Assembly: GCA_947494975.1 (NCBI GenBank)
Contig: CANLXA010000002.1
Coordinates: 620,001 to 684,000, forward strand
Direction of reading: 5' to 3'
Length of the DNA stretch: 64,000 nt
Origin: an uncultured Roseicyclus sp.
GTDB taxonomy: Bacteria > Pseudomonadota > Alphaproteobacteria > Rhodobacterales > Rhodobacteraceae
Part shown: positions 1 through 64,000 of the stretch, piece by piece
Layout: every line of letters begins with the position of its first letter
Position numbering within the stretch: position 1 is the stretch's first letter
Notes under the pieces: model-generated
Seen by the model: only the letters and a program-made list of their open reading frames with translations
Database searches by the model: none
Told to the model about the DNA's origin: nothing
Position numbers and translations under genes: made by a program

Positions 1-1024
1 CTATTTTCGCGCCATCGGAACGGGCATGAATTACGGGCTCTCCGCCCGCGGTCTGGCGATCAATACGGCCACCGAAGAAGGCGAGGAATTCCCAGAATTC
101 ACCCGCTTCTGGCTGGAGGCGCCGCAGCCCGGCGAAAGTATGCAGGTGGTTCATGCGCTTCTGGATGGCGAGAGCTGCACCGGCGCCTTCACCTTCCACA
201 TCACACCCGGCGCCGTCACCCGGATGGAGGTGGAGGCCACGCTCTACCCGCGCCTGGATCTGCCCCATGTGGGCCTTGCCCCGCTCACCTCCATGTTCCT
301 CTACGATCAGACCAACCGCGCGGGCCATGACGATTTCCGCCCCGCCGTCCATGACAGTGACGGCCTGCTGATCCATAACGGCGCGGGGGAATTGCTGTTC
401 CGCCCGCTCAAGAATCCCGCCAATCTCGAAGTTTCGTCCTTCGTCGACGAAAACCCGCGTGGCTTCGGCCTGATGCAACGGGCGCGCGATCTGGCGGATT
501 TCGAGGATTTCGAGGCCCATTACGAGGACCGCCCCGCCCTCTGGATCACGCCCGGCGAAGGCTGGGGCCAGGGCTCCGTCCAACTGGTCGAAATCCCGTC
601 GGAATTGGAGATCTACGACAATATCGTCGCCTATTGGCGGCCCCGCGAGGGCCTGTCGGCAGACACTGAGCATCGCTTCACCTACGATATGGAATGGAGC
701 CATGAGCCGCCGCGTCCCCGGGACGTGGCCCCGGTTCTCAACACCGCCATCGGCGGCAATTGGGATCGCTCCCGCACGCTTGTCGCCATCGATTTCGCCG
801 ATCATCCGGCCCTGGCAGATGATCCCGGGCGCTACACAAAGATCGTGCGCACCAATCGTGGGGAGGTCACCGAAGGCGTGCTGGAGCGCAACCCCCGCAC
901 CGGCGGCCTGCGCCTGACCTTCGCCGTGGAGCCGGGGGATTACCCGTCGATGGAGCTGCGCGCGCAACTGTTGCAAAACGACGCCCCGGTGACCGAGGTT
1001 TGGCTGTATAGGTGGTCGGCATGA
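1..1024 (+). CDS. opgG: Periplasmic glucan biosynthesis protein OpgG/MdoG (5' partial)
   Basis: OpgG is the periplasmic partner of the OpgH glucosyltransferase in making osmoregulated periplasmic glucans. The frame is open from base 2, and the residues before the first internal Met (YFRAIGTG) match the conserved family motif that continues as MNYGLSARGLAINT, so the gene begins upstream and the Met at base 26 is internal. About 340 C-terminal residues are visible out of roughly 500 usual for the family. They cover the end of the large catalytic-like domain and the small C-terminal Ig-like domain. The stop overlaps the opgH start (ATGA at 1021-1024), which implies one operon with translational coupling. 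The signal peptide and promoter lie outside the window. Confidence 0.9.
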   Translation, partial: YFRAIGTGMNYGLSARGLAINTATEEGEEFPEFTRFWLEAPQPGESMQVVHALLDGESCTGAFTFHITPGAVTRMEVEATLYPRLDLPHVGLAPLTSMFLYDQTNRAGHDDFRPAVHDSDGLLIHNGAGELLFRPLKNPANLEVSSFVDENPRGFGLMQRARDLADFEDFEAHYEDRPALWITPGEGWGQGSVQLVEIPSELEIYDNIVAYWRPREGLSADTEHRFTYDMEWSHEPPRPRDVAPVLNTAIGGNWDRSRTLVAIDFADHPALADDPGRYTKIVRTNRGEVTEGVLERNPRTGGLRLTFAVEPGDYPSMELRAQLLQNDAPVTEVWLYRWSA

Positions 1025-2892
1025 GCGCCGTATTTGAACCCTATATGCCGCCGGAGGCGCCGCTGGCGCGGCCCATTCAGGATCTGCGCGCGCCTTATCA
1101 TGATGCGGCTGCACCCGGCCTCGGCAAACCCCGCGCGCTTCTGTGGCGGTTGGCCACGTTCCTGCCCGCGCTCGCGACAACGCTTGGCCTTGTCGCCGCC
1201 TTCACCGACTGGTTCGCCATGGGCGGGCTTACCGGCTTCGAGATCACGCTGATCGCCCTGATCGCGCTCACCTTCTTCTGGATTTCGCTTTCGGTCGCGA
1301 CCGTCACCGTGGGCCTCCTGCGCCGCGCTCTGGCGGGCAAACCAACGATCTCCGCCAATGGCGCGGCCATGGACGTGGCGCTTCTGGTGCCGTGCTATAA
1401 CGAGGTGCCGTGGGACGTGTTTGGCAATGCCTGCGCGATGTTGGAGGCGCTGGACGCGCACCCGACGCCGCACAATTACACGCTCTTCATCCTGTCGGAT
1501 ACGCGCGATGCGCAAACCGCCCTTCAGGAGCTTCGCGCCTTCGCCACCCTTCGCGCGCGCCTGCCCGAGAGCATCCGCATCCATTATCGCCGCCGCGCCA
1601 TGAACACCGATCGCAAGGTCGGCAATCTGGCCGATTGGGTGGAGCGTTGGGGCGGCGGATACGGCGCCATGCTGGTGCTCGATGCCGATAGCCTGATGTC
1701 GGGTGACGCCATTGTGGCGCTCACCGATGAGTTGTCGTCGGACCCCTCCGCCGGTCTGATCCAGAGCTTCCCGCGCCTCATCGGTGCCGAGACCGTCTTT
1801 GCCCGTGTCCAGCAATTCGCCTCGACCATTTACGGCGCCGTGCTTGCCGAAGGTCTTGCCACATGGTCCGACCGCGAGGGCAATTACTGGGGCCACAACG
1901 CGATCATCCGCACGGCGGCCTTTGCCTCCTGCGCCGGTCTGCCCAAGATCCGCACGATCACGGGCAAGGGCGCGCTGATCCTGTCGCATGATTTCGTCGA
2001 GGCCGGGCTGTTGCGCCGCGCCGGATGGGGCGTGCGCTTCTCGCCCCGCATCACCGGCAGCTACGAAGAGGTGCCCGCCACCCTGATCGACTATGTCGTG
2101 CGCGATCAGCGCTGGTGTCAGGGCAATTTGCAGCACCTGAAACTGCTGGCCGCCAAGGGCTTCCACCGCGTCAGCCGTTTTCACATGTTCCACGGCGCGG
2201 TCAGCTACCTGCTCAGCCCCGCCTGGTTCGCGTTGCTGACCGTCTGGGCCCTGATCGGCACGGGGGCGGAGCACAACGTGATCCGCTACTTCTCGGGCCT
2301 CAACCCGCAGGTTCAGTGGCCCGAGATGAATGCCGTGCATTCCACCGCCCTGCTGGTGTTCATGTATGGCATGTTGCTGGCCCCCAAAGCGCTGGGGGCG
2401 GCGGCTGTCGGCTCCATGGGCCTGCGCGTGGCCGATCTGGGTGGTCCGGTCCGCTTCCTCGCGTCGTTTGTGACGGAGATGGTCCTGTCGATCCTCTACG
2501 CGCCGATCCTGATGGTGCAGCAGACCAAAGCCGTCACCCGCTCCATCCTCGGGCTGCGCGTCGATTGGAAGCCGCAATCCCGCGCGGGGGGAGAGTATTC
2601 GCTGCTGTCCTTGGCGAAATTCCACTGGCTCGAAAGTATCGCCGGTCTGGGCCTTGTGGCCGGTATGGCAAGCGGCATTGTCTCGCTATGGCTCCTGCCG
2701 ATCGCGGTATCGCTGGCTTTGGCCGTGCCACTCTCGGCGCTGTCCGGCCTGCGGCTCACGCGCTTTGCCGCCACCGCGCGGGCTTTGGGCACGCCTGAGA
2801 TCTACGCCGCCCCGCCGATCATCCGCGCCGCCAAGGCGCACCGGGCGGAGTTGCGTGAAACCCTGCGCGATCTGCCCGAGGCGGCGGAATAG
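1021..2892 (+). CDS. opgH: Glucan glucosyltransferase OpgH/MdoH
   Basis: Inner-membrane family 2 glycosyltransferase that polymerises glucose from UDP-glucose for periplasmic glucans; 623 residues, shorter than the enterobacterial protein of about 850. Two hydrophobic helices occupy roughly residues 50-110. The cytosolic GT domain shows LLVPCYNE, the metal-binding LVLDADSLMSG, a catalytic D in LSHDFVEAG and the QRWCQGN motif. Several more membrane spans follow to about residue 590. I chose the ATG at 1021 because it overlaps the opgG stop by four bases; a GTG nine bases upstream is also in frame. Converges on the esterase gene at 2991. Confidence 0.93.
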   Translation: MSAVFEPYMPPEAPLARPIQDLRAPYHDAAAPGLGKPRALLWRLATFLPALATTLGLVAAFTDWFAMGGLTGFEITLIALIALTFFWISLSVATVTVGLLRRALAGKPTISANGAAMDVALLVPCYNEVPWDVFGNACAMLEALDAHPTPHNYTLFILSDTRDAQTALQELRAFATLRARLPESIRIHYRRRAMNTDRKVGNLADWVERWGGGYGAMLVLDADSLMSGDAIVALTDELSSDPSAGLIQSFPRLIGAETVFARVQQFASTIYGAVLAEGLATWSDREGNYWGHNAIIRTAAFASCAGLPKIRTITGKGALILSHDFVEAGLLRRAGWGVRFSPRITGSYEEVPATLIDYVVRDQRWCQGNLQHLKLLAAKGFHRVSRFHMFHGAVSYLLSPAWFALLTVWALIGTGAEHNVIRYFSGLNPQVQWPEMNAVHSTALLVFMYGMLLAPKALGAAAVGSMGLRVADLGGPVRFLASFVTEMVLSILYAPILMVQQTKAVTRSILGLRVDWKPQSRAGGEYSLLSLAKFHWLESIAGLGLVAGMASGIVSLWLLPIAVSLALAVPLSALSGLRLTRFAATARALGTPEIYAAPPIIRAAKAHRAELRETLRDLPEAAE

Positions 2893-2947
2893 GGCCCGCA
2901 AACCTGCGGCCATTGCCCAACAGCACCCGGACCGGACTCAGCCGAAG

Positions 2948-2967
2948 GCGCCGGACCGACCCGGCGC
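2948..2967. terminator. GC-rich hairpin between convergent genes
   Basis: GCGCCGG at 2948-2954 pairs with CCGGCGC at 2961-2967 around a six-base loop, between the ends of opgH and the convergent minus-strand esterase gene. There is no T-tract on either side, so it is at best a weak or factor-assisted terminator. Confidence 0.35.
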
Positions 2968-2990
2968 TCTGCAACCCACCAGGGGGCCGG

Positions 2991-3812
2991 CTACCCCTCC
3001 AGCCCCTCGAACCAGTCCAGCGCCATATCCGCCCATCCCCGTGGCACCGCATGGCCGCCCGGAAACAGCGCGAACTGCAACGAGCCGGCCGCGCAGGACG
3101 ACCAGATCCGGTGCCAGTAATGGCCCTCATTCGTGATCTCATCCGGGGCAGAGCGCGCGCAGCCATTGGTCTCGCGCCAGATCTCCATCGACGCAAACAC
3201 ATCGCCCTGCCGCACCGCGCCATCGCGGAACACGCGGCCTTCGATGGGCACGGTGCCATCCGCCCACCCATGGGTATGCAGCACATCGACGGGCCCCTCA
3301 CAGCCGTCCAGGGCCGGGTGTGGCCGCCAGAAGGCCCCGGCCACCGGCGCATAGGCGCGCGCGATGCCGGGATCGGCGCAGGCGAGATAGGATACCATGG
3401 ATCCGCCAATCGAGAACCCGCCGATCATCACCGCGTCCCGGTCGATCCCGTGCACCTCCGCCGCATGGCTCAGCACCTCCTCGAAAAACGCCGCCTCGTC
3501 CCGCACGGGCGCAAATTCCGGGTGGAACGACCATGTCGACCCAAATCGCGACCCCTCCCGCTGCAACCCCTGCGGGCCGATCACCGCATAGCCGCGCGCC
3601 GTCATCGCGTCGGCCAGCATGTTCACCATGCCTTCGCCGCGCCCGCCCGCGCCGTGCAGCATCATTACGGCGGGGTAGGGGCCGTCGCCCTCGGGCAGCG
3701 CGATATGGTAATCGCCCATCGGCACCTCGCAGGCGCCCTCAACGCCCGCGCAGGCGGCCCATCCGGGGCTGGCGCTGGCCAATAATGCGGCAGCGGTCAG
3801 GGAAACGCGCAT
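2991..3812 (-). CDS. Exported esterase of the polyhydroxybutyrate depolymerase (LpqC) type
   Basis: Alpha/beta hydrolase of 273 residues with an N-terminal signal peptide (MRVSLTAAALLASASPGWA, cut before ACAG). The oxyanion region reads MMLHGAGGRGEG and the nucleophile elbow is GGFSIGGS; a GH near the C-terminus (FPGGHAVP) supplies the likely catalytic His. This pattern belongs to the LpqC/PHB-depolymerase-like and feruloyl-esterase-like hydrolases; the substrate cannot be read from sequence. The frame is open 21 codons further upstream, but the Met at 3812 gives a clean signal peptide. It is the last gene of the minus-strand run that begins at 5862, 26 bp after the rhodanese gene. Confidence 0.75.
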   Translation of the reverse strand: MRVSLTAAALLASASPGWAACAGVEGACEVPMGDYHIALPEGDGPYPAVMMLHGAGGRGEGMVNMLADAMTARGYAVIGPQGLQREGSRFGSTWSFHPEFAPVRDEAAFFEEVLSHAAEVHGIDRDAVMIGGFSIGGSMVSYLACADPGIARAYAPVAGAFWRPHPALDGCEGPVDVLHTHGWADGTVPIEGRVFRDGAVRQGDVFASMEIWRETNGCARSAPDEITNEGHYWHRIWSSCAAGSLQFALFPGGHAVPRGWADMALDWFEGLEG

Positions 3813-3838
3813 ATTCAAAATCCTTGCAAAGTAATCTG

Positions 3839-4297
3839 TTACGTCCGGTCCACCGGCAGGCCCGCGCGCACCCAACCGGGCCCGGCCGCGGAGCCAAGCA
3901 TACCTTCGGGCACGTCGATGATGTTGGTGAACCCGGCCTCGATCAGCCGGTTGGTCAGCCGAGAGGAGCGCACGCCGCGGGCGCAGATCAAGGCCACGCG
4001 CGCATCCTGTGTCCCACCCGTCAGCTCCAGCAGCGCCTCGGTGAAATCCTCCCGCCGCATATCAAGGCGATGGCCCGAGGCGGGCGAGCCGCTGGCCGCC
4101 CATTCATCGGGCCTGCGGATGTCGATCAGCAGGATCTCACCGGCCTCCGCCATCCGGTGCGCCTCCTCCACGGAAATCTGCTGATCCACGTTTTCCGACA
4201 GGGCCGAGTAGAACAGGTTCTGCCCACCAGTCGCCGCGAAGCCCGCACCAACCAGAACCAGCGCGCCCGCGCCGATCAAAAACCGTCTGCGATCCAT
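3839..4297 (-). CDS. Exported single-domain rhodanese-like protein
   Basis: 152 residues. The N-terminus MDRRRFLIGAGALVLVGAGF has an RRRFL run before a hydrophobic stretch, which resembles a Tat signal or an uncleaved membrane anchor. The rhodanese domain covers about residues 40-145, with VDQQISVEEAHRMAEAGEIL, LIDIRRPDEW and the active-site loop CARGVRSSRL containing the catalytic Cys. The family moves sulfane sulfur or acts as a thiol carrier. It starts three bases after the SCO gene, so it is co-translated with it. Its link to the two Cys-rich proteins suggests periplasmic sulfur or redox chemistry, which is inference. Confidence 0.85.
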   Translation of the reverse strand: MDRRRFLIGAGALVLVGAGFAATGGQNLFYSALSENVDQQISVEEAHRMAEAGEILLIDIRRPDEWAASGSPASGHRLDMRREDFTEALLELTGGTQDARVALICARGVRSSRLTNRLIEAGFTNIIDVPEGMLGSAAGPGWVRAGLPVDRT

Positions 4298-4300
4298 GGG

Positions 4301-4852
4301 TCAGCTGGCCTCCAGATACCCGGTCACGATCTCGGCCATCATTTCCGGGCCCAGAACCGGTGGCAGCAATGTCAGAACGTCCCCTTCGCCATTCAGCAGG
4401 TAAATGAACGAGCCGTGGGAGAAGACCGTGCCATAGAACGGATCCACGAAAAGCTCCTCGAATTCCACGGAATAGGCGTCATATGCCACTTGTAACGCGG
4501 CCTCGCTTCCAGTCAGGCCCACGAAGTCGGGGTGAAACACCTCGAGCGCCTCGGCCATCGCCTCCGGCGTGTCCCGCACGGGGTCGACGGTGATCATGAC
4601 CGGGCGCAACTGCCCGCCCGCCTCCTCGACGATCTCGACGGTGGTGGCCATCAACGGCAAGGCGGCGGAGCAGATTTCCTGGCAATTGGCATAGCCGAAG
4701 AACACAAGCTGGTGGCGCCCGTCCGGGTCTGACTCCGTGCGTTCGCTCCCCGTATGATCGATCAGGGTAAACGCCCCGCCCAGATCATCTGTCAGGGCCT
4801 GCGCCGAAGCCATCCCGGCGCAGAGTATCAGGGCAACGGACAGTCGGATCAC
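4301..4852 (-). CDS. SCO1/SenC-family thiol/copper protein
   Basis: Exported or membrane-anchored protein of 183 residues with a thioredoxin fold. After a signal sequence (VIRLSVALILCAGMASAQA) it shows FFGYANCQEICSAALP with the SCO CxxxC pair, MITVDPVRDTPE, and the conserved His in FSHGSF; these are the three metal ligands of SCO proteins. I took the GTG at 4852 because it overlaps the upstream stop by four bases (GTGA) and gives the signal sequence; longer readings lack one. SCO proteins usually mature the CuA site of cytochrome oxidase or reduce its cysteines. Here it sits with Cys-rich exported proteins rather than with cta genes, so its client may be different. Confidence 0.88.
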   Translation of the reverse strand: MIRLSVALILCAGMASAQALTDDLGGAFTLIDHTGSERTESDPDGRHQLVFFGYANCQEICSAALPLMATTVEIVEEAGGQLRPVMITVDPVRDTPEAMAEALEVFHPDFVGLTGSEAALQVAYDAYSVEFEELFVDPFYGTVFSHGSFIYLLNGEGDVLTLLPPVLGPEMMAEIVTGYLEAS

Positions 4853-5415
4853 CGTGTGATCTCCCACGCCTCTTGCCAGCTTTCGCCGGTGCCGAGATAT
4901 CCCTCCCCCTCGATCTCGGCCAAGACGCGGGGATCGTTGCGATACCAGCGGCCTTCCTCTGCCGCCGCTTCGGGGAATTGGACCTCCCAGGCATCGGTCC
5001 AGCGGTTCGCCGTGACCCACTCTTCCTCTCCGGCCGCGCGGATCCGCTGCACGAGGTAGACATTGGTCGCGCCGACGTATTCGTCTTCGATCATCAACCC
5101 GTCGACCTCAACCTCCATACCGCAATAGGGCGCCAGATCCACGGCGGCCCCGGTGAAGATGCCCTGGTTGTTCTTGTTGGGATAGGTCAGCACACCGTCG
5201 GCGGCCCGCAGCAATCCAAGCTGCCGCCCGGTGCTGCATTCATTCGCGCAATCGCCCGCCACTTCGCACAGCATGTCGACAACCGTCGCCTCGAACCGCG
5301 CCGGCTCTTCCCAGGCCAGGTTCCAGCTTCGCGCCTCCGAGCCCTCCGAAAACGGTCCCTCCTGGGCGGCGGCGGGGGTAGCCAGAAAGGCCAGCGGGAT
5401 CAGGTACTTCCACAT
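4849..5415 (-). CDS. Exported Cys-rich protein, paralogous to the preceding gene
   Basis: 188 residues with a signal peptide (MWKYLIPLAFLATPAAAQ). I do not recognise a named family. The N-terminal half has VVDMLCEVAGDCANECSTG followed by QLGLLR, and another Cys in LAPYCGMEVEVDG. The pattern V[VI]D-x2-C...C-A-x2-C-S-x-G...GLL also occurs in the gene at 5419-5862, and both have a later beta-rich stretch of the type V-x-V-x-G...YLV, so the two probably share a fold. The C-terminal 60 residues (EEEWVTANRWTDAWEVQFP and onward) are extra and acidic. The start lies three bases after the previous stop and the end overlaps SCO by four bases, giving tight translational coupling. A metal-binding or thiol-carrier role is inference. 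Confidence 0.7.
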   Translation of the reverse strand: MWKYLIPLAFLATPAAAQEGPFSEGSEARSWNLAWEEPARFEATVVDMLCEVAGDCANECSTGRQLGLLRAADGVLTYPNKNNQGIFTGAAVDLAPYCGMEVEVDGLMIEDEYVGATNVYLVQRIRAAGEEEWVTANRWTDAWEVQFPEAAAEEGRWYRNDPRVLAEIEGEGYLGTGESWQEAWEITR

Positions 5416-5418
5416 CGC

Positions 5419-5862
5419 TCAGCCCTCCGGATTCGGTATTGCGAAGCCGGGAACAACCCCGAAATCGGTATGGTTTGTATTGGTGATGCCGTGATCCTCG
5501 ACCACTTCATCGATCACCAGATAATTCAGCCCGTCACGGGCGAAGAGCCGCCCGGACGCCGTGATGTCGTGGGAGGCCAGTTCGAGCTGTGTCTGGCCAG
5601 ACGCGTTCTGATCGTCGCCATTGATGCTCAGGATCATGTAGACGGTGCCGTCTTCTCCCAACAAGCCCACCGGGATGCCACCTGCCGAACACCAGATCGC
5701 GCAGGTATGGTGCGCCGTGCCCTGCACCGCGTCCGGCCCGCCCATCACGCCCGAGAAATAGCACCAGGTGTCGATGACCTCGCCGCGGATCGTGACCTCT
5801 TCGCCATTGGCCAGTGCTGGCCCGGCGGCGCAGATCAACGCAGCCGTGAATATGTGTTTCAT
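5419..5862 (-). CDS. Exported Cys-rich protein, first gene of the SCO/rhodanese operon
   Basis: 147 residues with a signal peptide (MKHIFTAALICAAGPALA). The mature protein begins NGEEVTIRGEVIDTWCYF and continues to HHTCAIWCSAGGIPVGLL, so it has one Cys, then a C-x3-C pair in a conserved setting. The His pair before CAIWC could also bind metal. Later segments (LELASHDITASGRL, LNYLVIDEVVEDHGI) look like an OB-type beta barrel. I know of similar uncharacterised proteobacterial proteins but no assigned function. It heads the five-gene minus-strand unit, so its promoter should lie in 5863-5991. Confidence 0.7.
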   Translation of the reverse strand: MKHIFTAALICAAGPALANGEEVTIRGEVIDTWCYFSGVMGGPDAVQGTAHHTCAIWCSAGGIPVGLLGEDGTVYMILSINGDDQNASGQTQLELASHDITASGRLFARDGLNYLVIDEVVEDHGITNTNHTDFGVVPGFAIPNPEG

Positions 5863-5991
5863 GGGGGTGCCTCCCGTTCTTTTCCCTTGCCGGAAGCGTA
5901 ACAGGCAGCGGCGAAATCACCGCATCACATTTTTGAGCGGGCGGGCAAGTTCGCCCCCGAGCGGGGCGGATTGACGGTGATCAACAGCCGA

Positions 5992-6723
5992 TCAGGGCTC
6001 GATCTCACCGCTCATGATGGCGCGGGCAACGGCCTGTTCGCGGGTTCGGGCACCAAGTTTGCGGCGCGCATTCGTGATGTAGAGGGCAACGGCGGATTCC
6101 GAGATATCAAGACGATGCGCAATCTTCGCCACCCGCAATCCCGCGCTCAGCCAGAGCATGCATTCCCTTTCGCGCGGGCTAAGCCGCCCATGGGCAGGGC
6201 GGGCCCGATGCGCCAGGGCGGTCAATCGTTCAAATGCCATCAATCCGGCCAGATGCAATTCGGCTGTGAAGGTTTCGCAAATCCTGTCGAAGGCCGGGCC
6301 ATCGGTGGTGCCGCCGATGACCCAGCCACCGAATTCCGATTGCTGTATCGTTCGAACCGGTATGCAAAGCGCGGTTTTCACGCCAAACGACCGCGTGAGT
6401 TCCAGGAACGCGCCCTGCCGTCCGTTCGTCTCCGGGAACCGATCTCCATCCGTCACGATCCCCGCGGCGGTCATGTTGCGGCAGATCAGCGACAGGAACG
6501 GATCGTCGCCGATCAACCCGCCCTCACGGTAATTGTCGCGAAATTCGTCGGGCAGGCTTGAGATGAACTGCGATGAGTGCAGGCCGGTTTCCCGTCGCGC
6601 CATGGTCAGGGTGCAAAAGGGCATCCCGCGATCTTCCGCCAGGTTGGCCATTCTGGACCAGACCGCGTCGGCGCTGGACAGGCGGGCCACGTCCTCCGAG
6701 AAGTCCTGCAATTCATGGATCAT
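5992..6723 (-). CDS. LuxR-family transcriptional regulator (no luxI nearby)
   Basis: 243 residues: an N-terminal autoinducer-binding-like domain (about 20-160) and a C-terminal GerE/LuxR helix-turn-helix (about 175-240) with LSPRERECMLWLSAGLRVAK and ISESAVALYI. In the ligand domain the conserved NY and DDP residues are visible in FRDNYREGGLIGDDPF, and FGVKTALCIPV keeps the expected Gly, while the Trp usually before the Tyr is Phe. No acyl-homoserine-lactone synthase gene lies in the window, so it is a LuxR solo here. It is divergent from the membrane-protein gene at 6844, a possible target. A short GC hairpin at 5952-5968 follows the stop but lacks a T-tract. Confidence 0.85.
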   Translation of the reverse strand: MIHELQDFSEDVARLSSADAVWSRMANLAEDRGMPFCTLTMARRETGLHSSQFISSLPDEFRDNYREGGLIGDDPFLSLICRNMTAAGIVTDGDRFPETNGRQGAFLELTRSFGVKTALCIPVRTIQQSEFGGWVIGGTTDGPAFDRICETFTAELHLAGLMAFERLTALAHRARPAHGRLSPRERECMLWLSAGLRVAKIAHRLDISESAVALYITNARRKLGARTREQAVARAIMSGEIEP

Positions 6724-6843
6724 GACCGGTCCAGCCTCTCCACCCTGACCCTGTCAATATAGAGAAATCGGCATATTCACAATAATTCCGACCGGCGGCA
6801 TGGACGGGTGAGTCCGTTCGCCTGGTCGAAAGAGAAGCGCCGC

Positions 6844-7380
6844 ATGACCATATTGGAAGAAAGCCCACACCGGCTGGTGATCGAGGAAAAGCCCGTTGTG
6901 CTGCGCGCCTTGAGCCTGGTGCTGATCGTGGTGTTCGTCGGCCTCGCCGCCTTCTTCCAGCCGATATTCACCCGGATTTCGACAGAGCCCGTCGCCGATG
7001 CCGGGGCCAATGGCTGGCTGATAGCCCAGATCCTGATCGGTGCGGCGGCCATCATCCCCTTGGGTATTCTCATCTTCGTGCTGAAAACCCGGCGCGTCAG
7101 TTTCGACCGGTCCGCAAATCTCGTCGTGATGGAACGGGTCGGCATGTTGGGCCGCAAGGCGACTGAATATCCGATGGCGAGCTTTAGCGGTGCGGGATTG
7201 CAATATAGCTACGATTCCTCCAGCGGCCGGACCAGCCGCGCGGTGCTTGAATTCACCGATGGCCACGGCGCCGTGCCGCTGAGGCCCTATTATCAATCCG
7301 GCGGCGCGGCCTCGCGGGTGGCCATAAAGATCAACGAATGGTTTCTCGGGCATGAGGCGGCAGCCGCCCGCAGCCTGTGA
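6844..7380 (+). CDS. Membrane protein with two N-terminal helices, unknown function
   Basis: 178 residues from the ATG at 6844; a GTG at 6808 would add 12 residues. Two hydrophobic segments (about residues 22-40 and 58-80) are followed by a soluble part: RRVSFDRSANLVVMERVG, then YPMASFSGAGLQYSYDSSSG and AVLEFTDGHGAVPLRPYY. That layout resembles membrane proteins with a PH-like C-terminal domain, but I cannot assign a family. It is divergent from the LuxR gene with about 120 bp between them, and is followed after 56 bp by another small membrane protein. Confidence 0.65.
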   Translation: MTILEESPHRLVIEEKPVVLRALSLVLIVVFVGLAAFFQPIFTRISTEPVADAGANGWLIAQILIGAAAIIPLGILIFVLKTRRVSFDRSANLVVMERVGMLGRKATEYPMASFSGAGLQYSYDSSSGRTSRAVLEFTDGHGAVPLRPYYQSGGAASRVAIKINEWFLGHEAAAARSL

Positions 7381-7436
7381 GGGCTTGGACCTCCCGGCCA
7401 CCGCACCGCAGACGACACCAAGGGACGGATATAGCG

Positions 7437-7706
7437 ATGAACAACAGCGACGATGAAAAGGAACGCGCGAGCCTTGAGCGCCTGCGCGGCAACATCCCGA
7501 TCCTTGCGGCCACGGCGGCGGTGATCACCTTCCTCGCGTTCAGGATTGCCGGGGTGACGAATGGCCGGTCGATGCTCTTCGCGCTGGTCGTGTTCGGGAT
7601 GATTGCGGTGATGTTCAAGCTGCGCGAATGGTTCGGGGTCACCGGCTACCTTACCGGGCTGTTCGTGCTTTCCGTCGTCTTCTTTCTGATCAACCTGGTG
7701 TTGTGA
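7437..7706 (+). CDS. Small membrane protein, unknown function
   Basis: 89 residues starting MNNSDDEKERASLERL. A charged N-terminus is followed by three hydrophobic stretches (about 20-38, 44-58 and 68-88), with LREWFGVTGY between the last two. The ATG at 7437 leaves the hydrophilic head intact; the longer open frame upstream is Arg/Pro-rich and looks non-coding. It probably shares a transcript with the preceding membrane protein. No family recognised. Confidence 0.6.
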   Translation: MNNSDDEKERASLERLRGNIPILAATAAVITFLAFRIAGVTNGRSMLFALVVFGMIAVMFKLREWFGVTGYLTGLFVLSVVFFLINLVL

Positions 7707-7744
7707 GGTCACGCCGCCCCGCTGCCCGCACGGCCACGTGCTGA

Positions 7745-8983
7745 TCAGGCCGCCTTTTCCAGACCGAACGCGTCATGCAGCGCCTGCACGGCCAGCTCCA
7801 TGTATTTCCGGTCGATCAGCACGCTCACCTTGATCTCGGACGTGGTGATCACCTTGATGTTCACACCCTCGTCGCGCAGCGTCTGGAACATCTTGGCGGC
7901 CACACCGGCATGGCTCCGCATCCCGATGCCCACAATCGACACTTTCGCCACATCCGTATCCGCGATCAGGGCGGCAAAGCTGATATCGCCCGCCGCCTTC
8001 GCGTCCCCCATGGCCTTCTCGGCGCGCGCAACCTCGCCCACGGGGCAGGAGAACGTCATGTCGGTGATCCCGCCATCCGAGATGTTCTGCACGATCATGT
8101 CTACATTCACACCGGCCTCGGCCAACGGCCCGAAGATGGCGGCCGCGATGCCGGGGCGGTCCTCGACCGATTGCAGGGTCATCTTCGCCTCGTCGCGGGA
8201 ATAGGCCACACCGGCCACGACATTGGATTCCATGATATCCTCCTCGGCGCAGACCAGCGTGCCTGCATTGTACGACATTTCCTCGAATGATGACAGCACC
8301 CGCAGGCGCACCTTGTAGCGCATCGCCAGTTCGACCGACCGGGTCTGCAACACCTTGGCGCCGAGCGAGGCGAGCTCCAGCATCTCCTCGAACGAGATCT
8401 TTTCCAGCTTGCGCGCCTTGGTCGTGATGCGCGGATCGGTCGTGTAGACACCGTCCACATCGGTGTAAATGTCGCAGCGCTCCGCGCCGAAGGCGGCGGC
8501 GAAGGCCACGGCGGTGGTGTCCGATCCGCCGCGCCCCAGCGTCGTGATGCGCCCGTCCGGCCCGATCCCCTGGAACCCGGCCACCACGGCCACCCGCATC
8601 CCTTCCTGGAACTTGGCCGTGATGTTGTCGGTCGGGATCTCCACGATCCGCGCGGCGGCATGGGCGTCGGTGGTCATAAGCGGCACCTGCCAGCCCTGCC
8701 AGGACCGCGCGGGCACCTCCATCTCCTGAAGGGTCAACGCCATCAGCCCGGCGGTCACATTCTCCCCGCTCGCCACCACGGCATCGTATTCGCGCGCGTC
8801 GTAGAACTGGCCCGTCTCCTCGACAAATCCCACCAGCTTGTTGGTCTCTCCGCTCATGGCGCTCACGATGACGATCACGTCATAGCCATTGGCCACCTCG
8901 CGGCCCACGCGCTTGGCGGCGCGCCGGATCCGGTCCAGCGTGGCGACGGAGGTGCCGCCGAATTTCATCACCAGAAGGGGCAT
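7745..8983 (-). CDS. lysC: Aspartate kinase
   Basis: Phosphorylates L-aspartate, the first step to lysine, threonine, methionine and diaminopimelate. 412 residues, the usual length of the single-function alpha+beta type. Visible are MKFGGTSVA at the N-terminus, GRGGSDTTAVAFAAAFGA, DIYTDVDGVYTTDP, and two C-terminal ACT domains (about 265-410) containing DRPGIAAAIFGPLAEAGVNV and VGIGMRSHAGVAAKMF, which carry feedback inhibition in this family. An internal start giving a separate beta subunit is possible but not shown. Divergent from the glycoside hydrolase gene. thrC of the same pathway lies 44 kb away. Confidence 0.96.
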   Translation of the reverse strand: MPLLVMKFGGTSVATLDRIRRAAKRVGREVANGYDVIVIVSAMSGETNKLVGFVEETGQFYDAREYDAVVASGENVTAGLMALTLQEMEVPARSWQGWQVPLMTTDAHAAARIVEIPTDNITAKFQEGMRVAVVAGFQGIGPDGRITTLGRGGSDTTAVAFAAAFGAERCDIYTDVDGVYTTDPRITTKARKLEKISFEEMLELASLGAKVLQTRSVELAMRYKVRLRVLSSFEEMSYNAGTLVCAEEDIMESNVVAGVAYSRDEAKMTLQSVEDRPGIAAAIFGPLAEAGVNVDMIVQNISDGGITDMTFSCPVGEVARAEKAMGDAKAAGDISFAALIADTDVAKVSIVGIGMRSHAGVAAKMFQTLRDEGVNIKVITTSEIKVSVLIDRKYMELAVQALHDAFGLEKAA

Positions 8984-9097
8984 ATCTTCGGTCCCGATGA
9001 GAGTTGGCGCGTCTTACGGGGCAGGGCGCAGGGAGGCAAGGGCGGCACATGGCCGCGACACTTGCCCCGGGTGCGGGCCGGGGGCAGGATGGTGGGA

Positions 9098-10024
9098 ATG
9101 ACCCTGCGCGCACTCCTCCTCCTGCTGCTGGTGTTTGCCGCGCCCCTGCGGGCCGACCCCGCCATCGGCATTGCCTTTCCGCCGGTCCGGGATGCCGCGC
9201 AGATGGGCTTCTCCCTGGCCGCGCTTGCACCCCTCGACATCCGCCATGTCCGCATTGCCGAGGCCTGGGAGAGGCGCGGCCTCACCCCCACGCCCGAGGA
9301 TTTCGCCCCGCTGATTGCCCGATTGGAGGCGCTCGCGGGTGCGGGCCTCTCCGTTCTCCTGACCGTCGAGCTGCGCGCGCCGCCCGCCGCCTGCGGGGCC
9401 AGTAATGCCCATGCCTGCGTGATCCGCGGCGATGCCCCGTTCGAGGCCTATCTCACCACGCTTCTTCAGGTCGTCGGGCCGCATATCGACGCGATCCAGA
9501 TCGGCAATGAATGGGATCACCGCTTTCCCGGCACCACGTCCGAGTTCCTCGCGCTCCATGCAAGGGCCGCCGCCGTAATCCGGGCCGTGCGCCCGGACCT
9601 CACGCTGGTCCTCGGCGGGGTCTCGGGCCGCGCGGGCCTCTACCACGCGCTTTGCTTCGTCGGCGCCAATCCGGCGATCCCGGTCCTCGACTGGCCCGAA
9701 TTGCGGCAGCAGCATTGCATTCGCGGTGCCTCCCGGAACGAGCGCGTGCAGGCCGCCGTCTCCGCCGTTCTCTCCGTGGCGGATTACGATGTGGCCGATA
9801 TCCACCTCTACGATGCCCCCGGCCTTTGGCCTGATGCCGTGGCCTGGATGCAGGCCTACACGCAAGCCCCGATCTGGGTGACGGAATTTGGCGGCCCGAT
9901 GCCCGGCGCCGAACCCACCGATCCCGCCTATCAGGCCGAGCGTCTCGCCAGTTACCTCTCCGCCATCAACACCCTCCCCATCGCCCGCGCCTATTACTTC
10001 AAGCTCACAGACGACCCCGCTTAG
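9098..10024 (+). CDS. Secreted clan A-like glycoside hydrolase, truncated by an in-frame TAG
   Basis: 308 residues up to a TAG at 10022-10024. A signal peptide (MTLRALLLLLLVFAAPLRA) is followed by a TIM-barrel-like protein: HVRIAEAWERRG, then DAIQIGNEWDHRF with the NE pair typical of the acid/base in GH clan A, and APIWVTEFGGP with the candidate nucleophile Glu. Both catalytic acids are retained. Reading stops at KLTDDPA*, yet the same frame continues 29 more codons with coherent coding sequence to a second TAG at 10111. An in-frame ATG at 9089 is an alternative start. Substrate unknown; families like GH39 or GH53 are only loosely suggested. Confidence 0.72.
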   Translation: MTLRALLLLLLVFAAPLRADPAIGIAFPPVRDAAQMGFSLAALAPLDIRHVRIAEAWERRGLTPTPEDFAPLIARLEALAGAGLSVLLTVELRAPPAACGASNAHACVIRGDAPFEAYLTTLLQVVGPHIDAIQIGNEWDHRFPGTTSEFLALHARAAAVIRAVRPDLTLVLGGVSGRAGLYHALCFVGANPAIPVLDWPELRQQHCIRGASRNERVQAAVSAVLSVADYDVADIHLYDAPGLWPDAVAWMQAYTQAPIWVTEFGGPMPGAEPTDPAYQAERLASYLSAINTLPIARAYYFKLTDDPA

Positions 10025-10111
10025 ACCCACGCAACCTCCGGCCTCTACGACGCAGAGGGGCAACCGAAACCGGCGCTCTCGGTCTTCGCGGATTGGATGG
10101 CGGGGCGGTAG
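10025..10111 (+). pseudogene. Cut-off 3' end of the glycoside hydrolase gene
   Basis: Directly after the TAG at 10022-10024 the same frame reads THATSGLYDAEGQPKPALSV and then FADWMAGR before a second TAG. The motif SGLYDAEGQPKPAL is what ends many glycoside hydrolases of this sort (a Gly-Leu-Tyr-Asp stretch followed by the final helix), so this is the natural C-terminus. A TGG to TAG change (Trp to stop) is the simplest single-base explanation. A basecall error or stop-codon readthrough would look the same. Confidence 0.6.
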
Positions 10112-10273
10112 GGGCCGACAAACGTGTGCGCGACCGATTGGTTGCGCCGATCTACCAACGTCCAATTTGCAGGACATAGCGGGAGTTCGTGATTGCGCCA
10201 AAATGCGGGAACTATGCCGGTGAATGCTTCGACCGACTTCGGCCCCGCCATTTGCTGGCATGCCAACTACGGG

Positions 10274-11110
10274 CTACCAACGCCCTGAGGCACCGCCTCC
10301 GCCGGAAGAACCGCCGCCAAATCCACCGCCAGAATTTTGTGAGATCTGGGCAATTGCGTAGGTCGTTTGATGATCATAGTCGCAGTGCATGCATCTAACG
10401 CGCCGTACCCCATGGCCTGCACTCATTGTGCTGGAGGGTATTAAGATGCGACGGGATTGCCGAAGGGTTCGCTGACCACAGTTCGGACAGGGGCGCAGTC
10501 GCGTCAACCCGTCAGAGACAAACTGCTTCCCCAGTATCAGGGCGAGGATGGCCATGAAGCCTCCGATGAACCAAGGCGCCAAGGAATTAACGTCTGTGGT
10601 ACCGCGAGCTCCTTCCCCCTCTCGAAACCGGAGCGCGATATCTTGGATGACAGCCGCACTACCCTCCATAATTCCTACGGAATATTCCCCTTCTCTAAAT
10701 GGGTTGAGAAAATGATCGTTTACGATGCCCATCGCGACCTGATCCCAATCACGGCCATAAGCCGAACCCAGCTCAATTCGCATCGCCTGGTCGTCCCGAA
10801 TAATCATGACGAGTATCCCGTCATTTCGGCTGGAGTGCCCAACGCCCCAATAATTGAAGACACCGGTGGCAAACTGTTCCAGGCTTTGATCTGACGTGTA
10901 ATTGGCTTGAGTTGCCAAAGTCAGCACGGTCATTTCAATCCCGGTGTCTTGCCTGAGTTGGGCAAGTTGGGCAGACAGTTCCGCCTCATCTGCCGCGTTC
11001 AACAGGTTCGCATAGTCGTTGACGGTTGTACTTTGAAAATCTGGATAGGGCTGAGCAAGCGCCGCGCAGTTCCAGAATGCGAAAAAGACAAGAGTGATGA
11101 GTGTTCGCAT
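10274..11110 (-). CDS. TPM-domain (YgcG-type) exported membrane protein
   Basis: 278 residues. A signal peptide (MRTLITLVFFAFWNCAALA) is followed by the TPM domain (about 25-170), with VNDYANLLNAADEAELSAQL, QDTGIEMTVLTLA and GILVMIIRDDQAMRIELG. Then come one membrane helix (WFIGGFMAILALILG), a zinc-ribbon-like pair (CPNCG and CMHCDYDH) and a glycine-rich tail ending in SGRW. The order is typical of YgcG proteins; TPM proteins are linked to photosystem II repair in plants, and their bacterial role is unclear. I chose the ATG at 11110, as the TTG 21 bases upstream weakens the signal peptide. Base composition is clearly less GC-rich than its neighbours, which may mean recent acquisition. Confidence 0.85.
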   Translation of the reverse strand: MRTLITLVFFAFWNCAALAQPYPDFQSTTVNDYANLLNAADEAELSAQLAQLRQDTGIEMTVLTLATQANYTSDQSLEQFATGVFNYWGVGHSSRNDGILVMIIRDDQAMRIELGSAYGRDWDQVAMGIVNDHFLNPFREGEYSVGIMEGSAAVIQDIALRFREGEGARGTTDVNSLAPWFIGGFMAILALILGKQFVSDGLTRLRPCPNCGQRTLRQSRRILIPSSTMSAGHGVRRVRCMHCDYDHQTTYAIAQISQNSGGGFGGGSSGGGGASGRW

Positions 11111-11631
11111 TAGACCCCATGTGCTGCGCAATCAGGTTATCAGGCAGCCCCCTGGAAGCAAAGGCAGTGAAATACCGAACGGTAACGCAGAACTTCAAAG
11201 ACGCAGCAGCACCCAAAAAAGGGCTCACAGCCGCCGTTCACCGCAAAGCGACAAAAATGGCTTGCTTATCATGCCGTAACGATCCCGTCCGGCGTCTCCG
11301 CCACCAGCGTCGTGCGTTGGTTTCACGCGTATTCATCGACCCCGCAGCAGACGAGGCCACCCAGAACAACCGTCAAAAACAGCACGATCCGCAGGGAGTA
11401 CCTCTGTCTCTTTGCCCCACGGAAAACCCGTTTCCCAAGCACCCCTCCAGTGCCCTCGGATCACCGGGCCGGTGGCATACCGCGTCATGAAAATCCTTGA
11501 TAAACAGTTAACAAGAATGTGATATATAAATTAAAACAGATACTTAACCCACCTTATCAACCTTGATAACCCCACCTTGCGCGCACCTCTCCGGCCTCCT
11601 AACCTGCTGCCATCCCATCCCCGAGGCCCCC
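11111..11631. other. Gene-poor gap with an AT-rich core
   Basis: Over 500 bases separate the divergent TPM and dehydratase genes. The first two thirds hold no convincing gene; the open frames are short or biased. Bases 11490-11560 are strikingly AT-rich for this genome, and include TTGATA at 11497-11502 and TATAAA at 11525-11530 (22 bases apart, too far for one sigma-70 site) plus two TTAA copies. This is a plausible promoter region for the gene at 11632 but no precise promoter can be called. Confidence 0.4.
11323..11442 (-). CDS. Possible 39-residue membrane mini-protein
   Basis: A short frame from a GTG at 11442 gives a basic head (LGKRVFRGAKRQRYSLRI), then one hydrophobic helix VLFLTVVLGGLVCCGVD and a short end. 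The helix and positive head look like a real single-span protein, and a GGAGG lies just upstream, but it is only two or three bases from the GTG, too close for a normal ribosome binding site. No homologue recognised; it may be chance. Confidence 0.22.
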   Translation of the reverse strand: MLGKRVFRGAKRQRYSLRIVLFLTVVLGGLVCCGVDEYA

Positions 11632-12603
11632 ATGAAGTTCACTGAATCCGACCTCCGCCAGGCCGCCGATCTGGTCTGCACCCAGATGCAGCCGACGCCG
11701 CAATATGCCTGGCCACTTCTGGCCGAACGACTGGGCTGTGAGGTCTGGGTGAAGCATGAAAATCACACGCCCACCGGCGCCTTCAAGGTCCGCGGCGGCA
11801 TCACCTTCATCGACTGGCTGACACGCACCCATCCCGACGTGCCAGGCATCTGCACTGCCACCCGCGGCAATCACGGTCAAAGCCAGGCCCGCGCCGCCGT
11901 GGCGGCCGGTCTGACGGCCAAGGTCTACGTGCCCCGCGGCAATTCGGTGGAAAAGAACGCCGCGATGCGCGCCTTCGGGGCGGAGTTGATCGAGTTCGGC
12001 GCCGATTTCGACGAGGCCAAGGCCGAAGCCTACCGGGTGGCCGAAGCCGAGGGGCTGTTCATCGTGCCGCCTTTCCATCCCGAGTTGGTGCGCGGCGTGG
12101 CGACCTATGCGTACGAGCTCCTGTCGGCAGTCCCCGATCTCCACACGATCTACGTGCCCATCGGCTGCGGCTCCGGGATCTGCGGCACGATCCTGGCGCG
12201 CGATGCATTGGGGCGGGACACCGAGGTTGTGGGCGTCGTGTCGGAGAACGCGCAGACGGCCAAGCTCTCCATGGATGCCGGACGCCTGATCGAGACCGAC
12301 AGCGCCAACACCTTTGCCGACGGCATGGCCGTGCGGGTGCCGGTGGCCGACGCGTTCGCGATCTATTCCAAGGGTGCCGCGCGCATCCTGACGGTCTCGG
12401 ACGACGAGGTGGCCGAGGCGATCCGCGCCTATTACACCGACACACACAATCTCGCCGAAGGAGCCGGGGCGGCACCCCTGGCCGGGCTGATGCAGGAGCG
12501 CGATGCCATGCGCGGCAAGACGGTCGCCGTGATCCTGTGCGGCGGCAATATCGATACCGAGTGGTTCCTGGAGGTCATGGCGGGCAAGACCCCCACGGTC
12601 TGA
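11632..12603 (+). CDS. Threonine dehydratase-like PLP enzyme
   Basis: Fold-type II PLP enzyme of 323 residues, resembling catabolic threonine/serine dehydratases without a regulatory ACT domain. The PLP lysine is in TPTGAFKVRGG, the carboxylate-binding loop is TATRGNHGQSQA, the phosphate-binding glycine loop is PIGCGSGICG, and the C-terminal NLAEGAGAAPLAGL and ILCGGNID are typical. The likely reaction is L-threonine to 2-oxobutanoate, but hydroxyaspartate dehydratase or a racemase of the same family is possible. I chose the ATG at 11632 because residues upstream do not fit the family. It converges on the AlkD-like gene. Confidence 0.85.
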   Translation: MKFTESDLRQAADLVCTQMQPTPQYAWPLLAERLGCEVWVKHENHTPTGAFKVRGGITFIDWLTRTHPDVPGICTATRGNHGQSQARAAVAAGLTAKVYVPRGNSVEKNAAMRAFGAELIEFGADFDEAKAEAYRVAEAEGLFIVPPFHPELVRGVATYAYELLSAVPDLHTIYVPIGCGSGICGTILARDALGRDTEVVGVVSENAQTAKLSMDAGRLIETDSANTFADGMAVRVPVADAFAIYSKGAARILTVSDDEVAEAIRAYYTDTHNLAEGAGAAPLAGLMQERDAMRGKTVAVILCGGNIDTEWFLEVMAGKTPTV

Positions 12604-12629
12604 TTTCGGTTGGCAGACACGCCTGTTGG

Positions 12630-13313
12630 TCACGGCAGGTGGCGTGCAGCCTCTTTCCGGGCGAACGGTTTCAGCCGCTCTCCATGGTGGCTCAGCCAAT
12701 CGGCGACCGTGTCGGGATCGCGTTTCGACAGGTCCCTCAGCCACCACGCGATGGCTTTCTGGATGAACCATTCGGGATCCTCGGCCAAGCGCTCTGCCCA
12801 TCCCAGCACACGCCTGCGCGCAGCCTGTTCGACAGCGGAGGGATGGCGTGATTTGCAGAAGGGCAGGGCGAAGACAAACGCCGCGCGGCGGGTCCAGAGG
12901 TGGTCTGACCTGCTCCAATCCTCAAGTACGTCCAATCGGCCTGGATCCTGTACCAACCGCTTCTGGCCGCCCTGCGCCACCGCGTCTGCGATGGCCCAGG
13001 AGTCGAAATCGGGCACGACCGATGTGATCCAGCCCCATGCCAAATCGTCATCCGGCCGCATCCTGGCCTGCAGAAACAGCTTTCCCGCTGCGATCCGGGC
13101 CTCGAAAATGTTGCTGTCCCACAACCCCTGCGCCAGCGCCACCAGCGCCGCCCGATCCGGCGCGGCCTTGCGCCATTGGGTCGCCAGATCCCCGGTGATC
13201 GCATTCGACAGGCCCAGATAGGGGCGATCCGCCTTGTGGTAGGCGGCCATACCCACTGCGCGCTCGGGGTCTGCGTGGGCCTTGAGGGCGGCCAACGCCT
13301 CCTCGGCCCTCAT
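12630..13313 (-). CDS. AlkD-like DNA alkylation repair protein
   Basis: 227 residues, all-helical, with the HEAT-like repeat pattern of the AlkC/AlkD family. The strongest match is DHLWTRRAAFVFALPFCK, with the Trp-Thr-Arg-Arg signature, together with PDFDSWAIADAVA and EWFIQKAIAWWLRDLSK. AlkD members excise N3- and N7-alkylated purines without flipping the base. The start overlaps the stop of the GNAT gene (ATGA at 13310-13313), so it is the distal gene of the glmU-glmS unit. Confidence 0.82.
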   Translation of the reverse strand: MRAEEALAALKAHADPERAVGMAAYHKADRPYLGLSNAITGDLATQWRKAAPDRAALVALAQGLWDSNIFEARIAAGKLFLQARMRPDDDLAWGWITSVVPDFDSWAIADAVAQGGQKRLVQDPGRLDVLEDWSRSDHLWTRRAAFVFALPFCKSRHPSAVEQAARRRVLGWAERLAEDPEWFIQKAIAWWLRDLSKRDPDTVADWLSHHGERLKPFARKEAARHLP

Positions 13314-13906
13314 CGCGGTTTCTCAATCTGCCAATCCAGGTGGCTGCGCACGGCCGGCCATTCGTCAGCCGTCACGGAATACACCGCCGTGTCTCGGATC
13401 GTGCCGTCCGGCATCCGCGCATGGGCGCGCAACATCCCGTCGAACTGCGCCCCTAGCCGTTCGATGGCGCGGCGGGATTGCAGGTTCAGGCGATGAGTGC
13501 GGAACTCCACGGCCAGGCAACCCCAGACCTCGAAGGCATGCCCCAGCAACAAACGCTTTGCCTCGGTATTCAGCGCGCCGCGCTGCGCGGAGGACCCGAT
13601 CCAGGTGGAGCCGACCTCCACCCGTGGCAGGGCGTGATCGATGTTCATGTACGTAGTCATGCCGACAGGTGTTCCATCGGCATCAAGCTGTGTGAATGGG
13701 ATCATGCTGCCCGCGTCGCGTAGCGCCAAACGCCGGTCAATCTCCGCCGCCATCCCATCGGCGGGCGGAACGGTCGTGTACCACAGTTTGTGCAATTCAC
13801 CGGCAGTTGAGATCGCTGCAAGAGCGTCGTGGTGATCATGGCTGAGCGGCACCAGCGCCACGTGATTGCCGTGCAGCGCCAGATCGATCGGGCCAAGGCG
13901 TGTCAT
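13310..13906 (-). CDS. GNAT-family acetyltransferase
   Basis: 198 residues with the layout of RimJ/RimL-like acetyltransferases: IDLALHGNHVALVPLSHDHH at the start, then PRVEVGSTWIGSSAQRGALN, where the acetyl-CoA loop lies, then LNLQSRRAIERLGAQFDG and a short C-terminal strand. Substrate is unknown. Its ATG overlaps the stop of the 39-codon ORF at 13903-14022 and its stop overlaps the AlkD start, so translation of three consecutive genes is coupled. Confidence 0.85.
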   Translation of the reverse strand: MTRLGPIDLALHGNHVALVPLSHDHHDALAAISTAGELHKLWYTTVPPADGMAAEIDRRLALRDAGSMIPFTQLDADGTPVGMTTYMNIDHALPRVEVGSTWIGSSAQRGALNTEAKRLLLGHAFEVWGCLAVEFRTHRLNLQSRRAIERLGAQFDGMLRAHARMPDGTIRDTAVYSVTADEWPAVRSHLDWQIEKPR

Positions 13907-14022
13907 GCGGACCGCCTCACGAAACGGCCGTGGACCACACCCGTAACCTTCCGCGTCCGCGCCGGACGGACATTGGTAAAAGGCGGTGGATAGACGGTCG
14001 ATTCAGGGGCTCTTCTCGCCAT
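13903..14022 (-). CDS. 39-residue basic ORF between glmS and the GNAT gene
   Basis: Begins MARRAPESTVYPPPF and ends in HGRFVRRSA. It starts 23 bases after the glmS stop, has a GGAG about eight bases before its ATG, and its TGA overlaps the GNAT start (ATGA). The position and ribosome binding site are those of a translated gene. The composition (many Arg, Pro and Val) is not diagnostic and no homologue is recognised. It may serve only as a translational relay for the GNAT gene. Confidence 0.42.
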   Translation of the reverse strand: MARRAPESTVYPPPFTNVRPARTRKVTGVVHGRFVRRSA

Positions 14023-14045
14023 AGCGCGTCTCCGTTTTCGGGACG

Positions 14046-15854
14046 CTACTCCACCGTCACGGATTTCGCCAGATTGCGCGGCTGGTCCACATCCGTGCCT
14101 TTATGGAGCGCCGTGTGATACGCGATCAGCTGCGCGGGTACGGCATAGAGCAGCGGCGCCAGGATCGGATCGACCCGTGGCATGGTGAGCGTGGCCCATG
14201 TGCCGTCACCCGCCTGGGCCGCGCCATCGGCATCGGTGATCAGCCAGACCCGCCCGTCGCGCGCCATGACCTCCTGCATATTCGAAACCGTCTTGTCGAA
14301 GAGCGCATCCTTGGGCGCCATGACGATCACCGGAACGGATTTGTCGATCAGGGCGATGGGGCCGTGCTTGAGCTCCCCGCTCGCATAACCCTCGGCGTGG
14401 ATATAGCTGATTTCCTTGAGTTTCAGCGCGCCTTCCAGCGCCATGGGGAACATCGGGCCGCGCCCGAGGAACAGGACGGAATGGGCCTCGCTCAGTTCTG
14501 CGGTATGGCTGGCGATCTTATCCTCAAGCGCGAGCGCCTGGTTGATCAGGCCCGGCAGACTGCGCAATTCCGATATGAGCGCCGCTTCGCGGGCCGCATC
14601 GATCCGGCCGCGTTGCCGGGCGGCCAGTATCGCCAGGGTCGCCAACACCCCCAACTGATTCATGAAGGCCTTGGTGGAAGCCACCCCCACCTCGACGCCG
14701 GCATGGATTGGCAGAGCCACATCACTTTCGCGCGCAATGGAGCTTTCGGGAACATTGACGACAGAGACAACGCGCGCGGCCTTTTCCTGCACGTGGCGTA
14801 GGGCAGCGAGCGTGTCCGCTGTCTCGCCCGATTGGCTGACGAACAGCGCCGTTGCGCGGTCGGAAACGGGCGGTTCGCGGTAGCGGAACTCCGAGGCGAT
14901 ATCGACGTCGCAGGGCAGGCCGGCAAGCTGCTCGAACCAGTATTTTGCCACAACGCAGGCGTAGTGCGCGGTTCCGCACGCCACCAGGATCATCCGGTCG
15001 GTATCGGTGAAATCGACGTCGTCCGGAAACGTCACGGTATCGCCCACAATGTAGTCGTTGAGGCAATCGCTCAGGACGACGGGCTGCTCGAAGATCTCCT
15101 TGGCCATGAAATGCTTGTGGCCACCCTTGTCGAGTTGGGCGGCCTGCGCGGGAATGGTGCGCGCGTCGCGGTTGGCCAGCCGCCCGTGTGCGTCAAAAAT
15201 CTGCGCGCCGTCGCGGGTAACGAAGGCATAATCGCCCTCGTCCAGATAGGTGATCAGATTGGTCATGGGGCTCAACGCGATGGCATCCGACCCCACGAAC
15301 ATCTCCCCCTCGCCGTGGCCGATGGCCAGTGGCGATCCCTTGCGCGCGGCCACGATCAGGTCGGCCTCGCCCTGAAACAGGAACGCAAGCGCGTAGGCCC
15401 CATCGAGATGCTTCAGCGTCTCTGTCGCCGCCTCCCGGCGGCCAAGCCCCTGATCGAGGAAATCCTCACAGAGCTGCGCAACGGTCTCGGTATCGGTTTC
15501 GGTCACGAACGTGCGGTGCGACAGGCGCGCCCGCAGGTCCCGATAGTTTTCGATGATGCCATTGTGGACCACCGCGACGCGGCCCGCCTGATGGGGATGG
15601 GCGTTGGTGACGGTTGGCCCACCATGGGTGGCCCACCGTGTGTGGCCGATCCCGGATTTACCGGCCAGCGGGTCATGGACCAACACATCCGACAGGTTGG
15701 CCAATTTGCCCACGGCGCGGCGGCGATCCAGCCGACCGTCCTGCACCGTTGCAATTCCGGCACTGTCATAGCCGCGATATTCGAGCCGTTTCAACGCCTC
15801 GACCAGGATTGGCGCAACCTCGTGGTCGCCCAATACGCCTACAATTCCGCACAT
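14046..15854 (-). CDS. glmS: Glutamine-fructose-6-phosphate aminotransferase (isomerizing)
   Basis: Makes glucosamine-6-phosphate from fructose-6-phosphate and glutamine, the entry to UDP-GlcNAc. 602 residues, full length. The N-terminal glutaminase domain begins MCGIVGVLGDHEVAP with the catalytic Cys2, and GHTRWATHGGPT follows. Two SIS sugar-isomerase domains come next, with VACGTAHYACVVAKYW, SQSGETADTLAAL and EGYASGELKHGPIALID. The C-terminal Lys-Ser-Val-Thr-Val-Glu end is normal. Starts four bases after the glmU stop. The 5' side is taken up by glmU, so I see no glmS ribozyme. Confidence 0.97.
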   Translation of the reverse strand: MCGIVGVLGDHEVAPILVEALKRLEYRGYDSAGIATVQDGRLDRRRAVGKLANLSDVLVHDPLAGKSGIGHTRWATHGGPTVTNAHPHQAGRVAVVHNGIIENYRDLRARLSHRTFVTETDTETVAQLCEDFLDQGLGRREAATETLKHLDGAYALAFLFQGEADLIVAARKGSPLAIGHGEGEMFVGSDAIALSPMTNLITYLDEGDYAFVTRDGAQIFDAHGRLANRDARTIPAQAAQLDKGGHKHFMAKEIFEQPVVLSDCLNDYIVGDTVTFPDDVDFTDTDRMILVACGTAHYACVVAKYWFEQLAGLPCDVDIASEFRYREPPVSDRATALFVSQSGETADTLAALRHVQEKAARVVSVVNVPESSIARESDVALPIHAGVEVGVASTKAFMNQLGVLATLAILAARQRGRIDAAREAALISELRSLPGLINQALALEDKIASHTAELSEAHSVLFLGRGPMFPMALEGALKLKEISYIHAEGYASGELKHGPIALIDKSVPVIVMAPKDALFDKTVSNMQEVMARDGRVWLITDADGAAQAGDGTWATLTMPRVDPILAPLLYAVPAQLIAYHTALHKGTDVDQPRNLAKSVTVE

Positions 15855-15858
15855 GGAA

Positions 15859-17226
15859 TTATCCCTTTGACCTGCCTGCTTTTATGGCCCTGAGCCGGTC
15901 CATCAGTTTGACAGCCAGCCCGGGTTTGTTGATCTGCTTGGCGCGCCCGATGGCCAAGGCACCGTCAGGAACGTTCTCGGTGATGACAGACCCGCTCGCC
16001 GTCATGGCCCGCGCCCCGATGGAGACAGGCGCCACCAGCATCGTATCGGATCCGATGAACGCCTCCGCTCCGATCTCGGTGCGGTGCTTCAGGACACCGT
16101 CGTAGTTGCACGTCACCGTGCCCGCGCCGATATTGGCCCGCTCGCCAACCGTCGCATCGCCCACATAACTCAGGTGGTTGATCTTGGCGCCCTCGCCGAT
16201 GGCGGCGGCTTTGACCTCAACGAAATTGCCGATCTTGGCGCCGTTGCCGATCTCTGCGCCGGGCCGCAGGCGCGCATAGGGCCCCACGATCGCGCCCGAC
16301 CCGACATGGCACTGCTCCAGATGGGAAAATGCCCGGATCTGCGCGCCGGATTCGACGGTGACACCGGGGCCGAAGACGACGTAGGGCTCGATCACCGCAT
16401 CGCGCCCGATATGGGTGTCGAGCGCGAAATGGACCGTCTCGGGGGCCTGCATCGTCACCCCGTCCTCGATCAGTGCATCCCGCCGTTTCGCCTGGAAAAG
16501 GCGCTCCGCCGCGACAAGCTCGGCCCGTGAATTGATGCCGAGCGTTTCTTCTTCATCACATCGCACGACAGTGGCTTTCAACCCGTTGGCGTTGGCCAGT
16601 TCGGGCACATCGGTGAGATAGTATTCGCCCGCAGCATTGTCGTTACCCACCTGTGCCAGAAGGCCCATCAGCGTGGTGGCATCGGCGCAGAGCACGCCGG
16701 AATTGCAGAGCCGGATCTGTCGGTCTTCCTCCGTCGCCTCCTTGAACTCCACGATCCGCAAGAGGTTGTCGCCGTCCATAACAAGCCGCCCGTAGCGTCC
16801 CGGATCGGCGGGTTCGAACCCCAGCATCACCACATCATGGGTCGCGCGGGCGGTCCGCATGTCGGTGAGCGTTTCGGGTCGAAAGAAGGGCGAGTCGGCG
16901 TAGAGGACCATTGCGTCGCCCTCGAACCCTTCCAACGCTTCGGCCGCCTGCAAAACCGCGTGGCCGGTGCCCAATTGCGGCTCCTGCCGCACGCTAATGG
17001 CTTCGGGCGCGATATCGTTCAGGGTAGCTTCCACCGCTTCGGCACCGTGGCCCGTCACAACAAGAATGCGGGCGGGGGACAGCGGTTCTCCGGCGGCCAA
17101 TGCATGAGCCAGAAGCGGCGCCTGTCCAAGCTGATGCAGCGGTTTGGGCAGATCCGACTTCATTCGCGTGCCCGCACCGGCGGCCAGAACGATCAGCGCC
17201 AATGGGCGATCTTGGGGTGCCTGCAT
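15859..17226 (-). CDS. glmU: Bifunctional GlmU: GlcNAc-1-P uridyltransferase / GlcN-1-P acetyltransferase
   Basis: 455 residues. The N-terminal pyrophosphorylase domain shows LAAGAGTRMKSDLPKPLHQL and the later VLYADSPFF. The C-terminal left-handed beta-helix consists of hexapeptide repeats such as IGNGAKIGNFVEVKAA, followed by INHLSYVGDATVGERANIGA. The bifunctional enzyme acetylates GlcN-1-P and couples it to UTP. Head of the minus-strand glmU-glmS-sORF-GNAT-AlkD unit; divergent from gph, so both promoters must lie in 17227-17352. Confidence 0.96.
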   Translation of the reverse strand: MQAPQDRPLALIVLAAGAGTRMKSDLPKPLHQLGQAPLLAHALAAGEPLSPARILVVTGHGAEAVEATLNDIAPEAISVRQEPQLGTGHAVLQAAEALEGFEGDAMVLYADSPFFRPETLTDMRTARATHDVVMLGFEPADPGRYGRLVMDGDNLLRIVEFKEATEEDRQIRLCNSGVLCADATTLMGLLAQVGNDNAAGEYYLTDVPELANANGLKATVVRCDEEETLGINSRAELVAAERLFQAKRRDALIEDGVTMQAPETVHFALDTHIGRDAVIEPYVVFGPGVTVESGAQIRAFSHLEQCHVGSGAIVGPYARLRPGAEIGNGAKIGNFVEVKAAAIGEGAKINHLSYVGDATVGERANIGAGTVTCNYDGVLKHRTEIGAEAFIGSDTMLVAPVSIGARAMTASGSVITENVPDGALAIGRAKQINKPGLAVKLMDRLRAIKAGRSKG

Positions 17227-17352
17227 GAAACGTCTTTCCTTCGCGTTTGCCGCCTATTAACGAAGCCCGCGGCGTGGGCAAACCCCCGCGTCGGTCAATT
17301 TGCCCGTCAGCCTGTAACAGCATTGGGCGGAAACCTGCCGAAGGGAAGAGCG

Positions 17353-18018
17353 ATGCGTAGTGTAGTCTTCGATCTGGACGGAACCCTCGCCAATACGGCG
17401 GGGGATCTGATCGCGGCTGCGAACACCGCGTTGCAAGAGCTTGGGCATGCGCCGCAGCTCAAGATGGGATCAGACGATGCCACGGCATTTGCGGGCGGGC
17501 GGGCCATGCTGCGGCTGGCGGCTGAGCGGATGGACCATGATGACCCCGAGGCGCTGGTTGATGCCGGATATCAGGCTCTGCTCCATGCCTATGGCCGCGC
17601 CATCGACACGCACACAAGGCTCTACCCCGGCGCGGTGTCTGCCGTGGACCGTTTGCGCAGCCAAGGCCACGCAACCGGGATTTGCACCAACAAACCCGAA
17701 GGCCTCGCGGTCGAACTGATCGCCCGTCTTGGCCTGACGGCGCGGTTCCCGGCACTGATCGGCGCCGACACGCTGGTGACTCGCAAGCCCGATCCTGCCC
17801 CGCTAATCGAAACGATTGCGCGTCTTGGTGGCGATCCGGCTCGCGCCGTTCTGATTGGTGACACAATCACCGATCGCAAGACCGCCGCAGCCGCCGGTAT
17901 CCCATGCATCCTTGTCACGTTCGGTCCGACGGGGCGAGCGGTGGCCGAACTTAACCCAGACGCCCTGCTGGATCATTACGATGATCTGGACCGTGTGCTC
18001 GCCCAGGTCGTGGCCTGA
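17353..18018 (+). CDS. Phosphoglycolate phosphatase-like HAD hydrolase
   Basis: HAD-superfamily phosphatase of 221 residues. Motif I is VVFDLDGTLANT, motif II TNKPEG, motif III a Lys in TRKPDPAP, motif IV LIGDTITDRKTA. Length and cap type fit phosphoglycolate phosphatase (Gph), which recycles 2-phosphoglycolate; other small phosphates cannot be excluded. The frame is open far upstream, opposite glmU, but the protein motif begins right at the ATG at 17353, which has AAGGGAAGAG just before it. The aminotransferase gene follows in the same direction. Confidence 0.83.
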   Translation: MRSVVFDLDGTLANTAGDLIAAANTALQELGHAPQLKMGSDDATAFAGGRAMLRLAAERMDHDDPEALVDAGYQALLHAYGRAIDTHTRLYPGAVSAVDRLRSQGHATGICTNKPEGLAVELIARLGLTARFPALIGADTLVTRKPDPAPLIETIARLGGDPARAVLIGDTITDRKTAAAAGIPCILVTFGPTGRAVAELNPDALLDHYDDLDRVLAQVVA

Positions 18019-18075
18019 TCGGTCAGGGCCTTTGGCCCATTGACGCGGCGCCCGCATCGCATGATCTTGCCGGGC

Positions 18076-19287
18076 ATGAGCAAAGCGACATTCACCGGCA
18101 ATTTCACCCAGCAAGAACCAATCCCCGACGCCGCGATTGATGCGGCCGTGGCCGTCATGCGCTCGGGCCGGCTGCACCGTTACAACACCGCTCCCGGCGA
18201 AGACGGGGAGGTTTCGCATCTGGAAGAGGAATTCGCAGCCTTCACCGACGCGAAGTACTGCCTTGCCGTGGCCTCTGGCGGATATGCGATGGGGGCGGCG
18301 CTAAGGGCGGTGGATGTGGGGCCTGGCGACAAGGTGCTGACCAACGGGTTCACCCTGGCCCCGGTGCCCGGTGCGATTGCCGCAGTGAATGCCGAACCGG
18401 TTTTCGTCGAAGTCACCGAGAGCCTTACGATTGATCTGGACGACCTGGCGGCCAAAGCGGCGACATCGGGGGCCAAGGTCTTGCTGCTGTCGCATATGCG
18501 GGGGCATCTGTGCGACATGGATCGCCTGATGGAGATCTGTGACGCCGCCCGAATAATTGTGATCGAGGATTGCGCCCACACCATGGGCGGCGCATGGCGC
18601 GGGGTACCCTCGGGGCGCCACGGATTGATCGGATGCTACTCCACCCAGACCTACAAACACCTCAATTCCGGGGAGGGGGGCTTGCTGGTGACCGACGACG
18701 ACATTGTGATGGCAAAAGCCATCATGTTGTCGGGATCTTATATGCTTTTTGGCCGTCACAGGGCCGCGCCTCCTGTGGATACATTTGAAAAGGTCAAGTA
18801 CGTCACGCCGAATGTCTCCGGCCGGATGGACAACTTGCGCGCCGCAATCCTGCGTCCGCAGCTTGCGGATCTGCCCGCGCAGGTGGCTCGATGGAATGCG
18901 CTCTACCGCACGATGGAGGAGGGGATGCGCAACACGCCCGGCCTTCAGGTGATCGAACGCCCGGAAGAAGAGAGTATCGTCGGATCGTCGATCCAGATCC
19001 TCTTGCCACAAGCCAACCCGGATCAGGTTGCGACGGTTGTGAAGAGCTGCGGCGCGCGCGGGGTGGAGTTGAAATGGTTTGGCGCACCCGAGCCGGTGGC
19101 CTTCACATCGCGGTATGACAGCTGGCGATATGCCCCGGCTCAGCAGTTGCCCAAGACGGACGCTATTCTTGCGGGTCTGCTGGACATGCGCCTTCCGCTG
19201 ACATTTTCGGTCGAGGATGCCGCGCTGATTGCGGAGATCATTCGCGACGAGGTTTTGAGCCTGCACAGTCAGACAGCGGCTGAATAG
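18076..19287 (+). CDS. DegT/DnrJ/EryC1-family PLP aminotransferase
   Basis: 403 residues. Members transfer amino groups to keto sugars, and some act on other carbonyl compounds. The family blocks are present: NTAPGEDGEVSHLEEEFA, then IVIEDCAHTMGG with the PLP-contacting Asp, and TQTYKHLNSGEGG with the Schiff-base Lys. The C-terminus ends ILSLHSQ-like acidic and is unremarkable. I chose the ATG at 18076 (MSKATFTGNFTQQEPI) over the upstream 18040 start. No sugar nucleotide or LPS genes flank it, so the substrate is open. A perfect hairpin terminator follows. Confidence 0.85.
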   Translation: MSKATFTGNFTQQEPIPDAAIDAAVAVMRSGRLHRYNTAPGEDGEVSHLEEEFAAFTDAKYCLAVASGGYAMGAALRAVDVGPGDKVLTNGFTLAPVPGAIAAVNAEPVFVEVTESLTIDLDDLAAKAATSGAKVLLLSHMRGHLCDMDRLMEICDAARIIVIEDCAHTMGGAWRGVPSGRHGLIGCYSTQTYKHLNSGEGGLLVTDDDIVMAKAIMLSGSYMLFGRHRAAPPVDTFEKVKYVTPNVSGRMDNLRAAILRPQLADLPAQVARWNALYRTMEEGMRNTPGLQVIERPEEESIVGSSIQILLPQANPDQVATVVKSCGARGVELKWFGAPEPVAFTSRYDSWRYAPAQQLPKTDAILAGLLDMRLPLTFSVEDAALIAEIIRDEVLSLHSQTAAE

Positions 19288-19290
19288 AAA

Positions 19291-19312
19291 ACGGCGCCGA
19301 ATCCGGCGCCGT
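19291..19312. terminator. Bidirectional hairpin terminator
   Basis: ACGGCGCCG at 19291-19299 and CGGCGCCGT at 19304-19312 form a perfect nine-base stem around AATC, with AAAA on the left and ATTTGT on the right. It sits between the convergent aminotransferase and outer-membrane-protein genes and can serve both. Confidence 0.75.
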
Positions 19313-19336
19313 ATTTGTCCGATACGATGCTGCTGT

Positions 19337-19927
19337 TCAGAAGTGCAGCGCGACACCCAGGCCCACGGCATTGGCATCGATCTGAGTGCCAGCGGGTGCG
19401 CCAATGATTGTGCCCGCATCGGGCGTCATGTGGGTGGACGTGTAATCCAGACGCACGGAGACGTTGTCGGTCAACAGCATTTCCAGGCCAAGGCCATAGA
19501 CAAGACCGTCCGCCGAGCCATCGGTGGAGATCCCGGCGGCCGCGCCATAATTCACCTGCTGGTAGCCCAACGTGCCGTAGACCAGCGCGTTACCCATGGC
19601 ATAGCCGCCACGCACGCGCGCATTGATCACGTTGTCGAACTCGAAATCCGGATTTCCCAGGGTCGTCTGGAATGTCGCCGGACCACTGAAGCCCAGTTCT
19701 GCGCCCACAACCATGTTGCTGCCGAACGCATAGTTGTAGCCGCCATAGACACCAAACCCGGTGCCTTCCTGCAGCGGCACCGCGATGGTGGAATTGTCGA
19801 ATTCCGGCGAGATGATATTGGTCGCGAAACCGGCATAGAAGCCCGTCCATTGCGACGCGTCCTGTGCGTGGGCCCCGGTTGCAGCCACAGCTGCGGTCAA
19901 CGTCAGGGCAGAAGCGATTATGCGCAT
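19337..19927 (-). CDS. Outer-membrane beta-barrel protein (porin/Opa-like)
   Basis: 196 residues. A signal peptide (MRIIASALTLTAAVAATGAHA, cut near AQDAS) precedes WTGFYAGFATNIISP, the start of a small eight-strand barrel of the kind annotated as opacity-like or porin-family. Alternating strands such as FGVYGGYNYAFGSNMVVGAE and VSVRLDYTSTHM, and a terminal Phe (VALHF*), favour outer-membrane assembly. I took the ATG at 19927: it has AAGGG nine bases before it and the signal peptide; longer readings do not. Possible promoter hexamers TTTCCC and TATAGT, 17 bases apart, lie upstream on the minus strand. Confidence 0.82.
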   Translation of the reverse strand: MRIIASALTLTAAVAATGAHAQDASQWTGFYAGFATNIISPEFDNSTIAVPLQEGTGFGVYGGYNYAFGSNMVVGAELGFSGPATFQTTLGNPDFEFDNVINARVRGGYAMGNALVYGTLGYQQVNYGAAAGISTDGSADGLVYGLGLEMLLTDNVSVRLDYTSTHMTPDAGTIIGAPAGTQIDANAVGLGVALHF

Positions 19928-20088
19928 ATTTTTTTTCCCTTGCGGATGGCAGTGCTCGATCCGCCATGGCGTTACTATAGCGTGGTCGGGGACGTCGGGA
20001 AAGATATGAGATCCAACAGTTTGATGGATCGGCGGCTTCTTGGCTTTGATCATGCGGAAGTGATGCCGAAATACAGCGGAGACGTCTC

Positions 20089-20229
20089 ATGCGCGCGCGC
20101 ATTCTTGCCTGTTTGATAGTGTTTCCGGCCGCGTCTTCCATGGCGGACTGGACCTGCGCCTCGATCCTTGGGCCGACTGGTCGTGCAGCAGCGATTGGCG
20201 ACGGTGGCACCGGGGCCGCTATGGATTAA
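20089..20229 (+). CDS. Possible secreted mini-protein, 46 codons, ending at an in-frame TAA
   Basis: MRARILACLIVFPAASSMA is a well-formed signal peptide, followed by DWTCASILGPTGRAAAIGD and a short end at AAMD*. GGAG lies eight bases before the ATG. The stop is TAA at 20227-20229, after which the same frame goes on for 28 codons (see next entry). The region is otherwise the gap between the outer-membrane protein and pyrG. The strength of the signal peptide is the only support; no homologue recognised. Confidence 0.38.
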   Translation: MRARILACLIVFPAASSMADWTCASILGPTGRAAAIGDGGTGAAMD

Positions 20230-20316
20230 GGCAATGGTGGCCTCCCGACCATCACGATCTTCAGCCACGATCCGGGCGCGGCGGGTTGCACAACGTCACA
20301 CGACAGGATCCGATAA
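20230..20316 (+). pseudogene. In-frame continuation after the TAA of the mini-protein
   Basis: After the TAA at 20227 the frame reads GNGGLPTITIFSHDPGAAGC and then TTSHDRIR before TAA at 20314-20316. The stretch has protein-like composition and a Cys that could pair with the one in DWTC. A change of TAT or TAC to TAA would explain the interruption of a 75-residue exported protein. This could also be chance. Confidence 0.3.
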
Positions 20317-20352
20317 TGCAATCGGGCAGCTCATGGTAGCGGGCCGTGGGCT

Positions 20353-21996
20353 CTAGACCAGACGTGAGTTATCCTTCGCGGCCCGCACGAAATCCCGAAA
20401 CAGCGGGTGAGGCGCGAACGGTTTGGATTTCAGCTCGGGATGGAACTGAACACCTATGAACCACGGGTGATCTTTCACTTCCACGATTTCCGGCAGCCGC
20501 CCGTCAGGGGACATGCCCGAGAAGATCAGGCCCTTATCCTCAAGTTGTTCACGGTATTGGATATCGACCTCGTAGCGGTGCCGATGGCGTTCCTCGATCG
20601 CAGTTTCGCCGTAGGCTTCGGCAACTTTTGAGCCGCTTTCCAACACCGCGTCGTAAGCCCCAAGCCGCATCGTTCCGCCCTTGTCGTCGGTCACCTTGCG
20701 CTCAACCTTATGGTTGCCCTGCACCCATTCCTTCAGGTGGTAAACGACAGGTGTGAAACGTTTTTTCCCCGCTTCGTGGTCAAATTCCTCGGATCCGGCA
20801 TCGCCCAGATCGGCAAGGTTCCGGGCCGCCTCGATCACCGCCATCTGCATGCCGAGGCAGATGCCCAGATAGGGCACGCCGCGGGTGCGCGCGAATTCGG
20901 CGGCTTTGATCTTGCCCTCGGTTCCCCGCTCCCCGAACCCGCCGGGAACGAGGATGGCGTGGAAGCCTTCCAGATGCGGTGCCACGTCTTCACGCTCGAA
21001 GATCTCCGCGTCGATCCATTCGGCCGTCACCTTTACACGGTTGGCCATGCCGCCATGGGTCAGCGCCTCGGCAATCGATTTATAGGCGTCCTCAAGCTGC
21101 GTGTATTTGCCGACGACCGCCACCTTCACCTCACCTTCCGGGTTGTTGATCCGGTCGGCCACATCTTCCCAGACCGTAAGGTCGGGCTTCGGTGCGGGGC
21201 TGATGCCGAACGCGTCCAGAACCGCTTGATCGAGACCTTCGCGGTGGTAGGCCAGCGGCGCGGTGTAGATTGAGCTGAGGTCCTGCGCGGCGATTACGCT
21301 ATCGGGGCGGACGTTGCAAAACAGCGCCAGCTTTTCACGTTCTTTCTCCGGAATCGGCCCTTCGGAGCGGCAGACGAGGATGTCGGGCGCAAGGCCGATG
21401 GAGCGCAGCTCCTTTACCGAGTGCTGGGTCGGTTTCGTTTTCAATTCGCCCGAAGCCTTGATGAATGGCAGTAGCGTCAGATGCATGAAGATGCACTGCC
21501 CGCGCGCCTTGTCCTGGCTGAATTGTCGGATCGCCTCAAAAAACGGCAGGCCCTCGATATCACCAACCGTCCCGCCGATCTCGCACAGCATGAAATCGAC
21601 CTCGTCTTCCCCGATGGAAATGAAGTCTTTGATCTCGTTGGTGACGTGGGGGATGACCTGAATCGTCTTGCCCAGATAATCGCCGCGGCGCTCTTTTTCG
21701 AGCACGTTGGTATAGATCCGCCCGCTGGAGATCGAATCCGTCTTGCGCGCGGGCACGCCGGTGAAGCGCTCGTAATGGCCAAGGTCCAAATCGGTTTCGG
21801 CGCCGTCATCGGTGACGAATACTTCGCCGTGCTCGAAAGGCGACATGGTGCCGGGATCGACGTTCAGGTAGGGATCAAGTTTGCGCAGGCGCACGGAAAA
21901 GCCGCGGGCCTGAAGAAGCGCCCCGAGGGCCGCCGATGCCAGGCCTTTGCCAAGCGAAGAAACCACCCCACCGGTGATAAAAATGAACCTGGCCAT
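20353..21996 (-). CDS. pyrG: CTP synthase
   Basis: Converts UTP to CTP with glutamine. 547 residues, normal length. The synthetase domain begins with [20 protein letters not shown] (P-loop GKG), and [19 protein letters not shown] follows. The C-terminal class I glutaminase domain shows [15 protein letters not shown] with the catalytic Cys, and a His-Glu pair in [12 protein letters not shown]. Downstream of secG on the same strand with about 190 bp between them. No CTP-sensitive leader was searched for in detail. Confidence 0.97.
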
Positions 21997-22189
21997 GCCT
22001 GCAACGTCTCCCGTGCGGATGGTGCGGCCTGCTCAGTGCGGCGCCCATCACTCGTCTTATTCACGGGATTTGAGAATACCCGGATTCGGGCGACCGGCAC
22101 AAGAACCGATTGGTCAGTTTTGTCCAGATCGTGTGGTCCTCTGCCCATTCGCACCCCAGATCGGGTGGGGCATCAGTGGATGCTTGCAC

Positions 22190-22564
22190 TTATTCCTGGA
22201 TCGGAGGAAGCGCCGGTGCATCGCCCTGGATTGGCGGCAGAAGCGAGTCTACCGGCGGAAGCGCGGCATCACCGTCCGTTTCGGATCCGGCGGCGGGCGG
22301 CAGCCCGCCCAGATCGTCAAGCAGCGAGGAATCCGCTGAATTCTGCGTCGCGATGATCGTCAGTGTGATCGACGTGATCAGAAACGCGATCGCAAAGGCC
22401 CATGTCAGCTTGCCCAAAGCCGTGGCTGCCTGGCGGCCGGTCATCACACCGCCACCGCCGCCGCCACCCATGCCAAGGCCACCCCCTTCGGAGCGCTGCA
22501 GCAACACAACGCCGATCAGGCAGATCGCGAGGATCAGATGGATGACAAGGATCACGTTTTCCAT
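22190..22564 (-). CDS. secG: Preprotein translocase subunit SecG
   Basis: 124 residues. Two membrane helices (VILVIHLILAICLIGVVLL and ALGKLTWAFAIAFLITSITL) flank a cytosolic loop with LLQRSEGGGLGMGGG and a glycine-rich run, the SecG hallmark. The C-terminal tail is Pro/Asp-rich, as in other alphaproteobacteria. It is the small accessory subunit of the SecYEG channel. I chose the ATG at 22564 as the helix begins right after it; the frame is open eight codons further. Confidence 0.93.
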   Translation of the reverse strand: MENVILVIHLILAICLIGVVLLQRSEGGGLGMGGGGGGGVMTGRQAATALGKLTWAFAIAFLITSITLTIIATQNSADSSLLDDLGGLPPAAGSETDGDAALPPVDSLLPPIQGDAPALPPIQE

Positions 22565-22846
22565 TGGTGGGCCTTTGTTGACGACCAAATCTCTGCTTCG
22601 CGTCTACTTATGAGATGCGTCAGGCCGCCGCAAGGGCGACCCAAAGTGCAGAAAGTTGATTCCCGTTCGCGGTGTGCAAAACGATGATTTCACAGGAAAC
22701 CAAATCGCGCAACGTGTGGCCGATTTATCCGCCCCAAAGGCAGCGATGGGGGGCTATCATCCGCGCAGGGCCGCAGAAATCGGTTCCCCCTCGCCCCACC
22801 GCCCGCTATAGCGCCCCGGGGTTTCCGAGACAGGCTGGAGGATGTC

Positions 22847-24139
22847 ATGGCCAATGTAGTCGTGGTCGGCGCGCAATGGGGCGACGAGGGCAAGGGCAAG
22901 ATCGTCGATTGGCTCAGCGAACGGGCCGACGTGATTGCGCGCTTTCAGGGTGGCCATAATGCGGGCCACACGCTTGTGATCGATGGCGAGACCTACAAGC
23001 TGCACGCCCTGCCATCCGGTGTGGTGCGTGGCGGCAAGCTGTCGGTGATCGGCAATGGCGTTGTGCTGGACCCCTGGCATCTGGTGAAGGAGATCGAGAC
23101 CGTACGCGCCCAGGGGGTTGAGATCAGCCCCGAGACGCTGATGATTGCGGAGAACACGCCGCTGATCCTGCCGATCCATGGCGAGTTGGATCGCGCCCGC
23201 GAGAACCAGAATTCAGTCGCCAAGATCGGCACGACAGGCCGCGGTATCGGCCCGGCCTATGAGGATAAGGTCGGTCGCCGCGTGGTACGTGTTGCCGATC
23301 TGGCGGATGCGGCCACGTTGGAGCGACGTGTCGATCGGGCGCTTGTTCACCACGATGCGCTCCGCCGGGGCCTCGGCCTTGAGCCGGTGGATAAAGCTGC
23401 CCTCATGGCAGCTTTGACCGAGGTGGCCCCGCTGATCCTCGCCTTTGCCGCACCGGTCTGGAAGGTGATGAACGAGAAGCGCCGTGCCGGGAAACGTATC
23501 CTTTTTGAAGGTGCCCAAGGCGCGCTTCTGGATATCGACTTCGGCACTTATCCCTTTGTGACATCCTCCAACGTCATCGCCGGGCAGGCGGCGACCGGCG
23601 TGGGCCTTGGTCCCGGCGCCATCGATTTTGTACTGGGCATCGTGAAGGCCTACACCACCCGTGTGGGCGAGGGGCCGTTCCCGACCGAGCTTGAAGACGC
23701 GGATGGGCAACGCCTTGGCGAACGTGGCCATGAATTCGGCACGACCACGGGCCGCAAGCGCCGGTGCGGATGGTTCGATGCGGTGCTGGTCCGCCAGACC
23801 TGCGCGACCTCCGGCGTGAACGGGATTGCGCTGACCAAGCTCGACGTGCTGGACGGATTCGAGGAGCTGAAGATCTGCACCGGCTACGAATTGGATGGCG
23901 AAGTGATCGACCATTTGCCCTTTGCCTCGGACCTTCAACCGCGCTGCAAGCCGATCTACGAGACCATGCCGGGCTGGTCGCAATCGACGGCCGGCGCACG
24001 CTCCTGGGCTGATCTTCCCGGTGAGGCCATCAAGTATGTGCGCCGGATCGAAGAGTTGATCCAATGCCCCGTGGCCCTATTGTCCACCTCTCCTGAACGG
24101 GATGACACGATCCTTGTCACCGACCCGTTTTCTGATTGA
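22847..24139 (+). CDS. purA: Adenylosuccinate synthetase
   Basis: Joins IMP and aspartate with GTP to give adenylosuccinate on the way to AMP. 430 residues, full length. Signature [20 protein letters not shown], then [33 protein letters not shown], and the GTP-contact region [15 protein letters not shown] precedes the ATG by about six bases. Divergent from secG, with about 280 bp between the two starts; that gap shows no other gene. Confidence 0.97.
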
Positions 24140-24152
24140 TGGAACACAGTTC

Positions 24153-24380
24153 ATGGCGTTGAGCTACAAGGCCCGTCGGCGCTGGTCGCTGTTCATCCTC
24201 GTGATCGGGCTCCCGGTTTACATCGCCGTGGTGTGGTTCATGCTGAGCTTGTTGGAGGCGTGGCCGGTCTGGCTTCAAATCGTGATCTGTCTGGTGTTCA
24301 GCATCGTCTGGGCGTTCCCGCTCAAATCAGTATTCCTTGGGGTCGGGCAAGCCGATCCGGACGCGCCGCGCGACGATTGA
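24153..24380 (+). CDS. DUF2842 small membrane protein
   Basis: 75 residues, MALSYKARRRWSLFILVIGL and onward. Two hydrophobic segments (about 14-32 and 38-58) end in FPLKSVFLGVGQADPDA, which matches the DUF2842 family of alphaproteobacteria. Function unknown. The ATG is 13 bases after the purA stop, so they are co-transcribed. Followed by a strong bidirectional terminator. Confidence 0.85.
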   Translation: MALSYKARRRWSLFILVIGLPVYIAVVWFMLSLLEAWPVWLQIVICLVFSIVWAFPLKSVFLGVGQADPDAPRDD

Positions 24381-24396
24381 GACGCCAGCAAGCAAA

Positions 24397-24420
24397 AAAG
24401 GGGCGCCTCAGCGCCCCTTT
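24397..24420. terminator. Bidirectional rho-independent terminator
   Basis: AAAGGGGCGC at 24397-24406, loop CTCA, GCGCCCCTTT at 24411-24420, with a six-A run on the left and TTTGTTT on the right. It ends the purA-DUF2842 transcript and the opposed acidic-protein gene. Confidence 0.9.
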
Positions 24421-24443
24421 GTTTATTCCGGTGTCTTGGTCGC

Positions 24444-27158
24444 TTAGATCTTGCGGGTCAGCCGGAACAGGCCCCCGTCCAAAGCTTGCAAGACGCCATC
24501 TTCTGCCAGCGCGTTGACCGCTTCAATGGCGTCATCACGTGAAATGGAGCCATCGGTTGCGATCCGCACCAGACGCAGGAGTTGCATCCGCTTGAACTCC
24601 TCCACGCCAACCTCGGAGCTGAGATATTCGGCACCCATCTCGATCACTTCCTGGATCTCGGTGGCCGAAGAGGCGGCAAGAACCTCGGCGAAGGCCGCGA
24701 AATGGTCGATCTGTTCATCACCGTCAGCGGCGCCGGATGCGACTGTCGGGTTGGCGCGCTCTTCCTCGATCTCGCGGGCCAGTTGCGCCTCGATGGCTGC
24801 CACTGGATCGGCCTCATCGGTTGCTTCGGGATCGAATACCGGCGCGGGGTTCTGCAGATCAGCGGCATCATCGGGCTGCGGTTCGGGGGTGACCATAGGC
24901 GCGGCCTCAGCCGCATCCTCGTGCTTTTCCTTCGGAGCCGAACGGCCGAGACCCATGGCGATCTTGCCGGCACGCTGTGCCAGATTGGCCAGCGAGCTGG
25001 CGACCTTGCGCGGGGCGGGGCGGCTGTTCTCGTAGGCCTGATCGTCAAAGGCAACGCCACCAACATTCAGACTGTCGTCCAGCATCAGGGGTGCCTCGGT
25101 TTGAGCTGCGGACACCGCCCTGGGGGCCGGGCGTGATGGCGTGCTCTCTGCGGCGGCCTCAGCCGATACGCGGCGCGGCATGATCGCGGCGGCGTCCGCG
25201 GAGGCTTCCGCCGGCTCATCCACGCGCTGTTCGGACACCAGCACAAGCGGGGCAGGGCGGGCCTCAACGTCACGACGGCGCGAGACGTCGACGCGCACGC
25301 GGCGGGGCCGCATGACACGGGCGAGATCATCCCGGTATTCTGCGGCGCTGTCTGCGACGCCTGTGAAATCCGCCGAGGATGCCCCATCCACGGCCAGTTG
25401 TGTTTCCGCGGCCCGCGCGGCGACGGCGGCTTTTAGGTGTTCGATATTGGCGCGACGGCGGGTTGTTTCCACACCTGTCAGGCGGCCCTCGGTGGCCTCG
25501 AACAACCGATCAACGTCGTCGTGATCCGCATCGGCATCAGCCGCAACGAAACCAGTCCGATCCGCCTTGGCCGCTGCCTCTTCCGCGTCCGCCTTAGTGT
25601 CGGCGCCAAAGGCGGCCTGGGCTGCGGCGTCCGCCACGGCATCTGCGGGGTCGTCCTGGGGAGCGGTCTCGATGGTCAGAGCGGCGACAGCGGCGCTGGT
25701 CGCATCATCCTCATCCTCATCGTCCAAGTCTGCTTCATCGTCGCTGGCGTCCGCGACCGGCTCGGCATTGGCGGCGTCTGCAACATGCGGCTCTTCGATA
25801 TCGTCGGACCCGTCGTCCACGGTCGATGTGTCGGTGGCAAACGCGGCGGCAAGTGCGGCGGTGGTCGCCTCGTCATCAGCGTCCATCACCGGCTCGGGCG
25901 CGGCACCTTCGCCACCGGCCGAGAGGTATTCGTCATCGGGCTGACCGATGGGCGCGTCGTCATCGCCTTCGGAGACCGCTGCTTGGCGGATACGGGCCAG
26001 ACGCGCGGCCACCGACGCCCCGTCAAAGGTATCCGGCGCTGCATCTTCAGCCGGGTCACCGGCAAAGATCGAGTCGATCTCATCATCTGTCGTTGCGTCA
26101 AAGGCGTCGTCGAAACCGTCGATATCGGCAATCAACGTATCGTCGCCAAGCGCGTCTTCGGCCTCGGCGAAGGTGTCGTCCTCCTCAAGAGCAATGTCCT
26201 CGGACGCCATAGCCGCGGCGATCGCGATCAGTGTATCAGCGCCCGCCTCTTCGGCGACATCGCTCTCATCGGCGTCGACAACTTCGGCTCTATCGTCCTC
26301 GGCGACTGCGATGGCGTCGTTACCGGCGAGATCGGGTGCCTCGTCTTCCTCCGCCTCGGCAGCTTCGGTGTCCGACATCGCAGCGGCAACGCCAGCGAGC
26401 GTGTCAACGGCTTCATCGGCGTTGGCATCGGCCTCACCTTCGGCGGTCACTTCGGCGACCGTCTCGTCAGCAGGCGCGTCGAATTCGGAGACGTCCGACG
26501 TGTCATCATCGGACGTCGCGTCTGCGACGTCCGCCGCTTCGGCCTCGGGCTCCTCCACGATGTCAGCGAGTTCAACAGGAGCAGGCACGCCATCGTCATC
26601 GGTGGTTTCAACCGTTTCGGCAACGGGTTCATCTTCCACATCATCGTCAGCCGCATCCTCAGCTTCGGCCGCAACCTCAACTGCCGGCTGGTCCGCCACC
26701 TCGTCTTCCGGTTCATCCTGCTCCAAGGCAGGCTCCTCGGCGGCGGTGTCTGCCATCTCCGGTTCTTCGGCGGCTTCCGGGGCGACGCTTTCAATGGCGT
26801 CTTCGATGTTCGGATCTTCAGCGCGTGGTGGAGCTGCGGCGGCCATTCCGGCGAATGCCGTCACCGTGCCAACACCTTCGGTATAGCGGGCAGTGTCATT
26901 GCCGCCTTCGGCGCGCAGGATCAGACCGGTTTCAGAAACACGGGCCTCCACACGGCGCTGGATCGCAGCCTCGGTGATACGATGAAGGGTGTCTGCGTCC
27001 GGGGTGGGAGGTTCAGCGCCGAAATAGCGATCCTCCGCCGCCAGATCACGAAAGTACTCCGCAATCGCCTTCATCGCCTCGAAGGGCCGATCAAAGCCCT
27101 CAAGCGTACAGGAAAACGTGCCATAGGAGACGGTTAGGATCTTGTTTTCGTCACTCAT
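24444..27158 (-). CDS. Large acidic, mostly disordered protein of unknown function
   Basis: 904 residues. An N-terminal folded-looking part (about 1-90) includes [20 protein letters not shown], then [20 protein letters not shown]. From about 110 to 560 almost only Asp, Glu, Ala, Val, Thr and Ser occur (DEA-rich repeats), giving an extremely low pI. Residues 560-760 include basic clusters such as [18 protein letters not shown]. The C-terminal 120 residues are ordered again, with [20 protein letters not shown] and [21 protein letters not shown] chose MSDENK at 27158 over the 15-codon-longer frame. No enzyme motif and no signal peptide. Low-complexity proteins of this plan occur in related genomes as hypotheticals; I know no function. 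Confidence 0.8.
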
Positions 27159-27310
27159 TGCTCTGCCACTCTGCTCGTCCGGTTGGACACCGGAATTTAT
27201 CATCCTTGCGAAAGGTGTAACAAACTGTTTCCAGTAAAAAGCGACACGAATTGGACCATTCCGTGAAGATTACCCCCAAAAATGGCAACAATGGGCCAGT
27301 GACTGCGGGT

Positions 27311-27988
27311 ATGCCATTGATATTCAAGGGGGCAGTCCTTTTGGCGGGCGGCGGTGCTGTCGCGGCGGATGCCTATGCACTTGCGCGGGAAAGAAGCGTT
27401 TTTTTCGTCGGGTCGGACGGTGGTGGTGACGCGATTCTTGCCCAGGGTCAGGATCCGGACGCTGTCATAGGCGATATGGATTCGCTGTCCGAGGGCGCGA
27501 GGTCGGTGATTCCGTCCGATCGGCTCTACCGGATCATCGAGCAAGATAGCACGGATTTCGAGAAGGCGCTGCGGATGATCCGCGCGCCCCTGATCCTGGC
27601 GGTCGGCTTCACCGGCGCGCGTCTGGATCATGAGCTTGCCGCCCTCCACGGGCTAGTCCGGTTCGCAGACCGCGCCGTGATCCTGATCGGGGAGCAGGAC
27701 ATCACGTTTCACGTCCCGCCCCGCATCAACCTGACGTTGGAGCCGGGTCTGCGCCTCTCCCTGTTTCCGATGGATGGCGTGACGATGTCGGCCAGCGGTC
27801 TCGAATGGTCATTCGAATCGTTGGCCCTGCACCCGGCGCGAAAAATCGGTACGTCAAACGCGGTGCGTCAGTCAGACGTGTCCATTTCCACCGATGGGTC
27901 GGGATTGTTGATGATCCTGCCACGAGAGGCGCTTGATGCCGCGATTGACGGGCTGCGGCGGGCCGATTTGCACTCGCCCCAAGGCTGA
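27311..27988 (+). CDS. Thiamine pyrophosphokinase-like protein
   Basis: 225 residues from the ATG at 27311. Key motifs of thiamine pyrophosphokinase: GGGAVAADAYALA at the start, VIGDMDSLSEGAR, EQDSTDFEKALRMI and GFTGARLDHELA. The family converts thiamine to thiamine pyrophosphate with ATP. The C-terminal thiamine-binding region is divergent but keeps GTSNAVR. A TTG at 27251 and a GTG at 27263 are alternative starts. Divergent from the acidic-protein gene and about 50 bp before rpiA. Confidence 0.82.
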   Translation: MPLIFKGAVLLAGGGAVAADAYALARERSVFFVGSDGGGDAILAQGQDPDAVIGDMDSLSEGARSVIPSDRLYRIIEQDSTDFEKALRMIRAPLILAVGFTGARLDHELAALHGLVRFADRAVILIGEQDITFHVPPRINLTLEPGLRLSLFPMDGVTMSASGLEWSFESLALHPARKIGTSNAVRQSDVSISTDGSGLLMILPREALDAAIDGLRRADLHSPQG

Positions 27989-28038
27989 GCCTTCGGTAAG
28001 AGGAGTGAAATGCTGCAAGGAAAGTTGAGATTGTGCCC

Positions 28039-28827
28039 ATGACGGCGGAACTGTCCCCGATCGACAAAGCCAAATACGTTGCTGCGCGCCGCGCCGTGGA
28101 ATTTGTGGAAGACGGGATGCGCGTGGGCCTGGGGACCGGCTCGACCGCCGCATGGATGGTGCGGTGCCTGGGCGAACTGGTGCGTGAAGAGGGCATGATG
28201 ATTACCGGCGTGGCAACCTCGTCGCGGACGGCCGATTTGGCCCGCGAGGTGGGCGTGACGGTGAAAACGCTCGACGATGTACGCTGGCTCGACCTGACGA
28301 TCGACGGGGCCGACGAATACGATCCGAACCTGAACCTGATCAAAGGGGGCGGAGGCGCGCTTTTGCATGAGAAGGTGGTGGCGACGGCGTCGGACCAGAT
28401 GGTGGTGATCGCCGATTTGTCGAAGCAGGTTGATACGTTGGGGTCATTCCCACTGCCGGTCGAAATCATACCGTTTGGCTGGCAGACCACGAAGGCGCTG
28501 ATCGAAGAGTTGCTCTCGAATGTGGACGTGCTGGGGCGGTCTGCCTCGCTGCGCCTGTCCGGGACGGAGCCCTTCAAGACGGACGAGGACAACTACATCC
28601 TCGATCTGCACCTGCGCCGCATCGCGCAGCCCGCGCAGCTGAGCCTGATCCTCAACCAGATCCCGGGCGTGGTCGAAAACGGCCTGTTCCTCGATATCTG
28701 TGATATTCTCGTGATCGGGAATGCCGACGGCTCGGTGGAAGTGCGCGACATCAACAACGGTACGATCGAACATGAGCGTGTAGACGTGATCGATACCGAC
28801 AATCTGTTTGTAGACATCCGGGACTAA
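28039..28827 (+). CDS. rpiA: Ribose-5-phosphate isomerase A
   Basis: Interconverts ribose-5-phosphate and ribulose-5-phosphate in the pentose phosphate pathway. 262 residues. Motifs are GLGTGSTAAWMV, TIDGADEYDPNLNLIKGGGG, the catalytic Glu in LLHEKVVA, and NGLFLDICDI. ATG at 28039 with AGGAAAG upstream; a GTG two codons earlier is possible. Likely expressed with the small gene that follows after six bases. Confidence 0.96.
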   Translation: MTAELSPIDKAKYVAARRAVEFVEDGMRVGLGTGSTAAWMVRCLGELVREEGMMITGVATSSRTADLAREVGVTVKTLDDVRWLDLTIDGADEYDPNLNLIKGGGGALLHEKVVATASDQMVVIADLSKQVDTLGSFPLPVEIIPFGWQTTKALIEELLSNVDVLGRSASLRLSGTEPFKTDEDNYILDLHLRRIAQPAQLSLILNQIPGVVENGLFLDICDILVIGNADGSVEVRDINNGTIEHERVDVIDTDNLFVDIRD

Positions 28828-28833
28828 GGCCGT

Positions 28834-29322
28834 ATGGCCGCAGTTCCCGCTGAAATCTCCGATACTCTTCTGCGCGACTGGGGTTGGGCCGGGTTTCCCG
28901 GCGGTATCGCCCATGACATGAATGCCTTCGGCGCCGTCTTGTGCCTGGACGTTGGCGGCAATGTTTGGGTCCTCAGCCCGGCCGATCTTGAAGCCTATGT
29001 GATCAGCGACGTTCCCAACCAGCTTGATGCGATCTGGGGTGATCCGGTATTTCAGGAGAGCTGGCAGCGCCGGGCCGATGTGGCAGACCTTTCTGCCGCT
29101 CTCGGACCGCTTGGGGAAGGGCAGATCTACGCACTCCGCATTCCAGAAGGACTACGGCAGCCGGACGAGGGGCCCCGCTATGATGTTGAGTCGGCAGTGG
29201 CCTATGTCCCCGGTATGGGCCGTCTTGCCGGTGATCTGATGGAAGCCGGATCCGGGTGTGAGGTTGAGATTGATGAAACGGCTGACAGCCCCCCGAAGTT
29301 CACGATTGTCGGTCCGGGCTGA
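28834..29322 (+). CDS. Conserved hypothetical of 162 residues
   Basis: Starts MAAVPAEISDTLLRDWGWAG. A strand-rich core with GAVLCLDVGGNVWVLSPADL, then NQLDAIWGDPVFQESWQRR, and YALRIPEGLRQPDEGPRYDV looks globular and cytosolic; no signal peptide. The pattern faintly resembles DUF1851/SMI1-type proteins (some are immunity proteins of secretion systems), but no effector gene lies near and I would not assign that. Directly behind rpiA and 120 bp before gor. Confidence 0.6.
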   Translation: MAAVPAEISDTLLRDWGWAGFPGGIAHDMNAFGAVLCLDVGGNVWVLSPADLEAYVISDVPNQLDAIWGDPVFQESWQRRADVADLSAALGPLGEGQIYALRIPEGLRQPDEGPRYDVESAVAYVPGMGRLAGDLMEAGSGCEVEIDETADSPPKFTIVGPG

Positions 29323-29442
29323 GGCGATCTCCATCACAACTCTTTGATTCAGCCTATTGTGCTGCGGCTGGCGGGCTCTGGCCTCCTGCAGCGGCCTGTG
29401 GGATACAGCGCAAGACTGGCCACTTTCACGGGAGCACCGCCT

Positions 29443-30906
29443 ATGTCCGATTTCGACTATGATCTGTTTGTCATCGGTGGCGGGTCGGGCGGTGTGCGCG
29501 CGGCGCGCGTGGCGGCGGCGCAAGGGGCCAAGGTCGCCCTTGCCGAGGATGACCGCATGGGGGGCACCTGCGTGATCCGGGGCTGTGTTCCCAAGAAGCT
29601 GATGGTGTTCGCTTCGTCCTATCGGGAAGGCTTTTCCGATGCGCGGGCCTATGGCTGGGATGTGAAGGATGGCGATTTCCACTGGAATGTCTTCCGCGAC
29701 CACCTTCACACAGAGTTGGACCGGCTGGAACAGGTCTACCGCAACCTCCTCGACGGTTCGGGGGTGGAGATCTTCGACAGTCGCGCGGTTCTGAAGGATG
29801 CCCATACCGTTCAACTCGCCGACGGTGTCACGAAGTCGGCCAAGCACATCCTGGTGGCTACGGGCGGCCATCCGGTGAAGCCTGATATGCCCAACGCCCA
29901 TCTCGGCATCGTGTCCGACGACATTTTCCACCTGCCGGAGCTGCCCCAAAGCATGCTGATCGTGGGCGGCGGTTACATCGCCTGCGAATTTGCCTGCATC
30001 ATGGCGGGTTTGGGTGTGAAGGTAACCCAGTTCTACCGCGGGGCGCAGATCCTGCGCGGCTTTGATGATGAGGCGCGCGGCCTTATCGCCGAGATGATGC
30101 GCGAGCAGGGGATCGATCTGCATACCGGCACCAACATCGTCGAGATGAAGCCCGCCGACGCGCAGCACCCGGAGAATGCTGTTCCGACCGCAAGCGATGC
30201 CGCGATGGGGGCGGATGTGCAGCAGATGAAAGCGCTTCAGACCGATGTGTCGGGGGCGGGCGAAGGGCCGATCTGGGTCAAATCCACCAATGGACGCGAG
30301 GGGGTGTTCGATTACGTGCTTTTCGCCACCGGGCGGTCACCCAATACGCAAGATATGGGTCTTGAGGAGATCGGGATACAGATCGGCCGCCGGGGCGAGA
30401 TCTTGGTCGATGAATACAGCCAGAGTGCCGTGCCGTCGGTCTACGCCATTGGCGACGTGACGAACCGGGTGAACCTGACCCCAGTCGCGATCCGCGAGGG
30501 CATGGCCTTCGTGGAGACCGTCTTCAAGGGAAATCCGACGCCGATCGACCATGATCTGATCCCGTCGGCCATCTTCACGCAGCCCGAATACGGCACTGTG
30601 GGCCTGACTGAGGAAGCCGCTCGCGAGCAGGAGGAAATCGAGGTCTATTGCACTTCGTTCCGTCCGATGCAGACGGCCTTTGCCGGCAAGCCCGGGCGCG
30701 TCTTGATGAAACTCGTCGTCTCCAAGGTCAATCGCAAGATCCTGGGCTGCCACATCGTGGCGCCGAATGCCGGTGAGATGATCCAGCTTGCCGGGATCGC
30801 GGTAAAAATGGGCGCCACGAAGGAGGATTTCGACCGAACGGTTGCAGTCCATCCCACGATGTCGGAAGAGATTGTGACCATGCGCGACCCGATGCGCACC
30901 GCCTAG
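29443..30906 (+). CDS. gor: Glutathione-disulfide reductase
   Basis: FAD-dependent NADPH enzyme that reduces GSSG. 487 residues. FAD motif FVIGGGSGGVRAARVA, redox disulfide GGTCVIRGCVPKKL, NADPH fold IVGGGYIACEFA, the central FAD motif VYAIGDVTNRVNLTPVAI and the active-site HPTMSEEIVT at the C-terminus. The protein is about 35 residues longer than the typical 450; the extra stretch lies between the NADPH domain strands (residues about 233-272, DAQHPENAVPTASDAAMG onward). I chose the ATG at 29443 since the longer frame has no family match. The hflK operon follows. Confidence 0.95.
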   Translation: MSDFDYDLFVIGGGSGGVRAARVAAAQGAKVALAEDDRMGGTCVIRGCVPKKLMVFASSYREGFSDARAYGWDVKDGDFHWNVFRDHLHTELDRLEQVYRNLLDGSGVEIFDSRAVLKDAHTVQLADGVTKSAKHILVATGGHPVKPDMPNAHLGIVSDDIFHLPELPQSMLIVGGGYIACEFACIMAGLGVKVTQFYRGAQILRGFDDEARGLIAEMMREQGIDLHTGTNIVEMKPADAQHPENAVPTASDAAMGADVQQMKALQTDVSGAGEGPIWVKSTNGREGVFDYVLFATGRSPNTQDMGLEEIGIQIGRRGEILVDEYSQSAVPSVYAIGDVTNRVNLTPVAIREGMAFVETVFKGNPTPIDHDLIPSAIFTQPEYGTVGLTEEAAREQEEIEVYCTSFRPMQTAFAGKPGRVLMKLVVSKVNRKILGCHIVAPNAGEMIQLAGIAVKMGATKEDFDRTVAVHPTMSEEIVTMRDPMRTA

Positions 30907-30939
30907 CGCATATTTCGCAGTGAATGTACGCATAAACAG

Positions 30940-30967
30940 GTGCAAACCGGAATTTCCGCCCCATATA
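30940..30967 (+). promoter_or_regulatory. Candidate heat-shock (RpoH-type) promoter before hflK
   Basis: CCCCATATA at 30959-30967 equals the classical sigma-32 -10 consensus (CCCCATnTA). Twelve bases upstream lies GTGCAAA (30940-30946), which matches the -35 CTTGAAA at only four of seven positions. Location, about 40 bases before the hflK start, and the regulon fit; the -35 is weak. Confidence 0.35.
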
Positions 30968-31008
30968 GGGCAACAACAGACGATCATTCGTTAGAGGTGA
31001 GACAACAC

Positions 31009-32184
31009 ATGGCGGGTAACAGTGGCGGACCCTGGGGCGGCGGCGGAAGCGGCGGCGGCAATCGTGGCGGAAGCGGCGGCAATGGCAGCAATGGTGGTGG
31101 CAATGGGCCCAGGCGGCCCGGCGGTGGTGAAGGCCAGAGCATCCCAGAGATCGATGACATCGTTCGCAAGGGTCAGGAACAGCTGCGAGTCCTGATGGGC
31201 GGCCGCGGTGGTGGCACTGGCGGCGGTCAGGGCGGAGGTGACCCGATCAGCCCGCGGACCCTGTGGATCGGCGGTATTGTCATTGCGCTTGGGGCATGGT
31301 TCTGGGCCTCGTTCTATTCCGTTCAACCCGGTGAGCAGGGTGTGGAGTTGTTCCTGGGCTCCGAATACCGCATCACCGGTGATGGCCCGCACTTGGCGCC
31401 CTGGCCTGTCATCACGGCTGAAGTGATCGGCACGGATCAGGAACGGACGGAAGCGATCGGCAACAACCGCTCTGGCGCTTCGGATACCGGCCTGATGCTG
31501 ACGACGGACGAAAACATCGTCGATATCGACTTCGACGTTGTGTGGAACATCAACAACCCCGCCGATTACCTTTTCAACCTGCGCGACCCCGAAGCCACGA
31601 TCCGCGCTGTGGCTGAGTCGGCGATGCGCGAGATCATCGCCCAGTCCGAGCTGGCCCCGATCCTCAACCGGGACCGTCAGTTGATCGGTGATCAGGCTTT
31701 GGCGCTGATTCAATCGACGATGGATAGCTACCAGTCCGGCGTGAATATCGTGCGGATCAACCTCGACCGGGCCGACCCGCCGACCGAGGTGATCGACGCC
31801 TTCCGCGAAGTTCAGGCCGCCGAGCAGGAACGTGACCGTCTTGAGCGCACGGCAGACGCTTATTCCAACCGGGTTACCGCCGGAGCACGTGGTGAAGCGG
31901 CGCAGATCCTGGAAGAAGCCGAAGGGTATCGTGCTCGCGTGGTCAACGAAGCCTTGGGTGAAGCCAGCCGCTTCCTTGCGGTTCTGCAGGAATACGAAGT
32001 CGCCCCGGACGTGACGCGCCGCCGTCTTTACCTTGAGACACTGGAGCGGGTTCTGGGCGAAACCGATCTTGTGATCATCGATAGCCAGACCGGCGGCGGA
32101 CAGGGCGTTGTGCCATACTTGCCGCTGAACGAATTGCGTCGGCCGACCGGCGATGCAAGCACCACCACGGGGAGCTCGAACTAA
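31009..32184 (+). CDS. hflK: FtsH protease modulator HflK
   Basis: 391 residues. The N-terminal ~75 residues are rich in Gly, Ser and Asn (GGPWGGGGSGGGNRGGSGG), then a membrane helix (LWIGGIVIALGAWFWASFY), then a prohibitin/SPFH domain with VQPGEQGVELFLGSEY, RAVAESAMREIIAQSEL and a coiled stretch from about 250. HflK and HflC form a membrane complex that controls FtsH. I took the ATG at 31009. hflC starts one base after the stop. Confidence 0.95.
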   Translation: MAGNSGGPWGGGGSGGGNRGGSGGNGSNGGGNGPRRPGGGEGQSIPEIDDIVRKGQEQLRVLMGGRGGGTGGGQGGGDPISPRTLWIGGIVIALGAWFWASFYSVQPGEQGVELFLGSEYRITGDGPHLAPWPVITAEVIGTDQERTEAIGNNRSGASDTGLMLTTDENIVDIDFDVVWNINNPADYLFNLRDPEATIRAVAESAMREIIAQSELAPILNRDRQLIGDQALALIQSTMDSYQSGVNIVRINLDRADPPTEVIDAFREVQAAEQERDRLERTADAYSNRVTAGARGEAAQILEEAEGYRARVVNEALGEASRFLAVLQEYEVAPDVTRRRLYLETLERVLGETDLVIIDSQTGGGQGVVPYLPLNELRRPTGDASTTTGSSN

Positions 32185-32185
32185 G

Positions 32186-33088
32186 ATGCGCCGTATCACA
32201 TATCTTATCCCCATTGCCGTCCTTGCGGTTGTCCTGATCTCCTCCTCGATCTTCGTGGTGGACGAGCGGCAACGCGCCCTGGTCCTGCAATTCGGCCAGA
32301 TCCGTCAGGTGATTGATGAGCCGGGACTGAACTTCAAGATCCCGTTCATCCAGAACGTGATCTACTACGAAGACCGCATCCTATCGCTGGATACGGCCGC
32401 CACCGAGGTGACACCTTCCGATGACCGCCGCCTGGTGGTCGATGCCTTCGCGCGCTACCGGATTGTCGATACCGAGCAATTCAACCGTGCGGTGGGTGCC
32501 GGTGGCATTCGCCGGGCCGACGATCTGATCGAAGACATCCTGAATGACCGGATCAGGGCCGTTCTGGGTGCCGACGGTGTGACGTCGAACACGATTCTGT
32601 CCGAAGAACGGGCGGCGTTGATGGTTCAGATCACCAATCAGGCCCGGGCTCGGGCTGCATCCCTTGGGGTGACGATCCTTGATGTGCGTCTGAAGCAGAC
32701 CAACCTGCCGGCGCAAAACCTGGATGCCACCTTCGCGCGGATGCGAGCGGAACGGGAACGCGAAGCGGCCGACGAGATTGCGCGTGGCGAAGAAGCCGCG
32801 CAGCGGATTCGGGCGACGGCGGATCGTACCGTGGTCGAACTGGTCTCGGACGCGGCGCGTGAGGCCGAGATCACCCGCGGTGAAGCGGATGCGGAGCGGA
32901 CGCGGATCTTTGCGGAGGCCTTTGGCCAAGATGCGGAATTCTATGATTTCACCCGCTCGCTCGCGGCCTATGAGCGGGCGCTGCAGCAGAATTCCACCTT
33001 CGTGATCAGCCCTGACAGCGAGTTCTTCGAGTATTTCGATGGCTCGGCCCTGGGTGGCGGCAACTCCTTGTCGCAACCTTCGGAGTAA
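32186..33088 (+). CDS. hflC: FtsH protease modulator HflC
   Basis: 300 residues. Membrane anchor near the N-terminus (RRITYLIPIAVLAVVLISSS), then an SPFH domain with VVDERQRALVLQFGQIR and IRRADDLIEDILNDRIRAVL, and a long coiled coil ending before DFTRSLAAYERALQQ. The N-terminal region faces the periplasm and the partner is HflK, directly upstream with one base between stop and ATG. The next genes are DUF2065 and a Do protease, a combination common in this family. Confidence 0.95.
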   Translation: MRRITYLIPIAVLAVVLISSSIFVVDERQRALVLQFGQIRQVIDEPGLNFKIPFIQNVIYYEDRILSLDTAATEVTPSDDRRLVVDAFARYRIVDTEQFNRAVGAGGIRRADDLIEDILNDRIRAVLGADGVTSNTILSEERAALMVQITNQARARAASLGVTILDVRLKQTNLPAQNLDATFARMRAEREREAADEIARGEEAAQRIRATADRTVVELVSDAAREAEITRGEADAERTRIFAEAFGQDAEFYDFTRSLAAYERALQQNSTFVISPDSEFFEYFDGSALGGGNSLSQPSE

Positions 33089-33097
33089 GCGTCGCCC

Positions 33098-33289
33098 ATG
33101 TGGCAGGCCATCCTGATGGGGCTGGGAATGGTCCTTGTGATCGAGGGGCTGGTGTTCGCACTGGCCCCTTCGCGTCTGGAGGATCTGATACGCGCGCTGT
33201 CGGCCATTTCGCCCGAAACCCGGCGTCTGATTGGCCTGGCCGGTGTCGCTGCCGGTGCTGTGCTGACGTCCTGGGCCATCAGCCTTTAG
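33098..33289 (+). CDS. DUF2065 small membrane protein
   Basis: 63 residues: MWQAILMGLGMVLVIEGLVF, a short loop (ALAPSRLEDLIRALSAISPE) and a second helix ending in LTSWAISL. This matches DUF2065, two-span proteins that often follow hflC. Function unknown, likely tied to FtsH or HflKC. Nine bases separate it from hflC. Confidence 0.85.
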   Translation: MWQAILMGLGMVLVIEGLVFALAPSRLEDLIRALSAISPETRRLIGLAGVAAGAVLTSWAISL

Positions 33290-33401
33290 GCCCGTCAAGA
33301 AACCTTTGTCTTGGGCCGCGCCCCGTGCGACCCTTGGCCCATGCGGCGCGGCTTGGTCACGCCCATGTGACGGGTTAGGCGAAAAGGTCGGGTTTTCGGA
33401 A

Positions 33402-33430
33402 CTTGATTACCTCGCAATTCGCCCAAATAT
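33402..33430 (+). promoter_or_regulatory. Candidate heat-shock (RpoH-type) promoter before the Do protease
   Basis: CTTGATT (33402-33408) matches the sigma-32 -35 box CTTGAAA at five of seven positions. After 13 bases comes CCCAAATAT (33422-33430), close to the -10 box. It is 56 bases before the GTG start at 33486 and would give the protease a transcript of its own beside the hfl genes. Confidence 0.42.
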
Positions 33431-33485
33431 CACCTGACAGGGTAGACCTGTCTGCCCGACGGCATTTTTGAGGAGGCCCTTCCCC

Positions 33486-35051
33486 GTGACACTTCAAACA
33501 CGACCCCCCCTTTCCCCAAGAGATGAGCCCCGCGACGCGCCGCGTGTCCGCGTTGCCGTCGCAAGCGAGACGCGTGGGTTCGATGCGCGGATGGTTGTGG
33601 GCGCGATGCTTGCTTTCGCCACCGCGCTGGCCGTTGCACTAAGCGCGCTGCCTGCGCGGGCGCAAACCGGCGCGCTTCCGGGCTTCGCCGATCTGGTGGC
33701 TCAGGTTGGTGACGCTGTCGTGAACATCACCACGTCATCGGTTGTGGCCGGCCGCGCCGGTGGCCCGCAGCCGATTGTGCCCGAAGGCTCCCCGCTGGAA
33801 GACTTTTTCAACGATTTCCTCGATCGCCAGGGCCCGGGTGATCGGGCCCCGCGTCGGTCGCAGGCCCTTGGATCCGGCTTCGTCATTTCCGAGGACGGCT
33901 ATATCGTCACCAACAACCACGTCATCGAAGGCGCGGACGAGATCATGATCGAGTTTCGCAGCGGCCGTGAACTGGTGGCCGAGCTGATCGGGACGGATCC
34001 CAATACCGACATCGCGCTTCTGAAAGTCGAAAGCGACGAGCCATTGCCGTTCGTCACCTTCGGCGCGGCATCCGAGCACCGGGTTGGCGATTGGGTCATG
34101 GTGATGGGCAACCCGCTTGGGCAGGGGTTTTCCGTTTCAGTTGGCGTGATTTCGGCCTTCGGCCGCTCGCTGTCGGGTGCCTATGATGATTTCATTCAGA
34201 CCGATGCGGCCATCAACCAGGGTAATTCCGGCGGCCCGCTCTTCAATCTTGACGGTGAAGTGATCGGCGTGAACACCGCCATCCTGTCGCCCACCGGTGG
34301 CTCCATCGGGATCGGGTTCGCCATGTCGTCCGATGTCGTGACGAATGTGGTGCCGCAGTTGCGCGAATTTGGCGAAACCCGCCGCGGATGGCTCGGCGTC
34401 CGCATCCAGGACGTGACGCCGGAAATGGCCGAGGCGATGAACCTCGAAGAAGCGCGTGGCGCGATGGTGACCGATGTGCCAACCGGCCCGGCGTCGGAAG
34501 GGGGCATCGAAGTCGGCGACGTGATCCTGTCTTTCGACGGACAGGATATTCAGGATACCCGCGGCCTTGTGCGTCTCGTGGGGGATAGCACCGTTGGAGA
34601 GACCGTGCGCGTGCTTGTGTTCCGCGATGGCGAAACCCAGACCCTCCGGGTGACGCTTGGCCGCCGCGAAACGGCGGAAGCCGCATCTGCCCCATCGACC
34701 AACGGCGACGGACCCGACGCCACCCCGTCAAGCGAGATACTGGGCATGACGTTGACACCGCTGACCGATGAAATGCGCGAGCGCCTGAATGCCGGGAACG
34801 TCACATCCGGTCTTGTGATCGAAGAGGTCGACCCGGTATCGGACGCGGCGGAGATGGGCCTTCAGGCAGGTGACATCATCACCGAGGTGACGCAACAATC
34901 GGTGGCATCTGTGGCCGATTTTCAAGCCCGCATCGATGCGGCGGCCGAGGCGGGGCAGAAGTCCATCCTGCTGCTCATCCGCCGGGACGGAAACCCGCGC
35001 TTCATGGCACTGACCATCGAAGAAGAGGAAGAGCTGGAAACCACGGAGTAA
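33486..35051 (+). CDS. Do-type periplasmic serine protease (DegP/DegQ)
   Basis: 521 residues. The hydrophobic export signal (MLAFATALAVALSALPARAQ) lies after a 38-residue cytosolic head. The HtrA protease domain has His (IVTNNHVIEGADE), Asp (NTDIALLKVES) and Ser (NQGNSGGPLF). Two PDZ domains follow, with GWLGVRIQDVTPEMAE and GLVIEEVDPVSDAAEMGLQA. The tail is Glu-rich (EEEEELETTE). I chose the GTG at 33486 because GAGGAGG lies nine bases before it; a TTG at 33468 is in frame too. It degrades or refolds damaged exported proteins. A clear terminator follows. Confidence 0.93.
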   Translation: MTLQTRPPLSPRDEPRDAPRVRVAVASETRGFDARMVVGAMLAFATALAVALSALPARAQTGALPGFADLVAQVGDAVVNITTSSVVAGRAGGPQPIVPEGSPLEDFFNDFLDRQGPGDRAPRRSQALGSGFVISEDGYIVTNNHVIEGADEIMIEFRSGRELVAELIGTDPNTDIALLKVESDEPLPFVTFGAASEHRVGDWVMVMGNPLGQGFSVSVGVISAFGRSLSGAYDDFIQTDAAINQGNSGGPLFNLDGEVIGVNTAILSPTGGSIGIGFAMSSDVVTNVVPQLREFGETRRGWLGVRIQDVTPEMAEAMNLEEARGAMVTDVPTGPASEGGIEVGDVILSFDGQDIQDTRGLVRLVGDSTVGETVRVLVFRDGETQTLRVTLGRRETAEAASAPSTNGDGPDATPSSEILGMTLTPLTDEMRERLNAGNVTSGLVIEEVDPVSDAAEMGLQAGDIITEVTQQSVASVADFQARIDAAAEAGQKSILLLIRRDGNPRFMALTIEEEEELETTE

Positions 35052-35075
35052 GGCGTCCAGCCCTTGGAACACACG

Positions 35076-35107
35076 GCCCCCGGTGCGCTGGCGTCGGGGG
35101 CTTTTTT
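35076..35107 (+). terminator. Rho-independent terminator of the Do protease gene
   Basis: GCCCCCG at 35076-35082 pairs with CGGGGGC at 35095-35101; six T follow at 35102-35107. It ends the hfl-degP region 25 bases after the stop. Confidence 0.85.
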
Positions 35108-35117
35108 GCGAGGTTCG

Positions 35118-35693
35118 CTAGCCGTCGGTCTCGCCGCCTGCGGCAAGTGCGGGATCCCAGACCGACAGGCCAAGCTGCCTGGCGGCGGCCAGCGAGAGCA
35201 CGCCGCTATCGAGGCCCTGTGGCACCTGATAGGCGCGGATCGCCTCGACCGTGGCGCGATCCATCTGCCCGGTGACGGGCGCATCGAAATGGCCCCGCGC
35301 GGCAAGGGCGCGTTGCAGGGTCGCAATGTAGTCGGTGTCATCTTCCAAGCCACAGGGGGTCTCGAACCACGTCTCCGTGCGGTCCTCCACGATCCTTTGC
35401 TCTGTCGCGGTGACGAAGACGGCAGGGCGGCGGACGTTGCCGTTGCGGTCAAGTCGCTCCGGCTCCAACAGGATCTGCTCGGTGACAGTTTCGATCACGG
35501 CCGGGTTCACTTCACGGCCGTAACAGCTTTGGGGATCGGCGTCGGGTGGGCCGAAGCCGCGCGTCACCTGAACGCCCGACGCGCCGGACGTGGTGACGGG
35601 ATCAATGACCGAGGTGAAATTATCCTCTGCCGAGCCAACGCCGTTACACGCCGAGAGGCCGCCAAGGGCGGCCAGGATGATAAGTCTGCGCAT
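35118..35693 (-). CDS. Peptidoglycan-binding-domain lipoprotein
   Basis: 191 residues from the ATG at 35693. MRRLIILAALGGLSAC is a lipoprotein signal with lipobox LSAC; the mature protein starts at Cys. The middle (FGPPDADPQSCYGREVNPAV, then ILLEPERLDRNGNVRRPAVF) is not a known domain. The C-terminus (about 130-180) carries a PG_binding_1-like fold: YIATLQRALAARGHFDAPVT, then GQMDRATVEAIRAYQ. A role at the cell wall is likely; no enzyme motif is seen. Confidence 0.8.
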   Translation of the reverse strand: MRRLIILAALGGLSACNGVGSAEDNFTSVIDPVTTSGASGVQVTRGFGPPDADPQSCYGREVNPAVIETVTEQILLEPERLDRNGNVRRPAVFVTATEQRIVEDRTETWFETPCGLEDDTDYIATLQRALAARGHFDAPVTGQMDRATVEAIRAYQVPQGLDSGVLSLAAARQLGLSVWDPALAAGGETDG

Positions 35694-35822
35694 GGGACTG
35701 CTCTGTCCTGCTCTTATTATTTGGAACAGCATAACGCATTCACGGCGGTCGGGGAAGCGCCCGCATGGGGCACCGGATTTTCCCGCCGATCCCGCTCCTA
35801 CTGGTATCACTGTCTCTTTTGA

Positions 35823-36311
<489 letters not shown>

Positions 36312-36321
36312 AGGGGCGCCG

Positions 36322-37152
36322 GTGGCGCCGCGTCATCCGCTGAGTATGTGGTGCCGGGTCGCTCGCGGCGCGTGGATAGGCCTTTTCCTGTCGCTGGCCG
36401 GGCAGGGCGCGTGGGCCTGCACGATCGCGCCCCATCAGGCCACCGCGATGCCGGAAAGCCTGAGCAATCAATGGCCAGGCCATGGCGGATCTCTGGCATG
36501 GTATGACGGGCCAACGACGCGATACGCCCATGGCGTGCTTGGCGACGCAATCGAAGGGTCGCGTCTCCACGCCTATTCCGAACACGCGGTGTCGCCCTGC
36601 GGAGATCACATGCTGACCTTGCCCGATGAGTTGGTGTTCGAGGACACGGCGCCGCGTCTGGCCGATCTGGACGGCGATGGCTTACCCGAAATCATCGTGG
36701 TGCAAAGCCATCAGCGCCTAGGCGCGCAGCTGGCCATTTACCGCGTTGCGGAGGGTGAGCCCGGCATCGATATGGTTGCAACCACGCCGTTCATCGGGCG
36801 CCCCAACCGGTGGCTCGCGCCGATCGGGGCGGCGGATCTGGATGGGGACGGGGTGGTGGAGATCGCCTATGTGGACCGCCCGCATCTGGCGCGGACCTTA
36901 CGGGTGTGGCGGTTCGAGACCGATCAATTGACAGAGATCGCCGCCCTGGAGGGCCTCACGAACCATCGTATCGGTGAGCCGTTCATCACGGGCGGCATCC
37001 GCGACTGTGGCGAGGGCCCAGAGATGATCACCGCGAATGCCGGCTGGACCCAGGTCATGGGGACCCGGATAGAGGGCGGCACACTGACCACGCGCCCGCT
37101 CGCGCCCTTCAGCCATGACGCGGTGAGCTCGATCCTCAATTGCGCCCGCTGA
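36322..37152 (+). CDS. Exported VCBS/FG-GAP-repeat protein
   Basis: 276 residues from a GTG with AAGGGG just upstream; an ATG at 36346 would shorten the signal peptide head. The signal region is [15 protein letters not shown]. Two Ca-binding-like repeats stand out: [19 protein letters not shown] and [19 protein letters not shown], each with DxDGDG as in integrin-like FG-GAP blades. C-terminal residues ([20 protein letters not shown]) fit a beta-propeller blade. It starts 10 bases after the ferredoxin stop. Extracellular or periplasmic; partner unknown. Confidence 0.75.
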
Positions 37153-37277
37153 CCTGTCTCTTTCATCTCAATTTCCCCAAACGCCCGATACACCGCCCGC
37201 GAACCGCCGGTGCACTTGACTTCACGGCCCACGACCGGTCTATCCGGCCCGTAATTCGACCATTCGGAGAGCCGCTG

Positions 37278-39056
37278 ATGCACGCCTATCGCAGCCATAC
37301 CTGCGCCGACCTGACCGCCGCCAATGTGGGCGACACGATCCGCCTTTCGGGCTGGGTGCATCGGCGCCGGGACCATGGCGGGGTCATCTTCATCGACCTC
37401 CGCGATCACTATGGCATCACGCAGATCCTCTGCGATCCCGATAGCCCGGTATTTGAGCAGGTCGAGACGCTACGGGCCGAGTTCTGCATTCGCATCGATG
37501 GCGAGGTAAAGGCGCGTGACCCCGAGTTGGTGAACCCCAAGCTGCCGACTGGCGAGATCGAGGTGTTCATCCGCGATATGGAGGTGCTGGGAAGTGCGGC
37601 CGAGCTGCCGCTTCAGGTGTTCGGCGATCAGGAATACCCGGAAGAGACGCGCCTGCGCTACAGGTATCTCGACCTGCGGCGCGACGTGATGCAGCGCAAC
37701 ATGATGCTGCGCTCGGACGTTGTGGCAAGCGTGCGCAAACGGATGTGGGATCAAGGGTTTCGCGAATATCAGACGCCGATCATCACGGCATCGAGCCCCG
37801 AAGGCGCGCGCGACTTTCTGGTGCCCTCCCGCCAGCATCCGGGCAAATTCTATGCGCTGCCCCAGGCGCCGCAGCAGTTCAAACAGCTGCTGATGGTGTC
37901 GGGCTTCGACAAGTATTTTCAGATCGCGCCCTGTTTCCGGGATGAAGATCCGCGCGCTGACCGCTCGCCGACGGACTTCTATCAACTCGACATGGAGATG
38001 TCATTTGTGGAGCAGCAAGACGTGTTCGATACCATCGAGCCGGTCCTGAAGGGAGTTTTCGAGGAATTCGGTGGCGGCGCGTCAGTCGATCAGCACTGGC
38101 CCCTCATCTCCTATGCCGATGCGGCGCTGTGGTACGGGACGGACAAGCCGGATCTGCGGAACCCGATCAAGATGCAGATCGTGTCCGAGCATTTTGCGGG
38201 GTCGGGCTTTGCGATCTTTGCGCGCCTGTTAGAGCAGGAAGGCACGCAGGTGCGGGCAATCCCGGCGCCGAAGGGTGGATCGCGCAAGTTCTGCGACCGG
38301 ATGAACAAGTTCGCGCAGGAGCAGGGCCTGCCCGGGATGGGGTACATCTTCTGGCGCGAGGCCGACCAGGGTATGATGGAAGCCGCAGGGCCGTTGGCCA
38401 AGAATATCGGGCCGGAACGGACCGAGGCGATCCGGCAGCAACTGGGCCTTGGGATCGGCGATGCGGCGTTTTTCCTGGCGGGCAAGCCGTCTGAGTTTGA
38501 GGCTGTCGCCGGGCGCGCCCGCGTGGTGATCGGCAATGAATTGGGCCTGATCGAGGACAACCGCTTTGCGTTCGCGTGGATCGTGGATTTCCCGATGTAC
38601 GAGGCCGACGAGGAGAGCGGCAAGATCGATTTTTCGCACAACCCGTTCTCGATGCCGCAAGGCGGCCTTGCGGCGTTGGATGGCGATCCGTTGTCGGTTC
38701 TCGGGTACCAATACGATTTGGCGTGTAACGGGTACGAGCTCGTGTCCGGCGCAATCCGGAACCACCAGCCGGAGATCATGTTCAAAGCGTTTGAACTGGC
38801 CGGCTACGATTCCGACGAGGTGCGCAAGCGCTTTGGCGGCATGGTCAATGCCTTCCAATACGGCGCGCCGCCCCACGGGGGATGCGCCGCCGGGATCGAC
38901 CGGATTGTGATGCTGCTCGCCGATACGGCCAATATTCGCGAAGTGATCCTCTTCCCGATGAACCAGCGCGCGGAAGACCTGATGATGAATGCCCCATCCG
39001 ATCCGGCACCGGATCAGTTGATGGAGCTTGGGTTGCGTGTGATCCCGCAGGACTAG
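37278..39056 (+). CDS. aspS: Aspartate-tRNA ligase
   Basis: 592 residues, the bacterial type. N-terminal OB-fold anticodon domain ([20 protein letters not shown]), class II motif 2 ([20 protein letters not shown]), the bacterial GAD insert domain (about 290-420) and motif 3 [18 protein letters not shown] chose the ATG at 37278 ([19 protein letters not shown]) with GGAG upstream. It may be non-discriminating, aspartylating tRNA-Asn, if the genome lacks AsnRS and has GatCAB; the window cannot tell. Confidence 0.96.
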
Positions 39057-39148
39057 GTCGGCGGGTAGGCACAACACCTCATATGAAGGGGCGTACTGGC
39101 TTCATTCTTAGTAGGAATGCGGATCACCCGTATCCGTCGGCGCTGATG

Positions 39149-39856
39149 TCAGACGATTCCGGGCATGGCCTGGATCCTGCCAGACAGGAATTCGCGGATT
39201 GCCGCGCGGTCCGGTGGTGCGAGTGTATCGGCCATTTTGCGCGCCAGATCCTCAAGCGCCGTATCCTTGATCGCGCGGGCCAGGCCAATCAGGAACCGAC
39301 GCAGGTAGCTGACCGGCGGCGTGTCGAGGGCCAAGAGGTCCATCGCGTGGCTCAAGTCCTCGCGCAGGGCCAGAGGATCAGGGTCAACACTGATGATCTG
39401 GGCATCACGCGGCCCCATCGGCCGAAGCGCGTTGGGAAGGTGGGACAGGATAGCAGCCTGATAGGCGGCGATGGTGGGCACGGGTTTGGCAATGAAACCG
39501 TCGGCACCTGCGGCAAGCACCTGGCGTTCGGCCTCTTCGCGCTCGGCCCCGGACGTCCCAAGGATCACCTGCAGGCGCGGCGTCGCGGAGGCTATGGTGG
39601 AAATCAGATCAAGCCCGGACCCGTCCGGCAATCCCAGATCGATTATCGCCACGGTCGGGGAATAGACGTTAAGATGCCGTTCCGCGGACGCGAGGCAATC
39701 GGCGCGGCGCAATCGCGCTCCTGATCGCATGCTCATCAACCGGATCGCTTCGGAGGCATAGCGGCTGTCCTCCACGACCAGGATCGTCAAGCCCAATAGC
39801 GGCCGTTCCGCTGTCGGTTGCGGTCGCAGGTCAAACTCACTTTTGCGATCATCCAT
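39149..39856 (-). CDS. Orphan receiver-domain response regulator
   Basis: 235 residues. A receiver domain lies at about 20-140, with LTILVVEDSRYASEAIRLMS, phosphoacceptor Asp in VAIIDLGLPDGSGLDL, Thr/Ser in ILGTSGAE and Lys in GFIAKPVPT. The C-terminal ~90 residues (LSHAMDLLALDTPPVSYLRR and onward) are helical and do not match a DNA-binding or enzymatic output. No kinase is near. I chose the ATG at 39856; the frame is open for 18 more codons. Confidence 0.82.
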   Translation of the reverse strand: MDDRKSEFDLRPQPTAERPLLGLTILVVEDSRYASEAIRLMSMRSGARLRRADCLASAERHLNVYSPTVAIIDLGLPDGSGLDLISTIASATPRLQVILGTSGAEREEAERQVLAAGADGFIAKPVPTIAAYQAAILSHLPNALRPMGPRDAQIISVDPDPLALREDLSHAMDLLALDTPPVSYLRRFLIGLARAIKDTALEDLARKMADTLAPPDRAAIREFLSGRIQAMPGIV

Positions 39857-40022
39857 CTGTCGTCCCCCATTGTGCAGCGATTGCCTCAAGCCCGAAAGTT
39901 CATGTTGCACAGCCCGGGTTTACAGGACGTAAACGCCGCGCTGCGACATTGCCCGATCTTGCCGCCTACGCGTGGGCACGCCATATGGTCGAGCAACGCA
40001 CTCCAACCCAATGAGCCCTCAG

Positions 40023-40427
40023 ATGATCGGACGCCTCAACCATGTCGCCATTGCCGTGCCGGACCTTGATGCCGCTGCCGCGCAATACCGAAACACCCTT
40101 GGCGCGACTGTCGGTGCCCCGCAGGACGAGCCGGATCACGGCGTAACGGTGATTTTCATCGAGCTGCCAAATACCAAGATCGAGCTCTTGCACCCGCTTG
40201 GGGATAACTCCCCCATAAATGGGTTTCTGGAAAAGAATCCCGCCGGTGGGATCCATCATATCTGTTATGAAGTTGAAGATATCCTAGCTGCGCGCGACCG
40301 GTTACAGGCAGAAGGGGCCCGCATTCTGGGTAATGGAGAGCCGAAGGTCGGCGCCCATGGGAAACCTGTCTTGTTTCTCCACCCCAAGGATTTCACGGGC
40401 ACACTTGTCGAGTTGGAGCAGGTCTGA
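40023..40427 (+). CDS. mce: Methylmalonyl-CoA epimerase
   Basis: 134 residues of the VOC fold: MIGRLNHVAIAVPDLDAAAA, then VIFIELPNTKIELLHPLG, GFLEKNPAGGIHHICYEVED and VLFLHPKDFTGTLVELEQV. The metal His and Glu residues are those of methylmalonyl-CoA epimerases, which act in propionyl-CoA assimilation. The ATG at 40011 would add four residues. The next gene overlaps by one base (TGATG), so they are coupled. Confidence 0.9.
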   Translation: MIGRLNHVAIAVPDLDAAAAQYRNTLGATVGAPQDEPDHGVTVIFIELPNTKIELLHPLGDNSPINGFLEKNPAGGIHHICYEVEDILAARDRLQAEGARILGNGEPKVGAHGKPVLFLHPKDFTGTLVELEQV

Positions 40428-40714
40428 TGGGGGTGGTCACCGGCATCGTCTTGTACGCCATCATCTGGTTCATGACGCTCCTGATCGCACTTCAGGTGAG
40501 GGTTACCAGCCAGGATGAGGCGGGGGCCCGTGTGGCTGGTACCCATGGCTCTGCCCCTGCGGATGCCAAGCTCAAACAACGGGTGATCTGGACCAGCATC
40601 ATCGCCGCTGGCATCTGGCTGATCATCGCGTCGATCATCATTTTCGAGTTGATCACGCTCGACGATATCGACCTGTTCACGCGGTTCGGGATGGGCTCCT
40701 CTGCACCCCGTTGA
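40427..40714 (+). CDS. DUF1467 membrane protein
   Basis: 95 residues with two helices (about 5-24 and 55-76). VTGIVLYAIIWFMTLLIALQ and WLIIASIIIFELITLDDID are typical of DUF1467, a small alphaproteobacterial family of unknown function found next to methylmalonyl-CoA epimerase. The last 38 bases overlap the end of the convergent EI24 gene. Confidence 0.85.
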   Translation: MGVVTGIVLYAIIWFMTLLIALQVRVTSQDEAGARVAGTHGSAPADAKLKQRVIWTSIIAAGIWLIIASIIIFELITLDDIDLFTRFGMGSSAPR

Positions 40715-41390
40715 GCATGTGGTAGAGATGCGTGAACGTTGCGGCCCCGAGGATGGGGACGAGGATGTTCACCACTGGGATCGTCAGCGGCACCGCCATC
40801 AGGACACCAGCGGCGAACAGCGTGGGGCGGTTGCGTTTGCGAAACTCGGCCGCGCCGCGTGCATCGTGGCGGCGCAAGGCCACCATCTGTCCGTATTCTC
40901 GACCGATCAGGATCCCGTTCACGACCCAGAAGACGAGCGGAGCGAAGGGGCCGGAGAAGAGGTAGAAGACCAGCGCCAGAATATTGACGACCGTCAGGAT
41001 GCCGAGGAATTTCGCAACATCCACAAGAGCTTCGCCTATGGACAGGCCCCGCGCCGGGGGATGGCCCGGGTAGTGTTTGTCTTCGACGGCTTCGGCGACG
41101 CGATCCAGGAAGATGCCCATGAAGGCCGACGAGACCGGGACCATCAGGAAGATCGACAGAACCAGCATCAGTGGGATGCCCGCGATCGTCAGCGCATTGT
41201 CGATCCAGTTAACCTCCCCGATCCATGGCAGAGAGAACGTGTCGGGTACGAACCACCCAACGATACCGGCGAAAACCGCATAGAAGCCGACGAGAAGGCC
41301 GATCGTCAGCAGGATACCGAGGCCCAACACGCCCAGAAAGCGACTGTCGGTCAATTGGCCCACGGCCTTGAGAAATGCGTTGAAAATCAT
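40677..41390 (-). CDS. EI24/CysZ-like membrane protein
   Basis: 237 residues with five or six hydrophobic segments, beginning MIFNAFLKAVGQLTDSRFLG. Family markers are AFMGIFLDRVAEAVEDKHYP and GREYGQMVALRRHDARGAAE, as in EI24-domain (CysZ-like) proteins. CysZ moves sulfate; a transport role here is only suggested. Its ATG overlaps the nitroreductase stop by four bases; its 3' end overlaps DUF1467. Confidence 0.82.
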   Translation of the reverse strand: MIFNAFLKAVGQLTDSRFLGVLGLGILLTIGLLVGFYAVFAGIVGWFVPDTFSLPWIGEVNWIDNALTIAGIPLMLVLSIFLMVPVSSAFMGIFLDRVAEAVEDKHYPGHPPARGLSIGEALVDVAKFLGILTVVNILALVFYLFSGPFAPLVFWVVNGILIGREYGQMVALRRHDARGAAEFRKRNRPTLFAAGVLMAVPLTIPVVNILVPILGAATFTHLYHMLNGVQRSPSRTA

Positions 41391-41980
41391 TCTGTTACCC
41401 AAGTGGTGAGCGCATCGACATCAGGGCGCGGCCGGTCCGGGGGCATGCGCGCCTCATCCGCTATGTGGATGTAACCCGCTACGGTTTCATGGGGGAAAAG
41501 TTCGAGCCCTTGCGTCAGAAACGGGCGATCCGTCGCACGCCAGCCGGTCAACCACACCGCCCCCCATCCAGCGGCGAGGCTGGCATTCACCAACGTCAGG
41601 CACACGGCCGCCGCAGAGGCATATTGTTCGATCTCCGGCACCATGGGGTGGTGTTTCGGGCTGGCGACAACGGCCACGATCAACGGGGCTTCGGCAAATC
41701 CGGCGATGGCCTTCTGAAGACGATCGGCGTCAAGCGCCAACTCCGCCCCTCTGGTTTCGGTCAAACGGGCAAGCCGTTGGCAGGCGGGCGCATGAAGGAC
41801 GATGAATCGCCACGGCTCCAGCTTGCCGTGATCTGGCACACGGGCGGCAGCGCGGAGCAGGGTTTGCAGCGTCTCCGGGTCCGGTGCCATGGATCCAAGC
41901 ATGCGTGGGGGGCGCGACCGGCGCGTCAGCAGGAAATCGAGGGCGGCGGGATTCGGTGACAGGGGCTTGGCATCGGACAT
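41387..41980 (-). CDS. Nitroreductase-family oxidoreductase
   Basis: 197 residues, FMN-binding nitroreductase fold similar to YdjA: FLLTRRSRPPRMLGSMAPD with the phosphate-contacting Arg run, ARVPDHGKLEPWRFIVLHA and the GWGAVWLTGWRA loop. It would reduce nitro or quinone substrates with NAD(P)H; the natural substrate is unknown. First gene of a two-gene minus-strand unit; downstream of topA, 67 bp apart. Confidence 0.88.
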   Translation of the reverse strand: MSDAKPLSPNPAALDFLLTRRSRPPRMLGSMAPDPETLQTLLRAAARVPDHGKLEPWRFIVLHAPACQRLARLTETRGAELALDADRLQKAIAGFAEAPLIVAVVASPKHHPMVPEIEQYASAAAVCLTLVNASLAAGWGAVWLTGWRATDRPFLTQGLELFPHETVAGYIHIADEARMPPDRPRPDVDALTTWVTE

Positions 41981-42047
41981 GCATGGGATGTCGGGCGCGA
42001 CGGGCGCAAGATCAAGCCATTAACCGCCAAATGCGCCGTATTCCCGA

Positions 42048-44732
42048 TTACTCCGCGGCTTTCGTGGCCTTCTTGGCGGGTTTTTTGGCCGCGGCCTTTC
42101 GTTTGCCGGTGCCTTTGCCGCCTTTGGCGATCTTTTCAGCAATCAATTCCACAGCGCGGTCCATCGTGACGGTTTCGGGATCGACATCCTTCGGCAGGGT
42201 CGCGTTGATTTTCGCCCATTTGATATACGGCCCATAGCGGCCTTTCATCACCTGAACCGGGCCACCATCGTTCGGATGCTCCCCGAGTTCCTTGAGCGGG
42301 GCCGCCGCTTGCCCCCGCCCGCCGCGCCCTGCGGCTTTCTGGGCGATCAGTTCCACCGCACGGTTCATGCCGACGGTGAAGACCTCGTCCACCTCTGGCA
42401 GGTTGGCGTAGATACGGCCATGCTTCACGTAGGGCCCATACCGCCCGATCCCGGCTTCGACCGGTTCACCGTCTTCGGGGTGATCGCCGACCTTGCGGGG
42501 CAACGACAGGAGTGTCAGCGCCTTTTCAAGGTCGACGTCATCGGTCTCCCAGCCCTTGGGGAGCGATGCGCGGGGTGGCTTCTTCACCTCCTCGGTCACA
42601 TCGCCAAGCTGGACGTAAGGTCCGAAGCGGCCTGTGCGGAGCGTTACCTGTTCCGACGTATCGGGATCTACTCCGAGCATCTTGCCATCTGGGCCTAGGA
42701 TATCGCCGGTTTGATCCGCGCCCTCCTGGGGCGGGCCGAACGCGCGGGTGTAGCGGCATTCAGGGTAATTGGAGCAGCCGATAAACGCGCCGCCCGCCCG
42801 TGCGGTGCGCATGGAGAGTCGCCCGAGCCCGCAATTGGGGCACAGCCGCGGATCGCCGCCATCTTCCTTGGCGGGGAACAGGTGCGGCTCCAGCACTTCG
42901 TTGATCTTTTCGAGCACGTCGGTGATGCGCAGTTCGGCGGTTTCATCGACGGCAGCGTGGAAATCCTTCCAGAACCGGTCCAGCACATCCTTGTAGTGGC
43001 GGTCGCCGGCGCTGACCTCATCGAGCTGGTTTTCCAGATCGGCGGTGAAATCGTAGCCCACGTATTTGCGGAAGTAATTGGTCAGGAACACAGTCACCAG
43101 GCGGCCCTTGTCCTCGGGGATCAGGCGGCCCTTGTCCTTGATGACATAGCCGCGGTTCTGGATCGTATCCATGATTGAGGCATAGGTGGACGGGCGGCCG
43201 ATGCCGAGCTCTTCCATCCGTTTGACCAGCGTCGCTTCGGTGTAGCGTGGCGGCGGTTGGGTGTGGTGCTGCTGGCCCAGAACGGCACCCGACGCCGCCA
43301 GGATCGCGGCCTTTGACCGACGCAGCTCACTATCTTCGTCGACAAGATCATCACCGGCCAGTTTCGCGTAGTCTCCGGCCAGGGCTTGCGCAACCGGCGT
43401 CATCGCATCGCCCTGAGTGACTTGCGGCAGGCGTTTGCTGTCCTCGTCGTCCGAGGACACGTCATCGCGGCCTTCCTCATAGACCTTCAGAAACCCGTCG
43501 AAGAGAACAACCTGCCCGGTCGCGCGCAGCTCCACCTGTTCATCATCCGAGCCGATGGTGACGGTGGTGCGTTCCATTCGCGCGGCTTCCATCTGGCTTG
43601 CGATGGTGCGTTTCCAGATCAGGTCATAGAGCTTGCGCTGATCGTCTTCGCTCAGCTTCAGGTCATCCGCCGATTTCGACATGTCGGTGGGGCGCACACA
43701 TTCGTGGGCCTCCTGAGCGTTCTTGGCCTTGTTCTTGTAGATCCGCGGGCTGCCCGGTACGTAGTCCGCGCCATAGCGGTCTTTGATCGCATCGCGCGCC
43801 GAACTCACGGCTTCGGGCGCCATGTCGATCCCGTCGGTCCGCATATAAGTGATGTGGCCGGCCTCATAGAGGCGCTGCGCCGTCGACATCGTCTGACGCG
43901 CGCCCATACCGAATTTGCGGCTCGCTTCTTGCTGAAGGGTGGAGGTCATGAAGGGCGGGGCCGGATTGCGGTTGGCGGGCTTGGCCTCGACACTTGTGAC
44001 GGACAGCGCACGGGAGGAGACGGCCTGGACCGCAAGACCCGCCTCCGCGGCATTGGGAAGGTCATAGCGGTCGAGCTTTTTGCCGCCCAGAACTGTCAGT
44101 CGCGCTTCGATGGACTTGCCGCGCGGCGTATCGAGTACGGCGCGGACGGACCAGTATTCGCGGGGGCGGAACGCCTCGATCTCCATCTCTCGCTCAACTA
44201 CCAGACGCAAGCACACCGATTGCACACGGCCGGCGGACTTGGCGCCGGGCAGCTTGCGCCAGAGCACGGGCGACAAATTGAAGCCCACCAGATAATCCAG
44301 CGCGCGGCGGGCCAGGTAAGCCTCCACCAACTCCATATCCACCTGGCGCGGCTCGGCCATCGCCTTGGTCACGGCGTCCTTGGTGATGGCGTTGAAGGTG
44401 ACGCGGCTGACGGGCGTGTCTTTCTTGATCGCCTTGCGGGAGGTCAGCGCCTCCTGCAGGTGCCAGCTGATTGCCTCACCCTCACGGTCGGGGTCGGTTG
44501 CGAGGATCAGGGCGGGGTCATCTTTCAAGGCATCAACGATGGCTTTGACGTGTTTCTTGGAATCGGACGCGACTTCCCACTTCATCGCGAAGCCTTCCTC
44601 CGGATCGACGGAACCGTCTTTCGGCGGCAGGTCGCGGACATGGCCGAATGAGGCGAGAACCGTGTAATCCTTGCCCAAATACTTGTTGATTGTCTTGGCC
44701 TTGGCCGGAGATTCGACAACAACTACGGGCAT
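42048..44732 (-). CDS. topA: DNA topoisomerase I
   Basis: 894 residues. N-terminal TOPRIM domain MPVVVVESPAKAKTINKYLG with DPDREGEAISWHL; the catalytic Tyr region is HITYMRTDGIDMAPEAVSSA. A zinc-finger (CPNCGLGRLSMRTARAGGAF then CSNYPECRYTRAF) follows, then three Topo C-terminal repeats, each with GRFGPYVQ, GRYGPYVK or GRYGPYIK, and a Lys/Ala-rich tail. The frame is open 197 codons further upstream, but the TOPRIM motif begins at the ATG at 44732. Relaxes negative supercoils. Confidence 0.96.
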   Translation of the reverse strand: MPVVVVESPAKAKTINKYLGKDYTVLASFGHVRDLPPKDGSVDPEEGFAMKWEVASDSKKHVKAIVDALKDDPALILATDPDREGEAISWHLQEALTSRKAIKKDTPVSRVTFNAITKDAVTKAMAEPRQVDMELVEAYLARRALDYLVGFNLSPVLWRKLPGAKSAGRVQSVCLRLVVEREMEIEAFRPREYWSVRAVLDTPRGKSIEARLTVLGGKKLDRYDLPNAAEAGLAVQAVSSRALSVTSVEAKPANRNPAPPFMTSTLQQEASRKFGMGARQTMSTAQRLYEAGHITYMRTDGIDMAPEAVSSARDAIKDRYGADYVPGSPRIYKNKAKNAQEAHECVRPTDMSKSADDLKLSEDDQRKLYDLIWKRTIASQMEAARMERTTVTIGSDDEQVELRATGQVVLFDGFLKVYEEGRDDVSSDDEDSKRLPQVTQGDAMTPVAQALAGDYAKLAGDDLVDEDSELRRSKAAILAASGAVLGQQHHTQPPPRYTEATLVKRMEELGIGRPSTYASIMDTIQNRGYVIKDKGRLIPEDKGRLVTVFLTNYFRKYVGYDFTADLENQLDEVSAGDRHYKDVLDRFWKDFHAAVDETAELRITDVLEKINEVLEPHLFPAKEDGGDPRLCPNCGLGRLSMRTARAGGAFIGCSNYPECRYTRAFGPPQEGADQTGDILGPDGKMLGVDPDTSEQVTLRTGRFGPYVQLGDVTEEVKKPPRASLPKGWETDDVDLEKALTLLSLPRKVGDHPEDGEPVEAGIGRYGPYVKHGRIYANLPEVDEVFTVGMNRAVELIAQKAAGRGGRGQAAAPLKELGEHPNDGGPVQVMKGRYGPYIKWAKINATLPKDVDPETVTMDRAVELIAEKIAKGGKGTGKRKAAAKKPAKKATKAAE

Positions 44733-44849
44733 GAATGGATCACCTTTGAACGGGATTGGACTGGCGGCGGAACATGTGGGGCCTTGCGGGCGGTTGTCAA
44801 TGCGGCAGGCAGGGCGGCAGGGTAGATCGAGGGCTGAGGGAGGGACTCG

Positions 44850-45293
44850 ATGAGTGTCATGCGAACGATGATCTGGCTGACTTTGGCCTTGAGTCTCGAA
44901 TCCGGCTCGGTACTGGCAGATGCGGCCGAACCGCCGCGCGGGTCGCAATTGCGTCTGGATCTTCTGGAGGCGATCCGGCCGCACGCAGAATACGACCTTT
45001 GGGCGCCGGTCGAGTTCCGGGTGATCGAGATGCTGGCCGATGGCGATGTCGCATTCGCCCGCCTCATGGCGCAGCGCCCGGGTGGCGTCGAGATCGACAT
45101 GGCGCGCACTGCCATGGTGGAGTGGCGGTACGAGGATCCGGGCAATTTCGATGGCCCGAGATTCGAGGTGTTTTTTGTCCGTCGAGATGGCCAGTGGCAG
45201 GTGGTGCAATATGCGCTTGGGGCGACGGATGCGTGGTGGTCCGGCAATCGATGCGACGTCTTTGGTTCGCTCTTGCGCGAATACGGATGCTGA
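44850..45293 (+). CDS. Exported hypothetical protein
   Basis: 147 residues. A signal sequence (MRTMIWLTLALSLESGSVLA) is followed by a domain with IRPHAEYDLWAPVEFRVIEM, then VFFVRRDGQWQVVQYALGAT and DAWWSGNRCDVFGSLLREYGC, where two Cys could pair. I do not recognise the family; the strands resemble NTF2-like or ketosteroid-isomerase-like folds. Divergent from topA and convergent on dprA. Confidence 0.7.
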   Translation: MSVMRTMIWLTLALSLESGSVLADAAEPPRGSQLRLDLLEAIRPHAEYDLWAPVEFRVIEMLADGDVAFARLMAQRPGGVEIDMARTAMVEWRYEDPGNFDGPRFEVFFVRRDGQWQVVQYALGATDAWWSGNRCDVFGSLLREYGC

Positions 45294-45300
45294 TGGCGGC

Positions 45301-46488
45301 TCAAGCGGCGCTGACCATCCCACCCGCCGACCGGATCACCCGGCCCGACATTTCCAGCACGGCAAGCGCCTGACCCATTTCGCGCGGGCTGGCCGCGAGG
45401 TCGCGGATCAGTTGATCTTCGGCCACGGGCACGGGGCCGAGGTGGTTAAGGATGCGGGCCTCAAGCGCGGCGTCCTGATCGATGGCCCGGGCCGGCTGAT
45501 GCGGCGCGGGATCGCGGCGGGGGAGGGCCTCTGCTGTACGCCGGTCTGCCGGTTGCCCGAGCGCCTCGATCACATCTTCCGCGCTTCGGATCAGCGTGGC
45601 GCCGTCGCGCAGCAGGATGTTCGCCCCCGAGGCGCGGCTGTCCATCGGATGGCCTGGCACGGCCATCACATCGCGCCCCTGATCCGCCGCCATCCGTGCG
45701 GTGATCAGCGACCCGGAGCGGGCCGCGGCCTCCACCACGATAACCCCCAGCGACAGGCCGGAGACGATACGGTTGCGGCGCGGGAAATGGCGGGCCTGGG
45801 CCTGGAGACCAAGCGGCTGCTCAGAGAGGCGCAGGCCGGTTTTGCCAATCGCGGCAGCCAGATCAGCGTTTTCGGAGGGGTAGACCGCGTCCACACCCCC
45901 GGCGAACACGGCGATTGTGCCGGTTTCAAGACTGGCCTTGTGAGCGAGCGTGTCGATCCCCCGCGCGAGGCCGGACACTACGACAAACCCGGCGTCGCCG
46001 AGATCGGCGGCCAACCGACGCGCCATGCGCGCGCCGAGGCTTGAGGCATTGCGGGTGCCGACAAGGGCGATGCACGGCTTGTCTAATAGACTGACGCGCC
46101 CCATCGCCCAAAGCACCGGAGGCGCATCTGAGATGTCGGCGAGGTGAGCTGGGTACTCTGGATCGCCGAGGCAAATCATGCGGGCGCCGACCCGCGCGGC
46201 GGCGCGCAGTTCGGCCAACACGACAGGTTCGGGGCACGGCTGGTAATCCTTCACACCTGCGGCGCGCGCGACATCCGGCAGCGCCTCCAGCGCGGCGGCG
46301 GCGGAGCCGTGTTCCGACAACAGCCGCAGATAAGTCGCAGGCCCTACCCGACGCGATCGGATCAGGCGCAGACGCTGGATGCGTTCATCGTCGCCCCGCG
46401 CGGGTGGAGGGACGTAGGCAATCGGCGCCTCGAAGAAGCCGGTTTCCGCCCAATGGGGCGCAATGAGAGAATCGGGTGCGGTCCACAT
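45301..46488 (-). CDS. dprA: DNA-processing protein DprA
   Basis: 395 residues. The N-terminal helical part (about 40-100) precedes the Rossmann-like DprA domain with CIALVGTRNASSLGARMARR, VVSGLARGIDTLAHKASL and AVPGHPMDSRASGANILLRD. A C-terminal winged-helix-like DprA/WH domain holds LAASPREMGQALAVLEMSG. DprA loads RecA on incoming single-stranded DNA in transformation. Competence partners are not in the window. Confidence 0.94.
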   Translation of the reverse strand: MWTAPDSLIAPHWAETGFFEAPIAYVPPPARGDDERIQRLRLIRSRRVGPATYLRLLSEHGSAAAALEALPDVARAAGVKDYQPCPEPVVLAELRAAARVGARMICLGDPEYPAHLADISDAPPVLWAMGRVSLLDKPCIALVGTRNASSLGARMARRLAADLGDAGFVVVSGLARGIDTLAHKASLETGTIAVFAGGVDAVYPSENADLAAAIGKTGLRLSEQPLGLQAQARHFPRRNRIVSGLSLGVIVVEAAARSGSLITARMAADQGRDVMAVPGHPMDSRASGANILLRDGATLIRSAEDVIEALGQPADRRTAEALPRRDPAPHQPARAIDQDAALEARILNHLGPVPVAEDQLIRDLAASPREMGQALAVLEMSGRVIRSAGGMVSAA

Positions 46489-46563
46489 CGGGACAGGCTT
46501 GCGGGAATTGGTTAACGGAAGGTTACCGCGGCGCGGCCCGTAAGCCGAGACTTTGCAAAAAGA

Positions 46564-46850
46564 TCACGGCAACTCGTCCAACAGCGCCTGCGGGCAGATC
46601 AAGCGGGTGGCGGCCCACATCACGCCGGCAAGAATTACGACGCTAAGTGTAAGCACCAGCATGGTGCCGATGGCCGCTGCGGTCGGATCGAGAAGTTGAT
46701 AAGCAAGGCCAATCGCCAGCGCCAGCGGCGAAAATATAGGCCGTCGCGAGCGCAGTGGCCCACCCCGCGATGCCGTAGCGCATGGTCCACGCGCCAAGCA
46801 GCAGGCCAAGCGGCACGGCGAGCACGCCGTAGATAGGGTGGGACCATCAT
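46564..46850 (-). pseudogene. Frameshifted small membrane protein gene
   Basis: Two overlapping frames give one plausible hydrophobic protein: AVPLGLLLGAWTMRYGIAGW, then WATALATAYIF (frame from 46825), and from about 46730 in the next frame SPLALAIGLAYQLLDP, then LVLTLSVVILAGVMWAA and RLICPQALLDELP*. The change occurs at a run of four A on the plus strand (46730-46733), where removing one base restores the frame. The N-terminus could also shift a second time near 46840. This could be a true pseudogene or an indel error. Confidence 0.55.
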
Positions 46851-46870
46851 CAGGCCGCCATCTACCGCCC

Positions 46871-48295
<1,425 letters not shown>

Positions 48296-48498
48296 CTGGG
48301 AAACTCCTTCTTTGGTCTCCTACATAAGGCGTTTTGCGTCGGGTGCGACACCCCGTCCCGGCCAATTGGGTGAGACAATTTAGTGCACTGTCTTGTGCGA
48401 TGGCCCGCTATATGGTCTGGCGCAACGTGAACAGAAGTTGGAACCGACCCTGGCACGCGGTGCGGGGGCACGACCGGACGGACAACAGGACAGACCAC

Positions 48499-49389
48499 AT
48501 GGCACTTCGCAAGAAGCTCAGCGGCCTCTGGGCCGCAATTGGTGCAACACTTCTGGCAGGTATGGCCAGCGCGCAGACCACGGAGATTCGTGGCGAACTT
48601 CCGATCATCGGCGCGCCGGAGCCCGGCGGCATCGCGTTCCAGCGGGCGGTAACCGATGGCGCACTCGACATTCGCGCACTTGATAACTTCCTGCTGTGGA
48701 TTGCCGGTGGCATCACCCTATTCGTTCTTTGCCTGATGCTGTGGAGCGCGTGGAAGCATAATGCCAAGGCCAATCCCGAGCCGGCAACCTTCACGCATAA
48801 CACCCGCATCGAAGTGGCCTGGACGATTGTGCCGCTTCTGATCCTCGTGATCATCGGCGCGTTCTCCCTGCCGGTCCTGTTCCGCCAACAGACCATCCCT
48901 GAGGCCGACGTTGTGGTGAAAGCAACCGGTTATCAGTGGTATTGGGGCTATGAATATCCCGAAGAAGGCATCTCCTACGACAGCTTCATGCTGAATGAGG
49001 ATGAGTTGGCCGACTACGGCTACAGCCGCGATGAATACCTGCTGGCCACCGATACCGCCGTCGTCGTCCCGACCGGCCAGACGATTGTGGTGCAGGTCAC
49101 CGCAGCAGATGTGATCCATTCCTGGACGATCCCCGCCTTCGGCGTGAAACAGGACGGTGTTCCGGGCCGGTTGGCGGAGTTGCATTTCGCGGTGAATGAG
49201 GGCGAGGAGGGCATTTACTTCGGCCAATGCTCCGAACTGTGTGGCGCGGCACATGCCTACATGCCGATCACGGTGTTCGCCGTGACGCCCGAGGAATACG
49301 AGGCATGGCTGGCCGGTGAAGCGGCTCAGTTCGCCTCGCTCGACGGCGCGCGCGCGCCGCAATACATTGAACTGGCAGCGGCTGAGTAA
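48499..49389 (+). CDS. ctaC: Cytochrome c oxidase subunit II
   Basis: 296 residues. Signal peptide, then two membrane helices (about 62-80 and 102-122), then the CuA domain. CuA and its partner residues appear as DVIHSWTIPAFGVKQD and GQCSELCGAAHAYM. The aromatic YQWYWGYEYPE is the electron entry patch. I chose the ATG at 48499; the frame is open upstream. First gene of the cta run; subunit I is elsewhere. Confidence 0.96.
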   Translation: MALRKKLSGLWAAIGATLLAGMASAQTTEIRGELPIIGAPEPGGIAFQRAVTDGALDIRALDNFLLWIAGGITLFVLCLMLWSAWKHNAKANPEPATFTHNTRIEVAWTIVPLLILVIIGAFSLPVLFRQQTIPEADVVVKATGYQWYWGYEYPEEGISYDSFMLNEDELADYGYSRDEYLLATDTAVVVPTGQTIVVQVTAADVIHSWTIPAFGVKQDGVPGRLAELHFAVNEGEEGIYFGQCSELCGAAHAYMPITVFAVTPEEYEAWLAGEAAQFASLDGARAPQYIELAAAE

Positions 49390-49398
49390 GCGACACAG

Positions 49399-50334
49399 AT
49401 GAGCGATTTCACCGCCCAGACCCTGACTGAAACCCGCACTGGTGATCCAGAGGCGGGTTTTGGCGATTACGTGGCCCTTCTCAAGCCGCGCGTCATGTCG
49501 CTGGTTGTGTTCACCGCGCTGGTGGGGCTGCTGGTGGCGCCGGGCGGTACATCACCGATGATCGGCTTCACGGCGATCCTGTTCATTGCGCTGGGGGCCG
49601 GGGCCTCGGGTGCTTTGAATATGTGGTATGATGCCGATATCGACGCGGTGATGAAGCGCACGGCCAGGCGGCCCGTGCCCTCGGGCAAGGTCCCGGCGGG
49701 TGAGGCTTTGACGCTTGGCCTGTGGTTGAGCGCGCTGTCTGTGGTGATGCTGGGTCTCGCGACCAATTGGGTTGCGGCGGCGCTTCTGGCGTTCACGATC
49801 TTCTTTTACGCCGTGGTCTATTCCATGTGGTTGAAGCGCGCGACGCCGTGGAACATCGTGATCGGTGGCGCGGCGGGGGCGTTCCCGCCGGTGATCGGAT
49901 GGGCGGCGGTGACCGGTGATGTGTCACTGGCCAGCATTCTGATGTTCGGCCTGATCTTCATGTGGACGCCACCGCATTTCTGGGCACTCGCGCTGTTCAT
50001 GAAGTCGGATTACCACAAGGCCAAGGTGCCGATGCTGACGGTCACCCATGGCCGGGCCGAAACCCGACGCCAGATCCTGATCTACACGGTTCTTTTGGTG
50101 CCGGTGGCTTTGGGCTTGGCATTCACCCCGGTCGCGGGCCCGGTCTATCTGTCTGCCGCGATCATACTGAACGCGATGTTCCTGAAAGGTGCGTTGGACA
50201 TCTGGCGCCGGGATGAGGTGATGGCCGAGGCCGATGGCTACGCGGTCGAGAAGAAGGTGTTCAAGTTTTCGCTCCTCTACCTGTTCCTGCATTTCGGCGC
50301 ACTTCTGGCCGATGCGATCTGGAGGGTGATTTGA
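49399..50334 (+). CDS. ctaB: Protoheme IX farnesyltransferase (heme O synthase)
   Basis: 311 residues, UbiA-type with about nine membrane helices. The two Asp-rich motifs are [15 protein letters not shown], followed by RRPVPSGK, and the later [12 protein letters not shown]. It attaches the farnesyl tail to heme b, the step before heme a. Nine bases after ctaC. Confidence 0.96.
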
Positions 50335-50335
50335 G

Positions 50336-50545
50336 ATGGCCGAGACAACCCGCCCGCTGACCGAAACCCACGAGATCCACAAGCGCCGGTTTGGTCGCAA
50401 TGTGGGAACCGCGCTCTGCCTTCTGGGCTTTTGCGCCGTTGTCTTCGGGCTGACGATTGCGAAGGTCCGCGAAGGTGGGCTTCTGGAAGCCAATGACCAT
50501 GTGCCACGCGCCTCTGTCCTGCCAATCACGGAGGACAGTCAGTGA
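50336..50545 (+). CDS. Small cytochrome oxidase-linked membrane protein (CoxF-like)
   Basis: 69 residues with one helix (TALCLLGFCAVVFGLTIAKV). Such a small protein stands between ctaB and ctaG in most Rhodobacteraceae and is often annotated as an oxidase assembly factor. Starts one base after ctaB; the end overlaps the GTG of ctaG (GTGA). Function not established. Confidence 0.8.
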   Translation: MAETTRPLTETHEIHKRRFGRNVGTALCLLGFCAVVFGLTIAKVREGGLLEANDHVPRASVLPITEDSQ

Positions 50546-51129
50546 GCGACGCGCCCAAAGGCCCCAAGGCAAAGATGGATCCCAAATCCAAGACGGTCCT
50601 GCAGCTCTGCGGTGTGATCGTCTTCATGGGCGCGCTGACGGCGGCGGCGGTGCCGTTCTACGATTGGTTCTGCCGGGTGACCGGCTTTGGCGGCGCCACG
50701 GTGCAGGCTGATGCGGGCAGCGACACGATCCTTGATGACGTGATCCGCATCCGGTTCGATGCCTCGGTCGCCTCGGATATGCCGTGGGAGTTCCGCCCGA
50801 TGGTCCCCCATGTGGACATTCGCATCGGGGAGACCGGCCTTGCGTTTTACGAGGCCTACAACCCCACCGACTACCCGATTGCAGGGACTGCGAGTTTCAA
50901 CGTCGCGCCCTTCGATACCGGCGGATACTTCGTGAAAATCGCCTGCTTCTGCTTTGAAGAGCAGGTGCTTCAGCCCGGCGAACGGGTCGAGATGCCCGTG
51001 ACCTTCTTTGTCGATCCCGAGATCCAGAATGATCCCGAGACGCGTGACACCCCCGCCATCACCCTGTCCTACACGTTCCACGTCATGGACATGCCCGAAG
51101 ATTACGCCGCGTTGAACGACGGCGAGTGA
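50542..51129 (+). CDS. ctaG: Cytochrome c oxidase assembly protein CtaG/Cox11
   Basis: 195 residues; one N-terminal helix ([20 protein letters not shown]), then a periplasmic Cox11 domain with [14 protein letters not shown]-like start ([14 protein letters not shown]) and the copper motif [16 protein letters not shown]. It delivers copper to CuB of subunit I. GTG start at 50542 overlaps the small gene. Confidence 0.95.
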
Positions 51130-51151
51130 GACAAAAGACCGGAGACGCGAC

Positions 51152-51964
51152 ATGGCCCACGTAAAACGCCACGATTACCATATTCTCCCACCCTCGATCT
51201 GGCCCTTGTTGGGGGCTGGCGGGGCCTTTGCGATGTTGTTCGGCGCGGTCAACTGGATGCATTCCGGGGCGCCATGGCTGTTCCTGATCGGCTTCGCGGC
51301 GGTGCTTTATGTGATGTATGCATGGTGGGCGGATGTCGTCCATGAAAGCGGCGATGGCGATCACACCCCGGTGGTGCGCCTTGGCCTGCGTTATGGCTTC
51401 ATCATGTTCATCATGTCCGAAGTGATGTTCTTCGTCGCGTGGTTCTGGGCATTCTTCAAACATGCCATCTTCCCGATGGACATGTACGAGGCCTCGACCT
51501 ACGTCCCGCCGGAAATCTACCAGGTGGATCCGTTCCACTTGCCGCTGATCAATACGCTCGTTCTGCTGCTGTCTGGCTGCCTGGTGACCTGGGCGCACCA
51601 CGCACTCGTCCATGGCGGGTCGCGTAAGGATGTCGAATATGGTCTGATCGGCGCGGTGGTTCTTGGCCTCGCCTTCACAGGCCTGCAGGCCTACGAATAC
51701 TTCGAGCTGATCGCCCATCACCATTGGCAGTTCGGCGGGCCGGATGGAGACAAGTTCTATTCGACGTTCTTCATGGCCACGGGATTCCACGGCTTCCACG
51801 TGATCGTCGGCACGATCTTTCTGTTCATCTGCTACCTGCGGGTGCGATCAGGGCACTTCACCGCCGAGAAACACATCGGATTTGAGGCGGCGGCCTGGTA
51901 CTGGCATTTCGTGGACGTGGTCTGGCTGTTCCTGTTCGTGGCGGTCTATATCTGGGGTCAATAG
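51152..51964 (+). CDS. ctaE: Cytochrome c oxidase subunit III
   Basis: 270 residues, about seven membrane helices. Family markers are [37 protein letters not shown] and [16 protein letters not shown]; the C-terminus is [26 protein letters not shown] lies before the ATG. Last gene of the cta run; a hairpin terminator at 52051 follows. Confidence 0.96.
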
Positions 51965-52050
51965 ACTCCGCCTGGCCCGGACGCCGTCACCCCCTCAGAA
52001 GTCGGTGACTGCTGGACAGGGCCAGACGCGTATTCGTGAAAAGACGAAGG

Positions 52051-52073
52051 GGCCCGCCAGCAGGTGGGCCTTT
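52051..52073 (+). terminator. Hairpin terminator after ctaE
   Basis: GGCCCGCC at 52051-52058 pairs with GGTGGGCC at 52063-52070 (one G-U pair) around AGCA; TTT follows. It separates ctaE from surf1 and makes the GTG at 52064 unlikely as the surf1 start. Confidence 0.6.
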
Positions 52074-52093
52074 CGACATCGAAGGGGTTGGAT

Positions 52094-52765
52094 TTGACGG
52101 GCCGTGTGATCTCGGTTGCTTTGTTCGGATTGGTCGGGGCCGCGATCCTCGTCTCGCTTGGCGTGTGGCAACTGCAGCGCCTTGCGTGGAAAGAAGCCGT
52201 GTTGGCCGAGATCGACGCGCGGATCGAGGCGGCGGCGGTGAGCCTGCCTGCGGCGCTGGACCGGGAGCGGGACCGCTACCTTCCCGTTGAGGTGACGGGC
52301 ATGTTCGCGGGCGACCCGGCGCGCGTTCTTGTCAGCGTGCAGGGCAGCGGGCCCGGATATCGCCTGATCACACCGTTTCAGATGGAGAACCGGGTGATCC
52401 TGGTGGATCGCGGCTTTCTGGCCGAGGGCGTCGACGTCGAGATGCCCCAGGGTGAGGTGACGGTCACCGGCAACCTGCATTGGCCCGATGAGGTGGATGG
52501 CTTCACGCCGGCCCCCGATCTGGCGCGTAACATCTGGTACGCCCGTGACGTTGATGCGCTGGCGGACCAACTGGGCGCAGAACCGATCCTGATCGTGACG
52601 CGATCCTTGTCGGTCCCGGACGCCCCGGTGACGCCATTGCCGGTGACATCGGAGGGAATTGCAAACAACCATCTGGGCTACGCGGTCCAGTGGTTTGGGC
52701 TGGCGCTTGTCTGGTTGGGGATGACAGCGTTCCTGCTGTGGCGTATCACCCGACGAACGGCCTGA
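52094..52765 (+). CDS. SURF1-family oxidase assembly protein
   Basis: 223 residues with helices at both ends: VALFGLVGAAILVSLGVWQ and VQWFGLALVWLGMTAFLL. The SURF1 markers are LGVWQLQRLAWKEAVLAEID and VILVDRGFLAEGVD. It helps place heme a in subunit I. I chose the TTG at 52094 since GAAGGGG lies six bases before it and the upstream GTG falls inside a terminator. Confidence 0.85.
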   Translation: MTGRVISVALFGLVGAAILVSLGVWQLQRLAWKEAVLAEIDARIEAAAVSLPAALDRERDRYLPVEVTGMFAGDPARVLVSVQGSGPGYRLITPFQMENRVILVDRGFLAEGVDVEMPQGEVTVTGNLHWPDEVDGFTPAPDLARNIWYARDVDALADQLGAEPILIVTRSLSVPDAPVTPLPVTSEGIANNHLGYAVQWFGLALVWLGMTAFLLWRITRRTA

Positions 52766-52775
52766 GGGAGACCAG

Positions 52776-54164
52776 ATGCGATATGTCTCAACGCGCGGCA
52801 CCGCGCCTGTTTTGAGCTTTGAAGAGGCGATGCTGACCGGATTGGCCCGGGATGGCGGCCTTTACGTGCCCTCCGAGATCCCGACGCTGTCGCAGGGCGA
52901 GATCGCGGCAATGGCGGGCCTCAGTTATGAGGAGATCGCGTTCCGGGTGATGCGGCCCTTCATCGGAGATACGTTCGCCGATGCCGAATTTGGCGATCTG
53001 ATCGACAAGGCTTATGCGGGTTTCGGCCACGCTGCCCGCGCGCCGTTGAAGCAGCTTCAACCGAACCATTTCTTGCTGGAACTGTTCCACGGGCCAACCC
53101 TGGCCTTCAAGGATTTCGCCATGCAGCTGATTGGGCAGCTGTTTCAGGCGGCCCTCGCTCGACGGGGTGACCGGGTGACCATCGTGGGTGCGACCTCCGG
53201 CGATACCGGGTCCGCCGCGATGGAGGCGTTTCGCGGCCTCGAAAATGTCGACGTCTTTATCCTGTTCCCCCATGGCCGTGTGTCGGATGTGCAGCGCCGA
53301 CAGATGACGACGGTGACCGAGGATAATGCCCATGCGCTGGCCCTGACGGGCGACTTCGACGATTGCCAGGCCCGCCTGAAGGATATGTTCAACCACTTCG
53401 AGTTCCGCGACCGGGTGAAACTGGCAGGCGTGAACTCGATCAACTGGGCCAGGGTTCTGGCGCAGGTGGTGTACTATTTCAGCGCCGCCGTATGCCTTGG
53501 CGCGCCACATCGACCGGTCTCGTTCTGTGTTCCAACGGGCAATTTCGGAGATATCTTCGCGGGCTACATCGCCAAGCGCATGGGGCTTCCGATTGAGAAG
53601 CTTGTGATTGCAACCAACCAGAACGACATCCTTCACCGGACAATGGTGTCGGGCGGATATACGACCGAAGGCGTGACGCCATCGATCAGCCCCTCGATGG
53701 ACATCCAGGTGTCGTCGAACTTCGAACGGGCGCTCTTTGAGGCCTATGATCGCGACGGCGGCGCCGTGGCACAATTGATGGATCAGCTGAAATCCGATGG
53801 CGGGTTCGGCATCAGCCAGGGGGCCATTGGTCAACTTCGGGAGACCTTTGCCAGCGGGCGGGCATCGGAGGCAGACACCTCCGCCATGATCAAGCGGGCC
53901 CTGCCGGAGATGGGCGAGCTGCTGTGCCCCCATACCGCGGTCGGTGTGCATGTTGCGCAGGATCATCTGGGGTCCACGCCGCTGGTGACGCTTGCAACCG
54001 CCCATCCGGCCAAGTTCCCCGATGCGGTGGAGGCGGCCACGGGCATCCGGCCTGCGCTGCCCGAGCGTATGGGAGATCTGTTTGATCGGCCCGAACGCAT
54101 GCGGCGTGTCGAAAACGATCTGACGGCGATTGAAGCCCTCATTGAAGAAGGCGTATTTGCGTGA
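52776..54164 (+). CDS. thrC: Threonine synthase
   Basis: 462 residues. Converts O-phosphohomoserine to threonine. PLP Lys in GPTLAFKDFAMQLIGQL, GATSGDTGSAAMEAFRG and FCVPTGNFGDIFAGYIAKRM are the family blocks. Ten bases after surf1. The stop overlaps the GTG of the peptidase gene. Confidence 0.96.
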   Translation: MRYVSTRGTAPVLSFEEAMLTGLARDGGLYVPSEIPTLSQGEIAAMAGLSYEEIAFRVMRPFIGDTFADAEFGDLIDKAYAGFGHAARAPLKQLQPNHFLLELFHGPTLAFKDFAMQLIGQLFQAALARRGDRVTIVGATSGDTGSAAMEAFRGLENVDVFILFPHGRVSDVQRRQMTTVTEDNAHALALTGDFDDCQARLKDMFNHFEFRDRVKLAGVNSINWARVLAQVVYYFSAAVCLGAPHRPVSFCVPTGNFGDIFAGYIAKRMGLPIEKLVIATNQNDILHRTMVSGGYTTEGVTPSISPSMDIQVSSNFERALFEAYDRDGGAVAQLMDQLKSDGGFGISQGAIGQLRETFASGRASEADTSAMIKRALPEMGELLCPHTAVGVHVAQDHLGSTPLVTLATAHPAKFPDAVEAATGIRPALPERMGDLFDRPERMRRVENDLTAIEALIEEGVFA

Positions 54165-55423
54165 CGGTTGAAATTCATACCCTGTCCAACGGTCTCAGGA
54201 TCGTCACCGAACATATGCCCGGCCTGCAATCGGCCGCCCTTGGCCTGTGGGTCAGTGCCGGTGGGCGCCATGAGCGAGCGGAGCAGAACGGCATTGCCCA
54301 TTTCCTGGAGCATATGGCGTTCAAGGGGACGCAGCGGCGCTCGGCCTTGCAGATTGCCGAGGAAATCGAAGATGTCGGCGGCTATATCAACGCCTATACC
54401 AGCCGCGAGGTCACGGCCTATTACGCGCGGGTCCTGAAGGAAGATGTGGCTCTGGCACTCGATCTGATCGGGGACATCGTTCTGAACCCCATTTTCGATC
54501 CACGGGAGATCGAGGTGGAACGCGGCGTGATCCTGCAAGAGATCGGCCAGGCCGCCGATACGCCGGACGACATCATCTTCGACTGGCTGCAGGAGATGGC
54601 CTATCCCGAGCAGCCCCTGGGCCGCACCATCCTTGGCCCGGCGGAGCGCGTCCAAAGCTTCGGGCGGAGCGATTTCGATCATTTCGTGGCCGAGCATTAC
54701 GGGCCTGAGCAGTTGATTCTGTCGGCGGCGGGCGCGGTTGACCACGATGAGATTGTGCGTCTGGCCGAAGCCGCTTTCGGGCACCTCACGCCAATGCCGG
54801 GCGCACATCCGCAAGCCGGGCAATTTGCGGGCGGGGAACGGCGCGTGGTGAAAGGGCTGGAGCAGGCCCATTTCACGCTGGCCCTCGAAGCGCCCGGATA
54901 CCGCTCGGACGATATCTACACTGCACAGATTTTTGCGACCGCTTTGGGTGGCGGCATGTCCTCCCGCCTGTTTCAGGAAATCCGCGAGAAACGCGGCCTG
55001 TGCTACACGATCTACAGTCAGGTCGGGAGCTATGACGATACCGGCCTGCTGACCATTTATGCCGGGACAAGTGCCGAGGATTTGCCGGAACTTGTCGGCC
55101 TGACCATCGATGAGTTGCGGCGTTCGGCCGATACTTTGTCGGAGGCCGAACTGGCGCGCGCGCGGGCGCAGATGAAGGCCGGATTGCTGATGGGCCTCGA
55201 ATCGCCCTCCGCCCGTGCGGAGCGTCTGGCGCGGTTGGTGGCGATCTGGAACCGGGTTCCGGCGCTGGACGAAACCGTCGCGCGGATCGATGCCGTGACG
55301 CTTGCGGGATTGCGGGATCACGCCGGGGCGCTGGGGCAGGCGGGCCGGGCCGCCATGGCGCTTTACGGCCCGGTGGAGGCCGCACCGGACCTGACCACAG
55401 TTACGGAGCGGCTCGTCGCCTGA
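54161..55423 (+). CDS. M16-family zinc peptidase
   Basis: 420 residues. The inverted zinc motif HFLEHMAFKGTQRRS with the later Glu in EIEVERGVILQEIGQA belongs to mitochondrial-processing-peptidase-like M16 enzymes. C-terminal substrate domain at about 215-400, with MSSRLFQEIREKRGLCYTIY. Probable peptide turnover. GTG start, overlapping thrC by four bases. Confidence 0.93.
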   Translation: MTVEIHTLSNGLRIVTEHMPGLQSAALGLWVSAGGRHERAEQNGIAHFLEHMAFKGTQRRSALQIAEEIEDVGGYINAYTSREVTAYYARVLKEDVALALDLIGDIVLNPIFDPREIEVERGVILQEIGQAADTPDDIIFDWLQEMAYPEQPLGRTILGPAERVQSFGRSDFDHFVAEHYGPEQLILSAAGAVDHDEIVRLAEAAFGHLTPMPGAHPQAGQFAGGERRVVKGLEQAHFTLALEAPGYRSDDIYTAQIFATALGGGMSSRLFQEIREKRGLCYTIYSQVGSYDDTGLLTIYAGTSAEDLPELVGLTIDELRRSADTLSEAELARARAQMKAGLLMGLESPSARAERLARLVAIWNRVPALDETVARIDAVTLAGLRDHAGALGQAGRAAMALYGPVEAAPDLTTVTERLVA

Positions 55424-56007
55424 TGATTGCGCGTAAACGCAACTTACGATTGGAGTCAGAGCGCCTGACGCTGCGCCTGCCACGCCATGCCGATTTCCGG
55501 CCCTGGTCGGCTTTGCGCCTTCAATCTCGTGATTTCCTGAGCCCGTGGGAGCCACTGTGGGCCGATGATCACCTGACCCGCAAAAGCTTCACGGCCCGCG
55601 TGTATTGGGCACAGCGCGCAGTGGGGCAGGGATCTGCGGTGCCATTCTTCATCTTTCGCCGGGCCGACGACGCCCTTCTGGGCGCCATCACGCTGGACAA
55701 TATCCGCCGTGGGCCAGCGCAATCGGTGACGCTTGGATATTGGATCGGCGTGCCGTTCATCCGCCAGGGCTATATGCGCGAAGCCCTTGATGCCGTGTGC
55801 CATTATTCGTTTCGCGCGCTGGATCTGAGCCGGTTGGAAGCCGCCTGCCTGCCGGAGAATGCGGCCTCTCGCGGGGTGCTCGAGAAGGCCGGGTTCAAGT
55901 ACGAGGGGGTGGCGCAGAGCTATCTGCAGATCAACGGGCGCTGGCGCAACCACGTGCTCTACGCCAATCTGCGCAATGACCGGCGCGGCAAGACGGATGC
56001 CGGGTGA
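55423..56007 (+). CDS. RimJ/RimL-like GNAT acetyltransferase
   Basis: 194 residues, with LESERLTLRLPRHADFRPWS, LGAITLDNIRRGPAQSVTLG and YWIGVPFIRQGYMREAL, the last being the acetyl-CoA contact. FKYEGVAQSYLQINGRWRNH is typical of RimJ (ribosomal protein S5 N-acetyltransferase). The ATG overlaps the peptidase stop by one base. Confidence 0.9.
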   Translation: MIARKRNLRLESERLTLRLPRHADFRPWSALRLQSRDFLSPWEPLWADDHLTRKSFTARVYWAQRAVGQGSAVPFFIFRRADDALLGAITLDNIRRGPAQSVTLGYWIGVPFIRQGYMREALDAVCHYSFRALDLSRLEAACLPENAASRGVLEKAGFKYEGVAQSYLQINGRWRNHVLYANLRNDRRGKTDAG

Positions 56008-56038
56008 CGACCAGCCTCCTGCGCGCTAGGTCTGGCGG

Positions 56039-57430
56039 ATGGACATTCTTCAAAAACTAGAGGCGGCCCTCCCCATAGGTGCCATCCGTGATGCCGAGGC
56101 GGGGTATCTGGAAGAGCCGCGCGGCCGATGGCAGGGGCAGGCGCTGGCGGTTGTGGCGCCATCCGACGTGGCGCAGGTGTCCACCGTTTTGCGCCTCTCC
56201 AACGAGACTGGAACACCAATTGTCCCCTATGGCGGTGGCACTGGATTGGTCGGCGGACAGATCAAGCACGGTGGAAAAGCCCCTATCTTGTTGAGCCTGG
56301 AGCGGATGAATGCGGTTCGCGCCCTCGATGCGGAAGCCGGGACACTGACGGTGGAGGCGGGCGCAATCCTGCACGACGTGCATGAGGTGGCGGAGGCGGA
56401 GGGATGGATCTTTCCGCTGACACTGGCGTCCCAGGGCACGGCCCGGATTGGTGGATTACTGGCGACCAATGCGGGCGGGGTGAATGTGATCCGTTATGGC
56501 AATGCCCGCGATCTGGTGCTTGGGATCGAGGCGGTGCTGGCCGACGGCACGGTGATCGAAGCTCTCTCACCCCTGCGCAAGAACAATATGGGCTATGATC
56601 TGCGACATCTTCTGATCGGGTCGGAGGGGACGCTGGGTGTGATCACAGCCGCGTCTTTGCGTTTGTTTCCAAAGCTTTCCGCCGTTGGTGCGGCTCTGAT
56701 GGTGGTGCCGACCCCGGACGCGGCGCTTGGCCTTTTGCGGCTCGCGCAGGCGCGGATCGGCGAGGGGATATCGGCTTTTGAGCTGATCGGACGGATGGGG
56801 TTCGAATTTCTGAGGGAGGTCGGGCCGGAGGTGCGGATGCCGTTTGAGAACGCGCCGGACTGGTCCTGTCTGATCGATCTGGGCCTGAGCCACGGCGCAC
56901 CGGAGGCCGCCCTTGAGGCCCTGTTTTCGGAGGCCTACGAGGCGGGGTTCGTCACCGACGGTGTCGTGGCGCAGTCCGAAGCACAACGGCGCGATCTATG
57001 GGCGATCCGCGAGAACATTCCCCAGGCCAATCGCCGGATCGGGTCGGTCTCGTCCCATGACATATCCGTGCCTGTGGCCAAGATTCCCGCTTTCATCGCC
57101 GAAGCGCCCCGGCGGATCGCGGAGATAAACACGTTTCGGATCAATTGCTTCGGGCATCTGGGCGATGGGAATCTGCATTACAACGTGTTCCCTGAGAAGG
57201 GCCGGTCGCGGGCCGATCACGAGGCGGAACGGGCGGCGATCAAGACCTGCGTGCACGATCTGGTCCATGACATGGGCGGATCAATCTCGGCCGAACACGG
57301 CATCGGGCGGCTGAAAGTCGGCGATCTGGAGCGCTATGGAGATCCCGGCAAACTGGCCGCGATGCGCGCCATCAAGATGGCGCTGGACCCGAATGGCATC
57401 CTCAATCCGGGCGCTGTTTTGCGGGAATAG
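56039..57430 (+). CDS. FAD-linked oxidase of the GlcD / D-2-hydroxyacid dehydrogenase type
   Basis: 463 residues, PCMH-type FAD domain (about 35-215) with PIVPYGGGTGLVGGQIKHGG and GSEGTLGVITAASLRLFPK. The C-terminal FAD-oxidase domain carries the substrate motifs FGHLGDGNLHYNVF and SAEHGIGRLKVGDLERYG. D-lactate, glycolate or D-2-hydroxyglutarate are possible substrates. glcE and glcF are not alongside, which favours a single-chain enzyme. Confidence 0.88.
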   Translation: MDILQKLEAALPIGAIRDAEAGYLEEPRGRWQGQALAVVAPSDVAQVSTVLRLSNETGTPIVPYGGGTGLVGGQIKHGGKAPILLSLERMNAVRALDAEAGTLTVEAGAILHDVHEVAEAEGWIFPLTLASQGTARIGGLLATNAGGVNVIRYGNARDLVLGIEAVLADGTVIEALSPLRKNNMGYDLRHLLIGSEGTLGVITAASLRLFPKLSAVGAALMVVPTPDAALGLLRLAQARIGEGISAFELIGRMGFEFLREVGPEVRMPFENAPDWSCLIDLGLSHGAPEAALEALFSEAYEAGFVTDGVVAQSEAQRRDLWAIRENIPQANRRIGSVSSHDISVPVAKIPAFIAEAPRRIAEINTFRINCFGHLGDGNLHYNVFPEKGRSRADHEAERAAIKTCVHDLVHDMGGSISAEHGIGRLKVGDLERYGDPGKLAAMRAIKMALDPNGILNPGAVLRE

Positions 57431-57444
57431 GCCGATATAGAACC

Positions 57445-57474
57445 GGTATATCTGTGGTATATCTCCGGTATATA
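57445..57474. repeat. Three GGTATAT direct repeats with 11-bp period
   Basis: GGTATATC at 57445 and 57456, and GGTATATA at 57467, give exactly 11-base spacing in an AT-rich patch between the convergent glcD-like gene and metG. There is no nearby start codon to regulate; could be a protein-binding array, or chance. Confidence 0.6.
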
Positions 57475-57521
57475 CGCGATCCACGCACAGAACGCCGCAA
57501 ATTCGGGATGACGGTGCGCGC

Positions 57522-59297
57522 CTAAACCCGCACACCCGAGAATCGCGTGGCCCAGGTGGCCCGGTCCTCATCCGCGATCTTGGCAAAGAGCACCTCCGGC
57601 ACCGCGAAGGGCTGGCCGGCGGGAAGGCGCGAGAGGGCGCTTGCCGCGTCGGATGGCCAGTCGAGATCCGTGCCCATCGCCTCGGCCATGGTCGCGGCGG
57701 CGTCGGGAATGAAGGGCGCCGACAGCGCCGCGTAGAACGGGATCAGATTAAGCGCAAACCGGGTGATCGCAGCGGCGCGGTCGGGATCTTCCTTGAAGGC
57801 GGTCCACGGCGCGGCGGATTGCAGGTACTCGTTTCCGGCGACCCAAATGGCGCGCAGCTCGGCCGCGGCCTTGCGGATGTCGATGGCATCCATGTGGGAT
57901 TGATAGGCGGTCAGCCGGGTCTGCAGGTTCGCGATCAGCGCCTGTTCCTGTTCGCCGTATTCGCCCGTTTCGGGCACCGCCTCTCCAAACTTGGAGCGGC
58001 AGAATTTGGTGATCCTGCTGACAAAGTTGCCAAGCACATCGGCAAGGTCCTTGTTCACATCCTGCTGGAACGCCTCCCACGTGAATTCGCTATCGGAGGT
58101 TTCCGGCGCGTGCGAGAGGAGCCACCAGCGCCAATAATCCGGCGGCAGGATTTCGAGCGCCTGATCCATGAAGACGCCACGGCCCTGCGAGGTGGAAAAC
58201 TGGCCGCCATCGTAGTTCAGGTAGTTGAACGACTTGATGTAGTCGACCAACTTCCACGGTTCGCCTGATCCGAGGATCGTGGCGGGGAACGACAGGGTGT
58301 GGAACGGCACATTATCCTTGCCCATGAATTGCACATATCGGACGTCATCTGCGCCCTTATCCACACGCCACCATCGCTCCCAATCAGAAATGACACCTTT
58401 CTCCACAGCCTCAGCCGCGCAGGCGATATATTCGATCGGGGCGTCGAACCAGACGTAGAACACCTTGCCTTCCATGCCCGGCCAGTCGTCGTCACCACGC
58501 TTGACGGGAATGCCCCATTCCAGATCGCGGGTGATCCCTCGATCCTGCAAGCCGTCACCATCATCAAGCCATTTCAAGGCAATCGATACAGTCAGCAATG
58601 GCCATTGGTGCCGGATCATATCTACGGGTTCGCCGACTGGGCCGGGTACGATGGCCCCTTTCGGGGATCGTTCAGTTTTGGACATGATCCACGTCCTGAG
58701 TTCGTTCCGCAGCTGCGACTGGCGCAGGTAGAGGTGTCGGGTTTCACGGACCTCCAGATCGGTGGAGCCGGAAATGGCCGAGCGCGGCTCGATCAGATCG
58801 GTCGGGTCGAGCTGCTTCGTGCAATTCTCGCATTGATCGCCCCGCGCCTTGTCATATCCGCAATTGGGGCAGGTGCCTTCGATGTAGCGGTCCGGCAGGA
58901 AGCGGCCATCGGCGTTGGAATAGACCTGTTTTTCGGACACTTCGGTGATCAGGCCCGCATCGGCGAGACGGCCCGCGAAATGCTGGGTCAGCTTGTGGTT
59001 CTGCGGCGAGGAGGAGCGGCCGAAATGGTCGAAGCTGAGGCGGAAGCCCTTCGCCAGCTCGGCCTGAACCGCCCACATCTCGGCGCAGTATTCGGCCACG
59101 GGCTTGCCTGCCTTGGCGGCGGCAAGTTCCGCCGGAGTGCCGTGTTCGTCGGTGGCGCAGAGGAACAGCACCTCGTGCCCGCGTGCGCGCAGGTAGCGGG
59201 CGTAGAGATCGGCGGGCAATTGGCTGCCCACCAGGTTGCCCAGGTGTTTGATCCCGTTGATATAGGGGATGGCGCTGGTGATAAGCGTGCGGGTCAT
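57522..59297 (-). CDS. metG: Methionine-tRNA ligase
   Basis: 591 residues. [20 protein letters not shown] has the class I HIGH-like motif (HLGN). A zinc knuckle [17 protein letters not shown] follows. The signature loop reads [20 protein letters not shown], in place of KMSKS. The anticodon domain is at the C-terminus (about 430-560). No tRNA-binding C-terminal EMAPII domain is present, as is usual for this length. Confidence 0.93.
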
Positions 59298-59364
59298 GGA
59301 GCGGGCTTTCGGCGGCGATTTGTCCGGCCTGCTTTACCGCCGCGTGTCGTGCAAGGCCAGCGGG

Positions 59365-60603
59365 TTAGCGCATGGCCGCAGAAATTGCCCGCCCAAGCCC
59401 GGTATCGGTGGCCGACACACAGGCACCTGACCAATTGGCAGAGAACACGACGCCGTCGCCGCGCGCGTGAAAATACGCCCCGAGATTCGGGCCGCCGCCG
59501 TGGCAGAACCGTCCGGCATGGGAGATGTCGGCGGCTTGCCCGGAGCCATGGATCACGTAGCCAAGCGCATAATGGTCGTGCATCGGGCGTTCGGCCGGAG
59601 TGTCGACGGCGGGATTTCCGGTGGTGAACCAGTGTTGGGCAAGGCGGGCATAGGCCTCGGCCGACAATTCCCACCCGCCATAGGCCGAGCGGGAGCCCAT
59701 TTGCCCGTGGATTTCGGCATCGATGATGCCGGCTGGCGTGATGACGCGATCCATGCAGGCCTCGGCGTAGGATTGGCCGGTGAGCGCCTCGATCACAACG
59801 CCAAGAACCGCGTAGTTCGTGTTGTTGTAGAAAAAGCGGCGGGGCGTGCCTTGCATGTTCTCCTCGCGCAGGGCCTCGGACGCGATGCGTCGGTGCAGCC
59901 CAAGCGCGCCGTGCAGATCGCTGCCCATGGTGCCCTGGGTCAGATCCGGGGCGAGGCCGGACGTGTGCGTGACGAGTGATGCGAGGGTGAGGTGCTCGTT
60001 CCAGGATTGCGGCGTGACGCGCACGGCAGACATTTGGGGCGCGATCTCCCCCAGCCGCGTATACCAGCCAAGTCCTTGTTCCTGCAGCACGATATCGAGG
60101 CAGATGCCGGTGATCGCCTTGGACAGGCTGGCCACGGGAACGGGCGTTGCGGTGTCGCGCCCGATGGCCAAGCGGTGCATCGCGCCGTCCGGCATCAGGA
60201 CAACCATGGCGCCTTCGGTCAGGGCGTTGTCGGCCATCCAGCCCCGCCACTCGGCCTCAAGCGTTTGGGTCAGATCGCTTGCAATGGGGCGATCGAGAGG
60301 AAGCGTGATATCTGCGGGCGCGTCGGGTGACGTGCTGGCCGGGATGGGCGCCCCGATTGGTACGGCGCCCGGCGCGGTAACCGGTGTCTGGCGTGGGGTT
60401 CCGTTGGAGCCCATCATGGTGAAGACGAGATCGCGCAGGACCGAGACGGTGCTGATCTCCGGCTGGGCGTCGGGCGCGTCGGATGCGAGCTGGATCGCGT
60501 CAGCCTGGCCCGGCCCATCGCTGCGCGGAACCAGAAGGGCGGCCAGCGCCAACAGGAAGGCGCCGCCAATGACGACGTAGAACAGGCGTTGAAGAAAGAT
60601 CAT
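59365..60603 (-). CDS. Serine beta-lactamase-like hydrolase (class C fold)
   Basis: 412 residues with an N-terminal hydrophobic anchor (LFYVVIGGAFLLALAALLV). The catalytic motifs are SxxK in PVASLSKAITGIC, YxN in FYNNTNYAVLGVVIEALTG, and HGSGQ near the C-terminus in place of KTG. These fit DD-peptidase, esterase or lactamase members; resistance cannot be claimed. The first 100 residues are Pro/Ala-rich. Confidence 0.85.
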   Translation of the reverse strand: MIFLQRLFYVVIGGAFLLALAALLVPRSDGPGQADAIQLASDAPDAQPEISTVSVLRDLVFTMMGSNGTPRQTPVTAPGAVPIGAPIPASTSPDAPADITLPLDRPIASDLTQTLEAEWRGWMADNALTEGAMVVLMPDGAMHRLAIGRDTATPVPVASLSKAITGICLDIVLQEQGLGWYTRLGEIAPQMSAVRVTPQSWNEHLTLASLVTHTSGLAPDLTQGTMGSDLHGALGLHRRIASEALREENMQGTPRRFFYNNTNYAVLGVVIEALTGQSYAEACMDRVITPAGIIDAEIHGQMGSRSAYGGWELSAEAYARLAQHWFTTGNPAVDTPAERPMHDHYALGYVIHGSGQAADISHAGRFCHGGGPNLGAYFHARGDGVVFSANWSGACVSATDTGLGRAISAAMR

Positions 60604-60706
60604 GTGAACGGCTCGGCCCCGGTCTCCTTGTTGCGCGGGATTTGACCCGGTGAAGGCGGCAGGAATACGACCGGTTCTTGGAATTTCGGGGAACGTGGCG
60701 CGTCAG

Positions 60707-61945
60707 CTAGTCGTCGTCCTTGCGGTCGGCATCGGTGCCGCGGCGAAAGATGCGGCCCACCAGGAACGACGTGCGGGGGATCCAGATATAGGGTTGGATC
60801 GTCCCGGACGACGCGCGGCGGCGCATGCGCACAAGGCCGAAGAGGATCAGGGCCAGATGGGCGAGGGAGATGAAGTAGAACAGGGCGGCCGGGCCGAAGG
60901 CGGTGATGAGGCCGGAGGTGGCGAGCGGGGCGACGATGGCCCCGCAGGCGAAGAAGAACATCAGCGCGGCGGACAATTCGATGCGCTGGTGATCCTCGGC
61001 CCAGTCATGGGCATGGGCGGCGGAGATGGAATAGATCGGGAAGGTTGTCGCCCCGAAGAGGAAGGCCGCGGAGAAGATCCCGGCCTCCCCCAGGCCCGGC
61101 ACCGCGATGGTGACGGCGCAGGACAGGATCGAGGCACCGGAAAAGCCGATCAGGACCCAGCGCCGGTCGAACCGGTCGGCCAGCAGGCCCGCAGGCCATT
61201 GTGCCAGCGCGCCGCCAAGCACGAAGGCCGCCAGAAAGAGGCCGATTTCGTTGGCCGCGAGGCCCACTTCCGTGCCGTAGAGCGGGCCTGTCATCCGAAG
61301 CGACGCGCCTGAGACGCCGGAGACCACGACGCCGCCCACGGCCAGCGGTGAGAGGCGCCAGGCCAGACGCGGGCGCAGGCGCGGTGTGCCATGGCTTTCA
61401 GGCTGTTTCAGACGGGTGAGCGTGAGGGGCAATAGCGCCGCGCAACACAGCATCGCCAGCAGATTGTAGGAGACGTAAGAGGCGGGCGCGAGAAACCCGA
61501 TCATGAATTGTGCCACCAATTGCCCGCCCGTGTCGACCATGCGGTAGACCCCCATGGTGCGGCCCCGGTTCTCGTTCGTGGCCTTGGCCTGCAACCACGC
61601 CTCGATCACGGTGAAACAACCCGCAATGCAAAGCCCCGTGGCCACCCGCATGGCGGCCCAGGCATAGGGGTTGATCACCACCATATGTGCCAGCAGGCCA
61701 ATCGCGCCCATGGCGGTAAAGACGGCGAATGCGCGCGAATGGCCAACACCGCCCATCAGGCGCGGCGCCCACCAGCAGCCGATGAAAAATCCGAAGAAAT
61801 GCGCCGAGCCCAGAAGGCCGATCTGGCCGTTGGTGAAGCCCAGTACAGTGCCCGACAGGACGTCGAGCGGCCCCACGCCGCTGGTGGAGAATTGCAGCAG
61901 CAGCACCGAGATGAACAGCGCTGCAAATGAGACGAGGAGACGCAT
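60707..61945 (-). CDS. MFS transporter (YcaD-like)
   Basis: 412 residues with twelve hydrophobic segments. Motif-A-like VLGFTNGQIGLLGSAHFFGF and the partner AQWPAGLLADRFDRRWVLIG suggest a secondary transporter. The C-terminus (LVRMRRRASSGTIQPYIWIP) is cytosolic. I chose the ATG at 61945. Substrate unknown. Divergent from the aldo/keto reductase. Confidence 0.88.
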   Translation of the reverse strand: MRLLVSFAALFISVLLLQFSTSGVGPLDVLSGTVLGFTNGQIGLLGSAHFFGFFIGCWWAPRLMGGVGHSRAFAVFTAMGAIGLLAHMVVINPYAWAAMRVATGLCIAGCFTVIEAWLQAKATNENRGRTMGVYRMVDTGGQLVAQFMIGFLAPASYVSYNLLAMLCCAALLPLTLTRLKQPESHGTPRLRPRLAWRLSPLAVGGVVVSGVSGASLRMTGPLYGTEVGLAANEIGLFLAAFVLGGALAQWPAGLLADRFDRRWVLIGFSGASILSCAVTIAVPGLGEAGIFSAAFLFGATTFPIYSISAAHAHDWAEDHQRIELSAALMFFFACGAIVAPLATSGLITAFGPAALFYFISLAHLALILFGLVRMRRRASSGTIQPYIWIPRTSFLVGRIFRRGTDADRKDDD

Positions 61946-62178
61946 GGCTGGGCCAGCCCGGGTTTGGATGGGTCGGGTTTGGGCCGCGCACCGGACAATC
62001 GCAAGCTCAATCGCGCCATGCCGGTGTCGGATATGGGTCGGCGGAGCGGCGACGGGCCGGTTCCGGGATATCGGCACGCGCAACGCCCACCGGAGCGATC
62101 AGGGCCCCCCACCGCCTTGCACGCGGACCAAACGCCGCTAGTTTGCGCGGCTCAGGCTCCGCGAAAAGGACATCGCCC

Positions 62179-63222
62179 ATGCGTTCCATCCCCCTCGGCT
62201 CCTCCGGCGAGACGATCACCGATTACTGCCTGGGTACGATGACGTGGGGGACCCAGACGTCGGAGGCCGACGCCCACCGGCAGATGGATATGGCGCTTGC
62301 GGCGGGGATCGACGTGGTCGACACGGCAGAGATGTATCCCGTCAATCCGGTGAAGGCGGAAACGGTCGGCCAAACCGAAACGATCATCGGCAATTGGAAC
62401 GGCGCCAATCCGGGACGTCGTGGCGAGTACAAGCTCGCCACCAAGATTTCCGGCCTGAACGACGCCTTTGTGCGCCCGGGCCAACCGATCACCGGGGCGA
62501 CCTTCGCCGAGGCGCTTGATGGATCGCTGCGGCGGTTGCAGACGGATTACGTCGATCTCTACCAACTGCACTGGCCCAATCGCGGATCCTACATGTTCCG
62601 GCAGCATTGGACCTATGCGCCCAAGGCCGACCGCGCGGCGATCATCGCGAACATGCGCGATGTGCTGGAGGCCGCGGCGGCGGCGCGAAAGGCCGGAAAA
62701 ATCAGGCATTTCGCGCTCTCCAACGAAAGTGCGTGGGGCACTGCGAACTGGTTGCGGCTGGCAGAGGACCACGATTTGCCGAGGGTGCAGACGATCCAGA
62801 ACGAATATTCGCTCCTGTGCCGGATGTATGACACCGATCTTGCGGAACTGGCGGTGCAGGAAGGTGTGACCTTGCTGGCGTTCTCCCCGATGGCGGCGGG
62901 GCTTCTGACCGGTAAGTATCAGGCCGGTGCCGTGCCCGATGGCAGCCGCATGTCCCTGACGCCGGATCTGGGCGGCCGCAAGACCGCGCGCGCGTTCGAG
63001 GCGGTGGCGGCCTATCTGAGGGTGGCGCGAAGGCATGGGCTGGACCCGGTGCACATGGCGCTGGCCTTTACCGTGCAGCGGCCCTTTGCGGTCTCCACCA
63101 TCTTCGGGGCGACGACCCGTGACCAGCTTCAGCACATCCTTGATGGGCGCGATACCGTCCTGAGCGATGAGGTTCTGGCGGATCTCGATGAGGTCCACCA
63201 GGCCCATCCGCTGCCCTATTGA
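62179..63222 (+). CDS. Aldo/keto reductase (Tas-like)
   Basis: 347 residues, TIM-barrel NADPH oxidoreductase of the Tas/YajO group. Catalytic Asp and Tyr are in DVVDTAEMYPVNP, the Lys is in LATKISGLND, and the His in DLYQLHWPNRG. The cofactor-binding end includes VSTIFGATTRDQLQHI. I chose the ATG at 62179. Probably read on to the next gene after four bases. Confidence 0.92.
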   Translation: MRSIPLGSSGETITDYCLGTMTWGTQTSEADAHRQMDMALAAGIDVVDTAEMYPVNPVKAETVGQTETIIGNWNGANPGRRGEYKLATKISGLNDAFVRPGQPITGATFAEALDGSLRRLQTDYVDLYQLHWPNRGSYMFRQHWTYAPKADRAAIIANMRDVLEAAAAARKAGKIRHFALSNESAWGTANWLRLAEDHDLPRVQTIQNEYSLLCRMYDTDLAELAVQEGVTLLAFSPMAAGLLTGKYQAGAVPDGSRMSLTPDLGGRKTARAFEAVAAYLRVARRHGLDPVHMALAFTVQRPFAVSTIFGATTRDQLQHILDGRDTVLSDEVLADLDEVHQAHPLPY

Positions 63223-63226
63223 ACCG

Positions 63227-63922
63227 ATGCTGCGCGAGATTGCCCTTGCGCCGATCGTGATCCCGCAAGCCCTGTGGGTGGCCGCCCGCGCGGCGCGTCT
63301 GCCCGAGGCCGCCGGGCCGCGGGCGGGGCAGGTGGGGCAGGGGCCGCTCTTGCGGCTGCTGATCCTGGGCGACAGTTCGGCGGCCGGCGTTGGCGTGGCA
63401 CATCAGGATCAGGCGCTGGCCGGGCAATTGAGCACCGATCTGGCGCGCGATCACCGGGTGGAGTGGCGGCTTGTGGCGCGGTCCGGCGCGACGGTGGCCA
63501 CGGCCTTGGACATGGCCGCGGGCCTGGACGATCGCGGGTTCGATCATGCCCTGATCGCGCTGGGCGTGAACGACGTGAAAAACGGCGTGTGGCTGGGGGA
63601 TTGGACCCGGCGCTACGATGCGTTGCTCGGCCTGCTGCGGGAGCGGGCACAGGTGAGGCACATTATTGTCACCGGCCTGCCGCCGATTGCGCATTTTCCC
63701 TTGTTGCCAAGCCCCCTGCGGGACGTTCTGGGCGCGCGGGCCGAGCAATTCGATGCCGCCCTGCAAGACGTTGCGGCCCGCCACGGGGCGGCGCACCTGC
63801 CGGTTGGTCCGCTGGACGATCCCGCGCTGATGGCCTCCGACGGGTTTCATCCCGGTCCTGTGGTCCATGCCGAATGGGCGCGGCGGGCAGCCGAGGTGAT
63901 GCGCGGGCTTCAGGGGTCTTGA
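63227..63922 (+). CDS. SGNH/GDSL hydrolase
   Basis: 231 residues. Nucleophile in LLILGDSSAAGVGV, the Asn of block III in LIALGVNDVKNGVW, and Asp-His in SDGFHPGPVVHAEW. A hydrophobic N-terminal stretch may act as an anchor. Lipid or carbohydrate ester substrates are common; the real one is unknown. Confidence 0.88.
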   Translation: MLREIALAPIVIPQALWVAARAARLPEAAGPRAGQVGQGPLLRLLILGDSSAAGVGVAHQDQALAGQLSTDLARDHRVEWRLVARSGATVATALDMAAGLDDRGFDHALIALGVNDVKNGVWLGDWTRRYDALLGLLRERAQVRHIIVTGLPPIAHFPLLPSPLRDVLGARAEQFDAALQDVAARHGAAHLPVGPLDDPALMASDGFHPGPVVHAEWARRAAEVMRGLQGS

Positions 63923-63965
63923 CCCCGCCCGCGCCGCTGGCCACCGTCTGCCCCGAGGGGGCACC

Positions 63966-64000
63966 ATGGCGAACATCCTGATTTACGGCGACAGCAACAC
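63966..64000 (+). CDS. Second SGNH/GDSL hydrolase (3' partial)
   Basis: The visible start MANILIYGDSNT contains the GDSN block I of SGNH hydrolases such as arylesterases. It runs off the window end after 11 residues. Only 43 bases from the preceding hydrolase gene. Confidence 0.7.
   Translation, partial: MANILIYGDSN

What the first reader, a model, noticed from the sequence alone, without database searches (positions are those of the whole stretch)
3839..5862. Operon with two related Cys-rich exported proteins, SCO1 and an exported rhodanese
The first two genes (5419-5862 and 4849-5415) share V[VI]D-x2-C...C-A-x2-C-S-x-G...GLL and a similar C-terminal half, so they look like paralogues in series. 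Both have signal peptides. The genes are coupled (3-base gap, GTGA overlap, 3-base gap). A thiol/copper SCO protein and a rhodanese with intact catalytic Cys follow. Known family roles point to copper or sulfur handling; a client pair served by SCO and rhodanese is my inference. I know of no described system with this set.
Basis: partly seen in the sequence, partly recalled or inferred. Interest (0 to 1): 0.75.

Follow-up and report, generated by a model that had tools for sequence, protein, structure and literature searches.

The report
Exported cysteine-protein pair with SCO partner
Two small exported bacterial proteins of an undescribed, related family are encoded side by side, usually followed by a copper-handling SCO protein, and probably form a new kind of copper-dependent redox pair; the neighbouring rhodanese is a separate unit that only sometimes sits next to them.

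Summary
The two exported Cys proteins (A, 5419-5862; B, 4849-5415), a SCO1/SenC protein and an exported rhodanese are coupled genes. A and B are distant paralogues: profile comparison of mature regions gives E 3.4e-6, with 0 of 50 shuffles reaching it, and both models show the same OB-like order of strands. Neither matches Pfam, NCBIfam or a solved structure.

A and B are adjacent in 28/28, 80/80 and 12/12 loci (the first two sets overlap); SCO follows in 27/28, 76/77 and 9/12, and one tree branch separates these SCOs from the 51 others compared. The rhodanese follows in only 11/27, 33/74 and 0/9; it belongs to a rhodanese-esterase pair of its own.

A keeps Cys34, Met40, His51, Cys54 and Cys58 in 115 of 115 copies; B keeps three Cys in 117 of 117.

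Best reading (inferred): A and B are exported without a cofactor, and SCO reduces their thiols and inserts copper, giving a small periplasmic copper redox or relay protein. No metal or phenotype data exist. The listings searched showed no description of this set.

The parts
5419..5862 (-). Gene A: exported 147-aa OB-like protein; invariant Cys34, Met40, His51, Cys54, Cys58
4849..5415 (-). Gene B: exported 188-aa OB-like paralogue with C-terminal helical extension; invariant Cys50, Cys56, Cys60 and nearly invariant Cys98
4301..4852 (-). SCO1/SenC protein (183 aa, GTG start), C-x3-C and distal His present; separated by one tree branch from the other SCOs compared
3839..4297 (-). Exported/anchored rhodanese (152 aa, RRRFLIG near the N-terminus, CARGVRS loop); co-located here, not part of the conserved module
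2991..3812 (-). Alpha/beta hydrolase (over the Abhydrolase_2 cut-off; sub-cut-off similarity to short-chain PHA depolymerases); frequent partner of the rhodanese

Best explanation
A-B-SCO is a self-contained periplasmic copper-protein module. Shown: A and B are paralogous OB-like proteins, encoded side by side in every locus counted and usually followed by SCO; A carries an invariant Cys-Met-His-Cys-Cys set, B a C-x5-C-x3-C set plus a fourth Cys; the SCO keeps C-x3-C and the distal His and is separated by one tree branch from the other SCOs compared. Inferred: A and B cross the membrane by Sec, unfolded and without cofactor, and fold as a pair. SCO, a thioredoxin-like protein that can act on thiols and bind copper, keeps their cysteines reduced and places copper in A's site (Cys34/His51/Cys54/Cys58, probably with Met40). 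B supplies thiols as a copper or electron relay, or stabilises A. The loaded pair then works as a small periplasmic electron-transfer or copper-relay protein. The rhodanese and esterase are neighbours only.
For: A-B adjacency 28/28, 80/80, 12/12; SCO next 27/28, 76/77, 9/12 (first two sets share genomes). A and B in the same 28 of 195 genomes of the order. Each of these 28 genomes has at least two SCO matches (my reading), so the operon SCO is an extra copy. Operon SCOs (63 of 112 after thinning) and other SCOs (51) lie on opposite sides of one branch, SH-aLRT 95, against a mean of 37.5 changes for shuffled labels. Invariant C34, M40, H51, C54, C58 in 115/115 A; C50, C56, C60 in 117/117 and C98 in 116/117 B; C-x3-C in 112/112 SCO. 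A and B are paralogous. The Cys/His/Cys/Cys core is invariant in 16 of 16 diverse A-like rows. A weak relative on a Phycisphaera plasmid lies within 5 kb of a four-helix copper-binding protein, a metal-sensitive regulator, DUF2946 and a Rieske protein. Sec-type export favours a metal loaded in the periplasm over an Fe-S cluster (established knowledge). Precedents: SCO genes beside the Cu enzyme genes mtoX (PMC5739008, passages) and ioxA (PMC9415286, passages).
Against: No metal was measured and no solved homologue was found. The loop with A's ligands is modelled poorly (pLDDT about 60), and ligand distances could not be read. SCO is absent next to A-B in one Rhodobacterales locus and three distant ones, so it is not strictly needed in place. 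The SCO tree is quick and unrooted, warns of long branches meeting, and with the midpoint root five distant operon SCOs fall on the side of the others, so a single clade of operon SCOs is not shown. B has no invariant His or Met, and shows no detectable similarity to the A-like domain of P0007 (6 of 50 shuffles as high). SCO could act on thiols only. The P0007-type relatives of A show no SCO among the neighbouring genes printed. The Met is missing in the Phycisphaera relative.
Confidence: 0.5

Rival explanations
1. A and B are copper chaperones, not clients: they pass copper with SCO to a conventional cuproenzyme such as the CuA site of cytochrome oxidase, much as PCuAC-type proteins do.
For: SCO family role; chaperone modules vary between species (PMC6696091, passages); small exported Cys/Met/His proteins are typical copper carriers (recalled); CutF, a small exported C-x3-C protein of Rhodobacter, is needed to mature a multicopper oxidase (PMC8456105, passages).
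Against: Only 28 of 195 genomes of the order have A-B although all 195 have SCO. No cuproenzyme is among the recurring neighbour clusters scanned (12 clusters); the rarer neighbours (234 of 576 neighbour genes fall in no cluster) were not scanned. The operon SCOs stand apart from the others compared, as expected if they have their own target.
Confidence: 0.22
2. A, B, SCO and rhodanese form a sulfane-sulfur or thiol-disulfide relay.
For: Operon linkage with an intact rhodanese in the window and near relatives; many invariant Cys; SCO can do thiol chemistry (PMC6696091, passages); by my reading, 23 of the 28 A-B genomes do have a rhodanese relative somewhere.
Against: Rhodanese is downstream in only 11/27, 33/74 and 0/9 loci and sits beside its esterase partner without A-B-SCO nearby in 15 of 19 other loci. 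Invariant His and Met in A point to metal rather than persulfide.
Confidence: 0.1
3. A-B is a structural-zinc or disulfide-stabilised periplasmic protein pair (sensor, binding protein or enzyme scaffold); SCO only keeps its thiols reduced.
For: Cys3His is a common zinc set (recalled); three distant loci have A-B without SCO next to it; three Cys of B align with those of A.
Against: SCO carries the His that distinguishes copper binders from plain thioredoxins in all 112 copies (four read by eye). Met40 is invariant in 115 of 115. Copper-linked neighbourhood of the Phycisphaera relative.
Confidence: 0.18

Closest known systems
SCO1/SenC copper chaperones (PF02630)
   Same: The third gene is a member by profile, C-x3-C and distal His.
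   Different: One tree branch separates it and its operon relatives from the 51 other SCOs compared; it travels with A-B, and no oxidase gene was seen among the recurring neighbours scanned.
mtoX-SCO1/senC-mauG operon (copper methanethiol oxidase; PMC5739008)
   Same: Operon of an exported copper protein plus its own SCO, also in marine Rhodobacterales (passages).
   Different: There the client is a ~46 kDa SBP56 enzyme with MauG; here two small OB-like proteins without Pfam match and no MauG.
iox cluster (iodide oxidase, Iodidimonas/Roseovarius; PMC9415286)
   Same: SCO genes (three of six) with a copper oxidase and proteins of unknown function (passages).
   Different: Needs a multicopper oxidase and a 71-kDa IoxC; none among the proteins scanned here, and A/B have 147 and 188 residues.
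CutF of Rhodobacter capsulatus (PMC8456105)
   Same: Small protein with a putative Sec signal and an essential C-x3-C in a copper operon (passages).
   Different: 118 aa with a proline-rich end and next to a multicopper oxidase; no such tail in A or B by eye. A and B were not aligned with CutF here.
Unnamed A-like domain in the Rieske/ferric-reductase operon (P0007 family)
   Same: Same domain: profile probability 97.9%, E 4e-13; Cys, Met, His, Cys, Cys kept in the six such rows.
   Different: Membrane-anchored, Cys-Met spacing one residue shorter, no B or SCO recognised beside it; accompanies Rieske, ferric-reductase-like and glutamate-synthase-like proteins.

Membership tests
SCO1/SenC (PF02630) | Pfam score above cut-off | tested here: met
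   136.2 against 22.8 bits
SCO1/SenC (PF02630) | C-x3-C and a distal His as copper ligands | tested here: met
   C-x3-C in 112/112 operon SCOs; His by pattern in 108, by eye in the other 4
SCO1/SenC (PF02630) | Copper binding and delivery to a client | not testable with these tools
   needs biochemistry
Rhodanese (PF00581) | Pfam score above cut-off and active-site Cys | tested here: met
   36.3 against 22.2 bits; CARGVRS
Single four-gene system A-B-SCO-rhodanese | Rhodanese stays with the other three genes | tested here: not met
   11/27, 33/74, 0/9; independent rhodanese-esterase unit
A and B as one paralogous family | Detectable homology above controls, same order of strands and helices | tested here: met
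   E 3.4e-6, 0 of 50 shuffles; matching elements. Against: B versus P0007's A-like domain not above shuffles (6 of 50)
CuA domain (cupredoxin) | Cupredoxin fold and C-x3-C-x3-H-x2-M | tested here: not met
   Model is OB-like (low confidence in the ligand loop) with no significant PDB match; A has C-x3-C but no following H-x2-M (the motif is recalled)
mtoX operon | SBP56 and MauG genes beside SCO | tested here: not met
   Not among the six proteins scanned at the locus or the two glucan genes beyond
iox cluster | Multicopper oxidase beside SCO | tested here: not met
   Same scans
Any Pfam or NCBIfam family for A or B | Match at a permissive E-value | tested here: not met
   0 families: Pfam at E <= 10 and NCBIfam at E <= 1

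The most novel reading that the evidence does not exclude
A carries a new type of biological copper site on an OB-like barrel: a Cys3-His-Met (possibly binuclear, CuA-like) centre built from C34, M40, H51, C54 and C58, assembled by a dedicated SCO with the paralogue B as obligate partner. It would be a second fold and a second client class for SCO-type copper assembly, and the parent of a wider unnamed family that also serves Rieske/ferric-reductase-like membrane systems.
Probability: 0.25. Interest if true: 0.82.

Novelty: new variant of a known kind. Interest (0 to 1): 0.55.

Why it matters
SCO proteins are known mainly as assembly factors for cytochrome oxidase, and it is still argued whether they carry copper or reduce thiols (PMC6696091, passages). 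A-B-SCO offers a soluble, three-gene system with a small presumed client, free of membrane subunits, in which that question can be tested directly. It also defines a metal-ligand-like family without a Pfam or NCBIfam model that is found across Alphaproteobacteria and, by a weak match, on a planctomycete plasmid.

Tried and rejected
Rhodanese as part of the module: rejected by linkage counts.

B as the split counterpart of the first barrel of the P0007 family (shared KN motif): tested by profile comparison; probability only 4.8%, score 21.2 against a shuffle maximum of 19.2, so not claimed.

FNR-like palindrome before A as a shared regulator site: present without mismatch in the window and its nearest relative only; the best-match distribution over 90 upstream regions is much like that of 1002 control regions.

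Pfam DUF5818 as a home for the A domain: one match at E 0.36 to the other half of P0007, none to A.

Plasmid homologues of A and B: none for the window's proteins or for a distant B; one weak A-like hit (Phycisphaera); P0007 relatives on five Rhizobium plasmids.

VIA-align library was not available. A search of Planctomycetota genomes was not possible; a search of 219 genomes of the window's own phylum with the wider A-like profile gave 6 with a match, all in its class.

Scripts gave no usable P0007 comparison (my pattern was too strict; 71 stopped with an error); only one search is used for it. The P0007 set was picked by a motif pattern, so its motif conservation is not counted; the six rows are.

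Rows dropped: the A and B sets hold gene-called copies only (A at least 130 aa, B at least 140 aa, for the loci), so loci where my caller missed or cut a gene are not in them; 12 of 15 P0007-type sequences went into.

Literature listings seen: 15 of 36 papers; 4 of 4; 10 of 27; 12 of 39; 5 of 5; 1 of 1; 10 of 45; 7 of 7. Passages read in PMC5739008, PMC6696091, PMC8456105 and PMC9415286. None of what I saw describes this gene set; most subscription papers are not in the library.

Full report
WHAT IS THERE. The window (a Rhodobacterales genome; its closest named relative in A is an uncultured Roseicyclus, 99% identity) holds on its minus strand A (5419-5862), B (4849-5415), SCO (4301-4852), a rhodanese (3839-4297) and an alpha/beta hydrolase (2991-3812), in that order, with gaps of 3, -4, 3 and 26 bases. 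A LuxR-type regulator lies 129 bases upstream; beyond the hydrolase, on the other strand, are a family-2 glycosyltransferase and MdoG of periplasmic glucan synthesis. A and B have no Pfam match at E <= 10, no NCBIfam match at E <= 1, and no convincing PDB sequence match (best E 0.064 and 0.037, to aminotransferases over short stretches; none at E <= 5 for the A profile).

ARE A AND B RELATED. BLASTP sees nothing significant. Profiles do. From 115 A and 117 B sequences (order set and named set overlap, so these are not independent species counts), trimmed to the mature part, hhalign gives probability 87.8%, E 3.4e-6, score 40.6. Of 50 column-shuffled B alignments none reached it (best 18.5), and A or B against SCO, rhodanese and esterase profiles scored 12.1-21.5. 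Against this, B and the A-like domain of the P0007 family score 16.2, reached by 6 of 50 shuffles, though that domain is clearly related to A. AlphaFold models (A: 75 sequences, mean pLDDT 74.7; B: 76 sequences, 87.2) show the same order: long strand, short helix, Cys-bearing loop, two strands, helix, two long strands; B adds C-terminal helices. Foldseek finds no significant PDB match (best E 0.039 for A, 0.31 for B), but many of the top rows are proteins with OB folds (RPA, SSB, class II tRNA synthetases; that these carry OB folds is recalled). A's ligand loop is modelled with low confidence. I had no coordinates, so the models were not superposed and ligand distances were not measured.

CONSERVATION OF LIKELY LIGANDS. 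A: C34, M40, H51, C54, C58 in 115 of 115; H52 in 114. B: C50, C56, C60 in 117 of 117; C98 in 116. SCO: C-x3-C in 112 of 112; the distal His by pattern in 108 and by eye in the other 4. In a 16-row alignment that also holds six P0007-type rows and the Phycisphaera relative, G-E-x2-D-x2-C, H-x2-C-A-x2-C and a Pro are invariant; the Met is missing only in the Phycisphaera row and is one residue closer to the Cys in the P0007 rows.

DISTRIBUTION AND LINKAGE. A and B were each sought alone and hit the same 28 of 195 genomes of the order. A profile of A found 9 of 398 genomes sampled from the phylum, all in the window's class; a profile of B found 10 of 289 in the class. A scan of named genomes gave 217 relatives of A, of which the best 80 were kept: Roseicyclus, Litoreibacter, Roseovarius, Jannaschia, Ruegeria, Tateyamaria and others. 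Six-frame counting over 28 loci of the order, 80 named loci and 12 distant alphaproteobacterial loci (5 found with A, 7 with B) gives A directly before B in 28/28, 80/80 and 12/12; SCO next in 27/28, 76/77 and 9/12 where there was room; rhodanese downstream of SCO in 11/27, 33/74 and 0/9; esterase in 9/27, 28/74 and 0/9. The first two sets share genomes (for example L066 and L181, Palleronia rufa, the locus without a recognisable SCO; there only a 30% tblastn match with E 0.1 lies at the spot). In the three distant loci without SCO, other genes follow. Beyond SCO the neighbours change from genus to genus. Around A-B in 79 of the 80 named loci (L130 had no gene call) lie 576 neighbour genes other than the five families; the commonest clusters are the glycosyltransferase (25 loci) and MdoG (22). 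Pfam scans of ten further recurring clusters gave an ABC transporter, a lysine-decarboxylase-like (LOG-type) protein, OpgC, trigger factor, a LysR regulator, an FMN reductase, chorismate synthase, an EamA transporter, NAD kinase and one without match: no cuproenzyme. The 234 neighbour genes in no cluster were not scanned.

THE RHODANESE IS A NEIGHBOUR. Rhodanese relatives at E <= 1e-20 are in 84 of 195 genomes of the order. By my reading of the rows, 23 of the 28 A-B genomes have one, but it is adjacent in only 11. Of the 30 best rhodanese loci fetched, 11 carry A-B-SCO; in the other 19 none of the three is within about 1.5 kb, and 15 of these 19 have the esterase-like gene directly after the rhodanese. 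The rhodanese-esterase pair, often beside the glucan genes, is thus a unit of its own.

THE SCO STANDS APART. All 195 genomes of the order have at least one SCO, and each of the 28 A-B genomes at least two. In a tree of 63 operon SCOs (112 thinned) and 51 other SCOs (from 50 loci: the 30 best-scoring plus chosen ones), one branch separates the two groups, SH-aLRT 95, against a mean of 37.5 changes under shuffled labels. Caveats: quick tree, unrooted (with the midpoint root five distant operon SCOs fall on the side of the others), a warning about long branches meeting, and the comparison SCOs come from Rhodobacterales only.

WIDER FAMILY. A's domain recurs as the C-terminal half of membrane-anchored proteins (P0007 type; profile probability 97.9%, E 4e-13, 12 of 15 collected sequences used) in an operon with a ferric-reductase-like Rieske protein, a Rieske/glutamate-synthase-like protein and, in the window's own genome, a Rieske-thiamine-diphosphate enzyme; these A-like proteins are in 12 of 101 genomes of the order and on five Rhizobium plasmids (a Rieske gene adjoins in the two read). 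A weak relative (31% identity, E 7e-4, found with a distant A) on plasmid pPSMK1 of Phycisphaera mikurensis lies within 5 kb of a four-helix copper-binding protein, a metal-sensitive regulator, DUF2946, DUF2231 and a Rieske protein. PMC8456105 (passages) links DUF2946 to copper homeostasis.

MECHANISM. Shown: paralogy, ligand-like invariance, linkage, a SCO group apart from the others compared; export signals by eye. From established knowledge: Sec substrates cross unfolded and usually without cofactor; SCO proteins bind copper through two Cys and a His and can act as thiol oxidoreductases (PMC6696091, passages). Inferred: SCO reduces and metallates A (and B). The pair then moves electrons or copper in the periplasm. 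I put this at 0.5; a chaperone role towards a conventional oxidase at 0.22, zinc/structural at 0.18, sulfur relay at 0.10.

NOVELTY. Operons of a copper enzyme with its own SCO are known (mtoX, PMC5739008; iox, PMC9415286). This one differs in its presumed clients, a pair of OB-like paralogues without any family model. The literature listings showed no description, within an open-access library only. Hence 'new variant of a known kind', interest 0.55.

Noticed in passing
L243:7631-13708 (window's own genome, contig C3:61631-67708): Operon joining a membrane-anchored A-like protein with a ferric-reductase/Rieske protein, a Rieske/glutamate-synthase-like protein, small membrane proteins and a Rieske-thiamine-diphosphate enzyme; the A-like member is in 12 of 101 genomes of the order and on five Rhizobium plasmids. 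Function unknown to me.
   Followed up: partly
window 2991-4297: Rhodanese plus esterase-like hydrolase is a conserved pair of its own, often beside the periplasmic glucan genes (MdoG and a family-2 glycosyltransferase).
   Followed up: partly
window 5971-5984: Perfect FNR-like palindrome TTGATCACCGTCAA between the LuxR gene and A; a mismatch-free site is shared only with the nearest relative (L121), not conserved in the family.
   Followed up: yes
window 5992-6723: LuxR-type regulator with autoinducer-binding domain directly upstream of A, same strand; labelled there in the window, L080 and L084 only among the 28 order loci.
   Followed up: no
L259:1297-12303 (Phycisphaera mikurensis plasmid pPSMK1): A-like protein with a His-rich tail in a copper-looking cluster (four-helix copper protein, metal-sensitive regulator, DUF2946, DUF2231, Rieske, TolC and RND adaptor).
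   Followed up: partly
L066:9171-9680 and L181 (Palleronia rufa): A and B without a recognisable SCO; only a weak 30% match remains at the expected place. Lost, diverged or broken gene; not pursued.
   Followed up: partly
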